Part shown: one piece after another, positions 1 through 39,728 of the stretch
Numbering within the stretch: the first letter of the stretch is position 1
Layout: each line of letters starts with the position of its first letter
DNA from: Pirellulales bacterium
GTDB lineage: Bacteria > Planctomycetota > Planctomycetia > Pirellulales > Lacipirellulaceae
Direction: 5' to 3'
Length of the DNA stretch: 39,728 nucleotides
Assembly: GCA_020847515.1 (NCBI GenBank)
Contig: JADLBW010000095.1
Coordinates: forward strand, 1-39,728
Notes under the pieces: generated by a model
What the model saw: the letters and a program-made list of their open reading frames with translations, nothing else
What the model was told of the DNA's origin: nothing
Databases searched by the model: none
Made by a program: the position numbers and the translations under genes

Positions 1-54
1 ACAATTATATTTACGGCCGCCCCGGGGGTTGCCTTGACCGTCGGCTGACTCGCA

Positions 55-1302
55 ATGTCAACAAGTACGCCATTATCTAGCGCGACCTCGACTCAGGAGC
101 AGGCGCTCAGCGTCTCGCAATTGACCGCGCTGCTCAAAGGTGTTGTGGAGGAAAGCTTTCCCTCGGTATGGGTCGCCGGGGAGATTTCAAACTACTCTCA
201 GCCGCAATCCGGGCATTGTTACTTCACGCTCAAGGACGATGGCGCCCAGCTTCGCGCCGTCATGTGGCGGAATACGGCGGCTCGGCTGAAACTGCGGCTC
301 CACGACGGCTTGGAAGTGGTCTGCCGGGGCTGGTTGGACCTCTATCCTCCGCGAGGCAGCTATCAACTCGTCATCGATGACCTGCAGCCGAAAGGGCTGG
401 GCGCCCTGGAATTGGCGCTTCGACAGCTTCGCGAAAAGCTGGCGCGGGAAGGCCTGTTCGAATCCGGCCGGAAGCGTCGCCTACCGTCTTTTCCGCGGCG
501 CATTGGCGTGGTGACGAGCCCCACCGGCGCGGCCATTCGCGACTTTTTGCAGGTGCTTCGGCGGCGATGGCGAGGCGTTGAGGTGCTGGTTTTTCCGGCG
601 CGGGTTCAAGGGGACTGCGCCTCGGATGAAATTGTCACTGGAATTCGTGCGGCCAATACTGTCGTGCCGGCCCTGGACGTGCTTGTGGTTACCCGCGGCG
701 GCGGAAGCTTGGAGGACCTCTGGTGCTTCAACGAAGAATCGGTCGTCCGGGCGATCGCCGCATCCGCAATCCCGACTGTCTCGGCGGTTGGCCACGAAAT
801 TGACGTCACGCTCAGCGACCTGGCCGCGGACGTGCGTGCGTTGACCCCGAGCGAAGCAGCGGAGCGGGTCGTCCCTTCCACGCAGGATGTGGCTGAGCTC
901 GTTCATAGCCTCCGCACTCGGCTGGGAAACGCCGTTGCGAGCCGCATTGCTCAGCTCCGCAATCGGTTAGAATCCCTTGGCAGCCGCCCTGCCCTGGCAC
1001 GTCCCTTGGAAGGCATTCACCTTCGGGGTCGACGCTTGGACGAGCTCGCCGTGCGGCTAGGCGTCGCAGCCTCGACCAACCTTAGCCAGCGCCAAGCCGC
1101 CGTTGCGGCAATGGCCGGAAAGCTCGAAAGTTTGAGTCCATTGGCGGTAATGGCCCGCGGATATAGCCTCACCTACGCCGAGGGTGAGCGGCTGGTCGTC
1201 GACTCCCGAACGCTTCGCCCTGGCGTCCGCCTTACAACTCGATTTCAGCACGGAGTCGCGGTCAGCGTCGTTGAATCGGCTGCTTCCGATCCGGACGAAT
1301 AG
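55..1302 (+). CDS. xseA: Exodeoxyribonuclease VII large subunit
   Basis: This is the catalytic large subunit of exonuclease VII, a cytoplasmic nuclease that degrades single-stranded DNA from both ends and works with several copies of the small subunit XseB. The 415-residue length is normal for the family. Residues about 15-115 form the OB-fold DNA-binding domain (VWVAGEISNY, GHCYFTLKD). The catalytic domain follows with VVTSPTGAAIRDF near 157, VVTRGGGSLEDLWCFNEE near 213 and SAVGHEIDVTLSD near 243, all hallmark XseA blocks. The C-terminal part is helical, as expected for the long coiled arm. The ATG at 55 gives the usual short N-terminal extension before the OB fold; no clear Shine-Dalgarno sequence precedes it. 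xseB follows 116 bases downstream, so the two subunits of one enzyme are neighbours. Confidence 0.97.
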   Translation: MSTSTPLSSATSTQEQALSVSQLTALLKGVVEESFPSVWVAGEISNYSQPQSGHCYFTLKDDGAQLRAVMWRNTAARLKLRLHDGLEVVCRGWLDLYPPRGSYQLVIDDLQPKGLGALELALRQLREKLAREGLFESGRKRRLPSFPRRIGVVTSPTGAAIRDFLQVLRRRWRGVEVLVFPARVQGDCASDEIVTGIRAANTVVPALDVLVVTRGGGSLEDLWCFNEESVVRAIAASAIPTVSAVGHEIDVTLSDLAADVRALTPSEAAERVVPSTQDVAELVHSLRTRLGNAVASRIAQLRNRLESLGSRPALARPLEGIHLRGRRLDELAVRLGVAASTNLSQRQAAVAAMAGKLESLSPLAVMARGYSLTYAEGERLVVDSRTLRPGVRLTTRFQHGVAVSVVESAASDPDE

Positions 1303-1395
1303 CCTGCGTCGCACACGGTGTAGATAATCGTTACCTCGAAAGTTACGGGCGTCGGCATTGAATGTACCGCGCTCTGCCCTGTTTTTAGTCGATCG

Positions 1396-1409
1396 CCTCC
1401 GGCAGGAGG
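1396..1409 (+). promoter_or_regulatory. Small hairpin occluding the xseB ribosome binding site
   Basis: CCTCC at 1396-1400 can pair with GGAGG at 1405-1409 across a GGCA loop. The right arm is the strong Shine-Dalgarno sequence of xseB (AGGAGGGA, 9 bases before the ATG at 1419). If the stem forms in the mRNA, it would partly hide the ribosome binding site and lower xseB translation. The pairing is seen in the sequence; the regulatory role is inferred. Confidence 0.35.
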
Positions 1410-1418
1410 GAGTTTCCG

Positions 1419-1778
1419 ATGTTAAAGAAGAGAGCCGAACACGCCGAAGAGCGTCCCGCCTTCGAATCCTCTCTGGCGGAGTTGGAGCAGATCGTCGCGA
1501 AGCTCGAAGGCGGGCAGATGCCGTTAAGCGAGGCCTTGGCCGCGTACGAGCTGGGAGTTAAGCGGCTTAACAACTGCTATCAGATCCTCGAGCATGCCGA
1601 ACGGCGAATCGAGCTGGTGCGATCCGTCTCCGTAGACGGCCGCGCCCAGACCACGCCCCTGGACGACGTCGAAGACGACGATCTGGCGGAAAAGTCGGCT
1701 GCCCGCGGTCGCCGCCGGAGTGCAAAGCCCGCGTCCCCTTCAAACGGCCAGAACGATGAAGGTTCCAGCTTGTTTTAG
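1419..1778 (+). CDS. xseB: Exodeoxyribonuclease VII small subunit
   Basis: This is the small, helical subunit of exonuclease VII, which binds XseA in several copies to build the active complex. The first 65 residues carry the family signature: FESSLAELEQIVAKLEGG, then MPLSEALAAYELGV and LNNCYQILEHAERRIELV. The 119-residue protein is longer than typical XseB (about 80 residues). The extra C-terminal 45 residues are acidic (DDVEDDD), then basic (RGRRRSAKP), and look disordered. The ATG start is well supported by AGGAGGGA 9 bases upstream. The gene lies between xseA and ispA, the same order as the xseB-ispA-dxs cluster known from enterobacteria. Confidence 0.96.
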   Translation: MLKKRAEHAEERPAFESSLAELEQIVAKLEGGQMPLSEALAAYELGVKRLNNCYQILEHAERRIELVRSVSVDGRAQTTPLDDVEDDDLAEKSAARGRRRSAKPASPSNGQNDEGSSLF

Positions 1779-1940
1779 AGCCCCCGCCCAAGTCGCACAA
1801 CTAAAGCGAATTTATCGAAGCGCCGTGAATGGATGGCCCCGGACGCCGGTATTGAAGGAAGAACTGACGGATGGCGCCCGCAAGGTGCGGCGGGTCATCA
1901 GCACGCAACCGGCCGTCAATTGGATGAATTGTACATAGAA

Positions 1941-2834
1941 ATGCCCGCCTCGGACGCCCCATCGCGCCTGCCGCCTGCGCACTATACTGAGATGATTGAA
2001 TCGGCCCTTCGGCGGGCGGTCGCGTTCGACGCCGCTTGCCCCGCGCAGTTGGCTGAGGCAATTCGCTATTGTCTGCTTGCCCCTGGTAAGCGGCTCCGGC
2101 CGCAGCTTGTGCTGCTGGCCGCCGAAGCCTGCGGCGGCCACGCCGAGGCGGCCTTGCCGGCGGCCGTGGCGGTCGAAATGATCCACGCCTATTCGCTCGT
2201 CCACGACGATTTGCCCGCCATGGACGACGACGACCTTCGTCGCGGGCGCCCCACCTGTCATAAGCAGTTCGACGAGGCCACCGCCATCCTGGTGGGCGAT
2301 GGGCTGCAGGCTCTGGCGTTCGAGATCCTCGCATCGCAGCTACAGCCAGCCGAGCGGGCCGCCCGCTGCTGCGCTGAACTGGCCCGGGCCGCGGGCCCTT
2401 CCGCACTCGTCGGCGGGCAGGCGGATGACCTGGCCGCGGAGTTTCGCCATATTGGCCTGGAGCGACTACAATCGATCCATCGGCGCAAAACAGGAGCGCT
2501 GTTCCGCTGTTCGCTGCGAATGGGCGCCATAATTGCCAATGCCGCCCAGGACCGCCTCCAGGCTCTTACTACGTTTGGCGAGCACTTGGGGCACGCCTTC
2601 CAGGTGGTCGATGACTTGCTGGACGTGGCCGGTGAAGAGCAGCGCGTGGGCAAACGTCTGAATAAGGACCGTCGTCGCGGGAAAGTCACCTATCCTTTGT
2701 TGCTGGGCCTCGAGGAAAGCCGACGGCGCGCCGCGGAACTGGTGGATAGCGCCTCCGCTGCCTTGGAGCCGTTGGGCGCGGCTGCGGCACCTCTACGGGA
2801 ACTTGCCGAATATATCGGCCGGAGAAGCCGCTAG
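1941..2834 (+). CDS. ispA: Polyprenyl (farnesyl/geranylgeranyl) diphosphate synthase
   Basis: This is a trans-prenyltransferase that condenses isopentenyl diphosphate with allylic diphosphates to make C15 or C20 chains for quinones, carotenoids, hopanoids and undecaprenyl carriers. The first aspartate-rich motif is HDDLPAMDDDDLRRGRPT (residues about 88-105). The second is VVDDLLDV (about 223-229), followed by a GK...KVTYP segment typical of IspA. GKRLRP at about 49-54 binds diphosphate. The open frame extends upstream to 1833, but the added residues are unlike the family. The ATG at 1941 gives 297 residues, the usual size. The stop codon directly abuts the dxs start, so the two enzymes, supplier and user of C5 units, are probably cotranslated. 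Chain length cannot be decided safely by eye. Confidence 0.94.
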   Translation: MPASDAPSRLPPAHYTEMIESALRRAVAFDAACPAQLAEAIRYCLLAPGKRLRPQLVLLAAEACGGHAEAALPAAVAVEMIHAYSLVHDDLPAMDDDDLRRGRPTCHKQFDEATAILVGDGLQALAFEILASQLQPAERAARCCAELARAAGPSALVGGQADDLAAEFRHIGLERLQSIHRRKTGALFRCSLRMGAIIANAAQDRLQALTTFGEHLGHAFQVVDDLLDVAGEEQRVGKRLNKDRRRGKVTYPLLLGLEESRRRAAELVDSASAALEPLGAAAAPLRELAEYIGRRSR

Positions 2835-4742
2835 ATGACCACCTTGTTGGAATCAATTCGCGAACCGGCGGATCTGCGCACCCTTTCGCTGCCTCAGTTG
2901 GAGCAGCTTGCCGCTGAGATTCGCGAGGTTCTTTGCAGTTTGATCGCCTGCCGCAGCGCGCATTTTGCCTCGAACCTGGGCGTCGTGGAGCTCACGCTGG
3001 CGCTGCACCAGGTGTTCGATTTCCGCAGCGACCGACTCATTTGGGACACCGGCCACCAGATTTATCCGCATAAGCTCGTTACCGGGCGGTTCGCGCAGTT
3101 TCAAACGATGCGAACCAAGGGCGGCCTGATGGGTTATCCGAACCCGGCGGAAAGCGAGTTCGACCTGTTTATGACCGGCCACGCCGGCGCTAGCGTCTCG
3201 ACAGCACTGGGCCTGGCGAGCGGCGACGCATTTCTGCGACCCCAGGAGGACCGTCACACCGTCGCAGTCATTGGCGACGGGGCGTTCCCTTCCGGCATCG
3301 TATTCGAAGCGCTGAACAACGGTCGCCGGCAGAGCGATAAACTGCTCGTCGTTCTAAACGACAATTGCATGTCTATCTGTCCGCGCGTAGGAGGCATGGG
3401 AGACTATCTCGACCGCCTACGCATGAACCCGGCCTACACAGGCCTGAAAGGCGAAATTGCCAAGCTGCTCACCCGCGTCCCTTTGCTGGGCGACCCGGCA
3501 GAGCGCTTCCTTGTGCAGCTTAAGGAAGCGGCCAAAGCCGGACTGAGCGGCGGCATGATGTTCGAAGACCTGGGCTTTCGATACATCGGTCCGATCGACG
3601 GCCACAATATCGCCATCTTGCGCAAGTACTTCAAAATGGCCCGTCGGATCAAGGGCCCGGTCCTGCTCCATGTCGTTACCGAAAAGGGCCATGGATATCG
3701 TCCAGCGGCTTTGGATCCGGTCACCTATCACGCGCCGCCGCAGTTCGAACGCCGGGCTGATCAATATGTCATTGCCAAGAAGAAGTCGAGCCCAGCCTAT
3801 ACCAATGTCGCGGCGGACGCGATTCTCGCGCAGATGAGGGCTAACGACCGCGTCACCGTACTGACGGCCGCGATGTGCCAGGGAAACAAGTTGGAGACGG
3901 TTCGCGAGCAGCTTCCCGAACGGTTTTTCGACACGGGCATCTGCGAGGCCCACACCGTGGCCTTTGCCGCGGGGCAAGCAAAGGTCGGCATGCGGCCAAT
4001 CGTCGACATCTATAGCACGTTCTTGCAGCGGGCCTACGACCATATTTTCCAGGAGGTCGCCCTGCAAAACTTGCCCGTAACCTTTATGCTGGATCGCGGT
4101 GGGCTGGCCGGACCTGACGGCCCGACTCACCATGGCGTGTTCGACTTTGGCTATTTACGAGTGTTTCCCAATATGGTCGTCATGGCGCCCGGCGACGCCA
4201 GCGACCTGCCGGCGATGCTCGACTTTGCTCTGAAGTTTCAAGGGCCCTGCGCCATTCGATATCCGAAGGCGACCGCCGTAACGAACGCCAGGCGCCCTGC
4301 GCCGATCGAACTAGGCCGCAGCGAGCAAATCCGTAGCGGCGCGGATGGATGCATAGTGGTTTGCGGCGCCCTATTGAATCGCGCCGTCGAGGCCGCCGAC
4401 CGTCTTAAACAAGACGGCCTGGAGTTAAGCGTGATTAACGCCCGATTCCTCAAACCGCTGGATGCCGATGCGATCGTTGCCGCAGTGCAGCGCTTTCCGT
4501 GGGTACTAACCCTAGAAGAGGCGGCGCTTATGGGCGGCTTCGGCAGCGCGGTTCTGGAAGCAGCGTCGGATGCCGGGGTCGACGCCAGCCGCGTTCACCG
4601 CCTGGGCGTCCCCGATCGCTATATCGAGCACGGCGAGCGGGATGAACTGCTGGCGGACCTGGAACTGGACGTCGACGGCATTGCCGCAGAATGCCGGCGG
4701 CTCGCCGCGGGCACTGTTCAGCATGCGGCCGCGCGCCGATAA
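2835..4742 (+). CDS. dxs: 1-deoxy-D-xylulose-5-phosphate synthase
   Basis: DXS joins pyruvate and glyceraldehyde 3-phosphate in a thiamine-diphosphate-dependent reaction, the entry step of the MEP isoprenoid pathway. The 635-residue length is standard. Visible landmarks are SAHFASNLGVVEL near 41 (substrate histidine), DTGHQIYPHKLVTGR near 71, the thiamine diphosphate motif GDGAFPSG...LNDN at 147-177, GPIDGHN near 251, GICEAHTVAFAAG near 370 with the catalytic glutamate, and YSTFLQRAYD near 395. The cofactor motif differs from the common GDGALTGG form and from the usual SEHDAFGTGHSS block (here SEFDLFMTGHAG). As I remember them, planctomycete DXS sequences share these variants. The start abuts the ispA stop, and the TAA overlaps the nadK ATG by one base, so the three genes look like one transcript. 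Confidence 0.96.
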   Translation: MTTLLESIREPADLRTLSLPQLEQLAAEIREVLCSLIACRSAHFASNLGVVELTLALHQVFDFRSDRLIWDTGHQIYPHKLVTGRFAQFQTMRTKGGLMGYPNPAESEFDLFMTGHAGASVSTALGLASGDAFLRPQEDRHTVAVIGDGAFPSGIVFEALNNGRRQSDKLLVVLNDNCMSICPRVGGMGDYLDRLRMNPAYTGLKGEIAKLLTRVPLLGDPAERFLVQLKEAAKAGLSGGMMFEDLGFRYIGPIDGHNIAILRKYFKMARRIKGPVLLHVVTEKGHGYRPAALDPVTYHAPPQFERRADQYVIAKKKSSPAYTNVAADAILAQMRANDRVTVLTAAMCQGNKLETVREQLPERFFDTGICEAHTVAFAAGQAKVGMRPIVDIYSTFLQRAYDHIFQEVALQNLPVTFMLDRGGLAGPDGPTHHGVFDFGYLRVFPNMVVMAPGDASDLPAMLDFALKFQGPCAIRYPKATAVTNARRPAPIELGRSEQIRSGADGCIVVCGALLNRAVEAADRLKQDGLELSVINARFLKPLDADAIVAAVQRFPWVLTLEEAALMGGFGSAVLEAASDAGVDASRVHRLGVPDRYIEHGERDELLADLELDVDGIAAECRRLAAGTVQHAAARR

Positions 4743-5632
4743 TGGCGTCCATGGCTACGGCTACAGCTCATCTTGAAACGCACGCTAATAAGCGGCTGCG
4801 CGCGGTTTTGCTGGTGGATGGAAGCCGCCAGGCCCTCGCCGAGCGGGCCGCAGACCTGCGCTCCATCATCGAAAAGCGCCTCGACGTCGCTGGCGCCATC
4901 GACGATCTCAGCATGCCGCTGCCGTCGGTCGACGCCGATCTGGCCATCGTCTTCGGCGGCGACGGCTCGATTCTGCGAGCGGCCCGGCAGATGGGATTTC
5001 ATCAGATTCCCGTATTGGGCGTCAACCTGGGCCGTCTGGGCTTCCTCGCGGATATTCAGCCGGACGATCTCAACGAGATTCTGCCGCAGGTGGTAGCCGG
5101 CGAGTTTCGCGTCGTCGACCACCTGATGTTCGAGTGTAGCGTACATCGCGGGGGCGAGGAGCAGTCGCGAACTCTGGGGCTGAACGAGGCGACCGTGCTA
5201 GCAGGTCCGCCGTTCTCCATGATCGAGGTGCAGCTTTACGTTGACGCTAATTTGGCGACCACTTATAGTTGCGACGGATTGATCGTCAGCACGCCGGTCG
5301 GTTCGACTGCCCACAGCTTGGCGGCGGGCGGGCCGATCATGCAGAAGAGCCTGCAGGCGTTCGTCGTCTCGCCGATTTGCCCGCACACATTGACTAACCG
5401 GCCGGTAGTCGACGGCGCCGATCACGTCTACGAGTTGATCGTACCGAGGCCAAACGAGGGAACGTCGCTGCTGGTGGACGGGAAGCTGATTTGCCAGGTC
5501 ACCGCCGAAGATCGCATCCGGATCGAGCGATCAGGGGCGAGTTTCCAGCTCGTGGAAGTCCGGGGCCGCGGCTACTACCGCACGCTTCGCGAGAAACTCG
5601 GGTGGGGCGGGCGGCTGAAACTGAACGAGTGA
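4742..5632 (+). CDS. nadK: NAD kinase
   Basis: NAD kinase phosphorylates NAD to NADP in the cytoplasm and is the only route to NADP. The family motif VFGGDGSILRAA is at about 70-80, NLGRLGFLAD near 100 and CDGLIVSTPVGSTAHSLAAGGPI near 178. The 296 residues are a normal length. The frame is open back to 4691, but that extension lies inside dxs and has no family resemblance. The ATG at 4742 overlaps the dxs stop as TAATG, a classic coupling arrangement. Linkage to dxs is sensible because the next MEP enzyme, DXP reductoisomerase, uses NADPH, but that link is inference. Confidence 0.96.
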   Translation: MASMATATAHLETHANKRLRAVLLVDGSRQALAERAADLRSIIEKRLDVAGAIDDLSMPLPSVDADLAIVFGGDGSILRAARQMGFHQIPVLGVNLGRLGFLADIQPDDLNEILPQVVAGEFRVVDHLMFECSVHRGGEEQSRTLGLNEATVLAGPPFSMIEVQLYVDANLATTYSCDGLIVSTPVGSTAHSLAAGGPIMQKSLQAFVVSPICPHTLTNRPVVDGADHVYELIVPRPNEGTSLLVDGKLICQVTAEDRIRIERSGASFQLVEVRGRGYYRTLREKLGWGGRLKLNE

Positions 5633-5736
5633 CCGTTGCGGCTCGGCATCACCTAAAAACGCGCAAAGCGGGCACAGGAATATAAGTTTTCGGAAGAATT
5701 TGTCCACATAACCTTCCGGCGCAAGGAGGCGCGGTT

Positions 5737-6639
5737 ATGAAGAGTCTTCTTTTCGGATTGGCGGTCGGCCTTTCCATCGCTGCTGCCGCGGCGACTGGGC
5801 ATGGTGCCGCGCCCCCGGATGCTGCTGCCGACAAATACCTCTTGGCGTATAAATTCGCCGCGGGTGAAGTCCTGCGCTACGAAGTGCGGCATTCGACGAA
5901 CGTTCGCACCACGATTGACGGCACGACTGAACAATCCCAGACGCAGAGCGATTCGGTCAAGGCTTGGAAAGTGACCGACGTGCTGCCCGACGGCGAAATC
6001 GAGTTCATGCACGTCGTCGAGTGGGTCCGCATGACCAACGACGCCGGCAGCGGCGGCGGTCGATCGTACGATAGCCGCAAGGATCCGCAGCCGCCGCGCG
6101 GTTTTGAGCAGGCTGCCCGAGCCGTCGGCGTTCCCCTGTCGCTGATCCGCATGACGCCTGACGGGCAGGTAACCTATCGCGAAGAGAAGCAGCCGCAGCC
6201 CAAGCCAAGCGAAGACATGCCGATCACGCTACGACTGCCGGCGGAGCCCATTGCCGTGGGCGAAAAGTGGACGAACGCCTATGAGATTCCAGCTCAGCGG
6301 AAAAGCGGCGCCAAGCTGCAGGTCCAATCGCGGCGGGTTTGCACCCTGCGCGAAGTGAGCCATGGCGTCGCCGTCATTGAGGTCGAATATCAGGTTCTTA
6401 CGCCGATCGACCCTTACGTTCGCGCCAGCCTGGTGGAGAGGCTTGCTCAAGGGACCGTGCGGTTCGACGTCGCGCGCGGACGCGTGCTCTCGCAAGAGCA
6501 GAATGTCGATAAGCGGATATTGGGGTTTGCCAGTGAAGTCAGCAGCATGCACTTCGTATCACGGTTGTCGGAAAAGTTGATGCCGGCGGCTGACGGAGAC
6601 GGCAACATTCAGCAAGCCTCGGCGAATATCGCTCCATAG
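5737..6639 (+). CDS. Secreted protein of unknown function
   Basis: The product has a clear signal peptide (MKSLLFGLAVGLSIAAAAATGHG, cleavage likely near residue 23). A mostly beta-type mature domain of about 275 residues follows, with segments such as LLAYKFAAGEVLRYEV, VRTTIDGTTEQSQ and VAVIEVEYQVLTP. The pattern of a short polar strand, a threonine-rich strand and a late VGEKW block resembles the secreted DUF6263-like proteins I associate with planctomycetes, but I cannot assign a family with certainty. The start is fixed by AAGGAGG 9 bases before the ATG. The gene is 104 bases after nadK and probably has its own promoter. It is followed closely by a small membrane protein gene, so the two may be cotranscribed. 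No catalytic motif is apparent. Confidence 0.85.
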   Translation: MKSLLFGLAVGLSIAAAAATGHGAAPPDAAADKYLLAYKFAAGEVLRYEVRHSTNVRTTIDGTTEQSQTQSDSVKAWKVTDVLPDGEIEFMHVVEWVRMTNDAGSGGGRSYDSRKDPQPPRGFEQAARAVGVPLSLIRMTPDGQVTYREEKQPQPKPSEDMPITLRLPAEPIAVGEKWTNAYEIPAQRKSGAKLQVQSRRVCTLREVSHGVAVIEVEYQVLTPIDPYVRASLVERLAQGTVRFDVARGRVLSQEQNVDKRILGFASEVSSMHFVSRLSEKLMPAADGDGNIQQASANIAP

Positions 6640-6652
6640 GAGGGACCACGCG

Positions 6653-6844
6653 ATGTTGCTGGGCGAAACCGAAGTCGTTCATGTGGCCGCGCAGTCGGGC
6701 ATCGGCATCGGCTCAGCGGTGGCCGTAGTCTGCTGCTGGGAACGGAACAAGTCGATCATCCTCGCAATCGTGGCCGCCTTTTTCTCGTGGCTCTACGTGA
6801 TTTACTTCGCCTGCACGCGCCGCCCGGGCGAGTATAAAGCGTAA
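6653..6844 (+). CDS. Small membrane protein, unknown
   Basis: This is a 63-residue protein with one or two hydrophobic segments: a weakly hydrophobic stretch at 16-30 (GIGIGSAVAVVCC) and a strong transmembrane helix at about 36-53 (IILAIVAAFFSWLYVIYFA). A basic tail ends in PGEYKA. AGGAGGG lies about 9 bases before the ATG. It starts 13 bases after the stop of the secreted protein and is probably cotranscribed with it. Planctomycete genomes have many such small membrane proteins without known function. Confidence 0.7.
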   Translation: MLLGETEVVHVAAQSGIGIGSAVAVVCCWERNKSIILAIVAAFFSWLYVIYFACTRRPGEYKA

Positions 6845-6887
6845 GCAGGATGTCGCCCCGGGGCCGTGCCGGCCGACAAAGCCGCTT

Positions 6888-8387
6888 TCAGCCGGCGCCG
6901 GTTGCGGCTTCCACCTGATGTACGATCACAATATCGTGAATACCGGCCGCCAGATCGGCGGCGCCCTCGGGGCCGGCCGCCAGGTGCGAACCTCCCACGA
7001 TGATTAATCGATCTCCCGGTTGAGCCAGTTGCTCGGCGCGCGCCCAGGCGTCAGCGTGGCGGATGAGTTGCTCCACATTGGTGGCTGGCGCGCCGCGCAG
7101 CGGCCTGACGCCCCAGTACAGGCACATCTTGCGGAGCGTGGCTTCGCTGGTACTGACGCCGATCGTCGGCGCCCAACTTCGCTGTTGCGACAGCGCCTGC
7201 GCCGTGCGACCGGAGTGGCTGGCCACCACGACCAGCTTGGCGTTCAGCGAATAGGCCATCGTGCCGGCGCCGCGCACAACGGCGCGAGTGATTTCCTGCA
7301 GATTGTCGGCTCGCGGACGAACGGCCTCGCGGGGCGGGCGCCCGGCGATCATCTCTTCGGTCGCCACGGCGCTGCGATTCATCATTTCCACCGCCTCCCG
7401 CGGATACTGGCCGATGGCCGTTTCGCCGGAGAGCATGCAGGCGTCGGCGCCGTCCAAGATGGCATTGGCTACGTCGGTCGCTTCGGCCCGAGTGGGGCGC
7501 GGCGAGTCCTGCATGCTGTCGAGCATCTGCGTCGCGATGATGGACGGCTTCTGGTACTCCTGACAGGCGCGAACGATCCGCTTTTGCTCCAGCGGAATTC
7601 GCGCAACGTCGATTTCGACGCCAAGGTCGCCCCGCGCCACCATGGCGCCGTCGGCTTCGGCGACGATCTCGTCCAGGCGGTTGAGGGCCTCGCGTTTTTC
7701 GATTTTGGCAATGATGCCGGCTCGCGATCCGTTGGAGCGAACGATGTCCTTGAGCGTTCGCACCTCGTCGGGCGAGCGCACGAAGCTCAGGCTGACATAG
7801 TCGATGCCGGCCTTTGCGGCCCAGATTGCATGCTGGTAGTCTTCGACGCTGATCGCCGGGGCGCTTAATCGCACATCCGGGAGGTTAATGCCTTGGCGGC
7901 TGCGGATGGTGCCTGGCTCGATGACTCGCAAGCGGACTCGCCCCGCCTTGGCTTCTTCGACGAGCATGCTTACGGTGCCGTCGGCCAGCATTACGACGTC
8001 GCCCTTAGCCAGCTCGTCGACCAGCGTCAGATAGGTCGACGTCAGCTCATGCGAGTCTGCCGGATTTTCGCGGACGAAGAAGAACTCCTCATCCCGATGA
8101 CAGAAAATGCTGCCGCCGTCGATTTCCTGCAGCCTTATCTTAGGGCCCGCCAGATCGGCCAGAATGGCGATTGGCTGATCTAATTGCCGGCTGATTTGCC
8201 GGATGTCATCCACAATTGGCTGATATAGCTCGGGGCTGCCGTGCGCCATGTTCAACCGCAGCAGATCGGCCCCGGCAGAGACAATCTCGGAGAGCTTTTG
8301 CGTCTCGCGGCACGCCGGTCCAACGGTGGCGACGATTTTGGTGCGGGCCCAACGTCGCCGGCCAGGGTTCTGCGATTTGGGTTCCAT
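6888..8387 (-). CDS. pyk: Pyruvate kinase
   Basis: Pyruvate kinase converts phosphoenolpyruvate and ADP to pyruvate and ATP, the last step of glycolysis. The 499-residue protein has the full domain set. The N-terminal barrel starts with KIVATVGPACRETQKL and LLRLNMAHGSPELYQ. The active-site region is IIAKIEKREALNRLDEIV (about 225-242), followed by DGAMVARGDLGVEI, the signature IATQMLDSM, RAEATDVANAILDGADACMLSGETAIG, and the C-terminal domain (VVVASHSGRTAQALSQQR). The gene faces leftward, convergent with the small membrane protein and divergent from the SDR gene. Its product, pyruvate, is the acceptor made or used by the transcarboxylase encoded at 34-39 kb, though the two loci are far apart here. 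Confidence 0.97.
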   Translation of the reverse strand: MEPKSQNPGRRRWARTKIVATVGPACRETQKLSEIVSAGADLLRLNMAHGSPELYQPIVDDIRQISRQLDQPIAILADLAGPKIRLQEIDGGSIFCHRDEEFFFVRENPADSHELTSTYLTLVDELAKGDVVMLADGTVSMLVEEAKAGRVRLRVIEPGTIRSRQGINLPDVRLSAPAISVEDYQHAIWAAKAGIDYVSLSFVRSPDEVRTLKDIVRSNGSRAGIIAKIEKREALNRLDEIVAEADGAMVARGDLGVEIDVARIPLEQKRIVRACQEYQKPSIIATQMLDSMQDSPRPTRAEATDVANAILDGADACMLSGETAIGQYPREAVEMMNRSAVATEEMIAGRPPREAVRPRADNLQEITRAVVRGAGTMAYSLNAKLVVVASHSGRTAQALSQQRSWAPTIGVSTSEATLRKMCLYWGVRPLRGAPATNVEQLIRHADAWARAEQLAQPGDRLIIVGGSHLAAGPEGAADLAAGIHDIVIVHQVEAATGAG

Positions 8388-8561
8388 TGGGAAATTCCGG
8401 TCAACATTGCGGCGCGTGGCAAGGAACAGCGACGGACGGTTATTGTCTCCGCTTGCCCGCCGGGTGGGAATACGGTCAACTCACCGCGGGCCCAGTTGGG
8501 TCTGGCCAGCCGGCTCGCCAGTCGGAAATGCCGTGAGCTGTTGAGATAAAGAGGGCCTTCG

Positions 8562-8580
8562 TACTACCGACCGCGTAGTA
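8562..8580. repeat. Short inverted repeat upstream of the SDR gene
   Basis: TACTAC at 8562-8567 is the inverse complement of GTAGTA at 8575-8580, with a 7-base GC-rich spacer. It lies 14 bases before the SDR start in the pyk-SDR divergent region and could be an operator half-site pair. With only 6-base arms, chance is a fair alternative. Confidence 0.25.
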
Positions 8581-8593
8581 TCGGCGTAACAGC

Positions 8594-9403
8594 ATGCCCT
8601 ATTGGGAAGGAAAAATTTGCGTTGTCACGGGCGGTTCGGCCGGGCTGGGGCTGGCGATTGCGATGGCGTTAGCTGAGCGCGGCGCCAAAGTCATACCCAG
8701 AGCTCGCAATGTCGAGCGTCTGGAGTCAGCGGCGCAATCGCTGCGGCGCCTCGGGGGCCTCGTTTCTCCCATGGCCGCCGACGTGGCATGGCAAGAGGAC
8801 GTCGACCGGCTGGCGGCGAAGATCGGCGATCAGTTCGGCCGCGTCGACTTTCTGTGCAATTGTGCGGGGCGTTCCGCGCGTGGCGGCATTCTGGAAACCA
8901 CTCCCGAGGACTTTCAGCAGTTGCTGGACGTCAATTTCCTCGCAGTCGTTCGCACGACTCGTGCATTGGCCCCGCTGCTGCTGGCCAGCCGCGGGCACCT
9001 GGTCAACATTGGCTCGCTGGCCAGCAAGACCGCCGCATGCTGCTTGGGCGCTTACCCAGCCAGCAAATTCGCACTCGCTGCTTATACCCAGCAGCTACGA
9101 TTGGAATTATCAGCACACGGGCTGCATGTGATGCTGGTCTGCCCGGGACCGATCGCTCGCCCGGACGGCGGCATTCGCTACGCCTCGGAGGCGCCGGACA
9201 TACCGGCGGCAGCGCAATCGCCTGGCGCCGGGACGAAGCTGCCGTCACTCGACCCTGGCCGGGTGGCCCACGCGATCCTCGCGGCCTGCCAGCGGCGCAG
9301 GCCGGAACTTGTGATCCCTCGCAAAGCGAAGGTCCTGTTTACGCTGTCTCAGATATCGGCGAGCTGGGGAGACTGGCTATTGCGTAAGGCGATGCGCGGC
9401 TGA
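8594..9403 (+). CDS. Short-chain dehydrogenase/reductase
   Basis: This is an NAD(P)-dependent oxidoreductase of the classical SDR family with 269 residues. The Rossmann motif is VVTGGSAGLGLAIAMALAERG (about 11-31), with RARN after the second strand pointing to NADP preference. NCAG is near 91, the catalytic serine lies in NIGSLASK near 137, and YPASK near 154 supplies the tyrosine and lysine. A hydrophobic stretch toward the C-terminus (FTLSQISASWGDWLLRKAM) may contact the membrane, as in SDRs acting on lipids or sphinganine precursors. The substrate is unknown. The gene is convergent with the sulfatase, with only 11 bases between the stops. No Shine-Dalgarno sequence is obvious. Confidence 0.9.
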   Translation: MPYWEGKICVVTGGSAGLGLAIAMALAERGAKVIPRARNVERLESAAQSLRRLGGLVSPMAADVAWQEDVDRLAAKIGDQFGRVDFLCNCAGRSARGGILETTPEDFQQLLDVNFLAVVRTTRALAPLLLASRGHLVNIGSLASKTAACCLGAYPASKFALAAYTQQLRLELSAHGLHVMLVCPGPIARPDGGIRYASEAPDIPAAAQSPGAGTKLPSLDPGRVAHAILAACQRRRPELVIPRKAKVLFTLSQISASWGDWLLRKAMRG

Positions 9404-9414
9404 ACGGCGCGCCG

Positions 9415-10767
9415 TCATGGCAGCGACTTACGCCAGTCGAGCGCTTGGTCGGTCAATTCCTCGACCACCGACGGCTGTTGCGCAGCAAGATTGTGCACTT
9501 CTTCCCGATCAGTTGACAGGTTGTAGAGCTCGGCGTTTGTGCCGTCGGCGTTGATGAGTAGCTTCCAAGGGCCGCTGCGGATTGCCACATTTGGCGACCG
9601 GTCGCGCGGTTTCTTTGGATATGCGAAGAACTCATCATTGCGGCCATATTCCCAATAGACGGGGCGTGAGCGCGTGTTAATGGCCTGGCCGAACAGTGCC
9701 GCGGAGACGTCCTCGCCGTCCGACGCGTAGTGCGGCGGTGGGGCCGCTTCAGCGATGCGACAAAACGTGGGAAACATGTCGACGGCCGCAATCACGCTCG
9801 TCGCATCCTCGCGACCCGCAGGGGTGTTATCGGGCCAGCAGGCAATAAACGGAAGCCGCAAGCCGCCTTCGTAAAGGCTAAGCTTCGAGCCGCGCAAGCC
9901 GCGCGTCCGCGCCTCCTTGAATGTCGGCAAAGGGCCGTTGTCGCTGGCAAAGATAAGCAGCGTCTCCTCTTCGACGCCCAGCTCGCGGAGCCCCCGACGC
10001 AGGCGGCCAATCTGCCGGTCCATCTCACGGATTACGCCTTGAAGGTTCGATCGCGTTTCGCGGTGTGGATCGGCGTCGGCGTCCGGCGTCCACGGCGTGT
10101 GCGTGTCATCGAGCCAGAGGTTCACAAAGCACGGCGAGCTCTTGTGTCGCCGGAGGAAATCCAGAGTAAGATCGACGAAGAACCCGGTCCGCTCCCAGCG
10201 TTTTACCTTATCCTCATTCGACCAGATCCAATCCGATGCCGTTATATCGGGATGCGGCTCGGGGCTCTCCCAGGTGCCGGCGGATGCATCGTAGCCGTAG
10301 GCCGCAAACCTCGGAGCATTCTCCACGTCGCGACCGCCGCCCAGATGCCATTTGCCGAAGTGTGCCGTTTTATAGCCGGATGCCTGGAGGGCCCGCGGCA
10401 GTGACGGGGCGGAGGCGTCCAGGTAATCGGCCTGCTCGCATCCTCGATTTCCGGCCCTGGTCTGCAGGTAGCTCGTGATGCGCCACCGTGCAGGGAATTG
10501 CCCGGTGATCAGTCCGCAACGAGAAGGCGAGCAGATTGGCGATGCGGCATAGTACTGTTCAAACCGAATGCCGTCGGCGGCAAGTTGATCGATATTCGGC
10601 GTCGGGGCGATCGTTCCCCCATAACAGCCCAGATCGCCCGGGCCCAGATCGTCGGCCAGCACGAAAATGATGTGTGGTCGAGCGGTCGATTCCGCCGCTC
10701 CGCCCAACACCGGGTTTAATACGAAGGCAACGACAAACAGCGTCCGCCAATTCAGTATCCCAGGCAT
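9415..10767 (-). CDS. Secreted arylsulfatase-type sulfatase
   Basis: This is a type I sulfatase that hydrolyses sulfate esters, probably on a sulfated polysaccharide outside the cytoplasm. Residues 1-25 form a signal peptide (LFVVAFVLNPVLGGAA). The metal-binding aspartates are in FVLADDLGPGDLG (about 35-47). The formylglycine motif is C-S-P-S-R at 79-83, so activation by a formylglycine-generating enzyme is expected. KWHLGG near 139 and ASDNGP near 279 are further active-site blocks. The 450 residues are typical. An in-frame ATG 21 bases upstream exists, but the internal ATG at 10767 gives a better signal peptide. Sulfatases are very abundant in planctomycetes. No polysaccharide-degrading neighbour is adjacent, so the substrate is not predictable. 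Confidence 0.93.
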   Translation of the reverse strand: MPGILNWRTLFVVAFVLNPVLGGAAESTARPHIIFVLADDLGPGDLGCYGGTIAPTPNIDQLAADGIRFEQYYAASPICSPSRCGLITGQFPARWRITSYLQTRAGNRGCEQADYLDASAPSLPRALQASGYKTAHFGKWHLGGGRDVENAPRFAAYGYDASAGTWESPEPHPDITASDWIWSNEDKVKRWERTGFFVDLTLDFLRRHKSSPCFVNLWLDDTHTPWTPDADADPHRETRSNLQGVIREMDRQIGRLRRGLRELGVEEETLLIFASDNGPLPTFKEARTRGLRGSKLSLYEGGLRLPFIACWPDNTPAGREDATSVIAAVDMFPTFCRIAEAAPPPHYASDGEDVSAALFGQAINTRSRPVYWEYGRNDEFFAYPKKPRDRSPNVAIRSGPWKLLINADGTNAELYNLSTDREEVHNLAAQQPSVVEELTDQALDWRKSLP

Positions 10768-10794
10768 CCTCGAATCCCTTTGTGGCATTCGAGG
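10768..10794 (-). promoter_or_regulatory. Hairpin enclosing the sulfatase ribosome binding site
   Basis: A perfect 8-base inverted repeat (CCTCGAAT at 10768-10775, ATTCGAGG at 10787-10794) ends directly at the preferred start codon of the sulfatase gene. On the coding strand the 11-base loop holds AAAGGG, the likely Shine-Dalgarno sequence. The structure could present or hide the ribosome binding site. The pairing is seen; regulation is inferred. Confidence 0.4.
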
Positions 10795-10850
10795 ATTATA
10801 TCAACTCGGACGCCCCGGCAGTCACGCCGGTTCGGTTGACCGCATGCGGC

Positions 10851-10900
10851 AACAAAAAAGGACTCCACGTGGCCCTGCGAGGATGCCAAGTGGAGTCCTT
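10851..10900 (-). terminator. Strong rho-independent terminator (leftward)
   Basis: AAGGACTCCAC at 10858-10868 pairs perfectly with GTGGAGTCCTT at 10890-10900, and an inner TGGC/GCCA extends the stem. Read leftward, the hairpin is followed by TTTTTTGTT. This is a textbook intrinsic terminator for leftward transcription, though it lies about 350 bases beyond the protease stop codon at 11250. It also insulates the sulfatase gene from upstream transcription. Confidence 0.85.
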
Positions 10901-11249
10901 CGGAGCTAGAGCGACTCGCAACTGCCTGTGGCGGGAACTGGTACGCGCCATACCCCGGCGCGACTCGTGCGAGAGTGGGACGCGGCTGGGTCGAAGGCGG
11001 GGGCGGCGACTCAGGGCGCCGCAATCCTTCACGACCGCGTCTTTTCGCTGATAGCGCATGCAGACGGGAGCATGCAGCGTGCCAATTGTTTAGCCGCTTC
11101 GCGAAGTGCACTTTAAGGACTCGGAATATCGCCGCATCTTGCTGGAATTCGCCGGGGATCGTCGGGTTCCGAACGATGCGTTGGCGAGCCGCTCATTGAA
11201 CAATCGACGCCTGATGCTTGTAGCTATTACAAGCGCCGCCGACGCTGCT
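10901..11249. other. Long gap between protease stop and terminator
   Basis: This 349-base stretch holds no gene I can support. It contains GCATGC repeated 14 bases apart (about 11057 and 11071), a CTTCGCGAAG palindrome near 11098, and a GCTTGTA/TACAAGC stem near 11215-11233. It may be a long 3' untranslated region of the protease transcript or hold a small RNA ending at the terminator. A GTG-initiated rightward frame of 87 codons (11106-11369) enters it but runs antisense into the protease gene. Confidence 0.4.
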
Positions 11250-12431
11250 TTAACGTACGAATCGCGCAAGCTGTATGGCGAGCGTGCCGCCGCCGATGAC
11301 GGCAAGTATGTTCCTTGCAGTATCAAGCCAATCGGCTCCGGCGATTGGCTGGGGCGAACCGTCTTCTGAGGAGGGCCTGACCACCTGCGGCATGCTCGCC
11401 CGTCCCGCCGTCGTGTGCCAGTCGCTGCTGACCGAGGCTTTGGGGCGTGCGTCCAGGCTGGCGGTGTCTTGCTCGAGTTTATCCGCGGGCAGCGTCGCGA
11501 TATCGCGTTTGACCCCCTCCGAACAAAGGGCCCCCGAAACTGGACCGCGCGGCGACGCAGATGCAAGCGACGCACTGGCTTGCCGCTGCGCGGCTGGATC
11601 GACCGCAGTTTCCGACGCTGGGCGCCGTGGCGCCTGATCGGCGGCTGCCAGCTCAATCGGCCGGCCGATATCCGGCGCAAGGCTAGCCAAAAACGACTCC
11701 ACACGGCCGCCGAAACTGCCCATGGTGGTCCCCTGCCCGGCGCCAAACAGGACCCCCGCCAGTTCGCCGCCCGCATTGAGAATCGGCCCGCCCGAATCGC
11801 CCTGTCGGGCCTCTACGTCTAACTCCACCATGTGCTGCGGTAAATCAAGCGCAGGCGCATAGTACTGCGTGCAGCGGCCGGTGGCTGCTCGGTACTGGCC
11901 GGATCCATATCCGCAAATCGTTAACACGTCGCCTGGCTGCGGGGCGCTGTCGGCAATCCTCACCGGTTCAGCGGCAGGCCGCCAGATGATAAGCGCCGCC
12001 AGATCCCAATCGGGGTCGACCTTCAGCGGCCGAGCCTTCGAACGAAATCCGTCCGGGAAAATCACCTCAACCTCGCCGCGACTATCGCGGACAACGTGCC
12101 AGTTGGTGACGACCAGACCGTAGTCGTCTCGCACGTCGACCAGAGTTCCGCTGCCGTAGGAGGTCATCTCTCCTTCCGGCACGACGATCCGGGCTACGGC
12201 CGGATGCGGCCGCTCAAACACCGAACGCGCCAGATTCCAGGGAATTCCGTCGACATCGACGGCGGGAAGCGGCGCAGGAGGGCCGAGGACGCCGGGGTGC
12301 GGCATGGCCACGGTGGCCTGAGCGACTTCAGCATTCGCTAGGGTCGCCGCAAGCGCAGCTCCACAGCAGGCCGCCCCCAGCCTCCGCAGCAGGGCGGACC
12401 GAAGGCAAGTGTTAGCTTGAGGTGCATACAC
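11250..12431 (-). CDS. Exported trypsin-like serine protease with C-terminal membrane anchor
   Basis: This is a chymotrypsin-fold serine protease of the S1C/trypsin-2 type. A signal peptide covers about residues 1-40. The catalytic triad is readable: histidine 112 in VVTNWHVV, aspartate 143 in DWDLAALI and serine 213 in QGDSGGPI. No PDZ domain follows. Instead there is a low-complexity proline, alanine and serine-rich linker of about 120 residues and a final hydrophobic segment (residues about 373-391, ILAVIGGGTLAIQLARFV) that looks like a membrane anchor. The start appears to be GTG at 12431, 24 bases after the 75-residue gene, so it is the last gene of a three-gene leftward cassette. Its substrate is unknown. 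Confidence 0.88.
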   Translation of the reverse strand: MYAPQANTCLRSALLRRLGAACCGAALAATLANAEVAQATVAMPHPGVLGPPAPLPAVDVDGIPWNLARSVFERPHPAVARIVVPEGEMTSYGSGTLVDVRDDYGLVVTNWHVVRDSRGEVEVIFPDGFRSKARPLKVDPDWDLAALIIWRPAAEPVRIADSAPQPGDVLTICGYGSGQYRAATGRCTQYYAPALDLPQHMVELDVEARQGDSGGPILNAGGELAGVLFGAGQGTTMGSFGGRVESFLASLAPDIGRPIELAAADQAPRRPASETAVDPAAQRQASASLASASPRGPVSGALCSEGVKRDIATLPADKLEQDTASLDARPKASVSSDWHTTAGRASMPQVVRPSSEDGSPQPIAGADWLDTARNILAVIGGGTLAIQLARFVR

Positions 12432-12455
12432 GATCGCTTCAGCGGCCGAACCTTT

Positions 12456-12683
12456 TTAACGGGCGACGTGGGCATCGGTAGCCGCCGCCTTGCGGCGATG
12501 TTCGTGGGCCTCGATCAGATGCAGCAATCGGGCTTTGAGCTGCGCAGCTTCATCTACACGGCGGTTTGACGGGCAGGGACCGTCGTCGATTGGAGTCTCC
12601 GCTGGCGGTTCCCCGCCCAGCGTCGTCGCCAGCCGCGACCATGCCAGCGAGGGCGACGGGACCTGCGGTGTCGTAGCATCCAT
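12456..12683 (-). CDS. Small hypothetical protein (75 residues)
   Basis: I do not recognise this protein. The first 50 residues are proline-rich and look disordered. The last 30 form a likely amphipathic helix (AAQLKARLLHLIEAHEHRRKAA) suited to dimerisation or partner binding. The start ATG has AAGGAG about 9 bases upstream, which supports real translation. It sits between the ribbon-helix-helix gene (12 bases) and the protease gene (24 bases) on the same strand. A helper role for one of these neighbours is plausible but unproven. Confidence 0.6.
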   Translation of the reverse strand: MDATTPQVPSPSLAWSRLATTLGGEPPAETPIDDGPCPSNRRVDEAAQLKARLLHLIEAHEHRRKAAATDAHVAR

Positions 12684-12695
12684 GGCGGCGCTCCT

Positions 12696-12935
12696 TCAAG
12701 CGGCGATAGGACGTCCGCCGCGAAGATCGGCGTCGCGCGGCGGAAAATCGCGGCCGTCGTTGTACAGCATTTTCAATCGCGCCAACTCCGCGCGAAACGC
12801 CTGCTCGGCGAGCTTCGTCAGCGTAAGTCGAGCCGGAAATCCCGCCAAATGCACGGCGGCGTCACGCGCCTCTTCAAGCAGGTCTTGCGGCAGGTAGAGC
12901 GTGGCGCGGATTTTAGGGCAGTCAGAACGCGTCAT
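12696..12935 (-). CDS. Ribbon-helix-helix DNA-binding protein
   Basis: This is a 79-residue protein with a ribbon-helix-helix fold: strand KIRATLYLP (8-16), helix 1 LLEEARDAAVHLA (19-31), then helix 2 TLTKLAEQAFRAELARLK (38-55). The tail (NDGRDFPPR...LRGGRPI) resembles the C-terminal tail of ParB-type centromere-binding RHH proteins, as I recall them. Such proteins bind short palindromes as dimers and often repress their own operon. The frame is open to 13049, but the ATG at 12935 has CGGAG upstream and starts just before the fold, so I prefer it. It is the first gene of the cassette leading to the protease. A perfect palindrome at 13073-13089 is a good candidate operator. Confidence 0.75.
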   Translation of the reverse strand: MTRSDCPKIRATLYLPQDLLEEARDAAVHLAGFPARLTLTKLAEQAFRAELARLKMLYNDGRDFPPRDADLRGGRPIAA

Positions 12936-13072
12936 GCCGGCTCCGGAGCAAAACTGGCGCGAACACGGGCGGCCGACGCAGTTGGCACGCTTTATACGCG
13001 GCCCGACGTCTGAATCCCCATTCCGCCCAAATCGAACTTTACTGTTCATCGGACCAACGACGAAGATTGCAT

Positions 13073-13089
13073 CAAACGTGTGACGTTTG
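13073..13089. promoter_or_regulatory. Candidate operator: perfect 17-bp palindrome
   Basis: CAAACGT at 13073-13079 and ACGTTTG at 13083-13089 form a perfect 7-base inverted repeat with a GTG spacer. It lies in the intergenic region upstream of the ribbon-helix-helix gene, where its own repressor would bind. RHH dimers typically bind such short symmetric sites. Binding itself is inferred. Confidence 0.5.
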
Positions 13090-13140
13090 GCGCTGTAACT
13101 TCACCAGCCGGCAGCAATTGCCCTAAACTGCAAGCTTGGC

Positions 13141-13162
13141 AAAAACTTCCCGATTTGCCGGG
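13141..13162 (-). terminator. Probable terminator after the uroporphyrinogen-III fusion gene
   Basis: Read leftward, directly after the TGA of the cobA/hemD fusion, CCCG pairs with CGGG across a 6-base loop and is followed by AAGTTTTTG. The stem is short, but the position right behind the stop codon and the T-run favour a terminator. Confidence 0.45.
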
Positions 13163-14719
13163 TCACTCCGGGCAGGGTCTTTCCTGATGCCGCTGGGGGC
13201 GAGCAATGCCTGGCTCCGCCCTCAGGATCGCGTCGAACAGGCCTCGCGACGTGTATTGATCGGCTACGGCAGCGGCCTGATAACCCGCATCGCCCAGAAC
13301 CGACGCCGTCAACGGGCTGATCGCGGCAAGCTTAGCGCGGCGCAAGTCCTGACCGAACAGTCCCATCAGCGCCCTGGCGATGGCGGAACTGGTCACCGTG
13401 ATCCAATCGATGCGCCCTTCGCGCAAGGCCGCAGTAACTTCGGCGTCAGCCGTCGTAACGTCGCGACTCTCGTACACGATCACTTGCTCCACGACGGCGC
13501 CGGCAGCCGAGAGCTCCTCGGCCAGGACTTCGCGACCCCGGCTGGCGCGCAACAGCAGCATTCGCTGGGCGCCAGCGCCGCTCAACAGCGCTTTAGCGAG
13601 CGACTCGGCTACGTATTCGTCCGGCTGTAGATCGGCGCGAAGATGATACTCGCTCAGCGCTTCTGCGGTGGCAGGACCGATTACCGCCAGCTTGGCGTCA
13701 CGCAAGGCGCGTAAATCGAGCCGATGGCGCCCCAATCGTTGGAGAAATCCATGTACGCCGTTGGCGCTGGAAAACACCAGCCAATCGAACTGGCTGAGCC
13801 GTTCAATGGCCGCATCCACAGCCGCCCAGTTCTGGGGCGGGCCAATCTCGATGGCGGGCTGAAACATGACCGCCGCGCCGGACTCAGCCAGTAACTCCGC
13901 TAGCGCCTCGGCCTGATGGACCGGCCGGGTTACTAATACGGTGCGACCGAACAACGGTCGTGCGGCGAACCAGTCCATCGATCCTCGCGCCGCCACCGCA
14001 TCGCCGACGATGATGATAGCGGGGGGCCGCAGGTTGATCGATTGAATTAAGCGCGGCAATTCCTGCAGCGTCGTAGTGTGCACCTGTTGCTGCGGCAAGC
14101 TGGCATGGCGCACCACTGCTACGGGAGTTTCAGATGGCTTACCGTGGGAAATCAATTCCGCGGCCCACTCAGCCGCCGACGAAACGCCCATGTAGAACAC
14201 AAGCGTTCCGGGAAATCTCGCGAGCGGCTCAAGGTCGAGCGAGGCGTCTTGTTTGTCGCTGCACAGTTGTCCTGTAATAAACGCGACGCCCGCTGCCGAC
14301 GCTCTATTGGTCAGCGGGAAACCGGCATACGCGCTAGCGGCTTGCGCCGCGCTGACGCCCGGAATCACCTCGTACGAAATGCGCGCCTCCTCTAAGGCGG
14401 CGATCTCTTCAGCCGTGCGACCGAAGATCGCGGGATCTCCCCCCTTAAGCCGGGCGACAACTTGGCCCGCTCGCGCTGCGGCGACCATTCGCCGGTGAAC
14501 TTCCTCCTGGTCAAGCAGGCGACCATGCCCGCGTCCGTGCCGTCCCAGGCAAACCAGCTCAGCGCCGGGCTTTGCAAACTTGAGGATCTGCGGATTAACC
14601 AGATAGTCGTACAGGACGAGGTCGGCGACTCGAAGTCGCTCGCGGCCGCGCAGGGTTAATAGCCCAGGGTCTCCCGGACCTGCGCCAATAAGATAGCATT
14701 TACCGGCGGCGGTAGGCAT
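13163..14719 (-). CDS. Uroporphyrinogen-III C-methyltransferase / uroporphyrinogen-III synthase fusion
   Basis: This 518-residue bifunctional protein joins two tetrapyrrole enzymes. Residues about 1-250 are the SAM-dependent methyltransferase (CobA/SUMT), which makes precorrin-2 for cobalamin or siroheme: YLIGAGPGDPGLLTLRG at the N-terminus, RLKGGDPAIFGR near 89, YEVIPGVSAAQAA near 115, LTNRASAAGVAFITGQ near 136 and IIIVGDAVA near 234. Residues about 258-500 are uroporphyrinogen-III synthase (HemD): GRTVLVTRP, SANGVHGFLQRLG, AVIGPATAEALSEY and VTSSAIARAL. Such CobA-HemD fusions occur in several phyla. The ATG at 14719 lies right before the conserved N-terminus. Its role in corrin supply would fit a B12-dependent methylmalonyl-CoA mutase elsewhere in the genome, but that is inference. 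Confidence 0.95.
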   Translation of the reverse strand: MPTAAGKCYLIGAGPGDPGLLTLRGRERLRVADLVLYDYLVNPQILKFAKPGAELVCLGRHGRGHGRLLDQEEVHRRMVAAARAGQVVARLKGGDPAIFGRTAEEIAALEEARISYEVIPGVSAAQAASAYAGFPLTNRASAAGVAFITGQLCSDKQDASLDLEPLARFPGTLVFYMGVSSAAEWAAELISHGKPSETPVAVVRHASLPQQQVHTTTLQELPRLIQSINLRPPAIIIVGDAVAARGSMDWFAARPLFGRTVLVTRPVHQAEALAELLAESGAAVMFQPAIEIGPPQNWAAVDAAIERLSQFDWLVFSSANGVHGFLQRLGRHRLDLRALRDAKLAVIGPATAEALSEYHLRADLQPDEYVAESLAKALLSGAGAQRMLLLRASRGREVLAEELSAAGAVVEQVIVYESRDVTTADAEVTAALREGRIDWITVTSSAIARALMGLFGQDLRRAKLAAISPLTASVLGDAGYQAAAVADQYTSRGLFDAILRAEPGIARPQRHQERPCPE

Positions 14720-14838
14720 GGCGTCGGTGCAAGTCAGCGGTTCTAGAATCTCCTGCGGCTGGACGTCCTGCCAAATTATGCAAGTCGCCAGTTGTAACGT
14801 CCCGACACGTTCGGTTCGTTTGGGGTAGCTCGCATAGT

Positions 14839-14866
14839 TTGTGACGCATCCGCGTATTGCTAGAAT
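14839..14866 (+). promoter_or_regulatory. Candidate sigma-70-type promoter for the TPR gene
   Basis: TTGTGA at 14839-14844 and TAGAAT at 14861-14866 are separated by 16 bases and lie 78 bases before the TPR protein start, in the divergent region shared with the cobA/hemD fusion. The match to consensus is fair. It was found by eye only. Confidence 0.35.
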
Positions 14867-14943
14867 AGCAGGCTGGCGGGCCGCCTGCGTAGCGACGTGC
14901 AGAGCCAGGGGCCGCCGACTCGCGAGTCGAACCTGTTGCAGTT

Positions 14944-16422
14944 ATGGCGATCGAATCCAAAACCGCTACGCAACCTGCCCCGCGGGGCCCCGCGCCATTG
15001 CCGGCGACCGTTCGCGCCCGTCTCCAGAAAGTCTACGAGCACGCCCGCCGCTGTGTAGACAAGGGAGATCACGACTACGCCCACCAGCTCTACGCCCAGT
15101 GCGTATCGGAGGACCCGGCCAACATCGTGTACTTGCAGGCATTTCTTGCCAACCTGCAAAAGAAGTATGGCAATAACAAACGCGGTGCAAAACTGGCCGG
15201 GCTGAAGATCAAGAGCCACCGCTCTGCAATGCACAAGGCGGCTGAGAAAGGAAACTGGCTGGCCGCCTTTCAAGCGGGCTGCGCGGCACTTGCCTTAAAC
15301 CCCTGGGATGTGCCTACCTTGCAACAAATGGCCGAGGCCTGCAATACCCTTGGCGTCGACGAATGCCAACTGTACTACCTCCGCTGGGCCCTTGACGTCG
15401 ATCCAAAAGACCCTTCCGTCAACCGCCAGGCAGGTCTGGCACTGCAGCGAATGGGGCAGTTCGATCAGGCAATCGCTTGCTGGCATCGCGTCGAACAAGC
15501 CAAACCGGGCGACGAGGAGGCCCAGTTGGCAGTATCGCGCCTCTCCGTTGAAAAGACGATCCATCAGGGTGGCTACGATCCGGCCCTCCTCGCGGGGGGC
15601 AAAGAAGGCGGCGACGCTGAATCGGCGCGGTCCTTTTCGGTGGCGCGAATTTCGCGCGCCGCCGCCGAAGAAGATGACTCGGAAGACGCAGCGCTGAGCG
15701 ATCTGTCGCCCGAAGATCGTCTGGCGGCCGCAATCGCCAAGGAGCCAGCGGAGCTGGAGAACTATTTCCGCCTGGCCGACCACTTTGTGCACGCCGGCCG
15801 CCTGGACGACGCCCAGCAGGTGCTTGACCGTGCTAACCAGGCGTCCGGAGGCGGCAATTTGGTAGTGCGCGAGCGGTTGGAAGATATACAGCTCCGCCGG
15901 GCTGCGCACCAGGTCGCCGCTGCCCAGCAGAACTTCGAACATGAAAAGACGCCGGCCGCTCAGCAACTGCTGGAGCGGGCCCGCCTACAGGCCAACCAGG
16001 TCGAACTCGAGGTGTATGCCGCCCGGGCAGATCGCGATCCGCACAATCCGCGGCTCCAGTTTGAGGTTGGCCTGCGGCTCAAGCGGGCCGGCAAGCCCAA
16101 ACAGGCCATTACCCCCCTTCAGGCCGCGCGGGCCGATGCCAAGCGGCGGCCCTTGGTGCTTGTCGAATTGGGCGAGTGCTTTCAGAAAATCGAGCAATAT
16201 AAACTTGCCCTTGCCCATTACGAACAGGCCATCGAGTCGGCCGACGCGGCAGAAAATGAGGTTCGCAAGCTGGCCCTTTACCGGGCCGGCGTACTGGCGA
16301 CCGGCCTGCGTGAGCTGGACCGTGCGGAACGCCACCTGTCCGAATTGGCCGGCCTGGATTACGGCTATCGCGATGTTTCGGAACGACTGGACAAACTCGG
16401 CCGCTTACGCGATAGTGGTTGA
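14944..16422 (+). CDS. Large cytoplasmic TPR-repeat protein
   Basis: This 492-residue protein consists mostly of tetratricopeptide-like helix pairs and has no signal peptide. Repeats are recognisable from about residue 25 (LQKVYEHARRCVDKGDHDYAHQLY), through PWDVPTLQQMAEACNTLG and PSVNRQAGLALQRMGQFDQAIACWHRV. After an acidic linker (EEDDSEDAALSD, about 239-251) they resume with LENYFRLADHFVHAGRLDDAQQVL, LQFEVGLRLKRAGKPKQAITPL and LVELGECFQKIEQYKLALAHYEQAI. TPR arrays act as protein-binding scaffolds. Similar proteins are common in planctomycetes, but I know no specific function. The gene is divergent from the cobA/hemD fusion and stands alone before rpsT. Confidence 0.88.
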   Translation: MAIESKTATQPAPRGPAPLPATVRARLQKVYEHARRCVDKGDHDYAHQLYAQCVSEDPANIVYLQAFLANLQKKYGNNKRGAKLAGLKIKSHRSAMHKAAEKGNWLAAFQAGCAALALNPWDVPTLQQMAEACNTLGVDECQLYYLRWALDVDPKDPSVNRQAGLALQRMGQFDQAIACWHRVEQAKPGDEEAQLAVSRLSVEKTIHQGGYDPALLAGGKEGGDAESARSFSVARISRAAAEEDDSEDAALSDLSPEDRLAAAIAKEPAELENYFRLADHFVHAGRLDDAQQVLDRANQASGGGNLVVRERLEDIQLRRAAHQVAAAQQNFEHEKTPAAQQLLERARLQANQVELEVYAARADRDPHNPRLQFEVGLRLKRAGKPKQAITPLQAARADAKRRPLVLVELGECFQKIEQYKLALAHYEQAIESADAAENEVRKLALYRAGVLATGLRELDRAERHLSELAGLDYGYRDVSERLDKLGRLRDSG

Positions 16423-16520
16423 TTCCCATCGACGCTAAAACGGCGCCTCTGGGGGAATTGGCCGCTAGTTCGCCGGCGGCGCCCAGGGGGGAGAGTCCGG
16501 ATAAACCTTAGGACGCGTCA

Positions 16521-16536
16521 GCCGAAGAACTTCGGC
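16521..16536 (+). promoter_or_regulatory. Hairpin in the rpsT leader region
   Basis: GCCGAA and TTCGGC form a perfect 6-base stem closed by GAAC, located 51 bases before the rpsT start. It could be part of a leader structure for S20 expression or a weak end signal for the TPR gene upstream. No T-run follows. Confidence 0.3.
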
Positions 16537-16586
16537 GTGCCGCTCCTGCATACCGTCCATACATGGTTTCGATTTAGAACTGCGCT

Positions 16587-16865
16587 ATGCCCAATTCAGC
16601 TACTGCCAAAAAGCGACTTCGCCAGAGCATCGATCGCCGCGCCCGCAATCGCACGCTCCGCTCGGCGCTTCGCACTCAGATCAAGAAGGTTCGTACTGCC
16701 ATTGCGGGCGGCGATGCTGCTGCCGCAGAGGAGCAATTCCGCATGGCTGCCAAGAAGCTCGACCAGTCAGCGGCTAAGAAGGTTCTACATCCCAACGCCT
16801 CGGCTCGGCTAAAGTCGCGGCTTTCCAAGGCCGTTAAGGCCATGAAGGCGCAGGCGGCGACGTAA
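16587..16865 (+). CDS. rpsT: 30S ribosomal protein S20
   Basis: S20 is a small helical protein that binds 16S rRNA in the small ribosomal subunit. The 92-residue basic sequence starts [14 protein letters not shown] and carries the family blocks [20 protein letters not shown] and [27 protein letters not shown]. Length and composition are normal. It stands as a single gene with its own leader, the usual situation for rpsT. A GGCCGCT/AGCGGCC inverted repeat about 20 bases after its stop may help end transcription. Confidence 0.97.
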
Positions 16866-16885
16866 ATGCCCCACGGGGGTTGACT

Positions 16886-16917
16886 GGCCGCTGAGATCGC
16901 GCCGTACGTAAGCGGCC
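16886..16917. terminator. Possible terminator between rpsT and pyrK
   Basis: GGCCGCT (16886-16892) pairs with AGCGGCC (16911-16917) across an 18-base spacer in the convergent gap between rpsT and pyrK. There is no T-run on either side, so this is a weak call for an end structure serving both directions. Confidence 0.3.
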
Positions 16918-16978
16918 TCAACCACATGGGCCAGCCGTTAACTTGCGGGCCTGGCTTTATCAGGCGCCTGCGCGGGGT

Positions 16979-17890
16979 TCACCATTCGATCGTTTCGGCT
17001 GGGAAGACCGGCCCTTCCACGCAGGTGCGCTTATAGTCCCAGCCGCCGTCGGGGTGGCGGACTTTTACGACGCAACTGAAGCAAATGCCGATGCCGCATG
17101 CCATCGGCGTTTCTAGCGACGCCTCGCAGGGAATCCCTCGCGTCGCGGCCAGGCGGGCGACCGCCTCCATCATCTTCTCAGGGCCGCAGCATGCGAGCTG
17201 CACGTCCGTGGTTACGTTTTCGTCCAGCGCCTGCGCCAATAGATCGGTCACTAGTCCTGGGCGGCCAATGCTGCCGTCGTCGCTGCTGATTCGCACGTCG
17301 GCGCCGGCCCGCCGAAAGTCTTCTACGCCGGCCAGCAGTTCCGCTGAGCGAACGCCATAGCAGAGCGTCGCTCTGGATACCTTCGTCGAAGCACGCCGCT
17401 GATCCCCGTAGCGGCGGCTGCCGAGGGCTTCTTGCGCTAGTGCAAGAAACGGCGTCTGGCCGATACCGCCGGCGACCATGATCAAATGGTCAGCCCGCGC
17501 CGGCGCGAATCCATTGCCCAACGGCCCCCAGACTTCCAGCGCATCCCCGGGTCGAAAGGCAGAAAGCCGACGCGTCATCTTGCCGACGGCCAGGTACACC
17601 ACGTCGATTCCTAGGACGCTTCCTGCGGCGTCGCACCACGTGTCGTAGAGCGCCAACGGCCTTCCCAGTAACGGGTCGTTACAGCCTGCTAGGCGCACCA
17701 TCACGAACTGGCCTGGCACGATCCGACGTGCAATGTCAGCACACTCGAACCGCAGGCGATAGGTATCGCGTGCGAGCGGGATGTTCTCTACTACCGCAGC
17801 GCAGGTCTGCAGCGCCTGGTCGGCGTAATGCGCGGCGGCCAGGGGATTGCCGGCCGCCGTAAAGCCGCCGAGCTCAGAAGCTTGCTTCAC
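16979..17890 (-). CDS. pyrK: Dihydroorotate dehydrogenase electron transfer subunit (PyrK type)
   Basis: This FAD and [2Fe-2S] protein passes electrons from dihydroorotate dehydrogenase (PyrD type 1B) to NAD in pyrimidine synthesis. The 303 residues contain a ferredoxin-reductase-like FAD domain with GQFVMVRL (about 60-67) and GRPLALYD (76-83). An NAD-binding domain follows with MVAGGIGQTPFLALA (138-152) and CCGPEKMM (234-241). The C-terminal cluster has cysteines 265, 270, 273 and 290, the PyrK spacing. The start is GTG at 17890, overlapping the TGA of the rluB-type gene by four bases, so it is translationally coupled to it. No pyrD lies beside it in this window. Other small flavin reductases share the fold, but the cysteine pattern favours PyrK. 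Confidence 0.88.
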   Translation of the reverse strand: MKQASELGGFTAAGNPLAAAHYADQALQTCAAVVENIPLARDTYRLRFECADIARRIVPGQFVMVRLAGCNDPLLGRPLALYDTWCDAAGSVLGIDVVYLAVGKMTRRLSAFRPGDALEVWGPLGNGFAPARADHLIMVAGGIGQTPFLALAQEALGSRRYGDQRRASTKVSRATLCYGVRSAELLAGVEDFRRAGADVRISSDDGSIGRPGLVTDLLAQALDENVTTDVQLACCGPEKMMEAVARLAATRGIPCEASLETPMACGIGICFSCVVKVRHPDGGWDYKRTCVEGPVFPAETIEW

Positions 17891-19089
17891 GGCCGCTCCT
17901 TGCCCGTACGGCCGCGGCCCTTGGGTTGTGCTCCGCCTGGGGGCTTTCCACCGGCGCCGCCTCGTTTAGTCGATCGGCGACGGCGCTTGGCCGCAGGAGG
18001 GCCTTCTTTGGCGGGGCGCCCCGCTACTGCGCTGTCGTCGCCGATAATGCGGCGCTGCGTAGTAACCTTACTGCGAGCCGGCCGCCGCTGGCGACTTGCA
18101 TTCGGTACGCCTTCCTCAATGCCTGCTAGCGGACCGCCGCGCCGGCCGCGTGGCCTGCGACTGTGTTGCGAGCGTGGTCTGCCGGACAGCGGTTGATCTC
18201 GGCGCTCGCCCGCCAGGCACGCAGCAGCCTCTGATCGTAGCTTTTGGACTTCGTCTCGTGATAGCGCTCGGACGGCGCCGCGCGGTAGCTCGCCGAGGCG
18301 GACGGGGCCGACGGCGATGCGCACCAGTCGCTGCACTTTGTGTCCCAGCCGGGCCAGCAGCCGCCGGATTTCGCGGTTCCGCCCTTCATCGAGCGCCATC
18401 TCCAGGATCGTGGAGCCCTTCTTCCGGCTGTTCACCTTCACGTCGACCGCGTGCACATAGCCTTCGGCTAGATGAACGCCCCGTTTGATCTGCGAGAGCA
18501 CGTCGGGCTCGGGCTGACCTGCAACCGTTACTTCGTAGATTTTGTTAACCCCGTGCTTCGGGTGGGTTAGCCGATGCGCCAGTTCGCCATCATTGGTGAC
18601 TAGAATCAGCCCTTCGCTCGCCAGATCGAGCCGCCCGACGTTGAACATGCGGCCGATGCCAGGCGGCAGCAGATCGATCACGCGCGGCCGCCCGGCCGGA
18701 TCGCGGGCGGTGGAGACGACGCCCGTCGGCTTATGAACCGCGAAATATTGCAACTTGGGTCTCGGCAGCGGCTCGCCGTCGACGCGGATTTCCTGCTGCC
18801 GGCGATCGACCCGGGCTCCCAGTTCCGTCACGACTCGGCCGTCGACTTCGACGCGTCCTTCAAGAATGAGCTGCTCGCATTCGCGGCGGCTGGCAATGCC
18901 GGCGGCCGCGAGCACCTTTTGCAGGCGGTCGCCTTCGGGGGGGCCGTCGGAAGCTGGGGGCGCCGCGTGCAGAGCGGCGTTGTGTCGCCGGGAAGCGGGG
19001 GGCGCCGCCTGGACCCCTCGGCGGGCCCGGCTGCCCTTAGCCCCAACGGGGGTGTCGGCGTGTTTTTTTTTCTTTTCGGGGCGAGGCAT
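17887..19089 (-). CDS. RluB/RsuA-family rRNA pseudouridine synthase
   Basis: This enzyme converts a uridine in ribosomal RNA (23S for RluB) to pseudouridine. An S4 RNA-binding domain spans about 54-100 (RLQKVLAAAGIASRRECEQLI). The catalytic domain includes the active-site aspartate 155 in GRLDLASEGLILVTNDGEL. LTHPKHGVNKIYEVTV and MALDEGRNREIRRLLARLGHKV are further family blocks. Both ends carry basic low-complexity tails: residues 1-52 and about 295-400 are rich in arginine, lysine, glycine and proline. These tails are longer than in enterobacterial RluB. Codons 6-9 include a run of nine adenines, a possible slippage site. The gene ends in a GTGA overlap with pyrK. Confidence 0.92.
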   Translation of the reverse strand: MPRPEKKKKHADTPVGAKGSRARRGVQAAPPASRRHNAALHAAPPASDGPPEGDRLQKVLAAAGIASRRECEQLILEGRVEVDGRVVTELGARVDRRQQEIRVDGEPLPRPKLQYFAVHKPTGVVSTARDPAGRPRVIDLLPPGIGRMFNVGRLDLASEGLILVTNDGELAHRLTHPKHGVNKIYEVTVAGQPEPDVLSQIKRGVHLAEGYVHAVDVKVNSRKKGSTILEMALDEGRNREIRRLLARLGHKVQRLVRIAVGPVRLGELPRGAVRALSRDEVQKLRSEAAACLAGERRDQPLSGRPRSQHSRRPRGRRGGPLAGIEEGVPNASRQRRPARSKVTTQRRIIGDDSAVAGRPAKEGPPAAKRRRRSTKRGGAGGKPPGGAQPKGRGRTGKERP

Positions 19090-19224
19090 AGTGAACCTAT
19101 CATAGAGCGCAAGCGGCGACCGCTACAGGGCTGCCCCCCGCATCGTGCTTGGACGGCTGGCCGTGAGGCTAGATATTTCGCCTGCCGCAAAAACGTCCAG
19201 CAGCGCCTTGCTCTGATAGCGATT

Positions 19225-19623
19225 CTAGTATCTCGGACCGGACGGTACGGTCGGCGTCGCCGGGGGCGGATAGGAGGGCGTCGGATACGCGGGAGCCGAA
19301 TAAGCGGGCGTTATTGCGACAGGCGGCCCTGCAGGAATCGGGGCGAGCGGCACTTCAGCCCCGGGCCTGATTCCCAGCGACCGCTTATACTCCTGCGCTC
19401 GTTCGACTTCGTTCCGCGGCTGGGCGAACTCCCGCGGTCGTCCCCCGACGATTTCCGGACCCATGTCCGGCAGCGGGAAGGGGTCAATAACCTCGGCGTT
19501 GGCCCGTTGAAAGGGCGCCGGCCCGGGGTGCAGCAGTTGCGGCTTGCGGACCGCGCTGGAACAACCGACCCCCGCCAGCCAAACGGCCGAAACCAAAGGC
19601 AGAATTGGCGGGCGGCTGAGCAT
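19225..19623 (-). CDS. Small proline-rich lipoprotein
   Basis: This is a 132-residue protein with a lipoprotein signal: a hydrophobic stretch then LAGVGC, so lipid attachment at cysteine about 20 is likely. The mature part contains PFPLPDMGPEIVGGRPREF and an N-E-V-E-R-A-Q-E-Y helix. It ends in a proline, alanine and tyrosine-rich tail (PAYPTPSYPPPATP), which looks disordered and may span or contact the cell wall. The frame is open much further upstream (to 19866), but the ATG at 19623 places the signal at the N-terminus. Function is unknown. It lies between manA and the rluB-type gene on the same strand. Confidence 0.7.
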   Translation of the reverse strand: MLSRPPILPLVSAVWLAGVGCSSAVRKPQLLHPGPAPFQRANAEVIDPFPLPDMGPEIVGGRPREFAQPRNEVERAQEYKRSLGIRPGAEVPLAPIPAGPPVAITPAYSAPAYPTPSYPPPATPTVPSGPRY

Positions 19624-19771
19624 CGGCGCACGTCGCACGTCGGTCGGCGGCTGGGGGGAGATGGTGCAGCAGGAGTGTACGGATAGTCGGATTGAAGGCC
19701 AAGAGTGGTTCCATCGGAGCGGCCCGTCGCGTTTTCTCTCCGGCGATTCATTCCCGGCACGCTGGATAGGG

Positions 19772-20749
19772 CTATTTGGGCAGATAGATGTCGAGCACGG
19801 CGCCCCCGGCCTGCGATTGAACCGGGATTGCACCCGCGGCGGCGGGGAGCAACGCGGTCTGGCCATATGCCAGCGGCGATTGGCCTTGCTCAGTCAGTAC
19901 ATTTATGACTCCGCTTACGACGACAAGCAGGTGGAACCGATCGTCGCCGCCGACAACCGTAGATTGCGACGGCCTGCAGCGGTCAATGACAAACTTGTCG
20001 CAGTCGACTAAGCGATCGCGCCCCGAACCGACCCGCCGCGGCGACTGCGGCTTGATCGGTCCCAAGCTGTAGTCGACCATCGCTAGCGACTCATCAACGT
20101 GGAGCTGTCGCGGCCGCCCTTGGGCATCGAGACGATTCCAATCGAACAGCCGATAGGTTGTATCGCTCGCCTGCTGAACCTCGGCGATCAGCAATCCGGC
20201 ACCCAGGGCATGAACGGCCCCGGCGGGGATGAATACGCAATCGCCGACCTGCGGCTCGAACCAGTGTAGCAGTGGTAAGACGTCGCCAGACCGCACGCCG
20301 GCTTCAAGTTCGGCTGGCGTAACGCCCTGCCGCAGACCGGCGTACATTCGGCTGCCCGGCTCGGTCGCCAGCACTACCCACGCTTCAGTCTTGCCGAGAT
20401 CGGGCGGAGTTAACTTCGCCGCTTGTTCGTCGTTCGGATGAACCTGGACCGACAGCGTATGATTACAGTCCAGGAATTTCATGAGCAGCGGGAACCGGTC
20501 GATCGCGGCCCAATGGCTGCCGACGACGTCGCTGCCATGGTGCATGATCAATTCGTTCAGCGTCCAACCGGCGAATGGGCCGCTCGCCACGATGCTCTGG
20601 TCGTTGCCGCGATCGACCAGTTCCCAACTTTCCGCGTAGTCTTCGCCGTCGCCGATCGGCCTGCCGAGGACGGTTCCCAGGCGGCGTCCGCCCCACAGGT
20701 AGCGGCGGAATAACGGTCTAAACTGAATCAAATGGTCGCAGGACGACAT
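19772..20749 (-). CDS. manA: Mannose-6-phosphate isomerase (class I, short form)
   Basis: This zinc enzyme interconverts fructose 6-phosphate and mannose 6-phosphate, feeding GDP-mannose and polysaccharide synthesis. It is a cupin protein of 325 residues, like the short Bacillus-type ManA. Landmarks are YLWGGRRLGTVLGR near 17, ESWELVDR near 43, the metal site SVQVHPND near 99 with KTEAWV near 117, and PAGAVHALGAGLLIAEVQQASDTTYRLFDW near 171-201. The frame is open to 20836, but the ATG at 20749 is next to the conserved start of the domain. The gene is divergent from tatC. Confidence 0.93.
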   Translation of the reverse strand: MSSCDHLIQFRPLFRRYLWGGRRLGTVLGRPIGDGEDYAESWELVDRGNDQSIVASGPFAGWTLNELIMHHGSDVVGSHWAAIDRFPLLMKFLDCNHTLSVQVHPNDEQAAKLTPPDLGKTEAWVVLATEPGSRMYAGLRQGVTPAELEAGVRSGDVLPLLHWFEPQVGDCVFIPAGAVHALGAGLLIAEVQQASDTTYRLFDWNRLDAQGRPRQLHVDESLAMVDYSLGPIKPQSPRRVGSGRDRLVDCDKFVIDRCRPSQSTVVGGDDRFHLLVVVSGVINVLTEQGQSPLAYGQTALLPAAAGAIPVQSQAGGAVLDIYLPK

Positions 20750-20971
20750 AGTAGCCGAGCCATCGGCCTGGATTCGACAGGAACAGGATTCGGCCCTCCC
20801 GCGCGACGGATCACGTACTCGCGAGGCGCCAGCCAACCGGGCCGGACTCTATACCGGATCAAGCTTTTGTAACATACTGAGGCGGGCGACGGCATACACC
20901 GCATTTTGCCCCCGCTTTGGCGGGATAAAGCCTGGCCGCCGCCCTCCGCCCTTTGCCCGCTCCTATTCGCC

Positions 20972-22084
20972 ATGCCTCGACTCGACGACGACACGCGATT
21001 TGAACAAAGCAAGATGTCCTTCGGCGAGCACCTGGAGGAGCTCCGCCGGGCGCTGTTCAAATCGATTGCTTCCTTGATCTTGGGATTTCTGGTTGGCTTG
21101 TATTTTGCCACCGACATCGTGGCAAAAATCCAGACGCCCGTGCTGAGGTCGCTCACGACATTCTATCTCAATCAGGCTGAGGAAAATTCCCGTAAGAATA
21201 TCGAAGTACTGAAATCCGAAGGCCGCGAGGCCTCAAACGCCGACGTCATCACAGCCGAACAACTCGCCGCGCAGGGGCTGATGATGATGGAGTATTTTAT
21301 CTCGCCCGCCGATCTGGCTTCGGCATTGCGAGAGCAATTCCCGCAGCTTCAACTGCCCGAACGGCCCGTGGACGAGCCGCCCGCTACGGCCCAAGCCGCC
21401 GGCGCTGCGGCCGCCGAGGCGTCACCGACCCTGCAACGAAAAGAATTAGTGCGGCTGCGGCTGTATCAACCGCTGGAGGAAGACGCCCGTCTACGAATCG
21501 TGGCCCATGAGACAATGGAGCCTTTTTCGATCTACATACGTACGGCGTTGATGTCAGGCGTCGTATTCTCCAGTCCGTTCATCTTCTATTTTATCTGGCA
21601 ATTCATAGCCGCCGGGTTGTATCGACGCGAGCAGCAATACGTATATGCCTTCCTACCCCTGAGTCTGGGCCTGTTCGTCGGCGGGGCGCTATTGGCATTT
21701 TTCTTTGCCTTCGAGCCGCTTTTGGACTTTATGTTCTGGTATTTTGATCGCATGGGTATCCAGCCCGATTTGCGGCTCAGCGATTGGATCAGCTTCGCCT
21801 TATTGATGCCGCTGGCCTTTGGCGTCAGCTTTCAACTGCCGCTGGTCATGCTGGTGTTGGAGCGGATCGGCATATTCACCGTGCGGTCGTATCTGCAGAA
21901 GTGGCGGGCGGCGGTCGTCGTGATTGCAATTATCGCCATGATCCTGACCCCCTCCCAGGACCCCTACAGCATGATGCTGATGGGCGCACCGTTGGTGATG
22001 TTGTACTTCGGCGGCATCTGGCTGTGCAAAATCGTCCCCGGCCGCAGCCTGGCCGATCCCGGTCCGGGATTAGCCGGCGCCTGA
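20972..22084 (+). CDS. tatC: Twin-arginine translocase subunit TatC with enlarged first loop
   Basis: TatC is the membrane receptor that recognises twin-arginine signal peptides and exports folded proteins together with TatA and TatB. SFGEHLEELRRALFK (residues 16-30) is the conserved cytoplasmic N-terminus. Helix 1 spans about 31-50. EPFSIYIRTALMSG (183-196) begins the conserved second helix region, and later helices include FLPLSLGLFVGGALLAFFFAF and ILTPSQDP. The distance from helix 1 to the EPFSIYIR block is about 125 residues, against roughly 20 in E. coli TatC. The extra part is charged, then alanine and proline-rich, and should face the periplasm. The ATG at 20972 is preferred over the upstream in-frame start at 20906. 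No tatA is adjacent. Confidence 0.93.
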   Translation: MPRLDDDTRFEQSKMSFGEHLEELRRALFKSIASLILGFLVGLYFATDIVAKIQTPVLRSLTTFYLNQAEENSRKNIEVLKSEGREASNADVITAEQLAAQGLMMMEYFISPADLASALREQFPQLQLPERPVDEPPATAQAAGAAAAEASPTLQRKELVRLRLYQPLEEDARLRIVAHETMEPFSIYIRTALMSGVVFSSPFIFYFIWQFIAAGLYRREQQYVYAFLPLSLGLFVGGALLAFFFAFEPLLDFMFWYFDRMGIQPDLRLSDWISFALLMPLAFGVSFQLPLVMLVLERIGIFTVRSYLQKWRAAVVVIAIIAMILTPSQDPYSMMLMGAPLVMLYFGGIWLCKIVPGRSLADPGPGLAGA

Positions 22085-22118
22085 TCGAGACGACACGGCG
22101 CTGCCGGACCGCCGGCTG

Positions 22119-22589
22119 TTATAGCGCCGGCAGGGCCTGGTCGAACTCCGCAGCGGCGTCTTCCGCAGGGCTCGCTTGGGACGCCAACATGGCACGCCCG
22201 GCGGGCGATAACTGCACATAGCCAAGCGAGCGAATCACCTCCAACACCTCGCTGCAAGTCGGGAACATGCGGCCGCTCTTCCGCTTGTAGTCATCCATCG
22301 CGTTCATGAATTCGACTTCCTCGATCGAGTAGTCGCGCTCGCAGGTGGTCGGGTCGATCTGCCGGCGGCGCTGCACCTTGGCCCGCCGCTCCAGGGCAGG
22401 CGTGCAATTCGATTCGTCTTCCGACGATTCGCGGCGTGCGGCCCGACGCCGGTCGAGCGTCACCACTTCATCCCCCGACGCCGTGGGCTTGCGGGAAGAA
22501 CGAGGGCTTTTCGCAGCCCGCTGCTGTGGGGCGGCGTTTTCGCGGGCATGGGCGGCACGGGAAGCGGAGGCGGTCTTCTTGGCGGCCAT
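22119..22589 (-). CDS. Conserved basic hypothetical protein with winged-helix-like C-terminus
   Basis: This 156-residue protein has two parts. Residues 1-90 are rich in lysine, arginine, alanine and serine ([26 protein letters not shown]) and look disordered and nucleic-acid-binding. Residues about 95-145 are compact: [40 protein letters not shown], with a helix-turn-helix-like pattern. I recall similar proteins in planctomycetes but no named function. The frame is open to 22670, yet the ATG at 22589 gives the more natural basic start. It is convergent with tatC (34 bases). Confidence 0.75.
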
Positions 22590-22987
22590 CAGGGTCTCCG
22601 TCGATGGGTGGGACTTGCCCGTGGCGGGCGATGGATCGAGCCGTGTACGGCGTCCGACGCTAGCAGTCATCGACCTGCTACCCTGGGAAAATGGACCGCT
22701 GGCGAAAAGAGTCCCGTCTGCGGGATATTGCCGAATGGTGCGGATTGTACGGATGGGAGAAAGTTGGCGGTCAGGTTCCTCAATAGCCGCTTCCTGACGC
22801 CCCGCGGGCCGGAAATCCCGGATAGGCGGGCCTTATGACGGTGTGCGCCCTGCGGCCAGCACGCTGCGGGGCGCGATATTTCAGCATTCCAATTGCGGCG
22901 ATTCCAACGTGCTGCTACCCTCCGACCGCTTTGCCGCTGCGCCACAAGTCCTTCGGCCCTACGACTGGCCCCGACCGAATACGGCTG
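22590..22987. other. Divergent intergenic region
   Basis: This region of nearly 400 bases separates the basic hypothetical protein (leftward) from the TPR lipoprotein (rightward) and should carry both promoters, though I see no clear -10/-35 pair. The only candidate gene is the 31-codon frame at 22691-22786. A CCCG-TCTG-CGGG stem lies near 22719 inside that frame. Confidence 0.4.
22691..22786 (+). CDS. Tentative 31-residue small ORF
   Basis: An ATG-initiated frame in the otherwise empty divergent gap encodes a small protein of unusual but protein-like composition. It has three tryptophans, a charged start ([16 protein letters not shown]) and a short glycine-containing second half. GGGAAA directly precedes the ATG, a poor ribosome binding site. 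I do not recognise it. It may be a genuine microprotein, a leader peptide or chance. Confidence 0.25.
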
Positions 22988-23725
22988 ATGTACGGTCTTG
23001 TTCCTAACAGTCGCTCAACGCTCGTACTGTGCCTGGCGGCGCTAGTCGCTGGCTGCAGCCAGGTCACTTCGCAGGCGCTTAATTCCGAAGGGGTGCGACT
23101 CTACCAGTCCGGCGCCTATCAGCAGGCGGCCGACAAGTTTCAGCGCGCAATCGCCAATAACCCGAAGTCGGCGACCAGCTATTACAATCTCGCTGCCGCG
23201 CTCCATAAGAACGGCAAATTGAGTGGGCGGCCGACCGACCTCAGCCAGGCCGAACGGTTGTACAATCAGTGCCTCGAATACGATTCCAACCATACCGAGT
23301 GCTACCGCGGTCTTGCGGTGCTATTGGTCGAAACGGGCCGGACGGATGCAGCGTTCCGCCTGCTCGACGGCTGGGCCGCGCGCAGTCCCCAGCTTGCTGA
23401 CCCGCGGATTGAACTGGCACGGCTATTGGAGGAGCAGAACAATCCGCAACTCGCTTCAGCGCGGCTGGTCGAAGCGCTCGCCATCGATCCCAACAACAGC
23501 CGCGCCCTGACGGCTCTCGGTCGATTGCGCGAGGTGGCTGGCGATCGGGCTCAGGCGCTGGCGAACTACCAGCGCTCGTTGGCGATCAATCGCTATCAGC
23601 CCGAGGTTGAGGCCCGTGTAGCGGCGCTGCAGGCCGCCGGATTAGCAGCGCCGATTCCAGCGACTTCGCCGCCGGCTTCAGAAACCCGCACCGCCAATCA
23701 GTGGCAGCCGTCGGTCCGATACTAA
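22988..23725 (+). CDS. TPR-repeat lipoprotein
   Basis: This 245-residue exported protein has a lipoprotein signal (LVLCLAALVAGC, lipid at cysteine about 22). At least four tetratricopeptide-type repeats follow: GVRLYQSGAYQQAADKFQRAIANNPKSA, SYYNLAAALHKNGKL, ECYRGLAVLLVETGRTDAAFRLLDGWA, and ARLVEALAIDPNNSRALTALGRLREVAGDRAQALANYQRSLAIN. The last 30 residues are proline and alanine-rich. It is likely a periplasmic or outer-membrane-attached scaffold; partners are unknown. The frame opens at 22835, but only the ATG at 22988 puts the lipobox in the correct place. A GC-rich stem-loop follows its stop. Confidence 0.87.
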   Translation: MYGLVPNSRSTLVLCLAALVAGCSQVTSQALNSEGVRLYQSGAYQQAADKFQRAIANNPKSATSYYNLAAALHKNGKLSGRPTDLSQAERLYNQCLEYDSNHTECYRGLAVLLVETGRTDAAFRLLDGWAARSPQLADPRIELARLLEEQNNPQLASARLVEALAIDPNNSRALTALGRLREVAGDRAQALANYQRSLAINRYQPEVEARVAALQAAGLAAPIPATSPPASETRTANQWQPSVRY

Positions 23726-23726
23726 G

Positions 23727-23740
23727 CCCGCCTCGGCGGG
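23727..23740 (+). terminator. Stem-loop after the TPR lipoprotein gene
   Basis: CCCGCC and GGCGGG form a compact GC-only stem two bases after the TAA of the TPR lipoprotein gene, in the convergent gap with the glycosyltransferase. No T-run follows, so termination is only suggested by position. Confidence 0.35.
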
Positions 23741-23786
23741 GCTGCGCTGCGTTGGAGAGTCGAGGCGGCCAGGCGCCAGCTCGGAA

Positions 23787-25091
23787 TCAATATCTGAAAA
23801 AGTGCGTCGGCTGCGGCAAGCAGCTATTGTCAGTATGGCCCCGACGCCTGTGAAGCTGCTCGATGAGGTCGCAGGCGGCATCGAGCGAAGCCGGGCCGTC
23901 GCAGCGCTGGGCTAGCTGCGCACAGGTTCGTTTGACGTTCTCGGCTTCAAGCAATCGCGACAATTCCGCCGCGACCCGCAGCGGTTTGAACTTTCGGCGC
24001 GGAACGACGGCGCCAACTCCCAAACGCTCCAGCCGCAGGCCGTTGTCAAGTTGATCGTAAGCCATCGGCATCACGACCTGCGGAATGCCGCTGGCCAATC
24101 CTTGAGCGCATGTGCCGATCCCGCCGTGATGCACCAGCGCGGCGGCTCGCGGCAGCAGCCATCCAAACGGCACGAAGCCAAACCGCCGCACCGAAGGCGG
24201 CAAATCCGCAGGCGCCTGATCGGGGTATTGGGTCATCAGCATACCGCGTCGGCCCAACCGCCGGCACGTTTCGACAGCCGTCCGAAAGAACGCGCCTGCT
24301 TGAATATTTGCCGATCCAGGCGCGAAGACGATCGGCGCGTCGCCTGAGGCAAGGAACTCATTCACTTCGCCGTTCACCGCCTTGGCAACAGGCGGGTTCC
24401 ACAGCGGGAAGCCCGTCAAGGCCGTGCATTCTGGCCAGTCAGGCTGAATCGGGGCGAACCACTCCGGAAATAGCCCAAGTACGAGCTGCGTCGAATTGTT
24501 CCACCGGCTGAAGATGTGAGCGACCGCCGGCAAGCCCAATTGATGCCGCAATCCGTTGACAACTGGACCCATCAGCGGATCGACTACCCAGCGGTCGGCT
24601 GCCCAGAACATGGCTGCCTTCAACGGCCGCGGCCAGCCTGTCATATTCGGCGCCCCGATGTATCGCGGCGTCGCATGCAACGTCAGCAGCGCAAACGGCG
24701 CAAAGTGGACGGTAGCGAGCGGCGCCCCGTGCTTTTCGCTAAAGATGCGGCTGCCCAGATCAAGTCCATGGGCGGCCAGCACCGTATGCTCATCGCTGTA
24801 ATTGGACTCGACAAAGCGGTAGGCGTCCCGCAGATAGGCTGCCGCGCCGCGGCTGAGCACCAGCTTCAGGCCCCGGCGGGGATGCCAGAGGTCGGGGTGA
24901 TGCATCAACTGGCGATATTCGTCTGCCGATCCCAGCGGCAACAACTCCAGTCCGGCCTCTTCCACTACCGTCTGAAAGTACGGATTGACAATGATCTGTA
25001 CGCGATGCCCGCGGCCGTGCAGCGTGGCGCCCAGACCGACCATCGGCAGCACGTCGCCATAGCTGCCTAGCGCACTTAAGATTACATGCAT
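23787..25091 (-). CDS. GT1-family glycosyltransferase (UGT/MGT-like)
   Basis: This is a GT-B fold glycosyltransferase of the family that decorates lipids or small molecules using nucleotide sugars. The N-terminus MHVILSALGSYGDVLPMVGLGATLHGRGH fits the first Rossmann domain. The donor-binding signature is AALVHHGGIGTCAQGLASGIPQVVMPMAYDQLDN (about 320-353). PIVFAPGSANIQAG near 255 is the usual start of the second domain. The 434 residues are normal. A GTG three codons upstream (25100) is an alternative start. Sterol or rhamnosyl-type transferases share these motifs, so the acceptor cannot be named. Confidence 0.88.
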   Translation of the reverse strand: MHVILSALGSYGDVLPMVGLGATLHGRGHRVQIIVNPYFQTVVEEAGLELLPLGSADEYRQLMHHPDLWHPRRGLKLVLSRGAAAYLRDAYRFVESNYSDEHTVLAAHGLDLGSRIFSEKHGAPLATVHFAPFALLTLHATPRYIGAPNMTGWPRPLKAAMFWAADRWVVDPLMGPVVNGLRHQLGLPAVAHIFSRWNNSTQLVLGLFPEWFAPIQPDWPECTALTGFPLWNPPVAKAVNGEVNEFLASGDAPIVFAPGSANIQAGAFFRTAVETCRRLGRRGMLMTQYPDQAPADLPPSVRRFGFVPFGWLLPRAAALVHHGGIGTCAQGLASGIPQVVMPMAYDQLDNGLRLERLGVGAVVPRRKFKPLRVAAELSRLLEAENVKRTCAQLAQRCDGPASLDAACDLIEQLHRRRGHTDNSCLPQPTHFFRY

Positions 25092-25321
25092 CGACGACAC
25101 TCGACCGTAAAGCGGGCTTCCTCTCTCCGCCGCATGTTCGCATGGTGCGCGCTGGCCGGCAAGGGACCGCAGTTGCTCTTACGCCTCGCGCCAGAGACAA
25201 TGAACACGGCCGACCCGGCGGCGCGATGCGCCAAGGCATGCGCGTAGCTGCCAATGTGAAGTCCGTTGCGACTCCAGGCTCGTGTCAACTCGATACCACT
25301 TCCCTGGCGTCTGGAAGTCCT

Positions 25322-26104
25322 ATGTCCAGCGGTAGCCCTAACGACGGCGACGCCGACGAGGAGCTCGAACTCGAGCCGATCGATCCGGAAGTGCTGGCAC
25401 ACGCGCAAGCGCGTGCTGAAGCCCGGACCGAGCAGGTCGCCAAGAATCTCAAGATCGATCCGCTGGACCAGAAACATCCGGGTGGGTATAGCGACGTCGA
25501 GCTGGACCCCTCAAGCTGGCTGAGATTCCGATTTACGACGCAACACTTGCTCATCGCAACGGCCCTCTTGGCGCTCACGTTGACGATGTTTGAACTGCTT
25601 CCGCCGGGTTTGGCGTGGCTGCTGCTGGGTTTCGCCTGCGTCGCCGCGGGCTTCCTCTGGGTCTATCGGATAGAGTCACGAGATACCGCGCAACGCCACC
25701 CGCGGCGCACGGCATTTGAAACCCCTGGAGAGGACATTGAACATGTCGCGGCCGTGGCAAGGGCAGGAGCCGATGCAGACTCCGTTCGTCCACGGTTTGA
25801 ATTCAACGTTGCCTTCTCGCTGAAGCAGGCGTTCGTCACGATGACCGCCGCCGCCGTGGCCGTCGGGGCAACTAGAATCCTGGGAGGCCCCGGACTGTCG
25901 GCCGTCATGCTTGGCTCCGTAGCGCTCATCGGTTTGGCGGTCCACGCCGCCGGTTATGACCCGCCGCCAGCCGTGGTGCTGGCGTGGTGGCTGTTGCTGG
26001 TGGCGTACCTTTTGATCGGAGCAATCGCCCTGATGGCCGCCGACTCCGCCACCCCGCCGGCGGCCGCTGCAATCCGCAAAGGTCACTATGCGAGGGCGGC
26101 GTGA
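25322..26104 (+). CDS. Five-helix membrane protein coupled to fhcB
   Basis: I do not recognise this 260-residue protein. Residues 1-65 are acidic and soluble (DADEELELEPIDPEVLAHAQARAEAR). Hydrophobic segments then follow at about 75-92 and 95-117, at about 170-186 and 190-207, and at about 215-238, which suggests five transmembrane helices with a polar loop near 120-165. The ATG at 25322 has GGAAG shortly upstream; an earlier in-frame start (25142) would only add an unlikely stretch. Its TGA overlaps the GTG of fhcB by four bases, so its translation is coupled to a subunit of the formyltransferase/hydrolase complex. A transport or membrane-tethering role in C1 metabolism is conceivable but unsupported. 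Confidence 0.75.
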   Translation: MSSGSPNDGDADEELELEPIDPEVLAHAQARAEARTEQVAKNLKIDPLDQKHPGGYSDVELDPSSWLRFRFTTQHLLIATALLALTLTMFELLPPGLAWLLLGFACVAAGFLWVYRIESRDTAQRHPRRTAFETPGEDIEHVAAVARAGADADSVRPRFEFNVAFSLKQAFVTMTAAAVAVGATRILGGPGLSAVMLGSVALIGLAVHAAGYDPPPAVVLAWWLLLVAYLLIGAIALMAADSATPPAAAAIRKGHYARAA

Positions 26105-27456
26105 ATACGGACGCAATTGCCGAGGCTGCTGATGAGATCAGTCGTCCGCGGATCGTTCATGACATTGTCTGCACGTCGTGCGGATGCGCCTGTGACGATT
26201 TGAAGCTCACCGTCGAAGGGCGTCGCATCACCAGGCTGGAGCCGCCCTGCCCCGTTGCCGACGCGTTCTTTTTGCAGTGGGATCAGCGTGCTTTGCCGCC
26301 CGCCGACTGTCTGGTCCGCGGCAAGCCGGCGTCGCTTGACGCGGCGATAGCGTGCGCGGCTGAAATCCTGAACCAGGCGCAAGCCCCGCTGCTGATGGGA
26401 TTCGAACGCGCCACGTGCGACGTACAGCGAGCGGCGGTGGAAATCGCCGACCGGCTCGGGGCCGCCATCGACTCAACCGACTACTTGGGTCGCAGTCGAT
26501 GGCGCATTGCCCCGCAAACCGCCGGGTGCGTCACCGCCACCCTCGGCGAAGTTGCCGCTCGCGCCGACCTCGTGGTGTATTGGAACGTGGATCCGCTGAT
26601 ATCTCATCCGCGGCACATGGAGCGGTTCGTTCGCCGGCCGCTCACCGCCCGCGGAACCGAGGGGCTGCAGCGACGCATAATCGCAGTCGGCGACCATCGC
26701 ACCGAGACATCCGCGGCAAGCGACGAATACCTGCAGATCGATCCGGGCTCCGACAGTGCTGCGGTTGCGGTGTTGCGGGCCGTCGTTCGCGGAGTCGGGC
26801 TGGCTGACGACAGCGTCACACCGCAAACGGGCGCGCCGCTGGCACAATGGGCGTACCTGGCCCAACGTTTGAAAACGGCTCGTTACGCCGCGATATTCCA
26901 TGACTCGCAGCAGGCTGGCGCCCTCGCCGAGCTAATTCGCGACTTGCATCGACATACCCGGGCCGTCGCACTGCCGTTGGGCGGGCCTCCAAACGAAGTA
27001 GGGGCTGCCCAGGTGCTCACGTGGCAAACGGGTTTTCCTAGCGCCGTCGATTTTAGCGCCGGCTACCCAGCCTATCAGCCGGGCGAGGCTACAGCGGCCG
27101 CGCTGGTGGAGCGCGGCGAAGTCGACGCCGCCCTCGTCATTGCCGCCGACCCGCTTCAGCACTATAGCGGCGCTGCGCTCCATCGCCTGGCCGCCATCCC
27201 TACAGTGGTCTTTGACGATCGCGAAAGCAAAACCTTCAGCTCTGCCGCGGTCGCGATCCTTACGTCCGGCTTCGGGATGGAAACCGCCGGCGAAATCTAC
27301 CGTAGCGACGGCGTCGCCTTGCCGTTGCGTGCAGCATTGCCAACCACTCGTCCCGCGGCCGAAAATGCGCTTGTCCAGATCCTCCGGCGCATCGCCGCAT
27401 TCCCGGAACGGGCTCCAATTGGAGGTCATGCTGCCGCAGGAGAAACCGCCTGCTGA
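26101..27456 (+). CDS. fhcB: Formyltransferase/hydrolase complex subunit B (formylmethanofuran dehydrogenase B homologue)
   Basis: FhcB belongs to the four-subunit Fhc complex that, in bacteria with tetrahydromethanopterin-linked C1 metabolism, turns formyl-H4MPT into formate through a methanofuran-like carrier. The 451-residue protein is homologous to the archaeal formylmethanofuran dehydrogenase B subunit. Cysteines 24, 27, 31 and 50 form the N-terminal CxxCxxxC...C iron-sulfur-type motif (VCTSCGCACDDL). TATLGEVAARADLVVYWNVDPLISHPRHMERF (about 143-174) is a hallmark block. The segment that carries the metal-binding cysteine or selenocysteine in archaeal enzymes (VCHG-like) reads YLGRSRW here, so redox activity at a molybdenum or tungsten site is unlikely. 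The start is GTG at 26101, overlapping the previous gene's stop. Confidence 0.9.
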   Translation: MNTDAIAEAADEISRPRIVHDIVCTSCGCACDDLKLTVEGRRITRLEPPCPVADAFFLQWDQRALPPADCLVRGKPASLDAAIACAAEILNQAQAPLLMGFERATCDVQRAAVEIADRLGAAIDSTDYLGRSRWRIAPQTAGCVTATLGEVAARADLVVYWNVDPLISHPRHMERFVRRPLTARGTEGLQRRIIAVGDHRTETSAASDEYLQIDPGSDSAAVAVLRAVVRGVGLADDSVTPQTGAPLAQWAYLAQRLKTARYAAIFHDSQQAGALAELIRDLHRHTRAVALPLGGPPNEVGAAQVLTWQTGFPSAVDFSAGYPAYQPGEATAAALVERGEVDAALVIAADPLQHYSGAALHRLAAIPTVVFDDRESKTFSSAAVAILTSGFGMETAGEIYRSDGVALPLRAALPTTRPAAENALVQILRRIAAFPERAPIGGHAAAGETAC

Positions 27457-27532
27457 GCGCGCCGGCGCCCTTGCCGCATAGGGACGCCTGCAAAGCGATT
27501 GCGGCGTGCTTCGGATCGGCCGGGGTTGCGTC

Positions 27533-28294
27533 TTATTGCGGCCCGCAACTCCCGGCGAGCGTCGGCTTCGCTTCAACCTCCGGTTCCAACATGCCACGGT
27601 CCTGCAGCCACACGCCGCCGCACCAACAGAGCAAGCCCCAGCATAGCCCGACAGCCCAGCCGGCCAGCACGTCGCTGGGCCAGTGAACGCCGAGGTACAC
27701 GCGGCTTACGCCGACGCATGCTGTGACAAACATCCCCACGCCGATGAACAGTGCCTTCAGCCGCCGCTGGGAAACGAATTGCGACGCCAGCATCCCCAGC
27801 GTCAAATAGGCCGTGGCCGCCATGGTCGTGTGGCCGCTAGGGAAGCTTGACATGTAAACATAGGCGCCGTGCGGCACCACGTTCGGCCGAGGGCGGTCAA
27901 AGGCTCCTTTCAGGCCGGTGCTGATTAACAAAGCGCCGACGCTCGTCACTGCGACATAGATCGCGGCGTGTCGCATGGACGAGAGCCAAAAGAACGTGAC
28001 TACCGAAGTCGTGAGCAAGACGATTACGGCTGTGCCGCCCAAGGCCGTGACGTCGCGCCCCATTTCCTCCACCCATTGCGGACCGATCGGATCTGCAACG
28101 TCATCCGCAGTCCGCATCGCCAATAAGACGCGGCGATCGAAATCGCCCGTCGACCCCCGCACCACCGCGCGCGATAAACCGAAGAACCCCAGCGCCAGTA
28201 TCGCCGAAAGGCCTGCCAGCACCAATGCGGAACGGGTCCAGCGGCGGTGTTGCCTTTGGGTGGCGGCGTCGATGACGATCGGCGGCGATTTCAT
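27533..28294 (-). CDS. PAP2-family membrane phosphatase
   Basis: This is a membrane-bound phosphatidic-acid-phosphatase-type enzyme, probably acting on lipid phosphates or undecaprenyl diphosphate on the outer face of the membrane. The three catalytic motifs are present: KGAFDRPRP, SSFPSGHTTMAA, and SRVYLGVHWPSDVLAGW. About five to six transmembrane helices are visible, beginning with ALVLAGLSAILALGFFGLS. The frame continues upstream to 28786 antisense to fhcA, but the ATG at 28294 gives 253 residues and the expected start, so I use it. The gene sits on the opposite strand between fhcB and fhcA and interrupts what would be one operon in other organisms. Confidence 0.9.
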   Translation of the reverse strand: MKSPPIVIDAATQRQHRRWTRSALVLAGLSAILALGFFGLSRAVVRGSTGDFDRRVLLAMRTADDVADPIGPQWVEEMGRDVTALGGTAVIVLLTTSVVTFFWLSSMRHAAIYVAVTSVGALLISTGLKGAFDRPRPNVVPHGAYVYMSSFPSGHTTMAATAYLTLGMLASQFVSQRRLKALFIGVGMFVTACVGVSRVYLGVHWPSDVLAGWAVGLCWGLLCWCGGVWLQDRGMLEPEVEAKPTLAGSCGPQ

Positions 28295-28592
28295 GGCGGC
28301 GCGATGGCGATCCAAGACCCCATTATCTTCCGCGCCGGGCCGAGATGCCGCAATGACGCCAATCAGAGAAATTCGCGGCCGTACGCCAATACGTGCAAGC
28401 TGCTGTTCTGTAGCTGCATCAGCGTCGGCCGCGGGGGCGCCGTTGCAACGCGTGAACTCGCAAATCGCAGGCCAGCAGCATAGAATCCTCAGCGGAGCAG
28501 AGCACCGCAGCTCGACGAGCGCCGCAACGGCCGTCTTATGCGTTGTCGGGCTCGCCAATTCCAAGTTCGCCCGCGCGCAATGACGCAATTCC

Positions 28593-30224
28593 ATGGCCGA
28601 CACTGACGATACGATCTGCATCGCCGGCGGAACGGTGTATGATCCGGCCAACGGCATCGACGGCCAGGTGCGCGATCTTTGGATTCGCGGCGGCAAGATA
28701 GTAGCCGCCCCTGCCGTCGGGTCGGCGAAGGCGGCTCGCACGATCGACGCCCGGGGACTTGTGGTGATGCCCGGCGGCGTCGACATTCATTGCCATATCG
28801 CCGGGGCGTCGTCTAATGCCGCCCGCCTCATCACGCCTGAGGACCGCCGAGACGAAGCGAACGTAATGCGCCGCTCTCCCCGGACGCGCAGCGGATCGCT
28901 GGGCACGGTTCCTTCGACGTTTACCACCGGATACAAGTATGCCGGGCTCGGCTACACGACGGCTTTTGACGCCGCGGTAGCGCCGCTAGACGCCCGTCAC
29001 GCTCATCAGGAGCTGGCCGACACGCCATGCCTTGACAAGGGCGTGTTTATCCTCATGGGCAATAACCAATACGCCATGGAGTGCATCGAGCGCGACGACC
29101 GCCAGCAGCTAACGATGTTCATCGCCTGGTTGCTGGGCGCCGCTAAGGGATATGCTCCCAAGCTGGTCAATCCAGGCGGGGTCGAGGCGTGGAAACGCTC
29201 TCCGGCGTCCCGCGGCCATGCCCTCGACGAGCCGGCGCCAGGCTACGACGTCACGCCCCGGACGATTATTCGCGAGATTGTCGCGGCGGCCAATGAACTC
29301 GGCTTGCCACATCCGGCGCATATTCATTGCAATCAACTCGGCATGCCCGGCAACTGGCGAACGACGCTGGCGACGATGGAGGCCCTCGAAGGACGCCGCG
29401 CCCATTTTGCACACGTCCAGTTCCACAGTTACGGCGGCGGCGACGGGGAGGAGTGCTCCATGTCGAGCCGCACACGCGAGCTAACCGACTATGTCAACTC
29501 CCATCGGAACATCACAGTCGACGTAGGGCAGGTGATGTTTGGCGATGCGCTGGCGATGACCGGCGACGGCGCGGCGGCGTATTTCTGGCATCGGCTCTAC
29601 GGCCGCCGATGGTACAACTGCGACATCGAGTGCGAAGCGGGCTGCGGCGTCACGCCGATCGAGTATCGCCGGAAGTCGGTGGTACATGCGCTACAGTGGG
29701 CGATCGGGCTGGAGTGGTTCTTGCTCGTGGACGATCCGTGGCAGGTGATGATGAGCACCGATCATCCTAACGGCGCCTCGTTCTGGGCTTATCCGCAAAT
29801 AATCCGTTTACTCATGGACCGGGAATTTCGACGCGAGGCGCTGGCTCGCGTGCCGGCCGCCGCTCGCGAGCGGTCGCTCTTGCTCGAACTGGATCGTGAG
29901 TATTCGTTGTACGAAATCGCCGTCATTACGCGCGCCGCCCCGGCGCGCGCCCTGGGACTTGCCCACAAAGGCCATCTGGGCCCCGGCGCCGACGCCGACG
30001 TTGTCCTATACACGCCCCATGATGATCGTGCGGAGATGTTCGAACTGCCGCGGTTGGTCATAAAAGGAGGCGAGTTAATCGTCGAGCAAGGCGAAATCCG
30101 CGGCGCCCCGCACGGCGATACGTTGTGCAATTCGCCCGCGTTCGACGCAGAGCGGCTGCCGGCCGTGCAGGAGTGGTTCGAGAATCACTATTCGCTCCGA
30201 TTTGCCAACTACGGCGCTGGCTAA
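28593..30224 (+). CDS. fhcA: Formyltransferase/hydrolase complex subunit A (formylmethanofuran dehydrogenase A homologue)
   Basis: FhcA is the amidohydrolase-fold subunit that hydrolyses the formyl-carrier to formate in the bacterial H4MPT C1 pathway. The metal-binding set is readable: histidines 66 and 68 in GGVDIHCHIAG, lysine 190 in YAPKLVNPGGVEAW (the carboxylated lysine position), histidines 243 and 245 in HIHCNQLG, and aspartate 390 in STDHPNGASFWAYP. TTGYKYAGLGYTTAFDAAVAP (111-131) is a further family block. The 543 residues match the family. fhcB lies about 1.1 kb upstream on the same strand, beyond the PAP2 gene; fhcC and fhcD are not in the window. The ATG at 28593 lacks a strong ribosome binding site. 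Confidence 0.94.
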   Translation: MADTDDTICIAGGTVYDPANGIDGQVRDLWIRGGKIVAAPAVGSAKAARTIDARGLVVMPGGVDIHCHIAGASSNAARLITPEDRRDEANVMRRSPRTRSGSLGTVPSTFTTGYKYAGLGYTTAFDAAVAPLDARHAHQELADTPCLDKGVFILMGNNQYAMECIERDDRQQLTMFIAWLLGAAKGYAPKLVNPGGVEAWKRSPASRGHALDEPAPGYDVTPRTIIREIVAAANELGLPHPAHIHCNQLGMPGNWRTTLATMEALEGRRAHFAHVQFHSYGGGDGEECSMSSRTRELTDYVNSHRNITVDVGQVMFGDALAMTGDGAAAYFWHRLYGRRWYNCDIECEAGCGVTPIEYRRKSVVHALQWAIGLEWFLLVDDPWQVMMSTDHPNGASFWAYPQIIRLLMDREFRREALARVPAAARERSLLLELDREYSLYEIAVITRAAPARALGLAHKGHLGPGADADVVLYTPHDDRAEMFELPRLVIKGGELIVEQGEIRGAPHGDTLCNSPAFDAERLPAVQEWFENHYSLRFANYGAG

Positions 30225-30292
30225 GCCCAGCGGCGGCCAAGGCGACGTCGATCGGCTAACTGAGCGCCTCGCGGCGCGCGCCCGCAGTTCCG

Positions 30293-31783
30293 TCACGGCT
30301 CGCGGCGCTGCAGCTTAAGCCGTTCCACGGCCCGCTTGGCGACGGCATGTTCCATGAACAGTCGCCACGGCAGCCCGCTGCGGACGTTTTCAATGGCCAG
30401 CAGCATGGGTCCGGCGTCGATCGCGATCTGATCGTCGCTCACGTGCCCCTGGTCGAGATTGAAGCTGTCAGCCAGGCCGTAGCCCCCCGCTTGCGGATCG
30501 CTCCACAGCAGCGGTTCGCCCGCGCCGCCGGTCAGCGCTCGGTATTCCCGCAAGGCCGCCAGGCTTTCGTGCGGCGTAAACATAATCGCCGAGCCCGCGG
30601 CATACGGCGCGATCGTGCCGCCCATCCACTGGTCGCGGTCCATCAGGTTCGGGCGTACGGATTGCACCAGGTAGGCGCTGCGGCCGAATTCGTCGAGGCC
30701 AGTGCAGGGAGCTACTCCCCAACGATTGTCCGAGAAGGTCTTAAAACGGTCGGCGGCTTCAATGCACCGCTCGCGCTGTGTGAGCATCGCCCGCCGTGAG
30801 TTTTCGAACCAGTCGACGCGCGGGTTGTCGACGCCGAACTGCTGCGGGTCGTCGGGCGCCAGGCGCCGATAATCAATCCAGCAATGGGCAAAAAAATAGG
30901 TGAACGCAGAACCGTTCCAGGACACCACCAGCGGCGGCATGTTTTCGTGGCGCTTCACGGTTCGCTGGAGTCGATAGTAATCTGTCGGCTCGACCGCGTA
31001 CTCCGACCGCGGGGCCCCGGCGGCGAGGAAATACACCAGCCGCTCCTCGTCGCTGGCGATGTGCCATCGGGGCTGCACAAACCCGCCGCGGTCGGCGCCG
31101 GCGGGCGGTGGAGCGGCCTCGGCAGCTTCCGAGCGCGGTAGTCGCGGATCCCAACCCATAGAGACGAACCCATCTTCGGCTACGTCGTACGCCTTCCAAT
31201 GGGTCTGCTCGATTAGCTCATCGACAATACTCGCCACCTCGCCATCGAAGTACTTGGCCGCCGCGATCGCTCCCGCTAAGAACAGTGCATGGTCCACCGT
31301 GCTGAAGACCTCCGAACGGCCTTCCGGCAGCATGCCTCCCGTTTCCAGGTCGACGAAGTGGAGCAGCACGCCATGCTTCCGGTTATCGGAGCGCCCGGCG
31401 AGCGCTCGCAACGCCGACAGGGCCCGTTGCTGGCCCTGGTCGCGGGTGATCCAGCGCCGCTCAACGCCGATCGGCAGCGAAGTCAACTGAAAGCCGACGC
31501 CGCCGACGCTGCACACGTCGGCCAGGCGACGATCCTTGACCAACCCGCTACTCGCTCCGACCTCCTTCCACAGGTAATTGAAGCACCCGCGTTGGACTGC
31601 CTCCAGCAGGCGCTGGTCTGCCGGCGTGAACTCGTAGGCCGCGGCTTGCTGGGGGTCGGCGCCGGGCAGCACGTCCTGCGCGGCGACGCCAGGCGGTTCA
31701 ATCGCAGTCGCGGCGGTCAGGGTCAAGACCAGCGCAGTTAGTGCGCTATGTAGCCTTCGGTCGCAGACGCCGCCGAGTTTCAT
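30293..31783 (-). CDS. Secreted glucoamylase-like protein (glycoamylase domain)
   Basis: This 496-residue protein has a signal peptide (residues 1-36, ALTALVLTLTAATAI then AAQD). An (alpha/alpha) toroid domain of the glycoamylase-like type (PF10091, as I recall it) follows. Recognisable parts are LLEAVQRGCFNYLWKEV near 58, VGGVGFQLTSLPIGVERRWI near 92, FSTVDHALFLAGAIAAAKYF near 160, GWDPRLPRSE and SWNGSAFTYFF near 285, and SLNLDQGHVSDDQIAIDAGPML-like residues near the end. Members act on periplasmic or extracellular beta-glucans or are uncharacterised. The frame is open to 31933, but the ATG at 31783 gives the signal peptide. It is convergent with fhcA (68 bases). Confidence 0.87.
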   Translation of the reverse strand: MKLGGVCDRRLHSALTALVLTLTAATAIEPPGVAAQDVLPGADPQQAAAYEFTPADQRLLEAVQRGCFNYLWKEVGASSGLVKDRRLADVCSVGGVGFQLTSLPIGVERRWITRDQGQQRALSALRALAGRSDNRKHGVLLHFVDLETGGMLPEGRSEVFSTVDHALFLAGAIAAAKYFDGEVASIVDELIEQTHWKAYDVAEDGFVSMGWDPRLPRSEAAEAAPPPAGADRGGFVQPRWHIASDEERLVYFLAAGAPRSEYAVEPTDYYRLQRTVKRHENMPPLVVSWNGSAFTYFFAHCWIDYRRLAPDDPQQFGVDNPRVDWFENSRRAMLTQRERCIEAADRFKTFSDNRWGVAPCTGLDEFGRSAYLVQSVRPNLMDRDQWMGGTIAPYAAGSAIMFTPHESLAALREYRALTGGAGEPLLWSDPQAGGYGLADSFNLDQGHVSDDQIAIDAGPMLLAIENVRSGLPWRLFMEHAVAKRAVERLKLQRREP

Positions 31784-31871
31784 AGTCCGCCTGCCATCGC
31801 TGCCGATGGAAGCACCGCCCTCCAGATCAGTCCTGCTGGACCTCCATCTTAACGTGCGCGGCGTCGGGAGG

Positions 31872-31909
31872 GCTACGCCGCGTAGCGGCGCGGAGGCGAA
31901 GACGCCTCC
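31872..31909 (-). terminator. Tandem hairpins after the DUF421 gene
   Basis: Two perfect inverted repeats lie 20-60 bases beyond the DUF421 stop codon. GGAGGCG (31892-31898) and CGCCTCC (31903-31909) form a stem with a 4-base loop. GCTACGC (31872-31878) and GCGTAGC (31880-31886) form a near-continuous palindrome. There is no T-run; the position suggests an end structure for leftward transcription. Confidence 0.4.
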
Positions 31910-31929
31910 ATTGCGGGCGGCGAGCGGCG

Positions 31930-32388
31930 TCAACTACCGGCCGTTTTGCGTTTGGGGATGACGGTGATGCCGCCGCTTTGCTCCAGCACGGCATACTCGA
32001 TCTCGTCAAGTCGACCGAGACCCTGCAGCACGCGGGCCGCGGCGAGGACGTCTTCTTCGTCCACGCGCTCCACATGCATTGCATGTTTATCGAGGCGTCC
32101 GCGGTCGATCAGCACCAGCGGGCAGCCGTCCAGCACCTTTTCGGCCGCCGGCCACCAACGTTTGACTTCCGATAGCAGCACGTCTGTTCCCAACAGAGTC
32201 AGAACCAAAAGGACGGTGTTGGTGATGGAGTTGTCGTTGCCGAGCAGGGCGGCCTGCGTCGTCTCGCTGATTATCAGCAGCAGCACGGCGTCGAAGGTCG
32301 TGATCTGAGCCAGCGTGCGCTTGCCGGCGATGCGAAACACGATCCACACGGCCACATAGGTCACCAGCCCTCGAACAACTGAGTCCAT
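31930..32388 (-). CDS. DUF421 (YetF-like) membrane protein
   Basis: This 152-residue protein belongs to the DUF421/YetF family of unknown function. The N-terminal part carries about two to three transmembrane helices (LVTYVAVWIVFRIAG, then TFDAVLLLIISETTQAALLG and NTVLLVLTLLGTDVLLS) with the conserved GKRTLAQIT loop. A small cytoplasmic domain follows (VLIDRGRLDKHAMHVERVDEEDVLAAARVLQGLG, DEIEYAVLEQSGGITVIPK), typical for the family. The start has GGAGGG about 5 bases before the ATG. It lies 39 bases after the upstream gene on the same strand and is probably cotranscribed with it. Confidence 0.88.
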   Translation of the reverse strand: MDSVVRGLVTYVAVWIVFRIAGKRTLAQITTFDAVLLLIISETTQAALLGNDNSITNTVLLVLTLLGTDVLLSEVKRWWPAAEKVLDGCPLVLIDRGRLDKHAMHVERVDEEDVLAAARVLQGLGRLDEIEYAVLEQSGGITVIPKRKTAGS

Positions 32389-32427
32389 GGCGCCCTCCGC
32401 GCCGCTGGGGGCGCTATTAACGAGAGT

Positions 32428-32979
32428 TTACGGATAAACGAATTGCCAAAATCGGACCTCCTCGCCGCCCGCCACGCTGAGCGCGCCGGCCAGTTCGCCC
32501 ATATGTTCTGGCGAATAATGGATGCGAACGTGGACGAATTCCGCCTCGGGAGCGCGGGCGAACACGAGCGTCTGCAAGGCGTCGCCGGCCAGCGTCTGCT
32601 GCGGCTCCGGCTCAATTCGTTCGATCTTCACTCCGCGAAGGTACTGGTTGTCGATCCGCAGTTGCAGAGTATCTGAAGACCCTGACCGAATAAGAAGACT
32701 CAGGACCGAGGGCCCTTGTCGGTGGAGAAATCGCTCGTATTCCACCGCCATCGAACCGTCCGACGCCGTGGCGGTCGCGTCGGAGAGCGGCCCGTTGCCC
32801 AAGAGTCCGGCCACCGCAGCCGCAAGCGTCAGAAACCAAACCGCCCACCCCACGCGCTGCCAACGCCACTCGAGCCGTTGGAAGGTCATGCGCCGCTCTA
32901 GCTGCAGGCCGTTGCTCACGGGAGGCGCTTCGCCGTCCTCGCCGACCCCTACTTGCTCTGTGGCGGCATTCTGCGGCAT
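32428..32979 (-). CDS. Hypothetical single-pass membrane protein next to DUF421
   Basis: This is a 183-residue protein with one transmembrane helix at about residues 46-60 (AVWFLTLAAAVAGLLG) after a polar cytoplasmic N-terminus with WRWQRVGW. An extracytoplasmic domain follows with mixed beta pattern (MAVEYERFLHRQGPSVLSLLI, LQLRIDNQYLRGVKIERIEP, EFVHVRIHYSPEHMGELAG). I recognise no family, though I recall similar proteins next to DUF421 genes. A TTG start at 33009 would add ten residues. Its position directly before the DUF421 gene suggests a shared function. Confidence 0.7.
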   Translation of the reverse strand: MPQNAATEQVGVGEDGEAPPVSNGLQLERRMTFQRLEWRWQRVGWAVWFLTLAAAVAGLLGNGPLSDATATASDGSMAVEYERFLHRQGPSVLSLLIRSGSSDTLQLRIDNQYLRGVKIERIEPEPQQTLAGDALQTLVFARAPEAEFVHVRIHYSPEHMGELAGALSVAGGEEVRFWQFVYP

Positions 32980-33009
32980 GGCATCGAGTTTCCGACAAAT
33001 CAACCTCAA

Positions 33010-33251
33010 ATAGCGAAGGCGCGGCCCCTCTGGTCGCGTTGGCTCAGCATCGTCGGGTCGTTGACCCTGGAGGGCAAGGCGGTCGCCGGGCGCCCTTCGA
33101 TACTTGCAAGAGGCGCGCCAAAGTCAGAGTAGTGACGGCTCTAGGGTCAATCGACCGCCGGCGAGGCCGCGGCCAGTGGACTTGCGGCCCTGGGACGGCC
33201 CCGCTGGGGGCCCTTTAGCGGCGGGAATGCGAATCAGTCTGGCAGGAGGCC
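33010..33251. other. Intergenic region upstream of the DUF421 pair
   Basis: No gene is supported in these 242 bases. They should contain the promoter for the leftward 183-residue/DUF421 pair. A GGGTC-GTT-GACCC stem lies near 33056-33068 and a GGCCCC-GCTG-GGGGCC hairpin at 33197-33212; neither has a convincing role. Confidence 0.35.
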
Positions 33252-33290
33252 AAACGCAAAGGGCCCGCGAGCGCCGTGGGCTCGCGGGCC
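33252..33290 (-). terminator. Strong terminator after the small four-helix membrane protein
   Basis: GGCCCGCGAGC (33262-33272) and GCTCGCGGGCC (33280-33290) form a perfect 11-base stem with a 7-base loop. Read leftward it is followed by CTTTGCGTTT and lies 35 bases after the stop at 33325. The position and stem strength support a rho-independent terminator. Confidence 0.75.
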
Positions 33291-33324
33291 AGAGATCGTG
33301 GAGCGTCCAAACCCGCCCCGAACA

Positions 33325-33708
33325 CTATACGGCGGGCTCCGCGCTGAGCCGCTTGTCTTCGTACCACGCCAGCAAGTAGAGAACTCCCGGCGCTGCGAAC
33401 CACGCGGCCGAGGCGCCCGGGAAGACCTGCGTGTCGAGCAGGTTTACGACGAAGTACACGGCCAGTCCGATCAGCACGACCAGCCCGCCGGCAAGCTGGT
33501 GCTTCCACCCGAGGGCGTAGCCGCCGAATACGACGGCCAGGGCCGCGGCCTGCCCCATTGTCGGCAACGGGGTCTGAAAGCCCGGACGAAATAGTTCTGC
33601 CACGAGAAACGCGGCCCAGCCCGCGAACAAGATGATGCCGCAGACTCGCGCGAACCAACGGAACAAGTAGGCCCAAGGAATCGACGGATGGTGCGTAGTA
33701 GCATACAT
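33325..33708 (-). CDS. Four-helix membrane protein (DUF7670-like)
   Basis: This 127-residue protein is almost wholly membrane-embedded. Helices lie at about 18-38 (VCGIILFAGWAAFLVAELF), 52-68, 73-90 (LAGGLVVLIGLAVYFVVNLL) and 100-117 (AAWFAAPGVLYLLAWY). A conserved-looking aromatic start (WAYLFRWFARV) precedes the first helix. It resembles small membrane proteins of the DUF7670 type, but I am not certain. The start is supported by AAGGAGA 9 bases upstream. It is a single gene with its own strong terminator. Confidence 0.75.
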   Translation of the reverse strand: MYATTHHPSIPWAYLFRWFARVCGIILFAGWAAFLVAELFRPGFQTPLPTMGQAAALAVVFGGYALGWKHQLAGGLVVLIGLAVYFVVNLLDTQVFPGASAAWFAAPGVLYLLAWYEDKRLSAEPAV

Positions 33709-34181
33709 GGAATCACTCTCCTTGCGTTTTGAAGATATATGATCGTATGGCGGAACTGCCGCCCCTTATCTTTGCAAAGTACATGCCACAGAGTTCGCCC
33801 GACCTACTCACTAGCGCAACGTCTTGCCTCCGACCAAACTACGACGCGCTGCGAGGCCTCGAGCGAGCCGGAGAGCGACCTCAGCAACGTGCCGCATCGG
33901 GCGCTTGCGCGCGAGGCCGCACGTTCAATCGGCCCGAGGTGTTCGGTTCAGCACTGTCGGTGGAGGCACGCCCGTATCGCAGCGGTCAAACAGTTGGCAC
34001 GGGCGGCCGGACTAACGAGAGGGCGGCCCAGCGCCGACGCGACGGCGCTGGATCATCCTTCGCGTGGTTAGGCCGCAAGATGTCATGCCAGGCAAGCGAG
34101 GAATCGAGCGCCGCCGCTAGATCCTTCGCCGCAGGCAGTTCGCATCGTGAAGAACGGATTGTCGTCTTCCCGCGGCGGCGG
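33709..34181. other. Gap between the transcarboxylase operon and the next leftward gene
   Basis: These 473 bases separate the stop of the biotin carrier gene from the four-helix membrane protein gene. A long rightward frame crosses the region, but it continues antisense through the biotin carrier and looks like a shadow. The main visible structure is a 9-base hairpin at 34028-34051. The left end should contain the promoter of the membrane protein gene. Confidence 0.4.
34028..34051 (-). terminator. Possible terminator of the transcarboxylase operon
   Basis: CCAGCGCCG (34028-34036) pairs perfectly with CGGCGCTGG (34043-34051) across a 6-base loop, about 130 bases beyond the biotin carrier stop codon. 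There is no T-run. It is the strongest stem in the gap and may end or protect the operon mRNA. Confidence 0.35.
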
Positions 34182-34559
34182 CTATTCGAACTCGACGAGT
34201 ACCTGTCCGCCCTGGACGGCGTCTCCGACGGCCGCATTGAGCCGTGCGATCTTGCCTGCAATGGGAGACGAGATGGAGGTCTCCATCTTCATGGCTTCCA
34301 GAACCATCAGGACGTCGTTCGGCTGAATGGCCTGGCCGGTCTGAACCGGCACCTTAACGACCACGCCGGCGACCGGGCTGCGGCAGACCTTGCTTTCGTC
34401 GGCGACAACCTCCGTGCCGACGCGCGCCGGGGCCGGCGTCGCCGTCGGCGCTCGCGCTGCGGGCGCCGCCGGGACGTAAGCTGGACGGCGGTGTTCCGGC
34501 TCAGCGGCGTCAACTTCAACTTCGTATGTTTTGCCGTCGATGGTGAGCTTGAGTTTCAA
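34182..34559 (-). CDS. Transcarboxylase 1.3S biotin carrier subunit
   Basis: This 125-residue biotinyl protein carries the carboxyl group between the 12S and 5S subunits. The N-terminus MKLKLTIDGKTYEVEVD and the C-terminus GDAVQGGQVLVEFE closely resemble the Propionibacterium 1.3S subunit as I remember it. An alanine/proline hinge (about 25-45) connects to the biotinyl domain with VLEAMKME, biotin on lysine 91. The start is TTG at 34559, with AGGAG six bases before it inside the stop of the preceding gene. It is the last gene of the operon. In contrast to most biotin carriers of carboxylases, no biotin carboxylase gene accompanies it. Confidence 0.92.
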   Translation of the reverse strand: MKLKLTIDGKTYEVEVDAAEPEHRRPAYVPAAPAARAPTATPAPARVGTEVVADESKVCRSPVAGVVVKVPVQTGQAIQPNDVLMVLEAMKMETSISSPIAGKIARLNAAVGDAVQGGQVLVEFE

Positions 34560-34565
34560 GTGCTT

Positions 34566-34570
34566 CTCCT
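34566..34570 (-). promoter_or_regulatory. Ribosome binding site deciding the TTG start of the biotin carrier
   Basis: AGGAG on the leftward strand lies six bases before TTG at 34559, overlapping the stop codon of the small subunit gene. It is the only good start signal for the biotin carrier, as no ATG precedes its conserved N-terminus. Confidence 0.7.
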
Positions 34571-34892
34571 AGCCGTGCCGGACCGGCAGCAAGTGGGAGG
34601 CCTGGATGGTGACGCGGCCTTGCTGCGCCCACGAGGTCCCACCGATCAGCCGGATTTGTCGAATATGGGGCTTCACGCCCAAATAGGCCGCTATGGCGGC
34701 GCTGATCACTGAGAGCAGCTCGTCGCTGACGCCGGGCCCGAGCTTGGGGGGCGCCGCGGCGGCGCGTTGCGGCGTTTGGGCCTCCAGCGCCGCCACTCGT
34801 TCGCCCAACCGCGCGAGGTCCGCCTGCAGTCGCGCCAGCGCTTCGTCCAGCGATCCTTGTTCGTCTGCCTTCAAGATCGTAGTCCTGTTCAA
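34569..34892 (-). CDS. Small coiled-coil subunit of the transcarboxylase (soluble OadG-like)
   Basis: This protein of up to 107 residues lies between the 12S and 1.3S genes. The first half is a heptad-type coiled coil (SLDEALARLQADLARLGERVAALEAQ). After a proline/alanine linker comes LLSVISAAIAAYLGVKPHIRQIRLIGG and then W-AQQGRVTIQASH. The ISAAIAAYLG segment followed by a basic strand and a W...GR motif resembles the soluble C-terminal part of gamma subunits of sodium-pumping decarboxylases (OadG). The membrane helix of those proteins is absent here. I recall a similar short ORF in Propionibacterium transcarboxylase loci. No ATG exists: TTG at 34892 or, with AGGA upstream, TTG at 34874 is the start. 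It probably helps assemble the complex. Confidence 0.75.
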   Translation of the reverse strand: MNRTTILKADEQGSLDEALARLQADLARLGERVAALEAQTPQRAAAAPPKLGPGVSDELLSVISAAIAAYLGVKPHIRQIRLIGGTSWAQQGRVTIQASHLLPVRHG

Positions 34893-35028
34893 CTAGTCGG
34901 TTCTTCGCGACAGGCGGCAGCGGGGATTTGCACCCAAGGGTCGGCCTGCGGTCGAATCGCCTTTCATGGCTGCAATTCTACTAATGCCGGCAAGCGGCAA
35001 AAACGCTTTTCCATCGCTCGTACCGCAT

Positions 35029-36588
35029 TTACAGGGGAATCAAACCGTGCTTCTTGGGCGGACGATAATCGCGCTTAGCCCGCAAATACTCAAGGGCCTG
35101 GGCGAGCCGTCGGCGAGTATCGGCCGGTTCAATGATGTCGTCAACCAATCGTCTCCCGGCCGCCACGTACGGCGAGGCAAAGGTCGAGCGGTACATGTCG
35201 ATCAATTCAGCGCGTTTGGCGGCCTTGTCTTCGGCCTGTTGCATCTCTTTGCGGAATACGATCTCCACGGCCCCTTCGGCGCCCATCACCGCCACCTCGG
35301 CGGTCGGCCAGGCGAGGACGTAGTCGGCGCCCAGGTCGCGGGAGCTCATGGCTACGTGTGCGCCTCCGTACGACTTGCGCAGGATCACTTGGATCTTTGG
35401 CACGGTCGCCGCGGAGTAGGCAAACAGCAGCTTCGCCCCGTGGCGAATGATGCCGCCGTACTCCTGCTGGACGCCCGGCAGATACCCGGGCACGTCGACG
35501 AACGTCACCAGCGGGATATTGAACGCGTTGCAGAACCGGATGAACCGGCTGGCCTTCACCGAGGCGTTGATGTCGATCGCCCCCGATAGAACCGACGGCT
35601 GATTGGCGATGACGCCGATCGAGCGGCCGACGATCCGGGCGAAGCCGACCACCATGTTGGGAGAATAGCCTGCCTGGACCTCCAGAAAATCTCCCTGATC
35701 TACGACGCCGGCAATGACGTCGCGCACGTCGTACGCTTTTTTAGGGTCCGTCGGCACCGCGTCGTTGAGCTGCGGGTTCGGATCGACGCTATCGTCGGTC
35801 GATACGCGCGGCGGCTCCTCGAGATTATTGGAGGGCAGGAAGCTCAGCAACCGTCGACAGATGCCCAGGGCGTCTTCGTCGTTTTCGGCGATGAAGTGAA
35901 TCACGCCCGAGTGAACCATGTGGGCATCGGCGCCCCCCAGCGCCTCGGCCGTGATCTGTTCGCCCGTCACCTGCTTGATGACTTGCGGCCCGGTGATGAA
36001 CATCTGCGCCTGCCGGGTCTGGATGACGAAGTCGGTCAGCGCGGGCGAATAGGCCGCCCCGCCGGCGCACGGCCCGCAGATCAGCGAAATCTGCGGCACG
36101 ACGCCCGAGAGCATGACATTGTGGTAAAACACCTGCCCGTAGCCTGAAAGCGAGTCGATGCCCTCCTGCACGCGGGCGCCGCCGGAATCGTTGATGAACA
36201 CAAACGGGCTGCCCGTCTTCAGCGAGCGGGCCATCGCGTCGGAGACCTTCAGCGAGTGCACCTCGCCCGCCGAGCCCCCCAGCACGGTGAAGTCCTGGCT
36301 GGCCAAGTGGACCAGTCGGCCATCCACGGTCGCGGCGCCGGTGACGACGCCGTCGGCGGGGCATTCTTTATCGGCCATGCCGAGCTGCGTCTGTCGATGC
36401 TGGGCGAATAAGCCGAACTCGTCCAGGCTGTCGGGGTCGACCAGCGCATCGACCCGTTCGCGGGCGGTCATTTTCCCTTGTTCGCGTTGCTTGGCCAGTT
36501 TGTCGGCGCCGCCCCCGAGCTTGATATGTTCGCGGGCGTCGCGAAGCTGGCCAATCAGGTCCTGCATTGAATTTGATTTGACAGCCAT
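35029..36588 (-). CDS. mmdA: Methylmalonyl-CoA transcarboxylase 12S subunit (acyl-CoA carboxyltransferase)
   Basis: The 12S subunit moves the carboxyl group from methylmalonyl-CoA to biotin, giving propionyl-CoA. The 519-residue protein has two crotonase-type domains. The first contains VHLASQDFTVLGGSAGE, FVFINDSGGARVQEGIDSLSGYG, and CGPCAGGAAYSPALTDF. The second contains ANQPSVLSGAIDINASVKA, VDVPGYLPGVQQEYGGIIRHGAKLLFAYS and KSYGGAHVAMSSRDLGAD. It ends in PPKKHGLIPL, very like the Propionibacterium 12S tail as I remember it. By sequence alone a propionyl-CoA carboxylase beta subunit is possible, but the neighbours (5S subunit, 1.3S carrier, no biotin carboxylase) favour the transcarboxylase. 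The gene starts 17 bases after the 5S gene; 136 bases then separate it from the small subunit gene. Confidence 0.93.
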   Translation of the reverse strand: MAVKSNSMQDLIGQLRDAREHIKLGGGADKLAKQREQGKMTARERVDALVDPDSLDEFGLFAQHRQTQLGMADKECPADGVVTGAATVDGRLVHLASQDFTVLGGSAGEVHSLKVSDAMARSLKTGSPFVFINDSGGARVQEGIDSLSGYGQVFYHNVMLSGVVPQISLICGPCAGGAAYSPALTDFVIQTRQAQMFITGPQVIKQVTGEQITAEALGGADAHMVHSGVIHFIAENDEDALGICRRLLSFLPSNNLEEPPRVSTDDSVDPNPQLNDAVPTDPKKAYDVRDVIAGVVDQGDFLEVQAGYSPNMVVGFARIVGRSIGVIANQPSVLSGAIDINASVKASRFIRFCNAFNIPLVTFVDVPGYLPGVQQEYGGIIRHGAKLLFAYSAATVPKIQVILRKSYGGAHVAMSSRDLGADYVLAWPTAEVAVMGAEGAVEIVFRKEMQQAEDKAAKRAELIDMYRSTFASPYVAAGRRLVDDIIEPADTRRRLAQALEYLRAKRDYRPPKKHGLIPL

Positions 36589-36605
36589 GATATGACTCGC
36601 GGCCC

Positions 36606-38114
36606 TCAGGCCGGCTCAACGGTAACTTGATGTGATCTGTCGCCAATCGTTACCTTGTAGGCGACAGGGCCGGCGACCGGTTTTTTGCCCGCGGCGCCGC
36701 TGCCGTCGGCGGGCGCCTGAGCCGCGCCGGCGGGGGCGGCCTTGCGGCTGACGTTCTTGGGCCCTTCGGCGCGCGAGGCCAGGAACTTGGGCGCGACCTG
36801 CGGGAACATCGCGTAGGTCAGCACGTCCTCGTCGCTGCCATCGCATCCCGGCAGGGCCAGCGCCTGCGTGCGCAGCTCTTCCCATTCGGGCTTAAGCAAA
36901 TCCGCCGGCCGCGTCGTTATCAGCTCTTTCTTGGCGTGCGCCTTGGCCAGTTCGACGACCTTCTCGTCGCGAGGTCCGATCGTCTCGCCGTAATAGCCCA
37001 GCATCAAATCGGCGAACTCGCCCGTCATGGCCTTGTACCGGCCCATCAGCACGTTAAACACGGCCTGCGTGCCGACGATCTGGCTGGAGGGCGTCACCAG
37101 GGGCGGATAGCCGGCGTCCTTGCGCACCTTAGGGACCTCGGCGAGCACTTCTTTCAAGCGATCGCCGGCGCCTTGTTGTTTGAGCTGGCTCTCCATATTC
37201 GAGATCATGCCGCCGGGGATCTGGCTGTCGAAGATCTCCGTCTCGACGCCGAGGAATTTCGACTCGAATTCGGCGTATCGCGGCCGCACCTTGGCGAAGT
37301 GTTCTTTGATCTTGAGCAAGCGGTCTTTATCGAGCTTCGTCGCGTAGCCCGTGCCTTCGAGCATCTCGACCACGGCCTCGGTGGGATTGTGCCCCGGTCC
37401 CAGGCTGAGCGAAGAAATCGAGCTGTCGACGACGTCGGCTCCGGCCTCGATCGCCCACATGAGGCTCACCATCGTTACGCCCGTGGTCGAGTGAACGTGC
37501 ACGTGCACGCGGGCGTCGGCGCCGCACTTTTCCTTGATGCCTTTCACCAGGTCGTAGGCCGGCTGGGGCCGCAACAGGGCCGCCATGTCTTTGATGCAAA
37601 TCGAGTCGCAGCCCCAGTCTCGCAGGCGGGCTGCCATGTCGACGAATCTCTCTACGGTATGCAGCGGCGAAATCGTATAGCAGATGGTTCCCTGGGCGTG
37701 CTTGCCGGTGCGCCGCACGGCCTCGAGGGCGCGAGCCAGATTTCGCGGATCGTTCAGCGCGTCGAACACGCGGAACACATCCATGCCGTTTTCCGCCGCC
37801 TTCTCGACGAAGCGGTCGACGACCGTGTCCTCATAGTGCCTGTATCCCAGCAGGTTTTGTCCCCGCAACAGCATCTGCAGGCGGCTATTGGGGAGCAGCT
37901 TGCGAAAGCTGCGGAGCCGCTCCCAGGGATCCTCGTTGAGGTAGCGAATGCAGGAGTCGTAGGTGGCGCCCCCCCAGCATTCGACGCTCCAGTACCCCGC
38001 CTGATCGATATCGGCGCAGGCCGGCGCCATGTCTTCCATCGCCATGCGGGTCGCTAGCAGGCTCTGATGGCCGTCGCGAAGCGCCAGTTCGGTAATGTCA
38101 ACCACGCGAGACAT
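36606..38114 (-). CDS. Transcarboxylase 5S subunit (pyruvate carboxyltransferase)
   Basis: The 5S subunit takes the carboxyl group from biotin to pyruvate, making oxaloacetate. The 502-residue protein has a metal-dependent TIM barrel: aspartate 14 and histidine 16 in LRDGHQSLLATRMAMEDM, lysine 175 in CIKDMAA (the carbamylated lysine), and histidines 206 and 208 in VHVHSTTG. Long segments such as YWSVECWGGATYDSCI, SRLQMLLRGQNLLGYRHY and GPGHNPTEAVVEMLEGTGY match the Propionibacterium 5S sequence as I know it, and the metal ligands fall at a constant offset from it. The C-terminus (GPVAYKVTIGDRSHQVTVEPA) also matches, and there is no biotinyl domain. AAGGA before its ATG lies in the end of the CoA-transferase gene, three bases away. 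Confidence 0.93.
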   Translation of the reverse strand: MSRVVDITELALRDGHQSLLATRMAMEDMAPACADIDQAGYWSVECWGGATYDSCIRYLNEDPWERLRSFRKLLPNSRLQMLLRGQNLLGYRHYEDTVVDRFVEKAAENGMDVFRVFDALNDPRNLARALEAVRRTGKHAQGTICYTISPLHTVERFVDMAARLRDWGCDSICIKDMAALLRPQPAYDLVKGIKEKCGADARVHVHVHSTTGVTMVSLMWAIEAGADVVDSSISSLSLGPGHNPTEAVVEMLEGTGYATKLDKDRLLKIKEHFAKVRPRYAEFESKFLGVETEIFDSQIPGGMISNMESQLKQQGAGDRLKEVLAEVPKVRKDAGYPPLVTPSSQIVGTQAVFNVLMGRYKAMTGEFADLMLGYYGETIGPRDEKVVELAKAHAKKELITTRPADLLKPEWEELRTQALALPGCDGSDEDVLTYAMFPQVAPKFLASRAEGPKNVSRKAAPAGAAQAPADGSGAAGKKPVAGPVAYKVTIGDRSHQVTVEPA

Positions 38115-38117
38115 GAG

Positions 38118-39632
38118 TTATTTTCCTTCCGCGCTGCGGCTGTGGCCCGTCAAGGGCAGCATGCTTCCCGTTTCCAGCAGATTGCGGTGCAATTCGAAGC
38201 AGCGGCCCAAATCGTGCCGTATGTGGCCCATCGGCGCCGACTCAAGATACTTATGCAAGTAGTCGCGGTACATGGGATGGGCGCAGTTATCGATAATCGT
38301 GCGGGCGCGCGTCGTCGGCCCGAGACCGCGAAGGTCGGCCAATCCCTGCTCGGTAACGACGACCTGCACCGAGTGTTCGTTGTGATCGACGTGGGTCGCC
38401 ATTGGCACGACCGTCGAGATGCGCCCCCCCTTGGCCACGCTAGGGGCGACGAGGAACGACAGGTAGCCGTTGCGGGTGAAGTCGCCGGAACCGCCGACGC
38501 CGTTCATGACCTGTCCGCCGCAGACGTGCGTGGAGTTGGCACAGCCGAAGATGTCCATCTCCAGGACCGTGTTGATCGTTATCACGCCCAGTCGCCGCAC
38601 GACGCCGGGGTTGTTGGACAGCTCTTGCGGCCGCAGGACGATCCGCGGCGTGAAGAAGTCCATGTTTTCATACACCCGCATCAGTCGGTCTTCGCTCAGC
38701 GTCAGGCTGGTGGCCGAGGCGCCCCGCAGTCGCCCCTGCTCCATCAGCTCGACCAGGGCGTCCTGGAAGACCTCGCTGTACATGACGAACGGCGGCACCT
38801 CTTTGTTCTGGCCCAGGCGAGCCATGACCGCGTTGGCGACGTTGCCCACGCCCGATTGCAGCGGCAAGAATTCAGGGGGTATCCGCTTCGCGCGAAGTTC
38901 CTGCAGGATGAAACGGACGACATGATCGGCGATGCGTTCGCTGCACAGGTCCGGCGGATCGAACGGCGCGACGCCGTCCGCCTCGTCGGTTTCCACGATC
39001 CCGATGATTCGGCTCGGATCGACCGAAGCGAAGGGCGTGCCGATCTTAGCCAGGGCGTGATCGATGGGAATCGACGACCGGTGGGGCGGCAGCGGGAGCA
39101 GCCGGATGTCGTGCATCTCCATCAGCCGTTTGGAGTGATGCCGGTTGACCTCAATGACGACCTTGTCGGCATGCCGCAGGAACGAAGGCGAGGCGCCCAC
39201 CGAGGCGCTGAGATACACCCGCCCGTCGTTGGTGACCTCCACCGCCTCGACGACGGCGAAGTCGAGGTTGCCGAAGAAGCCGAACTCCACCATTTGCGGC
39301 AGGTGGGACAAGTGCATGTCGACGAATTCGACGCGCTGCGCATTGATCCGCGAGCGAAGCGCACGGCTGCCCTGGTAGGGCGCTCGCCAGGCGATGGCGT
39401 CGGCCTCGGCGAGGGCCTCGTCGAGGCTGGCGCCGGTGCTTGCGCCCGTAAGCACGCGTATCTTGAACCGTTCGCCCCGCTGATGCAGCTCAGTCGCCCG
39501 CCGAGCGAGCGCCGCGGGCACCGCTTTGGCCGCGCCGGCCGGGGTGAAGCCGGAAAAGCCGACCAGCGCGCCATCGGGGATCATGGCAGCGGTTTCGTCG
39601 GCGGTCAGCGTGGGGAAGGGACCTGCGGGCAT
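38118..39632 (-). CDS. Succinyl-CoA/propionyl-CoA (or acetate) CoA-transferase of the Cat1 family
   Basis: This enzyme of 504 residues moves CoA between acyl-CoA and a carboxylic acid. Family features are VGFSGFTPAGAAKAVPAALA near the N-terminus, RVLTGASTGASLDEALAEAD near 69, and PLQSGVGNVANAVMARLG near 260. The catalytic glutamate lies in MYSEVFQDAL near 290, and MNGVGGSGDFTRNGYLSFLV is near 385. Propionyl-CoA:succinate, succinyl-CoA:acetate and acetyl-CoA hydrolase activities cannot be told apart by eye. Its place as the first gene of an operon with the transcarboxylase strongly suggests CoA exchange between propionyl-CoA and succinate. The ATG at 39632 starts just before the conserved region. 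No clear promoter is visible in the 96 bases left. Confidence 0.92.
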   Translation of the reverse strand: MPAGPFPTLTADETAAMIPDGALVGFSGFTPAGAAKAVPAALARRATELHQRGERFKIRVLTGASTGASLDEALAEADAIAWRAPYQGSRALRSRINAQRVEFVDMHLSHLPQMVEFGFFGNLDFAVVEAVEVTNDGRVYLSASVGASPSFLRHADKVVIEVNRHHSKRLMEMHDIRLLPLPPHRSSIPIDHALAKIGTPFASVDPSRIIGIVETDEADGVAPFDPPDLCSERIADHVVRFILQELRAKRIPPEFLPLQSGVGNVANAVMARLGQNKEVPPFVMYSEVFQDALVELMEQGRLRGASATSLTLSEDRLMRVYENMDFFTPRIVLRPQELSNNPGVVRRLGVITINTVLEMDIFGCANSTHVCGGQVMNGVGGSGDFTRNGYLSFLVAPSVAKGGRISTVVPMATHVDHNEHSVQVVVTEQGLADLRGLGPTTRARTIIDNCAHPMYRDYLHKYLESAPMGHIRHDLGRCFELHRNLLETGSMLPLTGHSRSAEGK

Positions 39633-39728
39633 CGGGTTGCAGTGAGTCTATGCGATGGTCTATGGAAATGGTTATTGAGCTAAGAGCGAGACGCGGGCGG
39701 CATGGCGCCGCTGCCTGGCAGCTCTAAC

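Follow-up and report, generated by a model that had tools for sequence, protein, structure and literature searches.

A conserved three-gene cassette of the order Pirellulales with a partition-type ribbon-helix-helix protein, a dedicated palindrome and a putatively membrane-tethered serine protease

The analysed window is a 39,728-nucleotide stretch (contig JADLBW010000095.1, positions 1–39,728) of a Pirellulales bacterium of the Lacipirellulaceae (assembly GCA_020847515.1), the source genome of which comprises 4.18 Mb and is 68.6% complete. On its minus strand, a palindromic operator is followed by a ribbon-helix-helix (RHH) gene, a 12-nt gap, a small gene, a 24-nt gap, a protease gene and a terminator-like hairpin. 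The shared strand and the two gaps given for the three open reading frames in the initial annotation were reproduced. The features are as follows.

13073–13089, no strand assigned: palindromic operator CAAACGT-GTG-ACGTTTG, consensus AAACGTCnGACGTTT (cross-locus and genome-wide matching)
13048–13057, minus strand: second element, TCCGA/CCGAT, at a fixed spacing of 34–36 nt from the operator start
12696–12935, minus strand: RHH partition-ParB-like DNA-binding protein, 79 aa, C-terminus GGRPIAA (open reading frame, alignment, predicted structure)
12456–12683, minus strand: small protein, 75 aa, with the C-terminal helix motif LRxRLLxMIxxNExxRR (open reading frame, HMM, pN/pS)
11250–12431, minus strand: trypsin/HtrA-type serine protease, 393 aa, predicted to be exported, with a C-terminal transmembrane helix and no PDZ match (Pfam, fold, alignment)
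10857–10901, minus strand: terminator-like hairpin with a U run (folding energy)

The RHH reading frame listed from 13049 carries a non-conserved N-terminal extension, and the conserved gene occupies 12696–12935. The strong terminator that had been placed downstream was borne out by the hairpin (minimum free energy −34.9 kcal/mol over 81 nt, z −3.5), which lies ~350 nt beyond the protease stop and ahead of the start of a sulfatase gene. By Pfam, the cassette is flanked by this sulfatase downstream and by a HemD/methyltransferase fusion upstream, and the farther neighbours encode a pyruvate kinase, a short-chain dehydrogenase, a TPR protein, ribosomal protein S20, an oxidoreductase and a pseudouridine synthase. 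The HemD-tetrapyrrole methylase fusion spans 13163–14719, and a homologous upstream frame was seen in 33 of 79 loci compared.

Conservation of the unit was assessed across 246 genomes of the order, using an RHH profile built from 23 proteins, which matched in 61 genomes, and a protease profile, which matched in 159 at E ≤ 1e-40. The protease lay downstream of the RHH gene on the same strand in 57 of the 61 RHH-positive genomes, with 224–721 nt between the profile ends, and the small-protein HMM matched between the two genes in 57 of 58 loci; the genomes are related, and these locus and genome counts are not independent. The proposed three-gene order is thus conserved. In three of the four RHH-positive genomes lacking a downstream protease (G053, G055 and G066), the contig breaks off within 63–422 nt of the RHH gene, while the fourth (G032) is truly without the protease and has kept the RHH gene and an open reading frame with the small motif. 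Similarly, in a collection of named loci, which shares many genomes with the order set, the protease was present at 47 of 53 RHH loci, with five of the other six ending at a contig end and the sixth (L272) being the same G032-type locus. By eye, the next long open reading frame at that locus looks like a precorrin methyltransferase.

All RHH relatives with names belong to the Planctomycetota, mostly to the Pirellulales. In a phylum-wide search of 392 genomes, the protease subfamily was found in four, all Pirellulales, and the RHH protein in three, namely the source genome and two distant matches without the full tail, and an extension of the cassette beyond the order was accordingly rejected. 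A phage origin was likewise rejected: neither the RHH nor the small protein matched PHROG, and a truncated RHH-to-protease fragment on an IMG/VR contig (L306, 1–4415) lies between a phage-like gene and a transcription-factor-like end, both of them unrelated, and seems to stem from a chimeric assembly.

The loci that have lost one component bear on the role of the two upstream genes. In genome G017 (locus L158), the RHH gene is a pseudogene and the operator is degraded to 10 of 14 positions, while the small gene and the protease are intact, making this locus a natural knockout of the regulator. Only the GGRPIAA end of the RHH remnant remains in an open frame, about 480–200 nt before the protease frame. 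In genome G049 (L175), the RHH gene and protease are kept, and no small gene was found by profile at the locus or elsewhere in the genome. Several Lacipirellulaceae genomes keep the protease without the RHH gene. These loss patterns indicate a core made up of the protease, in many cases together with the small gene, and an RHH protein that is a dispensable regulator; an obligatory antitoxin role fits neither of the two upstream genes. They bear directly on the idea that the cassette is a toxin-antitoxin-like module, in which a harmful protease would be neutralised by the RHH and small proteins, with the RHH protein as autoregulating antitoxin. The cassette resembles type II toxin-antitoxin operons in having a small RHH gene first, followed by the small gene and the effector at tight spacing, under a palindromic operator; the RHH fold is also common to antitoxins, although the structural match of the RHH model to ParD2 was distant and insignificant. 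However, the effector here is a 393-aa exported protease that is retained at loci without the RHH or the small gene, it sits at a fixed place beside the hemD-type gene in most Lacipirellulaceae loci, and it would act across the membrane from both proposed antitoxins. We therefore regard a toxin-antitoxin module as unlikely, and the antitoxin role that had been contemplated for the small protein is weakened.

The palindrome at 13073–13089 consists of two perfect 7-bp arms around a 3-nt centre; its earlier description as a perfect 17-bp palindrome is correct for the arms and slightly overstated for the whole, given the spacer between them. By itself this palindrome is unremarkable and could plausibly have arisen by chance, and it is conservation that gives it significance. 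At 57 of 60 RHH loci, a site agreeing with the consensus AAACGTCnGACGTTT at no fewer than 12 of 14 positions lies within ~350 nt upstream, against a best match of 11/14 in 60 shuffled regions (one shuffle per region). Such a site was lacking only at L158, which carries the RHH pseudogene, at L182, which has no protease, and at L191, where the sequence ends after 85 nt. In the named collection, the operator reached at least 12/14 at 51 of 53 RHH loci. By contrast, only one of 21 protease loci without the RHH gene (L208) had such a site nearby. Exact copies of the consensus occurred in 16 of 43 Lacipirellulaceae genomes, once in each and in all 16 cases at the cassette, while the reversed pattern, used as control, matched in three genomes of the same set. 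Together with the conservation across loci, this cassette-only distribution rules out chance. Within the source genome, the operator is the sole site with at most one mismatch, and sites with up to two mismatches numbered nine, as did those of the reversed-pattern control, so that a regulon-wide site was discarded. The restriction of single exact copies to the cassette points to one dedicated site per genome for the neighbouring RHH protein, and this co-conservation suggests that the RHH protein binds the palindrome.

The operator lies at a variable distance from the conserved RHH domain (in most loci about 65–355 nt), and no sigma-70 promoter was found. For these two reasons, repression by promoter occlusion is a tentative reading, and the RHH protein could be an activator instead of a repressor. 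A second element accompanies the operator at fixed spacing: of 57 loci, 18 have TCCGA at +34/+35, 21 have CCGAT at +35/+36 and six have TCCGA at −32. It follows the operator in one group of loci and precedes it in a different group. This element may be a promoter core, or part of one, or a half-site. Upstream of the cassette, L142, L143 and L144 also share an inverted repeat of 17 nt, which reads GCGGCTCGTTGAGCCGC or the complement, stands at differing distances and is possibly a REP-like repeat of the genus.

To what family the RHH protein belongs was addressed through sequence and predicted structure. The window protein matched no Pfam family, and PF18064 (CB_ParB_C) was matched weakly by nine of the 23 RHH members. 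An AlphaFold model of the protein (pLDDT 85) gave a single confident structural match, the ParB protein of pCXC100 (3no7, probability 1.00, TM 0.61/0.77, with a weak Foldseek E of 0.054), in agreement with a sequence match to the same protein (E 1e-4) and with the ParB-like RHH identity proposed initially. The cassette protein shares with this type Ib centromere-binding group the RHH fold, in which the second helix is long, and the NxGxxF and GRP motifs of the tail. It differs in its very short N-terminus, its invariant [IL]AA end and its place at the head of a protease operon. Moreover, on Streptomyces and Salinibacter plasmids, RHH relatives are encoded immediately after parA (two of three hits inspected), whereas Pfam detected no ParA next to the RHH gene among 11 window open reading frames (6888–19089). 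In a review, type Ib centromere-binding proteins are described as also acting as repressors, and pCXC100 as using direct repeats (PMC5016525), whereas the cassette has a single palindrome per genome, plus the partial second element, in place of a repeat array. These features also help to weigh the alternative that the palindrome is another regulator's site or part of a promoter, with the RHH protein acting elsewhere, for example in DNA organisation. The fixed spacing of the second element suggests that further factors act at the operator region, and the family is known for centromere binding; against this, the operator is missing or degraded at nearly all loci without an intact RHH gene, its exact form is restricted to the cassette, parA is lacking beside the RHH gene in the window, and a single site per genome falls short of a centromere array. 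We consider this alternative rather improbable.

The GGRP[IL]AA tail was present in all 52 complete RHH genes of the named set. ClpXP recognises ssrA tags. A survey of 12 genomes of the order yielded nine tmRNA tags, eight of which terminate in LAA, while the other one seems to be mispredicted; ARAGORN made no call for three tmRNAs. The invariant [IL]AA end, taken together with these tags, makes a ClpXP-type degron plausible, on a resemblance of three residues. Alternatively, this tail could serve a structural purpose or mediate docking.

The protease has a signal-peptide-like N-terminus and a trypsin-like domain (Trypsin_2, E 8e-20, Pfam), in which H112, D143 and S213 were invariant across 46 protease sequences; by motif, we take these to be the catalytic His-Asp-Ser residues. 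Its catalytic domain is in these respects that of HtrA (S1C) proteases, and its fold is nearest to DegP, DegS and Rv3671c/MarP. No PDZ domain was matched by Pfam; in the place of the C-terminal PDZ domain of the HtrA group, the model shows a low-confidence linker and then one helix. This hydrophobic helix spans residues 367–392 in the window protease, and a C-terminal hydrophobic segment was found in 53 of 55 relatives. The predictions thus agree with the original description of an exported, C-terminally anchored protease without PDZ domain. MarP and DegS are membrane-tethered, as is proposed here for the cassette protease, and MarP and DegS/DegP share with it a trypsin-like catalytic domain of periplasmic type with an invariant triad. 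The cassette protease differs from them in the lack of a PDZ match and in having a C-terminal helix anchor as opposed to N-terminal helices, and it scored far below the cut-off of the MarP family (NCBIfam NF033740, 55.9 versus 250 bits), with the cut-offs of other HtrA families similarly missed.

The protease was also the only component to be matched by trypsin-domain models of PADLOC (RT-Protease_XI, E 1.3e-9), which might be taken to support the suggestion that the cassette is an anti-phage or other defence module. However, these matches cover the generic trypsin domain only, none was obtained for the small or RHH protein, the neighbours of the cassette are ordinary housekeeping genes, and the placement next to hemD is kept in the Lacipirellulaceae. 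There is thus no sign of a defence role, which we judge very improbable.

The middle protein varies in length from 39 to 102 aa around its conserved C-terminal motif, LRxRLLxMIxxNExxRR, and lacks a recognisable signal peptide. A regular expression for the motif missed some loci, and an HMM was used instead. Its matches reached at least 18.7 bits in 55 of the 57 positive loci and only 7.7–8.6 bits in L147 and L160, the HMM having been trained on 49 of the loci on which it was run. The small protein with a C-terminal helix of the initial annotation is a regular part of the unit. Among the 47 named loci with RHH gene and protease, it was detected by HMM in 43 and by eye in two more, leaving two without. 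At the 21 protease loci without the RHH gene, it was present just upstream at 15 bits or more in eight, weakly (5.8–9.3 bits) in three and absent in ten. The small gene is under purifying selection (pooled pN/pS 0.34), and with pN/pS of 0.11–0.62 in 15 of 15 pairs and the conserved motif, a non-coding frame was ruled out. No Pfam family was matched by more than one of 46 members, and assignment to a known Pfam or PDB family was rejected, as matches were scattered or weak only. The protein appears to represent a new family, defined by its linkage to the RHH and protease genes.

The loss patterns favour an autoregulated operon of the order Pirellulales that supplies a membrane-tethered envelope protease, with the RHH protein repressing it through one dedicated operator, and we consider this reading probable. 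The RHH protein would be descended from, or share ancestry with, plasmid partition centromere-binding proteins of the pCXC100 ParB type, and would bind AAACGTCnGACGTTT just upstream and repress its own operon. Its [IL]AA end, like the tmRNA tags of the order, probably shortens its lifetime, so that the operon would be derepressed quickly once RHH synthesis falls. The protease, with its predicted signal peptide, periplasmic HtrA-type catalytic domain, flexible linker and C-terminal membrane helix, most likely cleaves or clears envelope proteins; a role in envelope stress, as first suggested, would be a guess. The conserved, amphipathic helix of the small protein probably docks on a partner in the pathway and modulates either protease or regulator. 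In a more speculative extension, which we hold to be doubtful, a partition protein captured onto the chromosome in early Pirellulales, and bearing an ssrA-like degron, became a repressor acting at one operator, its lifetime serving as a readout of cytosolic proteolysis (e.g. ClpXP load) and thereby setting the level of the membrane-tethered envelope protease, with the small protein linking both compartments.

Each part of this presumed autoregulated operon is of a known kind; what seems to be undescribed is their combination, along with the dedicated operator and the family formed by the small protein. A literature search, of limited reach into subscription papers, found no description of the three-gene unit, in line with the earlier suggestion that it may be an undescribed one. 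In all likelihood, a partition-type RHH protein here regulates a protease operon through a single operator, and the cassette illustrates this cleanly across a whole order. The unit further provides a handle on envelope proteolysis in planctomycetes, the cell envelope of which is unusual and poorly understood. Since it is clear what the operator, the regulator and the target are, the predictions are directly testable in cultured strains such as Lacipirellula limnantheis, which is among the named relatives closest to the window by RHH sequence.
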